This document shows positions 1 through 38,456 of a DNA stretch of 38,456 bases, piece by piece; position 1 is the first letter of the stretch, and each line of letters starts with the position of its first letter. Position numbers and translations under genes: made by a program. The DNA is taken from assembly GCA_020072765.1 (NCBI GenBank), contig JAIQGD010000014.1:1-38456 (forward strand), written 5' to 3'. This DNA is from Terriglobia bacterium (lineage in GTDB: Bacteria; Acidobacteriota; Terriglobia; Acidiferrales; UBA7541). Below the pieces are notes generated by a model that was not told the origin of the DNA, searched no databases, and saw nothing but the letters and a program-made list of their open reading frames with translations.

Positions 1-77
1 ACGAGGAAATCCGCCGCTGGCGCCGCCAGAAGGCCTTCGAGAAGACGCAGCGCAACCGCCCCGACCTGCTCGCCTGA
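1..77 (+). CDS. trmD: tRNA (guanine-N1)-methyltransferase, C-terminal end (partial)
   Basis: Only the last 24 codons are inside the window, read from base 3 to the TGA at 75-77; the gene begins outside. The tail reads EEIRRWRRQKAFEKTQ and ends RPDLLA, which matches the conserved arginine-rich C-terminus of TrmD, the enzyme that methylates G37 of tRNAs. The identification is strengthened by context: trmD is normally followed by rplS and often rnhB, and both occur downstream at 4535 and 5248. Here a large receptor gene separates trmD from rplS. The fragment is short, so the call rests on the tail motif plus gene order. Confidence 0.8.
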   Translation, partial: EEIRRWRRQKAFEKTQRNRPDLLA

Positions 78-98
78 TTCCAGCCGGGCGCTTTAACC

Positions 99-128
99 TT
101 GACAGATTGTCGAGTCGCATAGTAAATA
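99..128 (+). promoter_or_regulatory. sigma70-type promoter for the TonB-dependent receptor gene
   Basis: A perfect TTGACA at 99-104 is followed after 18 bases by TAAATA at 123-128, a good -35/-10 pair. It lies between the trmD stop and the receptor start, leaving a leader of about 95 bases. The leader holds two small hairpins: CCCAC/GTGGG (132-136 with 143-147) and GCCCTC/GAGGGC (158-163 with 168-173). No known riboswitch is recognised in it. Confidence 0.6.
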
Positions 129-229
129 AGGCCCACACTTTGGTGGGATTTGGGACGGCCCTCGCGTGAGGGCACAACTACAACCCGCAGTAAACAACAA
201 CCGCAGGAAAAAATTTCAGGGGGTGGGGA

Positions 230-3200
230 ATGCGTTCACGATTTTCTGCATGGAAGATTGCGTGTGCGATGTTGGTGTGCCTGGTGGCGCTGTTCGTCGG
301 CGTTTCACCGGCTCTGGCGCAGAGCGCGAGCACGGGAGCGCTGGCCGGAACGGTGACCGATCCGTCGGGCGCGGTCCTGGTTGGCGCAAACGTCGCGGCC
401 ACGAATACCGGCACGGGCGCGGCGCGCAGCACGACCACGGATGCGAACGGGGCCTACAAGCTCTCGCTGCTGCCTCCCGGCGAATACCGCGTGAAATTTT
501 CCGCGCAGGGATTCAAGACGGTCGAGGTTCCTTCCGTCACCGTGAACGTCACGGAAACGGCCACGGTGAACCACGGCCTGGAACTCGGCACGCAAGCCGA
601 GCAGATCACGGTCGAGTCCACAGCCGTGACCGTGCAGACCGAGAACGCCACGGTCGGCGGGCTGGTGTCCGGCACGACCGTCACCGACCTGCCGCTGAGC
701 ACGCGCAACTACACGCAGGTGATTGACCTGTCGCCCGGCGTCACAGCCAACGTAGCCACCGCCACGGCGGTAGGCAACGGCACGCAGGATATCAACGTGA
801 ACGGTTCGGGCTCGGATCAGAACACCTACTTGATGGACGGCGTGGTCACCACGAACTACGGCAGCGGCGGCGCGGCGCAGTCGGGCAGCTATGCCGGCAT
901 TCCCATTCCCAATCCGGACTCGATTCAGGAGTTCAAGGTGCAGACGTCGCAGTACGACGCGGCCTACGGCCAGAACCCCGGCGCCAACGTAAACGTGGTG
1001 ACCAAGAGCGGCTCGAACCAGTTCCACGGCGCGGTGTGGGAGTTCAACCGCAACAACATGTTCAACGCCAACGACTTCTTCTACAAGCGCTCGGAGATCG
1101 GCGAAGGGCTGCCCAACAAGCCTCCGACGGTGAAGCAGAACCAGTATGGCGGCAAGCTCGGCGGGCCGATCCTGAAGGACAAGCTGTTCTTTTTTGGCTC
1201 CTACCAGGGGACGCGGCAGCTCAACGGAATCGGCAGCAACGGTTTCGCCTCGGGCATCACGTCGGTCGGGCTGCTGCCGTTCAACGAGCCGGGCGTGCCC
1301 GTCGCCAGCGCGCGCACGGACCGGGGCGCCGGCTATACGATCCCCCTCGACTACGGGATTAATACTCCGGGTTCGACGAACGCTAATTTACTTCCCTCGT
1401 TTTTCTACCCTAGCTTCGTCCAAGGAACCGTCGGCGCACCCTGCGATGCCTCGACGTATCGGAAGTACCTGGGATGCGCGTTTGGTGGAGAAAATGACTT
1501 CCTGGGAGCCATCGGTCTCGGCTTGGGCACAAACACTCCGGTGGCGAACGACGGTTCCAATATCAGCCAGACGTTCATCAATCTGTTGCGGCAGACCGAG
1601 AACATTCCCCAGGTTAAAGGCGGCTTCAACAACGGCTATTACATTCCCAGCGTGCGTTACAATTCAAGTGGCGTGCCCTTTTGCGTGGCCAGCGGCACCT
1701 GCGCTGTCCCGACCACCATTTCGCAACCGACCATCGCCAAAGAAGATCAGTTCCTGATCAACACCGACTACCACATCACGAACAAGCACACCCTGACGGA
1801 GAAGTACTTTTTCGCGACCGATCCGCAGATCCAAAGTTTCAGCTGCATCACCCCCATCAGCGGCTGCGACCCGGGAGCTCCGGAGAATGGGCATTACGGT
1901 TCGCAATCCGCCGTGGTGAGGCTCACGTCGGTTCTCACGAACAGTTTGGTGAATGAAGCGACGGTCTCGTTCCAGCGGTTGTATCTCAATGTCAGCGACG
2001 GCGTGACGGTGCAGTCCTGCGCGGGGGATGGGACCACGCCTCTCAACATCATTCCGGCGATCAATAACGGCGCACCGTGCCCCATCGTGGCGGCCGCCGC
2101 CGGCAATCGCGAGGACACTTTGGTCCCGGTCATCGGGGGTTTCGTATTTCCCGGGTCAAACTGGGGAGCGTGGCAGGCGGGAGGGAATTTCTTTTCGGCG
2201 ACCAAGAGCATCCAGAACACGTTTATCACCGCCGACCAGATTTCCTGGAACCATGGAAAACATTCGGTGCGAGCGGGCGCGGGAACGCAGCGCATCCAGT
2301 GGAATTGGGCGCAGCCGGACCGGGAACGGGGCTGGATCGTCGCCGGGAATACGGCCGACTTGATGACGAGCAGCAGCGGACCCGTCGACGGTCAGCTTTT
2401 GCCTGTCGGCAACGCGTTTTTCATCAACCTGACGTATCGCCTGTTGCCGAACGGCACCACCAACCCCCACCACTGGCGCATCAACGAATTCTCGACGTTC
2501 CTGCAGGACGACATCAAATTGACTCGCCGGCTCACACTGAACATGGGCCTGCGCTGGGAATATGACGGCTGGCCCACCGACAACGCGGGCGTGTTCACCA
2601 ATTTCGCGGCCAGCGCGGCCGGTCTGGTGAATACCGGCTCTTTCTTCCTGAACAACCCGGGCGGCACTCTGGCGGGTTATATCGTGCAGTCGAACTACAA
2701 TAAGGCGCTCTACGGCAACCTCACCGGCCAGTACGGGTCCACGGGCATCCTGGTCAATAGCAACAAGACTCTGTTGCAGGGCGCTCCGCTGGACAATTTT
2801 TCGCCGCGCATTGGTCTGGCGTGGCAGCCGCGCGAGAAACTGGTGGTGCGCGCGGGGTACGGCATGTTCTTCGACCGCGTCTACGGCAACTTGGTGGGGG
2901 ACAACATCGTGGGCAATATGCCGCCCTACGCCACCGGCATCGGCACGGCTTTTTCGGAAACCCTGCAGAATCCGTTCGTGCATCAGGACTTCCTTGGTTT
3001 CATCCCGCGGACGCTGGCAGTGACTCCGGGGACTGCAGCGACCGGCACGCTCGGCATCACAGACATCAACGGCGGCAACGCCTCGGGGCTGCTGGTTTCG
3101 GGCGACGACCCGGCCATGCGCACACCGAAGGTGCAGCAATACAATCTTGACGTGCAGTACGAATTTGCACGCGGCTGGGTGGCCGACATCGGCTACGTGG

Positions 3201-4348
3201 GAACGCATGGCATTCACCTCTACGACTGGAACCGCGATCCCAACCTCGCGTATCTGGTGGCCGGCGCCCCCAATGCACCGACCGATAAGACCAACATGCT
3301 GATGCAGCGGCCGGCCAGTTCCTTCCCCATGAATGACGTCGCCAACGTCAACCCCGCGACTCAGGTTCTCATGAACACCACGGGCAATTATCTCGGCCGT
3401 GTAAGCTACCTGGGCGTGAACCCCGGAGGCTTGCAGCAAGTCAAGACGGACGGGAGCCACCTCTACAACAGCTTGCAGGCCCAGCTGCGCCACCATTTCT
3501 CCCGTGGCCTGCTGCTGCAGGCTTCCTACACCTGGAGCAACCTGAAAACCGACATCAACGCCAGCGAAGCCGGGGCTGGCATCGCCACCCCCGGCAACGT
3601 GCTTTCCGGCAGTTCGGCCTCCAACGACCCCTTGAATGTCCGGCAGCAGTACGGACCGGCGGCCTTCAATCGCCCCCACCGCTTTGTGCTCAGCTACAGC
3701 TACGAGTTGCCGTTCAAGAGCGAGGGGTGGAAGAACAAGGCGGTGGCCGGCTGGTCGGTTTCCGGCGTGACCACCATTCAAGACGGTCTGCCGTTCAGCG
3801 TGACAGACTCCAGCGGCGGCAGCATTTATTACGGCGGCCCGCTGCCGGCTACCGGCCCATACGTCCGAGCCGCACTCAAGGACCCGGTCAATTGCAATGC
3901 GGTGGGCAATTGCCAGTCGGGCATCTCGCTGAATACGTCGGGCAGCATGGCGTCCCGCGCCCTCAACGGCTTCATCAACCCGAAGGCATTCACCGCCGTA
4001 CCCACATTTGGTGGGAGTCCCAATCCAGCGGCTGGCCCCTACACAGGTGTCTGCTCGGGAGCCAACCCCCAATTCCTCGGGTGCGGCACGGGCTTCGGGA
4101 ACTCCGGTATCGGGATCATGCGTTGCTGCACGCAGCTCAACTTCGATATGGCCATCGTCAAGAACACGAAGGTGGGCGGACTGCGGGAAGACGCCAGCCT
4201 GCAGTTCCGGGCGGAGTTCTTCAACCTGTTCAATCACACGCAGTTCAACGGGCCCGACAACAATGTCACCTCGGGCACGTTTGGACAGATCAGCTCGACT
4301 TCGGTCCCGGGGCGCATCCTGCAGTTCGGGTTGAAGTACAGCTTCTAG
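230..4348 (+). CDS. Oar-like TonB-dependent outer-membrane receptor with carboxypeptidase regulatory-like domain
   Basis: The 1,372-residue protein should be an outer-membrane beta-barrel that imports large substrates with energy from TonB. A Sec signal peptide covers residues 1-30 (hydrophobic core, then ALA before Q31). Residues about 33-115 form a carboxypeptidase-regulatory-like beta-sandwich (start GALAGTVTDPSG, later LLPPGEYRVKFSAQGF). A plug follows, with DQNTYLMDGV, SIQEFKVQTSQYDAAYG and NVVTKSGSNQFHG, all typical of Oar-type receptors. The rest is barrel, ending LQFGLKYSF with the terminal phenylalanine expected for BAM-dependent assembly. The ATG at 230 is preceded by a purine-rich GGTGGGG. 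Acidobacteriota carry many paralogues of this family; the substrate cannot be told from sequence and is often assumed to be glycan-derived. Its place between trmD and rplS is unusual. Confidence 0.93.
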   Translation: MRSRFSAWKIACAMLVCLVALFVGVSPALAQSASTGALAGTVTDPSGAVLVGANVAATNTGTGAARSTTTDANGAYKLSLLPPGEYRVKFSAQGFKTVEVPSVTVNVTETATVNHGLELGTQAEQITVESTAVTVQTENATVGGLVSGTTVTDLPLSTRNYTQVIDLSPGVTANVATATAVGNGTQDINVNGSGSDQNTYLMDGVVTTNYGSGGAAQSGSYAGIPIPNPDSIQEFKVQTSQYDAAYGQNPGANVNVVTKSGSNQFHGAVWEFNRNNMFNANDFFYKRSEIGEGLPNKPPTVKQNQYGGKLGGPILKDKLFFFGSYQGTRQLNGIGSNGFASGITSVGLLPFNEPGVPVASARTDRGAGYTIPLDYGINTPGSTNANLLPSFFYPSFVQGTVGAPCDASTYRKYLGCAFGGENDFLGAIGLGLGTNTPVANDGSNISQTFINLLRQTENIPQVKGGFNNGYYIPSVRYNSSGVPFCVASGTCAVPTTISQPTIAKEDQFLINTDYHITNKHTLTEKYFFATDPQIQSFSCITPISGCDPGAPENGHYGSQSAVVRLTSVLTNSLVNEATVSFQRLYLNVSDGVTVQSCAGDGTTPLNIIPAINNGAPCPIVAAAAGNREDTLVPVIGGFVFPGSNWGAWQAGGNFFSATKSIQNTFITADQISWNHGKHSVRAGAGTQRIQWNWAQPDRERGWIVAGNTADLMTSSSGPVDGQLLPVGNAFFINLTYRLLPNGTTNPHHWRINEFSTFLQDDIKLTRRLTLNMGLRWEYDGWPTDNAGVFTNFAASAAGLVNTGSFFLNNPGGTLAGYIVQSNYNKALYGNLTGQYGSTGILVNSNKTLLQGAPLDNFSPRIGLAWQPREKLVVRAGYGMFFDRVYGNLVGDNIVGNMPPYATGIGTAFSETLQNPFVHQDFLGFIPRTLAVTPGTAATGTLGITDINGGNASGLLVSGDDPAMRTPKVQQYNLDVQYEFARGWVADIGYVGTHGIHLYDWNRDPNLAYLVAGAPNAPTDKTNMLMQRPASSFPMNDVANVNPATQVLMNTTGNYLGRVSYLGVNPGGLQQVKTDGSHLYNSLQAQLRHHFSRGLLLQASYTWSNLKTDINASEAGAGIATPGNVLSGSSASNDPLNVRQQYGPAAFNRPHRFVLSYSYELPFKSEGWKNKAVAGWSVSGVTTIQDGLPFSVTDSSGGSIYYGGPLPATGPYVRAALKDPVNCNAVGNCQSGISLNTSGSMASRALNGFINPKAFTAVPTFGGSPNPAAGPYTGVCSGANPQFLGCGTGFGNSGIGIMRCCTQLNFDMAIVKNTKVGGLREDASLQFRAEFFNLFNHTQFNGPDNNVTSGTFGQISSTSVPGRILQFGLKYSF

Positions 4349-4374
4349 AGGATCCTCGGATCGTAGTCCTTTCA

Positions 4375-4422
4375 CGCGGCCGGGCCGGTGCATTTCGGGG
4401 CATCGGCCCGGCCGCGTTGTTT
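4375..4422 (+). terminator. Rho-independent terminator after the receptor gene
   Basis: A perfect 13-bp inverted repeat (4375-4387 with 4404-4416) separated by 16 bases is followed by TTGTTT. It lies 26 bases after the receptor stop and before the rplS promoter region, so it should insulate rplS from receptor transcription. The T-run is interrupted, which lowers efficiency somewhat. Confidence 0.7.
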
Positions 4423-4470
4423 GGCGGGCCCGGTCCGCAATTTGATGTAGGCAGGGGGGCGCGGATTCGC

Positions 4471-4476
4471 TATAAT
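4471..4476 (+). promoter_or_regulatory. probable -10 box of an rplS promoter
   Basis: A perfect TATAAT stands 58 bases before the rplS start, just after the receptor terminator. The nearest -35-like TTGATG (4442-4447) is 23 bases away, which is too far, so the -35 element is unclear. The leader contains a small CCCAC/GTGGG hairpin around 4502-4515. The position fits the need for a separate promoter, because the receptor gene and its terminator cut rplS off from trmD. Confidence 0.45.
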
Positions 4477-4534
4477 TGAGGACTATCCGTAGAGTGCTGG
4501 CCCCACCTGAGTGGGTCTGCAGGGAAATTAAGCC

Positions 4535-4918
4535 ATGAAACCGATTATCGCCAAGGTGCAGCAGTCCCAGCTTCGCAAGGATCACCCCGTGTTCCGTCCC
4601 GGAGATACGATTCGCGTGCACGTCCGGCTGAAGGAAGCCGAAGGGGAAAAAGAGCGCATTCAGCCGTTCGAGGGCGTGGTGATGAGCCGCCGGGGCGAGC
4701 TGTTGGGCGAAAGCTTCACGGTGCGGCGCGTCAGCTTCGGCATCGGGGTGGAGCGCATTTTCCCGGTGCATTCGCCGATGATCAGCTCGATTGAGATGAT
4801 TCGCGAGGGGCGCGTCCGGCGCGCCAAGCTGAACTACCTGCGCGGGCGCAAGGGCAAGGCCGCGCGAATCAAGCGCGTGGCGAAGTTCGAAGCCGTCGTC
4901 CCCAAGTCGGTGGAATAG
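4535..4918 (+). CDS. rplS: 50S ribosomal protein L19
   Basis: This 127-residue protein has the full bL19 pattern: [15 protein letters not shown] (residues 20-34), [13 protein letters not shown] (42-54), [18 protein letters not shown] (60-77), [34 protein letters not shown], where the [14 protein letters not shown] signature ends the conserved core. L19 sits at the 30S-50S interface. Its length is slightly above the usual 115-120, through a short C-terminal tail. It is followed by a strong terminator at 4942-4975, and rnhB comes next, preserving the ancestral order. No Shine-Dalgarno stronger than GGGAAATTAAGCC is seen. Confidence 0.97.
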
Positions 4919-4941
4919 CGCCGGCCGTCCGTTTGATTTTG

Positions 4942-4975
4942 GCCCGCTCCGGTTTTTGCCGGGGCGGGCTTTTTT
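4942..4975 (+). terminator. Rho-independent terminator after rplS
   Basis: An 11-bp stem (4942-4952 with 4959-4969, one T-G wobble) with a six-base loop runs straight into a run of six T residues. It lies 23 bases downstream of the rplS stop codon. This is a textbook intrinsic terminator. Confidence 0.88.
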
Positions 4976-4994
4976 GTTGGGCGGCCTCTTCAAG

Positions 4995-5160
4995 GAATGC
5001 CGGGTCGGAACTTCGCCGACCCGCCGCTACAAAACCTTCGCGCGCGCCACACCGAAACGCATTTGCTGCCTGACATCCGAAGTGGAAGAGAGATTCCTCC
5101 GCTCCGGGACGGCAAAAGAAGCCGTCCCTCCGGTCGGAATGACAACACCATGATCTTGCG
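4995..5160. repeat. intergenic hairpin repeats (REP/BIME-like)
   Basis: The 329-base gap between rplS and rnhB has no gene. It holds two hairpins: GGGTCGG/CCGACCC around 5002-5022 and GGGACGGC/GCCGTCCC around 5106-5128, the second within a context reading GAGATTCCTCCGCTC before it and CGGTCGGAATGACA after it. Such short GC-rich palindromes beside that kind of sequence look like dispersed intergenic repeats. No second full copy of this type is present in the window, so repeat status is inferred. Confidence 0.4.
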
Positions 5161-5247
5161 GTCGACCATAATTCCACTTGGGCATTCAGGTGCAGCGGAG
5201 AAAGGGCGAGAGCGCGGCCGGGAGGCGTGTGCTAGAATTTCCAGCCG

Positions 5248-5916
5248 ATGGGACGACTCTGCTCGGCACGGTACGAACGCGAGGCGCGCCAGCGTGGCTG
5301 GCTGCGTGTCGCCGGCGTGGACGAAGCGGGGCGGGGATCGCTCTTTGGCCCCGTGGTGGCGGCCGCCGCGATTCTCAACCCCAAGCGGCGCATCGTCGGC
5401 CTGGATGATTCCAAGAAGCTGACCCCCGACCGGCGCACCGAGCTGGCCGCGCGCATCCGCGAGCACGCGCTGGCCTGGGCCGTGGCGGAAATCGATGCCA
5501 GCCGCATCGACGCCTGGAACATCTATCAGGCGAGCCGCCAGGCCATGATGGCCGCGATCCTGCAGCTGCATCCCCCGCCCGACTATCTCCTGCTCGACGC
5601 CATGGAGGTGGATCTGCCCATCGAACAGAAGGCGCTGATCCACGGCGACGCCCGCTCGGTTTCCATCGCGGCGGCGTCCATCCTGGCCAAGGTGGAGCGC
5701 GACCAGCGGATGGAGGAGTTCGACCAGGTCTATCCGCAGTACGGCCTGGGGCAAAACAAGGGGTACGGCACGCCGGACCATCTCGAGGCGCTGCGGCGGC
5801 ACGGCCCGTCGCCGCTGCACCGATTCTCGTATGCTCCGGTGCGCGAGGCGCGCTGCTGGGCTGCGGGAGCCGAGCAGGCCTCGCTGCCGCTCGATAGCCG
5901 CTCAACCCCCCTCTGA
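5248..5916 (+). CDS. rnhB: ribonuclease HII
   Basis: RNase HII cuts RNA in RNA-DNA hybrids, including single ribonucleotides misincorporated in DNA. The 222-residue protein has the family signature GVDEAGRGSLFGPVV with catalytic D25 and E26, DSKKLTP at 54-60, the third acid D117 in LLLDAM, and the fourth D134 in HGDARSVSIAAASILAKVERD, ending with KGYGTPDH. All four metal-binding acids are therefore present. The order trmD-rplS-rnhB is widespread. The ATG at 5248 has only a weak upstream GGGAGG at a long distance, but homology begins within the first 25 residues, so little of the start is in doubt. Confidence 0.95.
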   Translation: MGRLCSARYEREARQRGWLRVAGVDEAGRGSLFGPVVAAAAILNPKRRIVGLDDSKKLTPDRRTELAARIREHALAWAVAEIDASRIDAWNIYQASRQAMMAAILQLHPPPDYLLLDAMEVDLPIEQKALIHGDARSVSIAAASILAKVERDQRMEEFDQVYPQYGLGQNKGYGTPDHLEALRRHGPSPLHRFSYAPVREARCWAAGAEQASLPLDSRSTPL

Positions 5917-5976
5917 GGCTGCCGGCAGCCGCACACATGATTCCGCGTCGAGCACGCTGCGGAAGGAAGAGGTGGT

Positions 5977-6426
5977 ATGACACAAGCCGAGAAATTTTCA
6001 GGCGCGAATGCCCCTGCCGCCACGCTGGCCATCCGGCTACTGGTGGGCGGCGTTTTCTTTCTGGAGGGAATCAAGAAATTCCTCTTCGTTGACCAGTGGG
6101 GCGCCGGCCGCTTTGCGCGCATCGGCATCCCCGCGGCGCACGTCATGGGGTCATTCGTCGGCGGCGTGGAAATCACCTGCGGCTTTCTTTTGCTCCTGGG
6201 ATTGCTCACGAGGCTGGCGTCGATTCCCCTCCTCATCGATATCACCGTGGCGATCGCGTCAACGAAAATCCCCCTGCTCCTGAAGAGCGGCTTCTGGCCC
6301 ATGGAAGCGGAAGCACGCACGGACTATTCCATGCTGCTCGGGTTGGTGTTTCTCTTGCTGGCGGGCGCTGGAGCCTGGTCCCTGGATGCCGCACGGATGT
6401 CACGACGGGAGAAGCCGCATGGCTGA
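5977..6426 (+). CDS. DoxX family membrane protein
   Basis: This 149-residue protein has about four hydrophobic segments (around 18-32, 55-80, 82-95 and 118-136). It carries DoxX-family features: LRLLVGG-type first helix reading AIRLLVGGVFFLEGIKKF, then GRFARIGIP and FVGGVEITCGFLLLLGLLTRLASIPL. The family includes the thiosulfate:quinone oxidoreductase DoxD/DoxX subunits and many poorly understood inner-membrane proteins, so no reaction can be assigned. Its stop overlaps the start of chrA by eight bases, so the two are probably co-translated. An AGGAAGAGG motif precedes the ATG. Confidence 0.82.
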   Translation: MTQAEKFSGANAPAATLAIRLLVGGVFFLEGIKKFLFVDQWGAGRFARIGIPAAHVMGSFVGGVEITCGFLLLLGLLTRLASIPLLIDITVAIASTKIPLLLKSGFWPMEAEARTDYSMLLGLVFLLLAGAGAWSLDAARMSRREKPHG

Positions 6427-7627
6427 GCACGCTGATTTCGAACCGGGTGGTGTTCCCCCCGCGGCCCGATCCGTGTCTCTCCGCGAACTGGCCGGCTATT
6501 TCCTCCGGCTTGGGGTGACGGCCTTCGGAGGTCCCGCGGCGCACGTCGCCATGATGGAGGACGAGGTTGTTCGGCGGCGAGCGTGGATGAGCCGCGAGAC
6601 CTTTCTCGATTTGCTGGGCGCGAGCAATCTGATTCCGGGGCCGAGTTCGAGCGAGTTGGCCATTCACATCGGCTACCTGCGAGCCGGGTGGCTGGGACTT
6701 CTGGTGGCCGGCGGCTGTTTCGTTCTGCCGGCGGCCCTGATGGTCGGCGCCCTCGCCTGGGCCTACGTGCATTTCGGCAAGCTGCCGACCGTCTCCGCGC
6801 TCCTCTACGGCGTAAAACCCGTGGTCATCGCGGTCATTCTGCAGGCGTTGTGGGGCTTGGGCAAGACCGCCACGAAAACGCGTCTTCTGGCTGTGGTGGG
6901 CCTCGGGGCCGTGGTCCTGACTCTTCTGGGATGGCACCCTCTTGGGGTGCTGGCCACGGCAGGCCTGGCAATGATCGTGGCGGGCCAGATTGCGGCCGGC
7001 GCGCGGGGAGGTCGCCTGGCTAGCGGCATCGCGTTTGCCCCTTGGCGCCGGGTTACCACAGCCGCGGCTTCCTTGACGGGTGGAGCGGCGGCCATGGCCG
7101 TTCCGTTCAGCCTAGGCTCCTTATTCCTGGTATGCCTCAAGATCGGGGCCGTGGTGTTCGGGAGCGGCTACGTGCTGCTGGCATTCTTGCGGGCCGATTT
7201 TGTGGTGCATCGAGGATGGCTCACGGATTCCCAGTTGGTCGATGCCGTGGCGATCGGACAAGTGACGCCCGGCCCGGTTTTCACCACCGCGACCTTTATT
7301 GGCTACGTGCTGGGGGGATGGCGTGGGGCCACGGTCGCCACGATGGGGATTTTTCTTCCCGCCTTCTTGCTCGTCGCGGCGAGCGGGCCGCTGGTGCCCC
7401 GCCTGCGCAGATCGAAGGTGGCCTCCGCATTCCTGGACGGGGTCAACATCGCCTCGCTGGCGCTGATGGCCGTTGTGACTGCGCAGTTGGCGCGCGCGTC
7501 CATCGTGGATGCGGCGACGGTGGCGCTGGCCGCCGTGTCTTGCATCGCATTGCTGCGGTTTCGCGTGAATTCGGCGTGGCTCGTGCTGGCCGGAGCGCTC
7601 ACCGGCGTGCTCCTGCACGGGCGCTGA
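6419..7627 (+). CDS. chrA: chromate transporter, ChrA family (long-chain, two CHR domains)
   Basis: ChrA proteins are inner-membrane transporters linked to chromate efflux. The 402-residue protein has two homologous CHR halves. The first shows FLRLGVTAFGGPAAHVAMM and SNLIPGPSSSELAIHIGY; the second shows FGSGYVLLAFLRADFV and GQVTPGPVFTTATFIGYVLGG. These paired GP-rich motifs are diagnostic of the long-chain type. I chose the ATG at 6419 rather than an upstream in-frame start at 6386, because GGGAGAAG precedes it at a good distance and it overlaps the doxX stop. Pairing with DoxX suggests a small oxyanion or redox-stress operon, but this is inference. Substrates other than chromate (for example sulfate) are possible. 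Confidence 0.9.
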   Translation: MAEHADFEPGGVPPAARSVSLRELAGYFLRLGVTAFGGPAAHVAMMEDEVVRRRAWMSRETFLDLLGASNLIPGPSSSELAIHIGYLRAGWLGLLVAGGCFVLPAALMVGALAWAYVHFGKLPTVSALLYGVKPVVIAVILQALWGLGKTATKTRLLAVVGLGAVVLTLLGWHPLGVLATAGLAMIVAGQIAAGARGGRLASGIAFAPWRRVTTAAASLTGGAAAMAVPFSLGSLFLVCLKIGAVVFGSGYVLLAFLRADFVVHRGWLTDSQLVDAVAIGQVTPGPVFTTATFIGYVLGGWRGATVATMGIFLPAFLLVAASGPLVPRLRRSKVASAFLDGVNIASLALMAVVTAQLARASIVDAATVALAAVSCIALLRFRVNSAWLVLAGALTGVLLHGR

Positions 7628-7680
7628 GAAGAAAGGTCTGAGATCGGTCAAGGGTTAACAGGGTGCTGAAAAAAAGCGCC

Positions 7681-7757
7681 TCAGGGAACTTCAGGGGCTA
7701 AAGCCCCCTGATTCCGGGAGAGGTACGCCGGGGCTGAAGCCCCGGCCTCCTAAAGAG
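7681..7757. repeat. paired GGGGCTGAAGCCCC-type hairpin repeats
   Basis: The space between convergent chrA and the oxidoreductase gene holds two neighbouring palindromes: AGGGGCT/AGCCCC(C)T at 7692-7710 and CCGGGGC-TGAA-GCCCCGG at 7728-7745. Bases 7730-7754 recur in inverted orientation, as a 25-base exact match, at 33919-33943. This shows a dispersed repeat family. They could also serve as a bidirectional terminator for the converging genes, although no T-run adjoins the second hairpin. Confidence 0.65.
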
Positions 7758-7785
7758 AAATGCTACGAACTTCCGGGACGGCACA

Positions 7786-8724
7786 CTAAATGACGCGGAG
7801 GACGATCTTGCCGCGGACATGGCCGGTCGCGCTGAGTTCGTGGGCGGCGCGCGCCTCCCAGAGCGGGAAGACCTTCTCGACAATGACCTTCAGCTTGCCG
7901 GCGTCGATCAGCTTGGTGATCTCGTTCAACTGCGGCACGCTGGGCTGCACGAAGGTGTGCGCGCAGCGCACGCCGTGGGCCGCGGCCTTCTCCGGCGACG
8001 GGGGTTGCAGGATGGAGACGAGAATGCCGTCCTTCTTGAGCACCTTCCAGGAACGCTCCATGGTCTCGCCGGTGATGGTGTCGAGCACGGCGTCGACGCC
8101 GTGGACGACATCTTCGAAGCGCGTAGTGGGGTAATCAATGGTTTCGTCGGCGCCGAGCGAGCGGAGGAATTCGTGGTTCTTCTTCGAGGCCGTGCCGATG
8201 ACGCGCGCCCCCTTCAGCTTCGCCAGTTGCACGGCAAACGTGCCGACGCCGCCCGCGGCGCCGTGAATCAGGAGGGTCTGTCCGGCCTGGAGTTTCGCCG
8301 CATCGAACAGCGCCTGCCAGGCGGTGAGCGCCGCCAGAGGCACGGCCGCCGCCTGCACGTGGTCCAGGGACTTGGGTTTCAGGGCGACCTCCGACTCGCG
8401 CACGGCGATGTATTCGGCGTAGGCGCCGTCACGCGCCAGGTCGGGGCGGCTGTAGACTTCGTCTCCGACCTTGAGCCGCGAGGTGTCCAGGCCGGTGGAC
8501 TGCACCACGCCGGAAACATCCCATCCGGGAATGAAGGGGAAGGAATAGTTCAGTATGTTTTTCGCGTGCCCCGCGCGCACTTTCCAGTCGACCGGATTCA
8601 CTCCGGCGGCGTGCACGCGGATGAGAACTTCATCGGGCTTGACGACCGGGCGGGGGGCGTCTTCGTACTGCAGCACGTCCGGGTCGCCGTATTCGTGGAT
8701 GCGAACCGCTTTCATCGTGTCCAT
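7786..8724 (-). CDS. NAD(P)-dependent quinone oxidoreductase-like MDR protein
   Basis: About 312 residues of the medium-chain dehydrogenase/reductase superfamily, zinc-free quinone-oxidoreductase branch. It opens MKAVRIHEYGDPDVLQ, has the GroES-like fold with GVNPVDWKVRAGH, then the Rossmann motif AAGGVGTFAVQLAKLKGARVIGTAS. It lacks the catalytic zinc cysteines of alcohol dehydrogenases. I prefer the start at 8724 because GGAGG stands eight bases upstream; ATGs at 8739, 8730 and 8715 are also in frame. It probably reduces quinones or reactive enones with NADPH; the exact substrate is unknown. The gene converges on chrA and is otherwise alone. Confidence 0.88.
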   Translation of the reverse strand: MDTMKAVRIHEYGDPDVLQYEDAPRPVVKPDEVLIRVHAAGVNPVDWKVRAGHAKNILNYSFPFIPGWDVSGVVQSTGLDTSRLKVGDEVYSRPDLARDGAYAEYIAVRESEVALKPKSLDHVQAAAVPLAALTAWQALFDAAKLQAGQTLLIHGAAGGVGTFAVQLAKLKGARVIGTASKKNHEFLRSLGADETIDYPTTRFEDVVHGVDAVLDTITGETMERSWKVLKKDGILVSILQPPSPEKAAAHGVRCAHTFVQPSVPQLNEITKLIDAGKLKVIVEKVFPLWEARAAHELSATGHVRGKIVLRVI

Positions 8725-8949
8725 CAGCATGGCCTCCATTGGCAGAACAGGTTACTGTACCGCGACCGCGCGCGGCGCGAAAACAGATTTTATTGAACCG
8801 GCCGGGCGCCTCGTGCTACCTTCGCGCGCATAACCTGGGGGAAACAACGGAATGGCACGGGCCCACACGCCCTGGGCCGGACCCGCCACGGGACGCGAGG
8901 CGCCCAAACCGACCAAGGGTGCGGCGACAAGACACGGAGGAAACGGACC

Positions 8950-9432
8950 ATGTTTGAATCACCAGTTGAGAAGGAGCCATCGAGCAGGAAAGAGATGTTT
9001 GTCGGCGTGGGGATCGTCGTGGTCCTGGCCGTCGTGGGATTCGCCATCTACCTTCATTTCGGCGGCCGTGGAGCGGCCACCCCGGCTGCGACGCCCGCCC
9101 AAACCGCGTCGGCCACCAACGAGAAGGCCGATCCCGTAAAAGATTTGCGCGTCGTCAGCGCCAAGATGGACAAGGATTACACGGGGACCACGGCCATGTG
9201 GCTGGTGGAGATCAAGAACCAGTCGCAGACGTACGCCTACAGCAAAATCGCCTACGAGACGACGTACGCGGGCGCCGACAACAGCATCCTGCTCCAGAAT
9301 AAGGGGGAGATCGCCGCCCTCACGATCAACCCGGGAGAAACGCAGAGCACGCAGGTGCGCGACGCGCTCTACCCGAGCGGCACAGCGTGGTACAAATTCA
9401 AGATCGTGGACGCCAAAGCCACGGCCCAGTGA
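8950..9432 (+). CDS. membrane-anchored protein of unknown function
   Basis: A 160-residue protein that I cannot assign to a named family with certainty. Residues 17-38 form one transmembrane helix after a charged N-terminus, followed by an Ala/Thr/Pro linker (about 43-60) and a C-terminal beta-rich domain of about 95 residues (DLRVVSAKMDKDYTG, MWLVEIKNQSQTYAYSKIAYETTY, LTINPGETQSTQVRDALYP). The pattern of a conserved N/S-rich strand and a PGE turn resembles FxLYD-like or DUF-type extracytoplasmic domains. It should face the periplasm. GGAGG lies ten bases before the ATG. It is convergent with the LssY-C gene. Confidence 0.75.
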   Translation: MFESPVEKEPSSRKEMFVGVGIVVVLAVVGFAIYLHFGGRGAATPAATPAQTASATNEKADPVKDLRVVSAKMDKDYTGTTAMWLVEIKNQSQTYAYSKIAYETTYAGADNSILLQNKGEIAALTINPGETQSTQVRDALYPSGTAWYKFKIVDAKATAQ

Positions 9433-9442
9433 GTTTTCCGCG

Positions 9443-10615
9443 TTAGCGCGCGGCGGCCGCGGATTTCAAGATCAGGAGCAGCACGCGGCCGTCGGAGTGG
9501 AAGGTGCCGCCCGTGGCCGTGCGGGCCTCGGTGAGCGGGTTCGCCGGAGTGGCGTGCCCGCGCTGGACCACTAATCCGGTGGACGACAGGGTGTCGTTGA
9601 CGTACTCGCGTTCCCCATCAATGGCCGGGTCGATCTTGTGGGTGATTCCGTTGTTGCGCTGGTCGCGGTCGAAACCGATATCGTGGGTGGCGGCCACGCA
9701 CCACACCGGCTGCCCGCCGGCCGTGTAGGGCGACTTCCACACCCGCAGGTGATTCCGCGACATCACCACGCGCACCGGCTCGGCGTGCGCGAAGCCGTAA
9801 TCCTGCGGCCGGTTGAATAAATAGAGCGTGCTCATCGGCATGGTGAGGTAATCCTTCTTGGTGAAGGAATCGAGCAAGCCCGCCACCACCGTTTCCTGAA
9901 CCCCACGATCCACCTGCACCCAACCCGCGGATTGGAACGCCTTCACCAGGTCTTCCTGCGCTCCCACGATCAGGATGTTCACCATGTCGCCCGGATTGCC
10001 CTGCGGGTCAGTGACGCGCCGGGGAATTTCATCCAGCAACGCGGGGGTGATGGAATCGATGCGCGTCTCGGCGGGCCCGCCGACGGCGACCGCCTCGGGC
10101 GTGCTCGCGCCCGGATCGAGCACTTCGATCTTCACGTGAAAACTTCCCTGCGCCGCCGCGGCGTCCTTCGCGCTTTGGTTCAGGCCGAGAAACAACCGGC
10201 CGGCGACGGGCGCTTCGAAATCCGTTGCCGCGCCCACCAGAAACGGCTGGGCTGCTTCTCCCGTGCCGAGCCGGCCGATCAGCGCGCCGTGGCCGCCGTC
10301 GGAGACAGCATACTGGTGAACCAGATCGGCCCAGCCGCGCGCTATGCCGCCGGGACCGAACGATCGCGCGGGGGGTTTGGAGGATGGGCCCGCGGGATAG
10401 GTGACGCTCCCGGTGGCCGTGAGGTGGAGTTTTTCTCCGGCGCGCAGGTCGATCTTCGTGTCGATCCATTGATGGCCCGCGCCGACTTCGACCTCGTAGG
10501 ATTTGCCGCCGGCGCTCGTGGCTGTCGTGGAGGTCGTCGAAGTCTGCGCGTGTATCACCGGCGCGGCGCACAGCAGCGCTGCGGTCAGCAGCATGGCAAT
10601 CCGTGCGTTCGTCAT
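9443..10615 (-). CDS. secreted protein with LssY-like C-terminal domain
   Basis: About 390 residues. A signal peptide covers residues 1-23 (ending IHAQ). Residues about 35-165 form a beta-rich domain that resembles lectin-like or C2-type sandwiches (VEVGAGHQWIDTKIDLRAGEKLHLTATG). Residues about 190-370 match the LssY C-terminal domain, with DMVNILIVGAQEDLVKAFQSAGW, PMSTLYLFNRPQDYGFA, SRNHLRVWKSP and a conserved HDIGFDRDQRNNGITHKIDP stretch. LssY-C domains occur in secretion-related and phosphatase-linked proteins; their biochemistry is poorly known. GAGGGG lies eight bases before the ATG at 10615, and another ATG is at 10621. The charged HDIG-DR motif could bind a ligand or metal; this is inference. 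Confidence 0.8.
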   Translation of the reverse strand: MTNARIAMLLTAALLCAAPVIHAQTSTTSTTATSAGGKSYEVEVGAGHQWIDTKIDLRAGEKLHLTATGSVTYPAGPSSKPPARSFGPGGIARGWADLVHQYAVSDGGHGALIGRLGTGEAAQPFLVGAATDFEAPVAGRLFLGLNQSAKDAAAAQGSFHVKIEVLDPGASTPEAVAVGGPAETRIDSITPALLDEIPRRVTDPQGNPGDMVNILIVGAQEDLVKAFQSAGWVQVDRGVQETVVAGLLDSFTKKDYLTMPMSTLYLFNRPQDYGFAHAEPVRVVMSRNHLRVWKSPYTAGGQPVWCVAATHDIGFDRDQRNNGITHKIDPAIDGEREYVNDTLSSTGLVVQRGHATPANPLTEARTATGGTFHSDGRVLLLILKSAAAAR

Positions 10616-10789
10616 TGGCATCGCCCCTCGCGCACCCGGAATACGCCCATCATAGCCACCCGCGTCGCGCGGCGCAATTGCTCACCGAAGCCGCCGGGAG
10701 GCGGTGTAGGCGCAGCCCGGGTTTGGTAGTAGAATTCCGGCTCGTAGGGGACATCGAGTCCCCTTGGGGTCAGGCGGAGAGCGGGCGGG

Positions 10790-11665
10790 ATGGACCTTCT
10801 TTGGACGGCGCTCGGAATCAGCGTCATCGTGGTGTTTGTCTTCTACGTGCTGGCGCAGCACTGGCAACGAATGCTGCGCCAGCAGTCCGGGGTCCTGCGG
10901 CGGCTGGCCGGCCGCATCCAGGATCTCGAGGAGATGGCCGACCCGGAATTTCGCCAGCGGCTCAGCGAATCGGCGCCCTTGCCGCTCGATCAGGTGTTCA
11001 CGCTGTCGTTCCGCTTCGACGACCGCTTCTGGCGCGACGCGCTCCACACCAGCGAAGAAGACCGCCAGTTCATCCGGGAGTTCGGCAGCTTCGTGGGCTG
11101 CGTGAAGCTGGAGCGCTGGCGCAGCCACACGGTGGCCACCATCACCGAAGTCCTCCCCGAGCGGAAGGCCACGGGCTGGCAGACGCGCTCGCTGGATTTT
11201 TTCCCCGACGCGGCCGGAAACGGAAATACGCTCACGCTGTGGGAGCTGGACCTCGCGCCTCCCGGGCTGTCCGCCGAGCGGCCCCCTTCCATCGAACTGA
11301 TTCTCTCCCGGGAAGCCCTGGAGTTGCGGGGCCATCTGGCGTTTGCGGCGGAAGCGGCGGGCAACGGAAACGGCGCGGCGCGGTGCTGGAGCGACGTCGT
11401 GTTTTTCCGCGTGCCTTTGGATACGAAGCAACTGGCGGGCTTCCGAGGCCCGGATCCTCTGGAAGATTCCGGCAACGGGAACGGAACTCATGGCGGCACG
11501 CTGGTGGCGAGCGCGAATTCGTGGGAGACGTTCTACTCCGAGCAGAACGAAGACCTCGGCATCGAATGGCAGCTCCGGCTGCGCGACCTCGGCGGACAAT
11601 CGGGCTGGGAGCGCTGGAAAATTCTGGAGCCGGGCGCGGGGTCGTTCACCATCGAGGGCCAGTAG
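10790..11665 (+). CDS. hypothetical protein with one N-terminal transmembrane helix
   Basis: A 291-residue protein that I do not recognise. Residues 4-22 are a membrane helix (LWTALGISVIVVFVFYVLA), followed by a basic, coiled-coil-like stretch (23-60) and a large soluble domain. The soluble part has three short GNGN-containing loops (AGNGNT, AGNGNGAARC and SGNGNGTHG), so a low-complexity Gly-Asn insert recurs. Acidic and aromatic residues are common (FRFDDRFWRDAL, WRSHTVATITEVLP, WETFYSEQNEDLGIEWQLRLRDLG). No catalytic motif is evident. The ATG at 10790 follows GCGGAGAGCGGGCGGG. It diverges from the LssY-C gene, sharing the 10616-10789 spacer. Confidence 0.7.
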   Translation: MDLLWTALGISVIVVFVFYVLAQHWQRMLRQQSGVLRRLAGRIQDLEEMADPEFRQRLSESAPLPLDQVFTLSFRFDDRFWRDALHTSEEDRQFIREFGSFVGCVKLERWRSHTVATITEVLPERKATGWQTRSLDFFPDAAGNGNTLTLWELDLAPPGLSAERPPSIELILSREALELRGHLAFAAEAAGNGNGAARCWSDVVFFRVPLDTKQLAGFRGPDPLEDSGNGNGTHGGTLVASANSWETFYSEQNEDLGIEWQLRLRDLGGQSGWERWKILEPGAGSFTIEGQ

Positions 11666-11692
11666 GATTTCCCCCGCGCATGGCGCGGCACT

Positions 11693-12367
11693 TCAGTCTG
11701 AGCGAGGCCGCACCGGAAGGCCGGCCCAGACGTTCGCCAGGCCGAGCACCTCCCGCACCACGGAGAGCGCATCGCGCGTGTGGCGCCACCAGTGGTCCGC
11801 GTCAAAGGGATCTTGCGGCGCCCCGCGGACGACCAGCTGCAGATCGTTTCCGGCGAGCCTGGTCCACAATGCCCGCACGCGGCGCGTGTGCTCGCGCGAG
11901 GTGACGATCATCGCGCGCTTCTTCCCGCCCAGGCGCAGCGTCCGCGCCACCTGCTCGATTTCCTGCTCGGTGTTGTCGATCGTGCCCGGCAGAATGCGCA
12001 CCGACGCTTCCGGAACTCCCAGCCGCAGCAGGGCTGCGCGGCTGTATTCTTCCTCGCCGGTGTAGCGGATGCCCATCCCCGCCAGCTCCGCCGCGGCGCC
12101 CGCGGGCCGCGTCACCCACACTTCGCGCGCGTACCCCAGCCGAAAAATCCGCGCGGCTTCCTCGGCGCGCAGCGGCATGCTGCCGCTCAGAACCACGATC
12201 ACGTCAGCCGGCTCGAGCGCATCCTCGCAAATCAGCCAGCGCCCCGCACCGCGAACGCCCCACACCGCGCCCGCGATGAACAACAGGGCCATCGCCAGCG
12301 CGGCGATGCGCCATAAAGGCCGGCGGCGGGCGAGTGGTTGGCTGGTGCGGAGCGTTTGGTTGGGCAT
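11693..12367 (-). CDS. YdcF-like (DUF218) membrane-anchored protein
   Basis: A 224-residue protein of the DUF218/YdcF family. A basic N-terminus leads into one transmembrane helix (about residues 21-40). The DUF218 core follows: DVIVVLSGSMPLRAEEAARIF, then VWVTRPAG, the central block SVRILPGTIDNTEQEIEQV, and RAMIVTSREHTRRVRALW. Family members (SanA, ElyC, YdcF) are linked to envelope integrity and peptidoglycan metabolism; YdcF binds S-adenosylmethionine in vitro. The acidic pocket residues E and D in NTEQE, typical for the family, are present. The ATG at 12367 is preceded by a TTG in frame. The gene converges on the unknown gene at 10790. Confidence 0.82.
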   Translation of the reverse strand: MPNQTLRTSQPLARRRPLWRIAALAMALLFIAGAVWGVRGAGRWLICEDALEPADVIVVLSGSMPLRAEEAARIFRLGYAREVWVTRPAGAAAELAGMGIRYTGEEEYSRAALLRLGVPEASVRILPGTIDNTEQEIEQVARTLRLGGKKRAMIVTSREHTRRVRALWTRLAGNDLQLVVRGAPQDPFDADHWWRHTRDALSVVREVLGLANVWAGLPVRPRSD

Positions 12368-12384
12368 CAATTGGCTCGGCTTAT

Positions 12385-12404
12385 GTCGCCCCTGAAGGAG
12401 CGAC
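12385..12404. repeat. small hairpin between the YdcF-like and VOC genes
   Basis: Bases 12385-12392 and 12397-12404 form an eight-base stem with one mismatch around a TGAA loop. The TGAA loop is shared with the hairpin at 7728-7745. The rest of 12368-12575 has no gene that I can support. Confidence 0.35.
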
Positions 12405-12575
12405 CCACAAAGATGTTCCCGGGATGCTTCCGTGGCGCTTCGGTACGGCCATGCCCTCAGCGGCTTCCCGAGTCAAACCGTCGGGACGCAGAGAACGCGA
12501 AAGCCGCCCTCCCTTGCATTCGCTTGTGGCACAGCTGAAGCGTGCCCTGACGGAAACCCTTCTCCTCAGCGCTGG

Positions 12576-12971
12576 CTATTGCGCCGAGGCGTCGTAGCGG
12601 ACGGCACAGGCCAAATTGCCTTCGGTATCGAGGAACTTGACGATCCAGCCCACGCCGGGAATAGCCATCTTCGGCAGAACGATCTTCCCGCCGTTCGCTT
12701 CGACGGCGCGTGCTACCGCGTCCACGTCCTCCACGACGATCGAGCATTCGTAGCCGATGATGGGTTGTGGCGCGGGATTGAATTGGCGCGACTGCATGGC
12801 GCCGAGCGGGGCGAGTGCCGCGCCTGTGGCATCACGAATCTGGCAGAAATCCGCGGCGGGCGGGCCACCGCCTAAGCCCTGGAACGCCCAGCCGAAAACA
12901 CCGGCATAGAAGTGGCGGGCGCGGTCCAGATCGTCGGCGTGGATCGCGAAGTGCCCGAGCTGACAGGTCAT
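12576..12971 (-). CDS. VOC (glyoxalase/bleomycin-resistance superfamily) protein
   Basis: A 131-residue protein of the vicinal-oxygen-chelate fold, with two repeats: GHFAIHADDLDRARHFYAGVFGW (6-28) and IIGYECSIVVEDVDAVARAVEANGG (71-95). The end (FLDTEGNLACAV) is typical of the many YdcA/PhnB-like uncharacterised VOC proteins. Metal-ligand candidates are H7, E75 and E117; activity is unknown. It starts 15 bases after the gyrB stop with GGGAGA upstream, so it is probably read in the gyrB transcript. I took the ATG at 12971; the same frame is open far upstream, but that stretch is a gyrB shadow. Confidence 0.85.
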   Translation of the reverse strand: MTCQLGHFAIHADDLDRARHFYAGVFGWAFQGLGGGPPAADFCQIRDATGAALAPLGAMQSRQFNPAPQPIIGYECSIVVEDVDAVARAVEANGGKIVLPKMAIPGVGWIVKFLDTEGNLACAVRYDASAQ

Positions 12972-12985
12972 GGAGTTTTCTCCCG

Positions 12986-15983
<2,998 letters not shown>

Positions 15984-17096
15984 TCAAATCCGCATGGGCA
16001 TGACGACGTAGCGGTAGCGCGTGGACTCGTCGGCCAGGGGACGGAGTTGGCCGGCGGACTGGTCGTCCTTCAGTTCGAAGCTGATGGGGCCATCGGCGGC
16101 GGCGTTGAGGAAATCGAGGATGTACTGGGCGTTGAAGCCGATGGTGATGGGCTCGCCGCTGAATTCCTTCTCGATGGCTTCCTTGGCTTCGCCGTATTCG
16201 GGGCTCGACGCGGAAATTTCGATGCCTTCCTTGGCGAAGACAAACTTCACGGCGTGCGAGCGCTGGTCGGCCAGTTGCGAGACGCGGCGCAGGGCATCCT
16301 GCAATTCGCCGCGCTCGAGCACCACGGTCTTATTGGCATCGCGCGGCAGGACGGCTTCGTAATTGGGGAACTGGCCCGTGAGTTTCCGCGAGGTGAGCAG
16401 GCGTCCGCCGAACTGGAAGAAGAGATGGCTTTCGTCCTGCGCGAATTCGATGAGGCTGTCGTCGCCGGATTCTCCGGCCAGCCGCTGCACTTCGTTCATG
16501 GCCTTCTTGGGGACGAGCACGCGCGTTTCCGAGGACAACCCCTCGAATTTGTGATCGGTCTCCACCATGGCCAGGCGGTGGCCATCGGTGGCCACCATGA
16601 TGAGCGAGCCGGGCTTGATCACCAGGAGAGCGCCGTTCAGCGTATAGCGCGATTCTTCCAGGGAGATGGCGAAAGTGGTTTTGGCGATCAGGCTGGCCAG
16701 CAGTTTGGCGGGAATTTTCACCAGGGCGTGCGGGAAATTCGGCAGCGCGGGAAAATTATCCTTCGACATGCCCACCAGCTTGTAATTCCGGCGATCGCTG
16801 GTGATGTGGACCCAGTGGTTCTCCAGCAGCTTGAAACGAATCTCGCCGTCGGGCAGCAGCCGGACGAGTTCGAGAAGTTTCTTTGCCGGAATCGTCCCGG
16901 CGCCTTCCTTCTTGACCTTGGCTTCGCACGACGTGCGAATGCTCAGTTCCAGATCCGTCGCGGTGATCGTCAGGCGGTTTCCCTTGGCCTCGCAGAGAAG
17001 ATTCGAGAGGATGGGAATGGTCGTCTTGCGTTCGACGACGCCCTGCGTGAGATTCAGTTCTTCGAGTAGATCGAATTTCTTTACGCTGAATTCCAT
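15984..17096 (-). CDS. dnaN: DNA polymerase III beta subunit (sliding clamp)
   Basis: The 370-residue protein is the ring-shaped processivity clamp. It opens MEFSVKKFDLLEELNLTQGVVERKTTIPILSN, a classical DnaN start, then TATDLELSIRTSCEAKVKKEGAGTIPAKKLLELVRLLPDGEIRF, the middle domain with ATDGHRLAMVE, and ends with RYVVMPMRI, the conserved MPMR/L tail. A GTG 42 bases upstream is in frame, but the 14 residues it would add have no clamp similarity, so I start at the ATG 17096. It is downstream of dnaA in the same direction, separated by the candidate origin. Confidence 0.97.
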   Translation of the reverse strand: MEFSVKKFDLLEELNLTQGVVERKTTIPILSNLLCEAKGNRLTITATDLELSIRTSCEAKVKKEGAGTIPAKKLLELVRLLPDGEIRFKLLENHWVHITSDRRNYKLVGMSKDNFPALPNFPHALVKIPAKLLASLIAKTTFAISLEESRYTLNGALLVIKPGSLIMVATDGHRLAMVETDHKFEGLSSETRVLVPKKAMNEVQRLAGESGDDSLIEFAQDESHLFFQFGGRLLTSRKLTGQFPNYEAVLPRDANKTVVLERGELQDALRRVSQLADQRSHAVKFVFAKEGIEISASSPEYGEAKEAIEKEFSGEPITIGFNAQYILDFLNAAADGPISFELKDDQSAGQLRPLADESTRYRYVVMPMRI

Positions 17097-17417
17097 CTCT
17101 GGCAATCCTTGTGGTTTCGGCTCAACCGCTTCACGCACCGCGTGCGATTCTCAATGCCACAGCCACGGCTACTTTACAGCTTTTCTTAATTTCTATAAAT
17201 ATAAGAAACCCCGTAGCCGCCGCCGCACCTGTGGATTGTGCGGGAAACATTGTAACGCGCACGACCAGCTGAGTTTACAACGTTTCCTAGGGTGTGAAAA
17301 TCGGCGCGCTATCGGCGCGCGGCGTTGAAAAACTCCGGCCGGCTGCTACCCCTGAGAGAATTCCACAAAGCATCCACAACGAAAAATCGCAGCCGGCCGG
17401 GTTTTTCGCGCCTAACT
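17097..17417. other. oriC: candidate chromosome origin between dnaA and dnaN
   Basis: This 321-base spacer contains a 28-base tract at 17181-17208 with only three G/C bases, suited to DNA unwinding. Three sequences match TTATCCACA at seven of nine positions: 17230-17238 (reverse), 17359-17367 and 17370-17378. A direct repeat TCGGCGCGC occurs at 17301-17309 and 17312-17320. A perfect 12-bp inverted repeat (17335-17346 with 17389-17400) encloses two of the boxes; on the minus strand it is followed by GTTTTT-like sequence and may also end the dnaA transcript. The location beside dnaA and dnaN supports an origin, but the boxes are weak. Confidence 0.5.
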
Positions 17418-18731
17418 CTAACCGAACGAGTCGAGTAGCCTGTTGATCGTCCTGTTCAATTCCTTGTCCACTTGGCGCAGGGCTTCGATCTTATTGATCG
17501 AGTGCAGGACGGTGGTGTGGTGCTTGCCTCCGAACTGTTTGCCGATTTCCGGCAGAGAGGCGGAGGTGAGCTGTTTCACCAGGAACATGGCGACCTGGCG
17601 CGGGAAGGCGATGACCTTCGAGTTGCTGCGGACCTTCAGGTCCTGGGCGCGCATGCCGAAATGTTCGCCGACGCGCTTCTGAATCTGCTCGATGGAGACG
17701 CGCTTCTCCTGCGTCTCGATGATGTTTTTGAGCACCTGGTGCGCGGTGGCCTGATTGATCTCGATGCCCGTGAGGGAAGCGTAGGCCATCAGGCGGATCA
17801 GCGCACCCTCGAGCTCGCGCACGTTCGATTTGATGGAGCGCGCGATGAATTCGGCCACGTCGTCGGGCAAGCGCACGTGCTCGCTATCGGCTTTCTTCTG
17901 TAGGATGGCGATCTTCGTCTCCAGGTCGGGCATTTGGATGTCGGCGATCAGCCCCCACTCGAAGCGCGACCGCAGCCGCTCCTCAATCGAGGAAATTTCC
18001 TTGGGCGGGCAATCCGAGGAGATCACGATCTGCTTCTGCTGGTCGTAGAGCGCGTTGAAGGTGTGAAAGAACTCTTCCTGGGTGCGCTCGGCGCGGGCGA
18101 TGAACTGGATGTCGTCCACCATCAGGACGTCCATATTGCGGAAGCGGTCGCGAAACGCGGGCATGCGCTCGAAGCGGATCGAGGCGATGACCTCGTTGGT
18201 GAACTTTTCGGCGCTGATGTAAGTCAGGCGCAGGCCCGGGTTGCGGCGCAGCAGCGTGTGGCCGATGGCCTGCATGAGGTGCGTCTTGCCCAGCCCCACA
18301 CCGCCGTACAGGAACAGCGGGTTGTAGGATTTCGATGGCTGCTCGGCCACGGCCATGGCCGCGGCGTGCGCGAACTGGTTCGAGGCGCCCACGATGAACG
18401 TGTCGAAGGTGTAGCGCGGGTTGAGCTGGTGATTGGACGAATCGAAATCAAGCTTGGCCTGTGCTACCGGCGCGACATTGGCCGGAGCGGGTTCCGCTTC
18501 GGTGCAGACGAACTCGAGGGCCATTTCGGGATGGCCGATTTCCTTCAACACCGCGCGCAGCAGCTCGCCGTAGGTCTGCACCAGGCGCTTGCGGAACAGC
18601 CGCGTGGGAACGTGAATCACCAGGCGGTTCTCCTCGGCATGCTCCAGGCGCGTGGGACGGAACCAGGTGGCGAAGCTATGCGGATTGACGCGCCGCTGCG
18701 TGTGCTGGAGGACCTTGTCCCAAAGATTCAT
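17418..18731 (-). CDS. dnaA: chromosomal replication initiator DnaA
   Basis: The 437-residue protein opens MNLWDKVLQHTQRRVNPHSFATWF, the DnaA domain I, with a linker to about residue 105. The AAA+ domain has Walker A GGVGLGKT at 143-150 and Walker B VLMVDDIQF. The C-terminal domain IV has the DNA-binding helix-turn-helix LTSASLPEIGKQFGGKHHTTVLHSI, containing the GGKHHTTV signature that reads DnaA boxes. An upstream in-frame GTG at 18854 would add 41 residues with no DnaA similarity, so I use the ATG at 18731. DnaA-box-like sequences lie just upstream and may autoregulate the gene. Confidence 0.97.
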   Translation of the reverse strand: MNLWDKVLQHTQRRVNPHSFATWFRPTRLEHAEENRLVIHVPTRLFRKRLVQTYGELLRAVLKEIGHPEMALEFVCTEAEPAPANVAPVAQAKLDFDSSNHQLNPRYTFDTFIVGASNQFAHAAAMAVAEQPSKSYNPLFLYGGVGLGKTHLMQAIGHTLLRRNPGLRLTYISAEKFTNEVIASIRFERMPAFRDRFRNMDVLMVDDIQFIARAERTQEEFFHTFNALYDQQKQIVISSDCPPKEISSIEERLRSRFEWGLIADIQMPDLETKIAILQKKADSEHVRLPDDVAEFIARSIKSNVRELEGALIRLMAYASLTGIEINQATAHQVLKNIIETQEKRVSIEQIQKRVGEHFGMRAQDLKVRSNSKVIAFPRQVAMFLVKQLTSASLPEIGKQFGGKHHTTVLHSINKIEALRQVDKELNRTINRLLDSFG

Positions 18732-18753
18732 CCGAAAGAATGCCCTTGCCGCA

Positions 18754-19007
18754 ATTTCCACCGATGTGGAAATGCTGTGGAAATAGCCTGCCCCCGCCAA
18801 CGTGAGGGGACTGTCTTGGTCTGATCCGTCAGGTTCGATGTTGCTGGGACGCACCCTGCGCTCTTTGTATCTGGGGAGCGCTCCCGCCCGCGACTTACCG
18901 TCTTCGATACGTGAGCCGGGATTCTGCCTAAACGCGGCGCAATGAGCAAGAGAAAATTACGCGAAGATATCCGGCGCGCTCCACATAGGATGCACAGTTT
19001 TTCCACA
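18754..19007. promoter_or_regulatory. DnaA-box cluster upstream of dnaA
   Basis: TTTTCCACA at 18999-19007 fits the TTWTNCACA consensus fully. Two tandem TGTGGAAAT copies at 18765-18773 and 18776-18784 (ATTTCCACA on the minus strand) match at eight of nine. The first forms a perfect 8-bp inverted repeat with 18754-18761. GGATGCACA at 18989-18997 matches at seven of nine. These sit 20-280 bases before dnaA, where they could form part of a bipartite origin or an autoregulatory site. The surrounding 18732-19208 has no other gene that I can support. Confidence 0.55.
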
Positions 19008-19208
19008 GGGCGTTTTGCGGTTGCATTCGGCGCAAATTCGTGATGCTTCCCTGCGTTTTGCCCCGCGCCGCGATCTCCTGCGCGCGCAACAAACTTGATT
19101 TCAACAGCGCGGAGCGCCCGGCCGTGCTGTGGGAAACCGGTCACCCACGAAATGATTCTCAGGATTTGCCGCGCGCGTGAGTTCCGCCCGCGACGAAAGG
19201 GCCGGCCT

Positions 19209-19991
19209 TCAGTCGAGCCGGAAATTCAGGCGGTCGATCGAGCGGGCGCGCCCGGTGGCTTCGTCGATGTCCAGCAGGACGGTGTTCATCTGCACGTTGC
19301 CTTCGGCGACGACGAAGCGCGCGGGCATGGCGTCGAGAAAGCGCTGCAGCACGCCCTGCTTGTCCATGCCGATGACGGAATCGTGCGGGCCGGTCATGCC
19401 GGCGTCGGTGATGTAGGCCGTGCCGGCGGGCAGCACGCGGAAATCGGCGGTGGGCACGTGCGTGTGGGTGCCGATGACCGCGGACACCTTGCCATCCAGA
19501 TACCACCCCATGGCCTGCTTTTCCGAGGTGGCCTCGGCATGCATGTCCACCACGATCACCTTGACGTCCGGCGGAATCTTCGCCAGCTCGCGCGCGGCCC
19601 CGCGGAAGGGATCATCGAGCGGGGCCATGAAGGTGCGCCCCTGCAGATTCAGCACCGCGTAGGGCGTGCCGTTCCGCGCCTGCCCGGTGTAGAGGCCGCT
19701 GCCCGGCGAGCCGTTGGGAAAATTGGCGGGGCGCAGCAAGCGCGGCTCGTGCGGGAAGAAGTCGAGGATGTCCTTGCGGTCCCAGATGTGATTGCCGCTG
19801 GTGATCACCTCGATGCCCGAGGCCAGCAGGTCCTCGGTGATGCGCGGCGTGATGCCGAAGCCGGACGCGGCGTTTTCGCCGTTGGCGATGCACAGATCGA
19901 TTTCGCGCTGGGCGAGGATGTCCGCCAGCCGCTCGTGCACGATCTTGCGGCCGGGCGATCCGACGATGTCGCCGATGAAGAGAATTTTCAT
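19209..19991 (-). CDS. ymdB: YmdB-family metallophosphoesterase
   Basis: The 260-residue protein matches the TIGR00282/YmdB family, calcineurin-like phosphodiesterases active on 2',3'-cyclic nucleotides. The metal-binding motifs are all visible: MKILFIGDIVGSPGR (D8), IANGENAASGFG (N and E near 37-40), SGNHIWDRKD, VDMHAEATSEKQAMGWYLDG, GTHTHVPTADFRVLP with the metal histidines, and GMTGPHDSVIGMD. In Bacillus subtilis YmdB influences biofilm and motility choices; the role here is unknown. The start codon at 19991 has only a weak ribosome site. The gene is alone, with a hairpin-rich spacer upstream. Confidence 0.92.
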   Translation of the reverse strand: MKILFIGDIVGSPGRKIVHERLADILAQREIDLCIANGENAASGFGITPRITEDLLASGIEVITSGNHIWDRKDILDFFPHEPRLLRPANFPNGSPGSGLYTGQARNGTPYAVLNLQGRTFMAPLDDPFRGAARELAKIPPDVKVIVVDMHAEATSEKQAMGWYLDGKVSAVIGTHTHVPTADFRVLPAGTAYITDAGMTGPHDSVIGMDKQGVLQRFLDAMPARFVVAEGNVQMNTVLLDIDEATGRARSIDRLNFRLD

Positions 19992-20298
19992 TTGTAGGTT
20001 TAACCCAAGAGGGCGCAGCCAGCAGCGCCCCTGCCATCCACCCGCGCGGTTACCGGAGAGAGCCCGCGTCCCGCCCCGCGTTGCGGGGTGCGAGAGCGGA
20101 GCGGTCCACTTCGCCGTGCGCCGCTAGGCCCTGAACCCCACGAATAGGTGGGTGCCCTGCGCCTGCTTGCAGGCTTCCCCGAGACGGCAAGCCGTCCGGG
20201 GCATGCACAACGGCAGGACGACGGGGGCGCCCTGGGATCCAGTGTTGGTTCAAATAGGCGTTCGCGACATCACCTGCGTCGCAGGCCATCTCCGCGCT
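19992..20298. other. hairpin-rich non-coding spacer
   Basis: This 307-base gap lies between ymdB and the cytochrome gene, both on the minus strand. It contains several perfect small palindromes, for example CCCCGC-GTT-GCGGGG at 20074-20088, GACGGCAAGCCGTC around 20192-20205 and CCTGCGTCGCAGG around 20272-20284. Frames are short and lack motifs. It looks like an intergenic repeat element or a decayed sequence. Confidence 0.4.
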
Positions 20299-20718
20299 TC
20301 ATTGTAGCAGGAATTGTCCGCGCAACGTTTTCAGGTAGGCGACGATCTGCCAGCGCCGTCCCAGCGGAAGTCCCGACCAGGAAGGCATTCCCGCCGCGAG
20401 GTTGCCGTTGCGCAAGAACCAGAGCAGCTCGCCGGGCGTGGCGTTTTGCACCCCGGGCATGCGTAAATTGGCGGCGCGTCCGCGTCCGCGCGCGTCGTCG
20501 CCATGACATTCCGCGCAGTGCTGGCGATAGAGTTTTTCGCCCGTCCGAATTGCATCGGCCTGTCCTTCGTAGGGGTTTTTCCAGGTACGCAATTTGACGG
20601 GCGCTCGCGCGATGACAATTAGAACACCGCGATCATCATGCTTCCAATGGCGAGGAGTGTCAGCGCCAGCAACGAGCGATACAAGAAGAAGCAATACGGA
20701 AATGCGCCACCCTCTCAT
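20299..20718 (-). CDS. small c-type cytochrome
   Basis: A 139-residue exported monohaem cytochrome. The signal peptide occupies residues 1-19 (MRGWRISVLLLLVSLVAGA). The haem motif is CAECH at 68-72 in the context YRQHCAECHGDDARGRG, and M111 in AAGMPSW is the likely sixth ligand; YLKTLR near the end is typical for class I cytochromes. I start at the ATG 20718, because it overlaps the stop of the upstream gene as ATGA, whereas the open frame further upstream is a shadow. The coupled pair suggests this electron carrier works with the outer-membrane-like protein upstream. Confidence 0.9.
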   Translation of the reverse strand: MRGWRISVLLLLVSLVAGADTPRHWKHDDRGVLIVIARAPVKLRTWKNPYEGQADAIRTGEKLYRQHCAECHGDDARGRGRAANLRMPGVQNATPGELLWFLRNGNLAAGMPSWSGLPLGRRWQIVAYLKTLRGQFLLQ

Positions 20719-21617
20719 CGGAAAAGACTCCTTATCTTCTTGCCGAAGCCGCCGATTTCGTAGGAAACGCGCCAGCGCAGGAGGAAGCGGTGGCTGTTGC
20801 CGTTCAGGCCGAAGCCCGGCGAGATCGTGAAGGTGGCGCCATTGGGCAATTGCCAGGCGAGAATCGGAGCGGCGTAGTGCGAGGTTCCCGTAGCCGTGAA
20901 ATTCCAGGACGTCCCGAGACCTCCGTAAAACTCGGCGCCGGCGACGAAATTCTCCCGGCAGAAGTGGCAGCGCTGCGGCGTAGCGGCCAGCCGCAGCGGG
21001 CGGCTGGCGCCCACGGCGTAGCCGAATTCCCACGGCGCGTGCCCCAGGTTCTTTTCGCCGATGAAATTTTCCGAGAGGTTCCAGCCCCTGAAATCGCTGG
21101 AAAGAATCAGCTTGGTCTCCACCTCATGCTGGTGTTCGCGGCGCGCGACGGCGTTGGGTTCGGCGTGATCGGCCTGGCCGTCGAAGCCCACCACCTCCTT
21201 CATCGTCTTGTCCGCGCCGGTGATGTCCTCGAACTCGACATAGAGCAGCGGGTTGATCCAGTGCTCGCGCAGGAGCGGGCGGAAGCGGTTCTCCCAGCGG
21301 AAGCCGGTGAAGAGCGTGCTGTCGCCGAACGTCGACTGCGCGTCCAGATAGAGTTCCGTCGTCCACCAGCCCTTCGCGCCGTATTCGAACTCCGCCCACG
21401 GAGCGAGGAAGTCGTGGCCTCCCCGCTGCGTGGCGTAGACGGAATTCAGCTCGATCTCGAGATTGCCGGGCTCCTCCAGATGGTGCGAGTAGGCTACGAA
21501 ATAGGGGGGCTCCTGCGCCGCCATGCGGGGCGACACGGAGAACACCCCTGCCGCCAGGACGACCACGGCGGGTACGAGGCGCAGGCTGCTGAGCAGGAAG
21601 CGAAGGGCAGGAAACAA
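20715..21617 (-). CDS. predicted outer-membrane beta-barrel protein of unknown function
   Basis: A 300-residue protein with a signal peptide (about residues 1-35, hydrophobic LVPAVVVLAAGVFSV, then PRMAAQ). The remainder alternates polar and aromatic residues as in a beta-barrel (YSHHLEEPGNLEIELNSVY, GWWTTELYLDAQS, FTGFRWENRFRP, HRFLLRWRVSYEIGGFG). A CHFC motif near residue 223 is unusual in a barrel and could bind metal or form a disulfide. I cannot name the family. It overlaps the cytochrome c gene by four bases (ATGA). A palindrome lies 19 bases upstream of the start. A role in metal or electron traffic at the outer membrane is only inference. Confidence 0.72.
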   Translation of the reverse strand: MFPALRFLLSSLRLVPAVVVLAAGVFSVSPRMAAQEPPYFVAYSHHLEEPGNLEIELNSVYATQRGGHDFLAPWAEFEYGAKGWWTTELYLDAQSTFGDSTLFTGFRWENRFRPLLREHWINPLLYVEFEDITGADKTMKEVVGFDGQADHAEPNAVARREHQHEVETKLILSSDFRGWNLSENFIGEKNLGHAPWEFGYAVGASRPLRLAATPQRCHFCRENFVAGAEFYGGLGTSWNFTATGTSHYAAPILAWQLPNGATFTISPGFGLNGNSHRFLLRWRVSYEIGGFGKKIRSLFR

Positions 21618-21635
21618 GGGCGCGGCCGCCTTTCT

Positions 21636-21656
21636 AGTTGATAATGCGTATCAACT
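21636..21656. promoter_or_regulatory. Fur-like palindromic operator
   Basis: Bases 21636-21643 (AGTTGATA) and 21649-21656 (TATCAACT) form a perfect 8-bp inverted repeat around ATGCG. The GATAATGCGTATC core resembles Fur-family boxes (GATAATnATTATC type) at several positions. It lies 19 bases upstream of the barrel-cytochrome operon on the minus strand, suggesting metal-dependent control. The regulator's identity is inferred. Confidence 0.5.
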
Positions 21657-21891
21657 GTAATTAATGTATTTGAGTTGCAACCGAGTGTCAACTAGAAAAA
21701 GGCCCCGTCGCCGTCTGTGAGTGTGGACTATATGGCGTCTATCACCATGCTGGCGCTAAACAGTTTGGAAAGATACGTGCAGGGATTCACTTTGCGCTTG
21801 AATTATGGCAACGTGAAACAGCATACTTTGGACCGTCTGGCGTGTCTCTAACTGCCTCTTTCGGTCCACACATCTACAAGGAGTTGTTCGC

Positions 21892-22686
21892 ATGACCGAT
21901 GGGTTAGACGCACTGAACGCGGCCACCAAAAGAATCCTCAGCTATCAGCCTCGCCCGCAAAAGCGCAAAGCCCTAACCGCACCATCAGCGGTCTGCAAAC
22001 CGAGGCTTCTGGATCTTTTCTGCTGCGCTGGCGGCGCAGGTATCGGTTACAGTCAGGCGGGTTTTGAGGTTGTAGGGGTGGATATTAAGCCTCAACCGAA
22101 TTATCCGCTTCCATTCATTCAGGCGGATGCCCTCACACTCGATCCGAAGTTCATTGCGCTTTTCGACGTCGTTCACGCTTCCCCACCATGTCAGGCATAC
22201 TCTGATCTCGCCAAAAGGAACGGTAACGCCGAGGAGTGGCCGCGCCTGATTGAGCCGGTTCGGGACATGCTAATCCGGTCCAGCCTTCCCTATGTCATCG
22301 AGAATGTGGACGGTGCCCCCTTACTCAATGCCGTTGTCCTTTGCGGAACAATGTTTCCCGAGTTGCGTGTGCTCCGACATCGGTTATTTGAGGCCAATTT
22401 CGAAATTGTGCCACCGCCTCACAAGAAGCATCCGAAGGTCCATACTTTTGATCGCCGAAAATCCCATTTCGGGAAAACCGATGAGTGGAAGGATTTTGTG
22501 CAGGTCACGGGCGGCGGCAATTGCACGATCGCTGCGGCGCGCGAGGCTATGGGCATCGATTGGATGACAAAGAACGAAATTAACGAATCAATCCCGCCAG
22601 CTTATACACGCTTTATCGGTCGGGAATTACTTCGCCAACTGTCCTTTAGCGAACAAGAATCGGCAAAGTCGTACAGAAATGCGTAA
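21892..22686 (+). CDS. DNA cytosine-C5 methyltransferase
   Basis: The 264-residue protein transfers a methyl group from S-adenosylmethionine to cytosine C5. Motif I is LLDLFCCAGGAGIGYSQAGF (39-58). Motif IV is HASPPCQAYS with catalytic C100. Motif VI is YVIENVD (ENV at 137-139). Motif VIII is RHRLFE (162-167). Motif X is near IPPAYTRFIGRELLRQL. It is short for the family and has a small target-recognition region (about 168-230). AAGGAG lies nine bases before the ATG. The stop overlaps the next gene by eight bases. Together with the HNH and Vsr genes it forms a restriction-modification-repair cassette whose bases look less GC-rich than the surroundings, which suggests transfer. Confidence 0.93.
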   Translation: MTDGLDALNAATKRILSYQPRPQKRKALTAPSAVCKPRLLDLFCCAGGAGIGYSQAGFEVVGVDIKPQPNYPLPFIQADALTLDPKFIALFDVVHASPPCQAYSDLAKRNGNAEEWPRLIEPVRDMLIRSSLPYVIENVDGAPLLNAVVLCGTMFPELRVLRHRLFEANFEIVPPPHKKHPKVHTFDRRKSHFGKTDEWKDFVQVTGGGNCTIAAAREAMGIDWMTKNEINESIPPAYTRFIGRELLRQLSFSEQESAKSYRNA

Positions 22687-23248
22687 ACCAGGATCGAAAG
22701 AGCGGATCAGGCGTTTCCTGCTCGCTCACATCGGGCAGGTAGTTACATCCATACAGATTCGTGATGCCGCTGGCAAGGGCGTTAGTGAGTGGGCCCGACG
22801 TGTGCGCGAACTACGCGAGCAAGAAGGCTGGCCGATCATTACGCATAACGATAGTGCGGACCTGAAGCCCGGCCAGTATCTGTTGAATGAAAAACCGCCG
22901 AAGAAGAAGGGAGTAAGGTTTTCACAGGGTATCTCGGCAAAACTCCGCGCAGAAGTACTCGACCGCAACGGCTTCACCTGCCAAATGTGCGGCCTTGCGC
23001 CCGGTGACATTGATTCGGCAACCGGTCGCAAGGTCAGGCTTCACATCGGCCACATCAAAGACAAGAGTCTCGGCGGCAAGGACGAACTATCAAATCTCCG
23101 GGCACTATGTTCGACCTGTAACCAGGGCGCGAAGAATATCACCGGCGAAAAGCCTACCGGAATGTGGCTGCTATCCCAAATCCGCCGGGCCGGACAAGAT
23201 GAGCAGCGCGCCGTATTTGATTGGCTTCGCAAAAAATTCGGCGCATGA
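22679..23248 (+). CDS. HNH endonuclease with N-terminal winged-helix-like domain (probable restriction enzyme)
   Basis: The 189-residue protein has two parts. Residues about 8-69 resemble a winged helix (RIRRFLLAHIGQVVTSIQIRDAAG, RVRELREQEGWPIITHND, LKPGQYLL). Residues 88-160 form an HNH nuclease: a zinc site from C101/C104 (CQMCG) and C144/C147 (CSTC), the catalytic HIGH at 122-125 within LHIGHIKDKSLGGKD, and N139 in ELSNLRALCSTCNQGAKN. Its start overlaps the methyltransferase stop and its stop overlaps the next start. Position and domain make it the likely restriction endonuclease of the cassette; the target sequence cannot be read from the protein. Confidence 0.88.
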   Translation: MRKPGSKERIRRFLLAHIGQVVTSIQIRDAAGKGVSEWARRVRELREQEGWPIITHNDSADLKPGQYLLNEKPPKKKGVRFSQGISAKLRAEVLDRNGFTCQMCGLAPGDIDSATGRKVRLHIGHIKDKSLGGKDELSNLRALCSTCNQGAKNITGEKPTGMWLLSQIRRAGQDEQRAVFDWLRKKFGA

Positions 23249-23655
23249 CCGACAAGCTCTCGAAAGAACTGCGCAGTGCCAACATGCGCGCCGTCCGCAG
23301 TCGGAACACACGGCCGGAAATCCGAGTGCGCCAGATCGCACACAGCTTGGGCTACCGCTTTCGACTTCATCGGCGCGATCTGCCGGGCAAACCGGATATT
23401 GTCTTTCCTGGCCGTCAAAAGGCCGTTTTCGTGCATGGTTGCTTCTGGCATCAACACCATGGGTGCCGGAGGGCGAGCATCCCTCAATCTAATGTCCGTT
23501 TCTGGCATACCAAGCTTGCGCGCAATGCGGCCAGGGACGCCAAGCAGCTTGCGGCCATCAGGAAGTGCGGTTGGCGGGCGCTGGTAGTATGGGAATGCGA
23601 GGTCAAAGACGTGAAGCGCTTGACGGCTCGGCTCCGACGGTTCTTAAGTCGTTAG
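23245..23655 (+). CDS. vsr: very-short-patch mismatch repair endonuclease
   Basis: The 136-residue Vsr protein nicks next to T:G mismatches that arise when 5-methylcytosine deaminates. Features are RSANMRAVRSRNTRPEIRVRQ, LPGKPDIVF with catalytic D51, FVHGCFWHQHHGC with H64 and H69, FWHTKLARNAARD with D98, and GWRALVVWECEVKD. The alignment with the family is continuous and the length is usual. I use the ATG at 23245, which overlaps the HNH stop as ATGA, not the TTG at 23221. Vsr beside a C5 methyltransferase is a well-known pairing, because it limits mutation at methylated sites. Confidence 0.95.
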   Translation: MTDKLSKELRSANMRAVRSRNTRPEIRVRQIAHSLGYRFRLHRRDLPGKPDIVFPGRQKAVFVHGCFWHQHHGCRRASIPQSNVRFWHTKLARNAARDAKQLAAIRKCGWRALVVWECEVKDVKRLTARLRRFLSR

Positions 23656-23686
23656 GAAGTCAACTATATAATTTCCCAAAGTAGGG

Positions 23687-25006
23687 ATGTCCCCTCTTCT
23701 AGGGTCCGAGAGGACACGCCGGAAGCGGGCAGTACCTACTTCGCCGTGGCACGCCTTCGGAACCGCAATTCCCGCGGCATTTTTTGATATTCTCGCGGCG
23801 GTGCTCGACCTTTTCTACATTCTCGTTGTCGTGCAGATCGCCCTGGGGCTGTACTCGTTCTGGGGCGGCTACGAATGGCTGCGCCTGGTGCGGCGGAGGC
23901 TTTTGTCGTATGCGGGATTTTACGCGCCGGCGGCGGCGGTGATTTGTCCCTGCAAGGGCCCCGAGCCGGGCCTGGAGGAGAATCTCACGGCGCTCGCGCG
24001 GTTCGACTACGCCAACTACGAACTCTACTTCGTGGTGGCCGCGGAGCGCGATCCGGCGCTCGAGATTCTGAAGCGCGTGCAGGCGGCCAGCCCGAAGCCG
24101 GTGCACATCGTGGTGGCGGGCCCGCCCGCCGGTTGCGGCGAAAAGGTGCACAACCTGCGCCGGGCGGTGGAAGAACTGCCCGAGACATTTGAAGTGGTGG
24201 TCTTCACCGATTCCGACGTGCGCTTGCCGCGCGGCTGGCTCAGCAAAATCGTGGCGCCGCTCCAGGACCCGCGCGTCGGCGCTACGACCGGCTATCGCTG
24301 GATCATCCCCGGCCGCGGCGCCGGCGCGAGTGATTTCGCCGGGGCTCTGGCCTCCGCGTGGAACGCCTCGGTGGCGACGCTGCTGGGCCGCGCGGGCGAA
24401 AATTTCTGCTGGGGCGGCGCCACGGCCATTCGCCGGAAGACATTTGACGAAGCGCACGTGCTGGAGGCCTGGAAGGGCGCGGTGAGCGACGACTGGGCGC
24501 TGACGGGCGCGCTCGAGCGGGCGGGCAAGCCGATTGTCTTCTGCCCGGAATGTTTCGGCGCCACGTTGCAGCCGTGGACCGCCAACGGCCTGCTGGAATT
24601 CACGACGCGGCAGATTCTGCTCACGCGAATCTATGCGCCGCGCCGCTGGAGAATGGGCGCGGCCGCGCACGTCAGCTATTCATTCACACTGCTCTACGCT
24701 GCGTTCGCCATTGGCGCTACGTTGATCACCGGCGATCCGTGGACGCATCTGGCATTGATGGCCCTGGTGATTCCGATGCTGGCGGCGATGAAGGGCGCGC
24801 TGCGCACCATTACGGTGAGCGAGCTGCTGCCGGAATGGAAGCCGCAGCTCAATTCCTGGAGCTGGGTCTGGACGGTGCTCGCGCCCGTCGTGCCGTTTCT
24901 GTTCAGCTGGAATTTTCTGGCGTCGCTGGTGACGCGACGCATGCGCTGGCGCGGCATTCACTACGAACTGGTGTCGTCCAGCATGACGCGCATCCTGCCG
25001 CGATAG
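23687..25006 (+). CDS. membrane glycosyltransferase, family 2/21 (ceramide-glucosyltransferase-like)
   Basis: A 439-residue membrane glycosyltransferase. One N-terminal helix (about 40-56, FYILVVVQIALGLYSFW) precedes the GT-A domain: ICPCKGPEPGLEENL, the DXD-type FTDSDVRLPRGW, ENFCWGGATAIRR, VSDDWALTGALERAG, and the acceptor-site (Q/R)xxRW-like RIYAPRRW. About three C-terminal helices follow. This fits GT21/HpnI-like enzymes that glycosylate a lipid on the cytoplasmic face; the lipid is unknown. The start is uncertain: the ATG at 23687 lies 31 bases after vsr with no good ribosome site, and the first 35 residues (RTRRKRAVPTSPW) may be cassette-derived. A downstream GTG near 23801 is possible. 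Confidence 0.82.
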   Translation: MSPLLGSERTRRKRAVPTSPWHAFGTAIPAAFFDILAAVLDLFYILVVVQIALGLYSFWGGYEWLRLVRRRLLSYAGFYAPAAAVICPCKGPEPGLEENLTALARFDYANYELYFVVAAERDPALEILKRVQAASPKPVHIVVAGPPAGCGEKVHNLRRAVEELPETFEVVVFTDSDVRLPRGWLSKIVAPLQDPRVGATTGYRWIIPGRGAGASDFAGALASAWNASVATLLGRAGENFCWGGATAIRRKTFDEAHVLEAWKGAVSDDWALTGALERAGKPIVFCPECFGATLQPWTANGLLEFTTRQILLTRIYAPRRWRMGAAAHVSYSFTLLYAAFAIGATLITGDPWTHLALMALVIPMLAAMKGALRTITVSELLPEWKPQLNSWSWVWTVLAPVVPFLFSWNFLASLVTRRMRWRGIHYELVSSSMTRILPR

Positions 25007-25107
25007 AGCCTTCCCCTTCCGGCGCAGTTGGTGTAACTTCCTTTCCGTCCCGCGCATAATGCAAGAGATACCCGGCCCCTTAAATTCCAGAGCGGAGGAC
25101 GTGACCC

Positions 25108-25866
25108 ATGGCCAGCACCGCAAATCCCCCGGCGGAAGCACCTGAATCCGGCAACTCGATCAGCCGCATTTTCGGCGCCATCTTCAGTCCCAGGCCAACC
25201 TTCGCGTCGATCGCGCGGCGGCCCACGTGGCTGGTGCCGCTACTGCTCCTCACGGTGGTTTCGACGGGCGCGGTCGCGACGTTGGGCCACACCATGGGAT
25301 GGCGCGCGCTCCTGGAGCAGCAAATCCAGAAAAATCCCTCCGCGCAGCGCCGGATCGAGCAGCTCACGCCGGAGCAGCGCCAGCAGATGGTAGAGCAGCA
25401 GATGAAGATCATCCCGATCACCGTCTACGTGGGAGGCATCGTGGGCTCGGCCATCACGCTGGTGACCCTCGCGGCGGTTTTTCTCGGCGTATTCAACCTG
25501 GTGAGCGGGGTTCCCATGGGCTTCAAGACGTCCCTGAGCATCGTGGCGTATGCGTATACGCCCCGGCTGATTTACGGGCTTCTGGCCATCCCGATTCTGT
25601 TTCTGAAGGACCCGTCCACCGTGGACCCTCAGAATATGGTGGCCTCGAATCCAGCCGTCTTTCTGGCGGATGGCGCCGCGGGCTGGCTCGCAACGCTGCT
25701 GGGCTCCCTGGACCTCTTCAGCATCTGGGTGGTGCTGCTGCTGTCGGTCGGTTACAGCGCGGTGAATCCCAAGAAGCTGTCGTTCGGAAAGGCTTTCGGA
25801 GTGATCTTCGGCGTCTGGCTGGTGTACGTGCTGGTGCGGGTGGGCATCGCGGCGGCGTTCTCCTGA
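25108..25866 (+). CDS. YIP1-family integral membrane protein
   Basis: A 252-residue protein with the YIP1/DUF1282 pattern. After a soluble start it carries GAIFSPRPTFASIARRPTWLVPLLLL, a helix near 42-60, a Gln-rich loop (72-100), and three or four further helices (about 104-130, 140-165, 190-212 and 225-250). Yip1-family proteins in bacteria are of unknown role. GGAGG lies 12 bases before the ATG. It is separated by only 13 bases from tgt and should be co-transcribed with it, but no functional link is evident. Confidence 0.82.
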   Translation: MASTANPPAEAPESGNSISRIFGAIFSPRPTFASIARRPTWLVPLLLLTVVSTGAVATLGHTMGWRALLEQQIQKNPSAQRRIEQLTPEQRQQMVEQQMKIIPITVYVGGIVGSAITLVTLAAVFLGVFNLVSGVPMGFKTSLSIVAYAYTPRLIYGLLAIPILFLKDPSTVDPQNMVASNPAVFLADGAAGWLATLLGSLDLFSIWVVLLLSVGYSAVNPKKLSFGKAFGVIFGVWLVYVLVRVGIAAAFS

Positions 25867-25879
25867 TACACTGCCCGGG

Positions 25880-26995
25880 ATGGGTTTTCAATTCGAAGTT
25901 CTGGCCACCGATCCGACGGGCGCGCGCCTGGGCCGCCTGACCACGCCGCACGGCGTGATTGATACGCCCGCGTTCATGCCCGTGGGCACGGCCGCGACGG
26001 TCAAGGGACAGACGCAGCAGGATCTCGAAGACCTCGGCGCGCAGATTCTCCTGGCCAACACCTACCATCTCTACTTGCGCCCCGGCCACGAACTGATCCG
26101 CGAGATGGGCGGGTTGCACCGCTTCATGTCGTGGCCCCACCCCATCCTCACCGATTCGGGCGGCTACCAGGTCTTCAGCCTGAACGATCTGCGGAAAGTG
26201 ACGGACGAGGGCGTGATCTTCCGTTCGCATCTGGACGGCTCGGAGCATTTTCTTTCGCCCGAAAAGGCGCTGGAAATTCAGATGGCGCTGGGCGCGGACA
26301 TCATCATGGTGCTCGACGAGTGCATCGAAGCGCCCGCCGAGGAATCCCGGGCGCGCCAAGCCGCCGCGCGCACGCTCGACTGGGCCCGGCGCTGCCGCGC
26401 GCACTTCGATCTGCACGGCGACGCGGGCCGGCAGGCGCTGTTCGGAATCGTGCAGGGCGGAACGTACGCCGCGCTGCGCCGCGAGAACGCGGATGCGCTG
26501 GTGGAGCTGGATCTTCCCGGCTACGCCATCGGAGGCCTGGCGGTGGGCGAATCGCACGACGTCACCTGCGCAATGACGCAGGCGGCCGCCGCGCGCCTGC
26601 CGGCGGAGCGGCCGCGCTACCTGATGGGCGTGGGCAAGCCCGAGCAGATTCTGGATTACGTCGCGCTGGGCGTGGACATGATGGATTGCGTGCTGCCCAC
26701 GCGCAGCGCGCGCCACGGCTGCCTGTTCACCTCGCAGGGGCGCCTGCTGATTCGCAACGCGCAGTACGCGCGCGACCCGCGGCCCATTGACGAAAACTGC
26801 GCCTGCGCGGTCTGCCGGAGGTACTCCCGCGCCTACTTGCGCCACCTATATGCCACCGGGGAATTCCTGGCCACCATCCTGAACACCCACCACAACCTCC
26901 ACTTTTACCTTGACATCATGGGCAAAATTCGCGAGGCTATCCGTTTTGGGAAGCTAGAAAGACTCCGCTCTGACCTTCAGGCACGCCTCACATAG
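25880..26995 (+). CDS. tgt: queuine/preQ1 tRNA-ribosyltransferase
   Basis: The 371-residue enzyme exchanges guanine 34 of GUN tRNAs for preQ1, on the way to queuosine. Marks include TPAFMPVGTAATVKG, LANTYHLYLRPGHE, the base-binding LTDSGGYQVFSL (D92), GIVQGGTYAALR, GGLAVGE, the nucleophile in MMDCVLPTRSARHG, and the zinc site CACAVCRRYSRAYLRHLY with the later H in NTHHNLHFY. It is full length. It is the first gene of the common tgt-yajC-secD-secF order, here with YIP1 immediately ahead. Confidence 0.97.
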   Translation: MGFQFEVLATDPTGARLGRLTTPHGVIDTPAFMPVGTAATVKGQTQQDLEDLGAQILLANTYHLYLRPGHELIREMGGLHRFMSWPHPILTDSGGYQVFSLNDLRKVTDEGVIFRSHLDGSEHFLSPEKALEIQMALGADIIMVLDECIEAPAEESRARQAAARTLDWARRCRAHFDLHGDAGRQALFGIVQGGTYAALRRENADALVELDLPGYAIGGLAVGESHDVTCAMTQAAAARLPAERPRYLMGVGKPEQILDYVALGVDMMDCVLPTRSARHGCLFTSQGRLLIRNAQYARDPRPIDENCACAVCRRYSRAYLRHLYATGEFLATILNTHHNLHFYLDIMGKIREAIRFGKLERLRSDLQARLT

Positions 26996-27112
26996 GCAAA
27001 CCCAAGCGGGCGCTGGGTGCAGGAGAGCACGGAGCAGAGTCTTTGGGGGATCGTTCGACCGTCTGCCGGCCCCGGCAGGCATGCCCAAAACGGCGGAAAA
27101 GGCAGAACAACT

Positions 27113-27445
27113 GTGAACATTAGCGCGACACTTCCGGAAGAATTGTTCCTGTTTGTGCAGGCGCCCGGACAGCCGGGCGGGTTTTCGCTTTTTCTCCCGC
27201 TGATTCTTATAATGGTTGTGTTTTATTTCCTGATGATCCTGCCGCAGCAGCGCCGCCAGAAGAAGGTCGCCGAAATGCTTAGGAATCTGAAGAATGGCGA
27301 CAAGGTGGTCACCAATGGGGGCATCTACGGAACCATCGTGGGACTCGAGGATGACGCCGTCCAGCTGCGCATCGCCGAGCAGGTAAAGATCAAAGTGTCG
27401 CGCAGCGCCATCGCCGCGATTCAGGCCGAAAGCAAGGAGAGCTAG
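27113..27445 (+). CDS. yajC: preprotein translocase subunit YajC
   Basis: A 110-residue protein with one membrane helix (about 22-40, SLFLPLILIMVVFYFLMI) followed by LPQQRRQKKVAEMLRNLKNGDKVVTNGGIYGTIVGLEDD, the YajC signature. It associates with SecDF. The GTG at 27113 follows GGAAAAGG and gives the usual short N-terminus; another GTG at 27017 would add 32 residues with no similarity. A hairpin (27063-27069 with 27072-27078) lies in the leader. Only nine bases separate it from secD. Confidence 0.93.
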   Translation: MNISATLPEELFLFVQAPGQPGGFSLFLPLILIMVVFYFLMILPQQRRQKKVAEMLRNLKNGDKVVTNGGIYGTIVGLEDDAVQLRIAEQVKIKVSRSAIAAIQAESKES

Positions 27446-27454
27446 CCAGCCCGC

Positions 27455-29086
27455 ATGAATTCCCAGCTCAAGTGGAAGTTTGCATTCATCCTTGTCGTCG
27501 TGCTCGTGTGCCTGTTCGGGGTCGCGGGAATGAAGGACAACAACCCCAGTTTCCCCACGTCCTGGGCGCAGGCCAAAGAGAATATCGCCGACCGCATCAA
27601 GCTCGGGCTGGACCTGCGGGGCGGCAGCCACCTGGTGTTGCAGGTGCAGATTGACGAAGCCATCGGGCAGCGCTGCGACCAGACCGTGGACGAGTTGAGC
27701 AAGCAGCTGCACACCAAGAACGTCGGCTTCGGCGAAATCCGCCGCGTGGACAACACGCACATCCTGCTGCGCGCCGTCGATTCCGCTTCTTCGCCAGCCG
27801 TCCGGGACCTGGTCGGCAGCCAGTTCACCGACTGGATCATGTCCCCGGCCGCGGGAGAAGTGAACGGTTACCTGCTTACCCTCAAGCCCTCTATCCTGGC
27901 CGACCTGCGCCGCCAGACCATGGACCAGTCGCTGGAATCGATCAAGAAGCGCATTGACGCCCTGGGCCTCAGCGAGCCGACCGTGGCCTTCACGGGCCGC
28001 AGCGACGACGAAATTCTGGTGCAACTGCCGGGCGTGGGCGACCCGACGCGCGCCAAGGACGTGATTCAGGCCGGCGGGCAGCTGGCGCTGCAGCGCGTCG
28101 CCGATGAACAGGTGTATCCTTCCGAGGCCGCCGCGCTGGCCGCGCATGGCGGCATTTTGCCGCTGGGGACGGTGGTGGTTCCGGGCAAGCCGGAGACGGC
28201 TGCGCCGGGCCAGCAGCAGGTCTGGTACATTCTCGATCGCGCCCCCATTGTGACCGGCCAGGATCTGCGCGGCGCTTCGCCTTCACCGAGCACCGAGTAT
28301 CCAGGGCGATACGAGGTCATTTTCCATCTGTCCACGGCGGCGGCCGCGCGCTTCGGCCCATTCACCGAGGCCAACATCGGCCACAAGATGGCCATCGTCC
28401 TGGACCATCAGGTTTATTCCGATCCCGTCATTCAGGGCAAAATTGAAGACCAGGGCCAGATCACCGGAAACTTCAGCCAGGAAAGCGCGCAGGACCTGGC
28501 GCTGGTGCTGAAAGCCGGCGCCCTGCCCGCTTCGATCAAGTATCTGGAGGAGCGCACGGTCGGGCCATCGCTAGGCGCCGATTCGATTCGCGAAGGCGTC
28601 CGGGCGTCGCTGGGCAGCCTGATCGTAGTGATGATTTTTCTGGTGATCTATTACCGGCTGAGCGGTGTCAATGCCATTGTGGCTCTGGTGCTGAACCTGG
28701 GGATCCTGATCGCCTTCATGGCCCTGCTCGGGGCGGTGCTGACGCTGCCGGGCATCGCCGGCGTGGTGCTGACCATCGGCATGGGCGTGGACTCCAACGT
28801 TCTGGTATTCGAGCGCATCCGCGAGGAGTTGCGCGGCGGCAAGGCCTCGGCCCCCGCAGTGGAGACCGGCTTCGACCGCGCCTTTCTGACCATTATTGAC
28901 ACGCACGTGACCACGTTCGTTTCCGCGGCGTTCCTGCTGCTGTTCGGGACCGGCCCGGTGCAGGGCTTCGCCATTACCCTGATGATCGGCTTGGCGGCCA
29001 ACGTGTTTACGTCGATTTTCGTTTCGCGGGCGATCTTTGATTTTCACCTGTCGCGCATGCAGCGCCAGGAGCAGCTGAGCATTTAG
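27455..29086 (+). CDS. secD: protein translocase subunit SecD
   Basis: The 543-residue protein is the larger RND-type subunit that uses the proton gradient to help pull proteins from the Sec channel. TM1 covers about residues 8-25. The LGLDLRGGSHLVLQV motif starts near residue 50, followed by the periplasmic P1 head with SEPTVAFTGRSDDEILVQLPGVGDP. TM2-6 lie at the C-terminal end, with VGPSLGADSIREGV, GIAGVVLTIGMGVDSNVLVFERIREEL and TLMIGLAANVFTSIFVSRAIFD. It is full length and immediately precedes secF. Confidence 0.97.
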   Translation: MNSQLKWKFAFILVVVLVCLFGVAGMKDNNPSFPTSWAQAKENIADRIKLGLDLRGGSHLVLQVQIDEAIGQRCDQTVDELSKQLHTKNVGFGEIRRVDNTHILLRAVDSASSPAVRDLVGSQFTDWIMSPAAGEVNGYLLTLKPSILADLRRQTMDQSLESIKKRIDALGLSEPTVAFTGRSDDEILVQLPGVGDPTRAKDVIQAGGQLALQRVADEQVYPSEAAALAAHGGILPLGTVVVPGKPETAAPGQQQVWYILDRAPIVTGQDLRGASPSPSTEYPGRYEVIFHLSTAAAARFGPFTEANIGHKMAIVLDHQVYSDPVIQGKIEDQGQITGNFSQESAQDLALVLKAGALPASIKYLEERTVGPSLGADSIREGVRASLGSLIVVMIFLVIYYRLSGVNAIVALVLNLGILIAFMALLGAVLTLPGIAGVVLTIGMGVDSNVLVFERIREELRGGKASAPAVETGFDRAFLTIIDTHVTTFVSAAFLLLFGTGPVQGFAITLMIGLAANVFTSIFVSRAIFDFHLSRMQRQEQLSI

Positions 29087-29143
29087 CAGTCGGCCGGGAA
29101 CAAATTGGCCGGTTGTGGTGTCCAATTGAAGGGACCAGACTCG

Positions 29144-30370
29144 ATGGAATTCTTTCGCGGCGTCAATATCAACTGGATGGGGAAGGCGAAGTATTTCGTC
29201 GCGCTCTCCCTGTTCCTGCTGGCCGTGGGCTGGCTTTCCATCCTGCGCGCCGGCGGCCTGCATTACGGCATTGATTTCCGCGGCGGCACGCTGGTCTACG
29301 TGCGTTTCGCCAACACCCCGCCCATCGACAAGATTCGCAAGGGGTTAGCGGACGCCGGGATGTCCAACAGCTCGATCCAGCAGATCAGCGACATCTCCAA
29401 CGCCAGCGCGAAAAACGACATCGTCGTCGGCCTGGAGCAGCGCGGCCAGGGCGACGAATCGCTGGACGCCGGCAAGCAGGCCATTCTGGGCATTCTGCAC
29501 AAGACGTTCGGCACGGACGCGGGCGGCAAGGCGGATTTCAACGGCCTGGCCTCCGCCGATCTGGCGGCCTTCCTGACGGTGAAGGACCCCTTGTCCCTGG
29601 GCAGCAGCGCCGGCGACCGCTATACCCAGTTGGCGCAGCGGCTGGTGGACGCGCGCGACAAGGATCATGGCGGCCTCCTCGCCAGTTTCGACGCGCTGAA
29701 GGGCGCCGAGGGCGCCACGCCCGCCGTGCTAAGCGCGCTCTCCAGCGGGTTTTCGCTGGGCAATTTCGCGATCCGCGACGTCGAGGTGGTGGGCCCCAAG
29801 GTGGGCGCCCAGTTGCGGCGCCAGGCCATCCTGGCGACGCTCTATGCCCTGGCGGGCATGTTGGTGTATATTGCGTTCCGTTTCGAGTGGGTGTACGGGG
29901 CCGCGGCGGTCATCGCCGTGTTCCACGACGTGCTGATCACCCTGGGCTTCTTCTCCCTGTTCCACTACGAGATTTCGCTGACGGTGATCGCGGCGCTGCT
30001 GACCCTGGTCGGCTACTCCATGAACGACACCATCGTGATCTTCGACCGCGTCCGGGAGAATCTCCGGGTGATGCGCCGCGAGCCGCTTGCGGAGATCGTG
30101 AACAAGTCGATCAACCAGACGCTGTCCCGCACCATCCTGACCAGCGGATTGACCTTCCTGACCGTGCTGGTGCTGTTGCTGATGGGCGGCGGGGTGCTCC
30201 GCGCTTTCTCTTTTGCCATGGTAGTGGGAGTTGTGATAGGAACATACTCCAGTTTCGGAATTGCCGCCCCGATTGTCGTACTGTGGAGTAAGTACGCGGG
30301 CGGGCAGGGAGTCACCGCCAGCGCCGGATCCGCAGCCGAAAAGCGCGTGGCGGCCGCCGCAAGGAGATAG
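29144..30370 (+). CDS. secF: protein translocase subunit SecF (enlarged periplasmic region)
   Basis: The 408-residue protein has TM1 at about 17-34, GGLHYGIDFRGGTLVYVRF at 37-55, and the TM2-6 end with DVEVVGPKVGAQLRRQAI, GYSMNDTIVIFDRVRENLR and NQTLSRTILTSGLTFLTVL, all diagnostic of SecF. It is longer than the usual 300-330 residues: about 100 extra residues lie at roughly 97-205, in the periplasmic domain, including TDAGGKADFNGLASADLAAF. I use the ATG at 29144; a TTG at 29105 is also in frame. Its stop is just three bases before the tonB start, so the two are closely linked. Confidence 0.95.
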   Translation: MEFFRGVNINWMGKAKYFVALSLFLLAVGWLSILRAGGLHYGIDFRGGTLVYVRFANTPPIDKIRKGLADAGMSNSSIQQISDISNASAKNDIVVGLEQRGQGDESLDAGKQAILGILHKTFGTDAGGKADFNGLASADLAAFLTVKDPLSLGSSAGDRYTQLAQRLVDARDKDHGGLLASFDALKGAEGATPAVLSALSSGFSLGNFAIRDVEVVGPKVGAQLRRQAILATLYALAGMLVYIAFRFEWVYGAAAVIAVFHDVLITLGFFSLFHYEISLTVIAALLTLVGYSMNDTIVIFDRVRENLRVMRREPLAEIVNKSINQTLSRTILTSGLTFLTVLVLLLMGGGVLRAFSFAMVVGVVIGTYSSFGIAAPIVVLWSKYAGGQGVTASAGSAAEKRVAAAARR

Positions 30371-30373
30371 ACG

Positions 30374-31081
30374 ATGTTTGACCAGCTCGTTGTATCCAGC
30401 GTGAATCCGAACAAAACCAACAAGAGCTGGACCGTGTTGATTTCCACCCTGGTTCAGTTCCTGTTGGTCGGCATCATGATCCTGATTCCTCTGATCTACA
30501 CGGAAGCCCTGCCAAAGGGGATGCTGAGCACGTTTATCGTGGCGCCCGCTCCGCCGCCTCCGCCGCCTCCGCCGGCCGCGCCGGTGAAGATCGTGAAGCC
30601 CGTGCGCATCATACAGCCGCAGCGCATGGTGGCTCCCACGGTCATCCCCAAGCGGATTGAGATCGTGAAAGAGGAAGCCCCGGACGTCGGGATGGCCAGC
30701 AGCGTGGGCGTCGTGGGCGGCACGGGAGCTCTCGGCGGTTCTCTGGGCGGGATAATCGGCGCTCCGCCGCCGCCCAAGCCGGTGGTGACCGCGCCGGTGC
30801 GCATTGGCGGCAACGTCATGGAAGCCAAGGCGCTGGAAAGGGCGCAGCCGATGTATCCGGCCATCGCCAAGGCGGCGCATGTGCAGGGCACGGTGGTGTT
30901 GCACGCCATTATTTCCAAGGAAGGCGTAGTCGAGCAGTTGCAGCTGATTTCGGGGCCGCCCCTGCTGGTGAGCTCGGCCATGGATGCGGTGCGCCAGTGG
31001 CGCTACCGCCCCACGCTGCTCAATGGTGAGGCGGTCGAAGTGGATACCACGATTCAGGTTGTGTTTACGCTGGGCGGTTAG
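30374..31081 (+). CDS. TonB-family energy-transducing protein
   Basis: A 235-residue TonB-like protein that should carry energy from ExbB/ExbD to outer-membrane receptors. The membrane helix is at about 21-43 (VLISTLVQFLLVGIMILIPLI). A proline-rich stretch (PAPPPPPPPPAAP) follows at about 57-70, then a Gly-rich linker. The C-terminal TonB domain has AQPMYPAIAKAAHVQGTVVLHAIISKEGVV, ISGPPLLVSSAMDAVRQWRYRPTLLNGEAVEVDT and VVFTLGG. AAGGAGA precedes the start at a short distance, only three bases after secF. The ExbB gene follows at 31194. Confidence 0.92.
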   Translation: MFDQLVVSSVNPNKTNKSWTVLISTLVQFLLVGIMILIPLIYTEALPKGMLSTFIVAPAPPPPPPPPAAPVKIVKPVRIIQPQRMVAPTVIPKRIEIVKEEAPDVGMASSVGVVGGTGALGGSLGGIIGAPPPPKPVVTAPVRIGGNVMEAKALERAQPMYPAIAKAAHVQGTVVLHAIISKEGVVEQLQLISGPPLLVSSAMDAVRQWRYRPTLLNGEAVEVDTTIQVVFTLGG

Positions 31082-31193
31082 GCAGGCAGGGCCGGGCCCG
31101 TCCGCGGGCCTGGAGCGATGGGGATGGGATTGGCGACCGGCGGAATCTTACCGCCGCGATCGATTTGGCAGCAACGGAGGAGGATCGAACTTT

Positions 31194-31934
31194 ATGCTAG
31201 CGAATTTGGTGTGGGCCAGCTTTGTGATGCTGTTGCAAGAGGGTGGCGAAGGTGGCGGCGGTATGAGTTGGAATCTCGTGGACATGTGGCACAGCATGGG
31301 CTGGCCGGCGAGATCCGTCGTGGCTCTTCTGTTCATCATGTCGGCATGGTCGGTGGGTATTATGATTGACCGGGCGCTGATGTACAGCGCGGCGCGCAAA
31401 CAGTCTCGCGTATTCGTGCAGCAGGTCGCCGGTGCGCTCAAGGACAACAAGCTCGACGAAGCGATCTCCATCGCCGAGCGCAACAAGAAGAGCCACATCG
31501 CCAAGGTTGTGGCGACGGGCCTCTCCGAGTTTCAGGCGGCTTCCGCTCAGGTCAGCAACGAGGAAGTGATCGAAGCGGCCAAGCGCGGCCTGGAACGCTC
31601 GGTGGCCATCGTGCACGCGGAAATGAAGCGCGGTCTTTCCGGCCTGGCGACCATCGGCTCGACGGCGCCGTTCGTCGGACTGTTCGGCACGGTCATGGGC
31701 ATCATCAACGCGTTCAAGGGCATTTCGGCGAGCAAGGTGACCGGTCTGTCGGCCGTCGCCGGCGGTATTGCCGAAGCGCTGGTGACCACGGCGCTGGGGT
31801 TGTTCGTCGCCGTGCCCGCCGTTTGGACGTTCAACTATTTCACCAACCGGGTGGAAGCCTTCGACGTCGAGATGGACAACTCCTCGATGGAGTTGATCAA
31901 CTACTTCATCACGCGCCGGGGCGGAAAGAAGTAA
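31194..31934 (+). CDS. exbB: MotA/TolQ/ExbB proton channel family protein
   Basis: A 246-residue membrane protein, the proton-channel half of the TonB motor. It has TM1 near 40-58 (SVVALLFIMSAWSVGIMID) and the conserved block GLATIGSTAPFVGLFGTVMGIINAF, then TGLSAVAGGIAEALVTTALGLFVAVPAV covering TM2 and TM3. The ATG at 31194 follows GGAGGAGG at nine bases, so it is preferred over longer alternatives that overlap tonB. The N-terminus has a Gly-rich stretch (EGGEGGGGM). A CGGCGG/CCGCCG hairpin lies in the spacer before it. Three bases separate it from the first exbD. Confidence 0.94.
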   Translation: MLANLVWASFVMLLQEGGEGGGGMSWNLVDMWHSMGWPARSVVALLFIMSAWSVGIMIDRALMYSAARKQSRVFVQQVAGALKDNKLDEAISIAERNKKSHIAKVVATGLSEFQAASAQVSNEEVIEAAKRGLERSVAIVHAEMKRGLSGLATIGSTAPFVGLFGTVMGIINAFKGISASKVTGLSAVAGGIAEALVTTALGLFVAVPAVWTFNYFTNRVEAFDVEMDNSSMELINYFITRRGGKK

Positions 31935-31937
31935 GCG

Positions 31938-32396
31938 ATGGCTTTCAAACCCAAAGCGCCGCCGGTGATGGCTGCTCCCAACGTCATCCCCATGGCGGAC
32001 ATCATGCTGGTCTTGCTCATCATTTTCATGGTCATCACGCCCATGTTGCACAAGGGCGCGCCCGTGAACATGGCGTCGGCCCGCAACGTGGACGCGATGC
32101 AGGGGGCCGACAAGGATGATGCCCTCATCGTGGCGGTCACCCACGACGGACGATTCTACCTGGGCAATCAGACGCTGGGCCTGGATCAGATCACCGACGA
32201 AATCAAGGACCAGATTTCCAACCGTCTGGATAAGACCGTCTACGTTCGCTCCGACGCCCGCGCCAAGTACGGCGACGTGGTCAAGGCCGTGGACGCGGTC
32301 CGCTCCGCCGGAGTCGAGAATCTGGGCCTGCTCACCGAGAAGATTGCCGCCGGCAAAGCCCCGCTCCCGCCGGACATGACCGGGGGAACGGATTAG
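31938..32396 (+). CDS. exbD: biopolymer transporter ExbD/TolR (first copy)
   Basis: The 152-residue protein has the ExbD pattern: a short cytoplasmic start, NVIPMADIMLVLLIIFMVITP at 15-35 with the proton-path Asp (D21), and a periplasmic domain (DALIVAVTHDGRFYLGNQ, VYVRSDARAKYGDVVKAVDAVRSAGVENLGLLTEK). The context is directly behind exbB. The usual PLIDVMLVLLIIF block here reads PMADIMLVLLIIF; the Asp is kept. The second, related copy follows 31 bases later. Confidence 0.93.
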   Translation: MAFKPKAPPVMAAPNVIPMADIMLVLLIIFMVITPMLHKGAPVNMASARNVDAMQGADKDDALIVAVTHDGRFYLGNQTLGLDQITDEIKDQISNRLDKTVYVRSDARAKYGDVVKAVDAVRSAGVENLGLLTEKIAAGKAPLPPDMTGGTD

Positions 32397-32427
32397 CACG
32401 GCGGTTCGCACGTAAAGGAGTATTTCC

Positions 32428-32853
32428 ATGGGAATGGCAGTTGGCGAAAGCAAAGGGGTCGTATCGGAACCCAACGTCGTGCCGTTGATCGACGTGCTGC
32501 TGGTCTTGATCATCATTTTCATGGTGATCACGCCGCGGACGCCGTCGGGGATCCAGACGCTGCTCCCCCAGCCCACCCCGCCGGACGCAAAGCAGGCCCC
32601 GCCGGACACCCGCACCATCGTGGTGCAGGTTCTGCAGGGGGGACAGCTGAAGATCAATCAGGACGACGTCCGCTGGGGAGATCTGGGCCCGCGCCTGTTT
32701 GACATCTTCAAGGAGCGCGCCGATAAGATCGCCTTCGTAAAGGGGGACGAAAATGTTCCCTTCGAGCAGGTCGCCCGGGCGATTGACATCATGCGGGGTT
32801 CCGGCATTGATCACGTCGGTCTCATCACCGCGAAGATCGAGGCGGGCCAGTAG
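32428..32853 (+). CDS. exbD: biopolymer transporter ExbD/TolR (second copy)
   Basis: A 141-residue paralogue with the canonical NVVPLIDVLLVLIIIFMVITP block at 16-36 (D22 retained) and a periplasmic domain ending DVRWGDLGPRLFDIFKERADKIAFVKGDENVPFEQVARAIDIMRGSGIDHVGLIT. It has a good AAAGGAG ribosome site. Two ExbD genes after one ExbB gene are common in this group of bacteria; they may form hetero-oligomeric assemblies or serve different TonB proteins. Confidence 0.93.
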   Translation: MGMAVGESKGVVSEPNVVPLIDVLLVLIIIFMVITPRTPSGIQTLLPQPTPPDAKQAPPDTRTIVVQVLQGGQLKINQDDVRWGDLGPRLFDIFKERADKIAFVKGDENVPFEQVARAIDIMRGSGIDHVGLITAKIEAGQ

Positions 32854-32954
32854 ACCGATTCACCGCACTAGTTTTTTTCTGATGGGGCCGCCGGCCCCGG
32901 CCTCGTGCCGGAGCCGGCGCACCTACGGATCGAAATCATCGAAGGAGAGCAGGG

Positions 32955-33785
32955 ATGCAGCGCAAGCCCCGTAGTCTTTTTCTCGTAGCGGTCCTGGTCG
33001 CCGCTGTCTCCGCCGGAGCCGGCTGCGACAAGCTCCGCGCGCGCGACAAGCTCAATAAGGGCGTGCAGGCCTATCGCAACGCCCAGTTCGACGTGGCCAT
33101 CGAGAACTTCAAGCAGGCCAAACAGCTCGATCCCACGCTGACCAACGCCCAGCTCTATCTGGCCACGGCCTACGCCAGCCAGTACGTTCCCGGCGCGCCG
33201 TCCCAGGAAAATGTCCACAACGGCGAGCAGGCCCTGGCGGAATTCAAGACCATCCTCGACAGCGATCCCAAGAACCTGGCCGCGTTGGACGGCATCGGCT
33301 CGATGCTCTATAACATCGGCGGAACGCCCTACGATGCCAAGAAGCTCGAGGAGTCGAAGTCCTACCACCAGAGACACATCGACATCAGCCCCAACGATCC
33401 CGAACCCTATTACTGGGTCGGCGTGATCGACTGGGCCCTGGCCTTCCGCGGCAACAAGGACCTCCGCGAGGAAAACAACAAGAACCCCAAGAACATCAAG
33501 AAGCAGCTGAAGGAAAACGACCCGCTGCCGCCGGCCCTGGCCAAAGACTTTGGCGAGAAGTTCGGCCCCAGCATCGACGATGGCATCTCCCACCTGCAGC
33601 AGGCCATCACGCTGCGGCCCGACTACGACGACGCCATGGCCTACCTGAACCTGCTCTATCGCCAGAAGGCCGATACGGAAACCACCACCGAGGCCCGCGA
33701 CGCCGACGTCAAGCAGGCCGACGATCTGGTCGACAAGGTCAAGGCCACCAAGCAGAAGAAGGCCAACATGCAGCCGAGCTCCTAG
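32955..33785 (+). CDS. TPR-repeat lipoprotein-like protein
   Basis: A 276-residue protein with a signal sequence and a possible lipid-anchor cysteine at C24 (AVSAGAGC). TPR units are at about 32-66 (NKGVQAYRNAQFDVAIENFKQAKQLDPT) and 90-122 (ALAEFKTILDSDPKNLAALDGIG), with further copies near 135-160 and 195-225 (ISHLQQAITLRPDYDDAMAYLNLLY). A Lys/Asn-rich loop (ENNKNPKNIKKQLKEND) lies between them. It closes the TonB-ExbB-ExbD-ExbD cluster and may help organise receptors in the envelope, which is inference. The lipobox is imperfect because glycine stands at -3. Confidence 0.87.
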   Translation: MQRKPRSLFLVAVLVAAVSAGAGCDKLRARDKLNKGVQAYRNAQFDVAIENFKQAKQLDPTLTNAQLYLATAYASQYVPGAPSQENVHNGEQALAEFKTILDSDPKNLAALDGIGSMLYNIGGTPYDAKKLEESKSYHQRHIDISPNDPEPYYWVGVIDWALAFRGNKDLREENNKNPKNIKKQLKENDPLPPALAKDFGEKFGPSIDDGISHLQQAITLRPDYDDAMAYLNLLYRQKADTETTTEARDADVKQADDLVDKVKATKQKKANMQPSS

Positions 33786-33818
33786 CGGCCCGGTCTTCCT
33801 TCCCAGCGTTCCTTTCGC

Positions 33819-33848
33819 CGGCGGGCCCCTCGGGCCCGCCGTTTTTTT
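33819..33848 (+). terminator. Rho-independent terminator closing the tonB cluster
   Basis: A perfect 10-bp GC stem (33819-33828 with 33832-33841) with a three-base loop is followed by seven T residues (33842-33848). It lies 34 bases after the TPR gene stop, and so marks the end of the operon. Confidence 0.92.
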
Positions 33849-33918
33849 GTCGCAGTCCTTCCAGATGCAAGACTGGGCTTTGACCTAGCGGCCGGAGTCA
33901 TAAGCTCGAGGCATGGTT

Positions 33919-33943
33919 TTTAGGAGGCCGGGGCTTCAGCCCC
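33919..33943. repeat. inverted copy of the 7730-7754 repeat
   Basis: The 25 bases 33919-33943 are the exact reverse complement of 7730-7754, containing the GGGGCTTCAGCCCC palindrome. The match ends abruptly on both sides. Two copies in opposite orientations in unrelated spacers support a dispersed short repeat. Confidence 0.75.
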
Positions 33944-34054
33944 TGAAGCTCTGTGGGCCGCGGTGTTTTCGGTTTGGGCGCCGATCCTCGCCAGGAAGGC
34001 GCCGGGCAATCCGCGCTTCGTGATTCCTCCCGATGTTGCTATGCTGGCCGGGCC

Positions 34055-35314
34055 ATGCCTGACCGTTCCCGCCACTGGCCTGCTCCCTGGGTGTTTGCCG
34101 TTCTCAGTCTGCCGCTGGGCGTTTTTTCCGGCGTGGGTTCGGTGCCCCTGCCGTATCTGCTGGCCAAGAGCGGCGTTTCGGTGGACGAAATCGCGCGCCT
34201 CTCCTCGATCATGCAGCTTCCCACCGTCTTCTATTTCCTGTGGGCGCCGCTGGTGGATATCAAGCTGCGGCGGCGCACCTGGCTGGTGCTGGCGGCGCTG
34301 CTGAGCGCGCTCTGCCTGTGGGCTGCCATGCCCTTTATCGGCCCGCGCCACTTGTATCTCCTGACCGCGCTGATCTTCGTAGGCTTCGCCGCCAACGTGA
34401 TGGTTTCGGCCACGATGGGCGGCCTGATGGTGACCACGCTTTCCTACGCGGGCCAGGCCAAGGCCTCCGCGTGGCACCAAGTCGGCAACCTCGGAGCGGG
34501 CGCCCTGGGCGGCGCCGCTGTGATGTGGCTCGCGGGACACTATTCGATTCAAATCGTCGGCATGGCCGCCGCGGTGATGACCGTCGTGCCCGCGTTCGTG
34601 GCCCTCACGATTCCGGAGCCGCCTCCGAAACCCGCGGCGTGGTTCGGCAGCCGCCTGGCGGAGATCGGCAAGGAAATCGTCGGCGTGTTCCGCTCGCGCG
34701 ATCGCCTGTGGAGCGTGATCCTGCTCGCGGCGCCCATCGGAGCGGGCGCGGCCCAAGGCCTGCTGCCCGCCATCGCTTCGCACTACGGTGTGGGCGGCGG
34801 CGGCGTGATGTGGATCAACGGCGTGGCCGGAGGCCTGGTGCTCGCGCTGGGCTCGCTGTGCGGCGTCCTGGTTCCCGGCGATTGGGACCGGCGGCTCACC
34901 TACGCGGGCGCGGGGCTCACCAATGCCTTCGCGGCCATGGTCCTGCTCGCGGTGAGCCACCCGTGGGTCTATTTTACGGGGACCGTGCTGTACCTGCTGA
35001 CGCTGGGCTTCTGTTTTGCGCGCTTCACCGCGCTGGTGGTGGAAGTGCTGGGCCCGAGCGACAAAGGCGCCAGCACTCGCTACAGCCTGTTTGTCTCCAT
35101 GGGCAACGCGCCCATCGCCTACATGCTCTGGTTCGATAGCGTCGGCTACAAGCACTGGGGCACGCACGGCCTGCTGTGGACCGACGCCGGCGGCAACCTG
35201 CTGATGTTCGCCCTGGTCGCCGTCGTCTTCATCGTGTACGGACTCACCCTCCGCCGCCCCGCCTCCGATCTGCCCGCCGCCCCTCCCGTTGCCGATTCCC
35301 GCGATTGGCACTGA
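34055..35314 (+). CDS. major facilitator superfamily transporter, AmpG-like
   Basis: A 419-residue inner-membrane transporter with about 12 hydrophobic segments. It starts MPDRSRHWPAPWVFAVLSLPLGVFSGV, then VPLPYLLAKSGVSVDEIARLSSIMQLPTVFYFLWAPLVDIKLRRRTW, and this DxxxR/K-rich loop between helices 2 and 3 is the MFS signature. The family context is closest to AmpG/PAT-type muropeptide or acetyl-CoA transporters, but the substrate is uncertain. I choose the ATG at 34055 over a GTG at 33953, because the first 34 residues of the longer form (CCYAGRA-ending) look non-coding. No good ribosome site is visible. It is followed by the Panacea island. Confidence 0.8.
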   Translation: MPDRSRHWPAPWVFAVLSLPLGVFSGVGSVPLPYLLAKSGVSVDEIARLSSIMQLPTVFYFLWAPLVDIKLRRRTWLVLAALLSALCLWAAMPFIGPRHLYLLTALIFVGFAANVMVSATMGGLMVTTLSYAGQAKASAWHQVGNLGAGALGGAAVMWLAGHYSIQIVGMAAAVMTVVPAFVALTIPEPPPKPAAWFGSRLAEIGKEIVGVFRSRDRLWSVILLAAPIGAGAAQGLLPAIASHYGVGGGGVMWINGVAGGLVLALGSLCGVLVPGDWDRRLTYAGAGLTNAFAAMVLLAVSHPWVYFTGTVLYLLTLGFCFARFTALVVEVLGPSDKGASTRYSLFVSMGNAPIAYMLWFDSVGYKHWGTHGLLWTDAGGNLLMFALVAVVFIVYGLTLRRPASDLPAAPPVADSRDWH

Positions 35315-35635
35315 TCGCGCGCAGTGCAAGAGACAGGTGGCCAAGGCGTTGCGTCGTCAGTGCGAATGCCGGGCCCAGCAGTACCTTGCGACGTATGCGG
35401 AGACTGCGGGAGTTAGCCTTTGGGTTCTGCGAAGTCTCCTCGCTGCCTCGCCAGTGCTACCCACTCCCTGACGTTAGCTCGCGGTCATGAATCAGAGCCC
35501 TCCGGCGAAGATATAGCGAAGATATGCTATGATTTCCTTTGTGTATGGCTGTAGTCGACACCGTCTCGGATTCCATGCTTGCCGTTGTAATCCCAACGTC
35601 GCAATATCTCTGCTGGACAGAATACCATTAGCCAA
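35315..35635. other. spacer before the Panacea gene, with a possible small leader ORF
   Basis: The 321-base gap has no supported full gene. It includes a direct repeat GCGAAGATAT at 35504-35513 and 35515-35524 (approximately) and a TATGAT-like -10 (around 35527-35533) without a clear -35. A 36-codon frame runs from ATG 35529 to a TGA at 35637-35639, overlapping the Panacea start as ATGA. The base composition becomes A/T-richer toward the end. Confidence 0.35.
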
Positions 35636-36286
35636 ATGAACGACCGATTGACTGAATTGCTTGTTGCCATCGTCTCTTACGTCACGGAGCGCGACGGATA
35701 CGTTACGAAGACAAAGCTGCTGAAACTGGTGTACCTGTTTGACGTTGAATTCTACAGGTCACACGGTAGGATTTTTTCAGGTTTTCAGTGGAAGTACTTC
35801 CACCTTGGTCCCTGGACGAGGGAATTCGATCCAATCCTCGATCAGCTCGTGGCCCGTGGCGAGCTAACAGAGGACAGAGTGGAGCGGCCAGAATTTGACG
35901 CAAAGTTTCTTCGCTCGACGGGCCCTGCCGATCTAAGAAGGCCGTTCGACAACTACAGAGATGAGGCAATCCTCAAGGAGCTGTTGGATACGTGGGGTCC
36001 TAGTCCGACGGGAGAGATTCTTGATTATGTGTATTTCCGGACGGAACCTATGGAACACGGGGTTAGGAGCGAGAATCTGGATTTTTCGAGGGTTCTTCAA
36101 CAACTGCCCGGCACCTACAAAAGATCAGCTTCACATAAGACAGACGGTGAGATCAAGAAGCTGCGGAGAGAATTTGGTCAGAAGATGGCTACCCGGCTAT
36201 CGTCGCCGACTTTTCAATTTACTGAGCCGCGCTACGACGAGGAGTTCCGCATGGCGATGGAAAAGTTGGACAGCGACGACGTGTGA
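35636..36286 (+). CDS. Panacea-domain protein (DUF4065/SocA-like), probable antitoxin
   Basis: A 216-residue protein. Its N-terminal half matches the Panacea fold: VTKTKLLKLVYLFDVEFYRSHG (residues 23-44) and FSGFQWKYFHLGPWTREFDPIL (47-68), the KLLKLVYLFD and GPW positions being diagnostic. The second half (DEAILKELLDTWGPSPTGEILDYVYFRTEPM, 109-139) fits the family's C-terminal part. A charged tail from about 165 follows. Panacea proteins act as general antitoxins fused or paired with various toxins. The stop overlaps the next start by one base (TGATG). No ribosome site is seen, so coupling to an upstream leader is possible. The gene lies in an A/T-richer island. Confidence 0.72.
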   Translation: MNDRLTELLVAIVSYVTERDGYVTKTKLLKLVYLFDVEFYRSHGRIFSGFQWKYFHLGPWTREFDPILDQLVARGELTEDRVERPEFDAKFLRSTGPADLRRPFDNYRDEAILKELLDTWGPSPTGEILDYVYFRTEPMEHGVRSENLDFSRVLQQLPGTYKRSASHKTDGEIKKLRREFGQKMATRLSSPTFQFTEPRYDEEFRMAMEKLDSDDV

Positions 36287-36969
36287 TGTTTATTGACGAG
36301 TATTTCGGTGGAGGTTTCTATAGGCAACTGCCTCTCGGATATCACCAACACTTCTCGTTCGGCCAACTATTTAGAACACACGCCTACTATCCGCACGAAC
36401 ATTTGGAGTTGTGGCGACCCATCCCCGACCCGAACGAGCCGACCAAGACGCTGGCTTCTCAGTTTCAGATAATGGCTGCAGGACAGGATGCTTTTAGAAG
36501 GAACATACCCCTCGCTTTACCAAAGCTCGAAACGAATGAGGAGTTCTTGGTTGTCCGGGCTAAGAAACGCCCGATCGTACTGATAATGCCAGAAACGCCC
36601 CAATTTGGCGTAGACAATAAAGGTTATCGCGGAAAAGTTCAGCGCCGCCTCTGCCTTGTCGCGCAGGTATTTGGGCTTGCAGACCCGAAAACTCATAGAC
36701 AGGAGTTTAGTCCCTTGTTCGTAGAACGTGTCAGAAAGATGGAGTTCCCGCAGCTGATGTTCCTTCCGGCTTGCCCAGGTTTCTTGGAGGTCGACAGCCT
36801 GCTGCGTTTGGACGAATTGCAATCAGTATTCACGCCCAATCTCGAACCAACCAGGTTGGCGTTGGGAGATGAAGTGGCGAAGGTACTCCGCGGTCAATTG
36901 CAATATCTTTTCGCCCAAGCGGGTCCAACGGAATATACTGAACTCAGAGAACTCCTCCTCAACGACTAG
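36286..36969 (+). CDS. partner of the Panacea protein with MazF/PemK-like features (possible toxin)
   Basis: A 227-residue protein that I cannot place with certainty. The start reads MFIDEYFGGGFYRQLPLGY. Features that recall the MazF/PemK ribonuclease fold are FSFGQLFRTHAYYPHE (23-38), NEEFLVVRAKKRPIVLIMPE (84-103, like the beta-strand with the conserved RPVVVI), a strand FPQLMFLPACPGF (154-166), and SLLRLDELQSVFTPNLEPTRLALGDEVAKVLRGQLQYLF (171-209), resembling the S.v.LDqlrtvd..RL...ig.L...... end of MazF. It is about twice MazF length, with an insert at 39-83. The overlap with the Panacea gene (TGATG) supports a toxin-antitoxin pair. A GTG at 36283 is an alternative start. Confidence 0.55.
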   Translation: MFIDEYFGGGFYRQLPLGYHQHFSFGQLFRTHAYYPHEHLELWRPIPDPNEPTKTLASQFQIMAAGQDAFRRNIPLALPKLETNEEFLVVRAKKRPIVLIMPETPQFGVDNKGYRGKVQRRLCLVAQVFGLADPKTHRQEFSPLFVERVRKMEFPQLMFLPACPGFLEVDSLLRLDELQSVFTPNLEPTRLALGDEVAKVLRGQLQYLFAQAGPTEYTELRELLLND

Positions 36970-37003
36970 CCGTAGGACTTACCAAGGCGTAATATAAGCG
37001 GAT

Positions 37004-37786
37004 ATGGCAGACCCCACCCCTGCTTCAAAAACGTTCATTGAATATCTGTCGCAGTTGTCCCCCATCTTTCTGCTGGTTGTCGGCGGTCTCGTCACTCACT
37101 TATGGAGCCGCTACCGCAGTCGCACAGGCCGTCTCACTTGGAGAGCATGGCACAGTCCAGTGGCCGTCGCTGCTGATTATCCCCAACTAGGGCGGGTTAC
37201 CGTCCAATTTAATGGCATGCCCGTGAACCACCTACACCACACAAGGGTGGAGTTTACCAACGATAGCAGCAGGGACCTAAAAGAGGTCGAAGTTATGCTC
37301 TCATTTGGATCAACCGGCCATGTCATTAGTTCGACTGGTGTGGTCGAAGGAACGCTCGCAATCGTTCCGTTCGACACAGACTACTTGGGTCTATACGCGA
37401 ATGCGACACAACAACAAATCAACACCCTGAACACGTACGTCGTGCACAGAATTCCGGTGCTAAATCGCAGGCAGAAGTCCACGTTCACAATGCTGGTGGC
37501 CCGCGACGACACGAGCTCCCCGCAGGTCACTGTGTCGTCCAACCATCTCGGAATGAGGACAGAGTTCTTGCCCGCGACGCCTGAGCTTTTCGGGGTACCT
37601 GTAACCCTCGCTCTCCTGGTGGGACTTCCAGCTAGCCTTGCATGCGCTCTCTTGGTAGTTCGTTTCCAGCACCATAGCCATCGGTACCTTACAGTGGCAT
37701 TCGCATGGTTACTTGGGACTGTTTGTATGAGCATTGGCGCGGAACTGGTCCGTCTCGGGAAGCAATTCTTGAGAATCCTTGGTTGA
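37004..37786 (+). CDS. membrane protein of unknown function in the Panacea island
   Basis: A 260-residue protein that I do not recognise. One helix near residues 18-35 (SPIFLLVVGGLVTHLW) is followed by a beta-rich domain of about 150 residues (TWRAWHSPVAVAADYPQLGRVTVQFNGMPVNHLHHTRVEFTND and LNRRQKSTFTMLVARDDTSSPQVTVSSNHLG), and two helices near 196-220 and 228-250. It lies 34 bases after the previous gene in the same direction, in similar A/T-richer DNA, and may be a third component of the module or simply a passenger. No ribosome site is evident, and no catalytic motif is seen. Confidence 0.65.
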   Translation: MADPTPASKTFIEYLSQLSPIFLLVVGGLVTHLWSRYRSRTGRLTWRAWHSPVAVAADYPQLGRVTVQFNGMPVNHLHHTRVEFTNDSSRDLKEVEVMLSFGSTGHVISSTGVVEGTLAIVPFDTDYLGLYANATQQQINTLNTYVVHRIPVLNRRQKSTFTMLVARDDTSSPQVTVSSNHLGMRTEFLPATPELFGVPVTLALLVGLPASLACALLVVRFQHHSHRYLTVAFAWLLGTVCMSIGAELVRLGKQFLRILG

Positions 37787-38147
37787 CGTTTCCTTGCGCG
37801 CCCGGCCCGCATTCCCGGAATTCTGGCTGGCCGGAAACTCCATCGGCGTCCAGAAACCGACCCTCCGGCAAAAGTCCACAGACTCTGACCGTTGCATTTC
37901 TCCGCACGGGTACTAACATGGATACGTGGAGCAATGGTTCAATCGCGGCGCACGTGAAGCGACGGCCGACGGCCACCTCCCACGGGCCGGCGGGATTCTG
38001 GCGCGCTCATTTTCTACCCGGTACAAGCCTGCGAGTAGAAAACGCTACAACTTGTTGAAAACACACGGCCGAGGCCCGTTCTACCCGGTACACCTTGCGA
38101 TCGCCGCCGCAAGGCTCGGAGCGCAGCCAGGAGTGGCTATGCCACGC
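37787..38147. other. spacer after the island, with no supported gene
   Basis: This 361-base stretch separates the island from the cytochrome fragment. Frames here are short and have Pro/Ser/Arg-rich translations without motifs. It contains the direct repeat described at 38012-38092. The rise in GC here suggests a return to chromosomal backbone. Confidence 0.45.
38012..38092 (+). repeat. 14-base direct repeat with 53-base spacing
   Basis: TTCTACCCGGTACA occurs at 38012-38025 and again at 38079-38092. Both copies are exact and in the same orientation, with 53 bases between them. It lies just beyond the A/T-richer island. It could be a short duplication or an integration footprint; no integrase gene is nearby. 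Confidence 0.55.
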
Positions 38148-38456
38148 TTACTTGGCCTGGATGGACTTGAGGTAGTTGGTCAGGCTGGTGATGCGCAGGG
38201 TGACTTGCGCTTCATCGGCTTTCGTTGTGGCCTTGAAGATGATTCCCCAGACAGGCATTTCGGCGGGGCCGTGGCCGGGCAATTTGACGCCGCTGCGCAG
38301 GACGTCGGCGACATAGGCGGCGGGGAATTTCCCGTCGTGGCGCTGCGCCAGCGTGGTCAGGTCGGGCGCGGGCTCCGTGAAGGGCGAGGACGCCGGAGGA
38401 GGGCCGCCGCCCTTTCCGTCGTTTCCGTGGCAGAGGGCGCAGTTCTGTTTGTAGAG
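38148..38456 (-). CDS. c-type cytochrome, C-terminal part (partial)
   Basis: The minus-strand frame runs from the window edge at 38456 to the stop at 38148-38150, giving 102 codons; the N-terminus is outside. It reads LYKQNCALCHGNDGKGGGPP at the start, with the haem-binding CALCH motif, and includes the likely sixth ligand in GPAEMPVWGIIFKAT. The end (LTNYLKSIQAK) is typical of class I cytochromes. It resembles cytochrome c domains in quinol oxidase or alcohol dehydrogenase complexes, but partners are not visible. Confidence 0.85.
   Translation of the reverse strand, partial: LYKQNCALCHGNDGKGGGPPPASSPFTEPAPDLTTLAQRHDGKFPAAYVADVLRSGVKLPGHGPAEMPVWGIIFKATTKADEAQVTLRITSLTNYLKSIQAK

Follow-up and report, generated by a model that had tools for sequence, protein, structure and literature searches.

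Panacea antitoxins restrain many toxins that are unrelated to one another. PemK was among the partners of Panacea described by Kurata et al. 2022, who tested two MazF-like pairs (PMC8832971). These pairs came from Pseudomonas moraviensis and Bifidobacterium ruminantium; the toxins were toxic in E. coli and were rescued by the Panacea antitoxin, they resemble EndoA/PemK/MazF only by HHpred, and they block protein synthesis (PMC8832971). The NetFlax analysis placed MazF/PemK among the commonest folds and proposed that Panacea is a sensor where other domains neutralize (PMC10440598). In the classical system, the β1-β2 linker of MazF is a gate that is displaced by MazE (PMC8086154).

The window (the whole stretch of DNA analyzed, 38,456 nucleotides) carries two genes, p1 and p2, that probably form a type II PanAT toxin-antitoxin module with a Panacea antitoxin and a MazF-fold toxin (Table 1). 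The locus shares with PanAT loci encoding a MazF/PemK-like PanT the same two-gene operon, the Panacea antitoxin and a MazF-fold partner without an ordinary domain match. The original prediction suggested that the pairing may be uncommon; it is not undescribed, since Panacea proteins with MazF-like toxins have already been reported and tested (PMC8832971). We compared p2 with the P. moraviensis and B. ruminantium PanT proteins (WP_083354365.1 and WP_081815666.1) by published description, and p2 may belong to a toxin cluster that is already known. Thus, the pairing is known, while the toxin family, with its enlarged β1-β2 region, helical insert and lost catalytic Thr, may be new when set against published PanT descriptions.

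Table 1. Predicted features of the p1-p2 locus, with positions numbered along the window
Feature	Residues	Positions	Strand	Remarks
p1, predicted Panacea/SocA-like antitoxin, first gene		35636-36286	+	ATG start, 216 aa
p1 architecture	Panacea core about 1-156; helices 170-189, 202-212			AF2 model, pLDDT 86
p2, predicted MazF-fold toxin, second gene		36286-36969	+	ATG start, 227 aa
p2 enlarged β1-β2 region	38-91	36397-36558	+	From model; block pLDDT 46-82, low confidence
p2 R95-P96, equivalent of MazF catalytic/RNA-binding Arg-Pro	95-96	36568-36573	+	From alignment with MazFs
p2 F129, position of MazF catalytic Thr (E. coli T52)	129	36670-36672	+	From alignment
p2 second insert	131-156; short helix 143-150	36676-36753	+	From model; between strands 123-130 and 157-160

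The p1 stop codon TGA (36284-36286) and the p2 ATG have an A in common. As predicted from the sequence TGATG, the genes overlap by one base, with p2 beginning on the last base of the p1 stop codon; an alternative p2 start is an in-frame GTG at 36283. They are two separate overlapping genes, so their description as fused was wrong. The predicted A/T-rich character of the region was also seen, with a GC content of 0.51 at 36-37 kb, whereas the greater part of the window has about 0.60-0.68.

To place the pair in a wider context, 84,980 species genomes were scanned. The 32 loci found fall in about seven phyla (Acidobacteriota, Thermodesulfobacteriota, Myxococcota, Pseudomonadota, Nitrospirota, Bacteroidota and Kiritimatiellota), named as placed in the trees and with binning errors possible where a locus is a lone small MAG contig. 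The window genome itself is an Acidobacteriota member, as loci from genomes of its phylum (L029-L032) had scores identical to those of contigs named Acidobacteria and Geothrix. In 29 of the 32 loci, p1 comes immediately upstream of p2; of the remaining three, two are cut by a contig end and one is a fragment. In a second sample of 345 genomes, from the phylum of a Desulfobacterales member, p2 was present in 16, with p1 adjoining in 15. The proposed survey of adjacency therefore found p2 homologues nearly always beside a Panacea gene. The 16th locus of the second sample (L116, 1486-1809, minus strand) is a frame of 108 aa to which the p1 profile and the p2 profile both match, apparently a deletion remnant that joined the genes. 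The genes overlap by 4-47 nt in the 26 other pairs measured, with script-chosen start codons, compared with 1 nt in the window. The features that define a PanAT locus were found: two genes within 100 nt, occurrence in at least two species, an operon of at most three genes and no constant third gene. For 37 pairs, the distance matrices of p1 and p2 correlated at r 0.86, and 2000 permutations reached 0.40 at best; the r value ignores species kinship and in part reflects shared vertical history. Because dozens of genomes have relatives of both proteins with their order kept, p1-p2 is a conserved two-gene module, far above chance.

The first gene had been assigned to Panacea from the motifs KLLKLVYLFD and GPW. 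Both motifs are present, and 27 of 29 p1 relatives match PF13274 at E≤1 (best, 1.2e-6), in agreement with that assignment. The window p1 scored 14.1 bits, under the cut-off of 25.7, and eight relatives scored singly reached 15-23 bits. The family has a GPV-type signature, in which the third residue is mostly W, not V, and a KLxKLxYxxD helix; K30, D36, G44, W52, G58-P59, Y133 and M139 of the core are invariant in 29 members. The best structural matches of the p1 model were the 187-188-residue chains 7yk3_B/D of a Mycobacterium tuberculosis DarTG complex (Foldseek probability 1.00, E 0.014; VIA Z 8.7, 3.9 Å over 129 residues), with 8% identity over the aligned part. The next matches, winged-helix proteins at Z 6-7.7, were at background level. 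p1 is probably a divergent Panacea/SocA protein. The DarT toxin of DarTG is an ADP-ribosyltransferase and does not have a MazF fold. SocA of the SocAB system is likewise a Panacea protein (PF13274), but it is partnered by SocB, whereas the partner of p1 is MazF-like.

The RPIVLIM strand (residues 95-101) and the SLLRLDELQSVF end (residues 171-182), from which a likeness to MazF had been proposed, are both found in p2. Family searches gave no match for the window p2 in Pfam, NCBIfam, PADLOC or PHROGs and none beyond chance for 26 aligned relatives in Pfam, NCBIfam or PADLOC. The PF02452 profile matched 0 of 27 family members at E≤1, and the family profile found a single chance-level match among PDB sequences (All3315, E 0.75). 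The family is widespread and without a name in the databases searched. The AF2 model of p2 is only fair (pLDDT 67; poor at residues 1-20 and in parts of 38-68 and 113-120). Among PDB structures, the best 50 Foldseek matches listed were all MazF (top E 6e-4, probability 1.00), and the top VIA match was Staphylococcus aureus MazF (Z 11.8, 3.0 Å over 110 residues), with MazFs leading the VIA list as well. This assigns p2 the SH3/MazF-like fold that had been anticipated. Phage PemK-like proteins ranked first in a viral structure library. When, as an independent comparison, the family profile was aligned by hhalign with a profile of 20 MazFs from the same phylum (probability 89), KKRP, LVAPYYG and SILRLDQ were paired with KTRP, VAAITS and SVVLLNQ. 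As modeled, the fold of p2 is a MazF barrel.

p2 resembles MazF/PemK (PF02452) in its barrel fold and in two motifs, RP and L-x-x-D-Q-like, which line up in the alignment. It differs in having a larger β1-β2 region, a helical insert, Tyr or Phe in place of the catalytic Thr, no PF02452 match and a Panacea partner rather than MazE. Members of the p2 family have 227-250 aa compared with about 110-120 for MazF, and the size of about 227 residues given in the original prediction is real. In the model, the first core strand (27-34) and the RP strand (92-100) lie about 57 residues apart, and the local hhalign match to MazF begins only at the KKRP strand. An insert predicted at residues 39-83 roughly matches this region between strands; the second insert, of about 26 residues and with the family motif GxxPxFVERIRxxEYPQ, had been missed. 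The enlarged β1-β2 region is a likely Panacea contact because it lies where MazE gates MazF.

The active-site positions of p2 were compared with those of these 20 MazFs. R95, P96 and the LxxD-motif Asp are each conserved in 36 of 37 members of the p2 family, and the Arg is present in 20/20 MazFs. At the catalytic-Thr position, the family has Tyr (33 members), Phe (3, the window among them) or a gap (1); Thr or Ser occurs in 0/37, versus 20/20 ordinary MazFs (Thr in 18, Ser in 2). The p2 family is therefore a natural set of MazF folds without the catalytic Thr. In Klebsiella pneumoniae MazF, Thr51 is needed for both RNase activity and toxicity, while in some other MazFs a Thr-to-Ala change lowers activity only slightly (PMC8086154). 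Given these small effects, loss of the Thr is a warning rather than a disproof of RNase activity. Since the Arg is kept but the Thr is replaced, we infer RNA cleavage by p2 with slightly more confidence than its absence.

p2 could instead use the MazF fold without cutting RNA, by RNA binding alone or by hitting some other target, much as CcdB, a sister fold, acts on gyrase. We regard this as a tentative alternative. It would account for the family-wide lack of Thr/Ser and agrees with the essential role of Thr51 in the K. pneumoniae enzyme (PMC8086154), and CcdB structures also match the p2 model at Z 9-10. MazFs outscore CcdB, however (Z 11.8 versus 9.9), p2 retains the Arg, the Pro and the LDQ-like Asp that belong to the RNA groove of MazF, and the mild Thr-to-Ala effects (PMC8086154) again weaken the argument from the missing Thr. 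A related and equally doubtful proposal is that p2 represents a distinct, undescribed Panacea-controlled toxin family, in which a MazF barrel with two inserts has abandoned Arg/Thr chemistry for an aromatic residue. Such a toxin would target another RNA or work by a mechanism other than a nuclease's and would belong to a phage-sensing module in prophages and defense islands.

The distribution of the pair is patchy. In the taxonomic family of the window, a clear p2 was found in 1 of 89 genomes, the window genome itself, and three other genomes have p2 fragments (E 0.001-0.008). On IMG/VR contig L100 (4247-5738) and on L110 (689-2172), the pair lies between phage terminase and portal genes. These are two different phage contexts, with the pair in a moron-like position. 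Restriction-modification or BREX genes were neighbors in single cases: HsdM (L038), a type III restriction endonuclease (L042), a type III methyltransferase (L045), BrxL (L051) and a DNA methylase (L064). In tblastn searches of plasmid and phage collections, the window p2 and that of L062 had no match; the window p1 had none in the plasmid collection, and among viral contigs there was none for the window p1 or A3 and one for A4. The pair is mobile, horizontally moving and prophage-borne, and the module is probably phage related. The prophage site next to terminase and portal genes fits the idea of Panacea sensing phage infection.

Together, these results suggest how the p1-p2 toxin-antitoxin module might work. 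p1 (PanA) would be made first, bind p2 (PanT) and hold the MazF/PemK-barrel toxin inactive, probably through the enlarged β1-β2 region of p2. A trigger that removed or altered p1 would free p2, which could then bind single-stranded RNA in the MazF groove and stop translation, most likely by cutting the RNA with Arg95 and with an aromatic residue in place of the MazF Thr. The module, traveling horizontally and in prophages, would probably serve in phage defense or phage-phage exclusion.

The toxin-antitoxin assignment is supported by the neutralization of MazF-like toxins by Panacea antitoxins in E. coli (PMC8832971) and by the kept gene order and overlap, the r of 0.86, the Panacea matches, the MazF fold and the placement in prophages and near restriction-modification or BREX genes. 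It is weakened by the window p1, which falls below the PF13274 cut-off and is without the tail of most relatives, and by p2, whose model is fair, with the insert and first 20 residues poor, and whose catalytic Thr is missing family-wide. Toxicity of p2 is predicted by analogy, and neither PADLOC nor Pfam contains the family, which would also suit a non-toxic MazF-like subunit or regulator working with Panacea, for example, as a two-part sensor. We consider such a role highly improbable because the overlapping order with the antitoxin first, the patchy spread and the prophage carriage are typical of toxin-antitoxin systems and because the Panacea partners tested so far are toxins (PMC8832971).

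Within the family, the two proteins vary together. Of 37 pairs, 31 combine a p1 that has a C-terminal W-x-S-x-x-R tail with a p2 that has a WW motif near its start; p1 of L063 has a slightly altered C-terminal tail. Both features are absent in five pairs (the window and L112-L115) and in L004, whose p2 is frameshifted. Both trees support the grouping of L112-L115 as a clade (clade B; 98/96 and 100/100). The joint absence suggests that the antitoxin tail and the toxin WW motif touch each other, but it is not proof, since the split represents only one or two events. The two clades thus make the contact surface testable by swaps, and the family supplies dozens of pairs that co-vary while sharing a single toxin fold.

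The window p1, which unlike the main clade has no W-S-R tail at its C terminus, groups with clade B (97/86), and the p2 tree gives the window no resolved place. The terminal branches of the window are 4.35 (p1) and 3.39 (p2), versus medians of 0.67 and 0.54. These data place the window pair in the family as a divergent member, of unsure clade B membership. Long branches and a lost tail might also be seen if the window copy were decaying and perhaps inactive. Its p2 VAPYY motif has F for Y and Q for P, and degenerate copies are found elsewhere (L042, L061, L065, L004 and the 108-aa remnant in L116). Decay is nevertheless rather unlikely: both window frames are intact and the overlap is retained, p2 keeps K93, R95, P96, R174 and D176, and the clade B relatives without the tail still have intact genes.

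Other features of the window were noted around the pair. A gene that lies 35 nt 3′ of p2 in the same low-GC patch (37004-37786, plus strand) encodes a protein of 260 aa, in which an apparent membrane segment is seen close to each end. It was dropped as a third component because it has no Pfam match or other family and the flanks of the relatives contain no constant third gene. A window search gave no convincing direct repeats bracketing the pair. Downstream of the low-GC patch, an exact 14-nt direct repeat, TTCTACCCGGTACA, occurs at 38012-38025 and 38079-38092, 67 nt apart, and is a possible edge of the insert. In an empty-site comparison, the upstream transporter was 54% identical in one family member (L131); no other gene tried lies near it there, so the comparison marked no insertion borders. 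A promoter and terminator scan was blank and uninformative. At 21892-23248 (plus strand), an apparent DNA cytosine methyltransferase (264 aa, LLDLFCCAGGAGIGYSQAGF) overlaps an apparent HNH endonuclease (189 aa), as judged by eye. This patch also has a low GC content (0.54) and looks like a second acquired insert, of restriction type. gyrB, dnaN and dnaA, likewise recognized by eye, stand in a row at 12986-18854 (minus strand), so the window probably includes the replication origin region, with dnaA about 17 kb from the p1-p2 pair.
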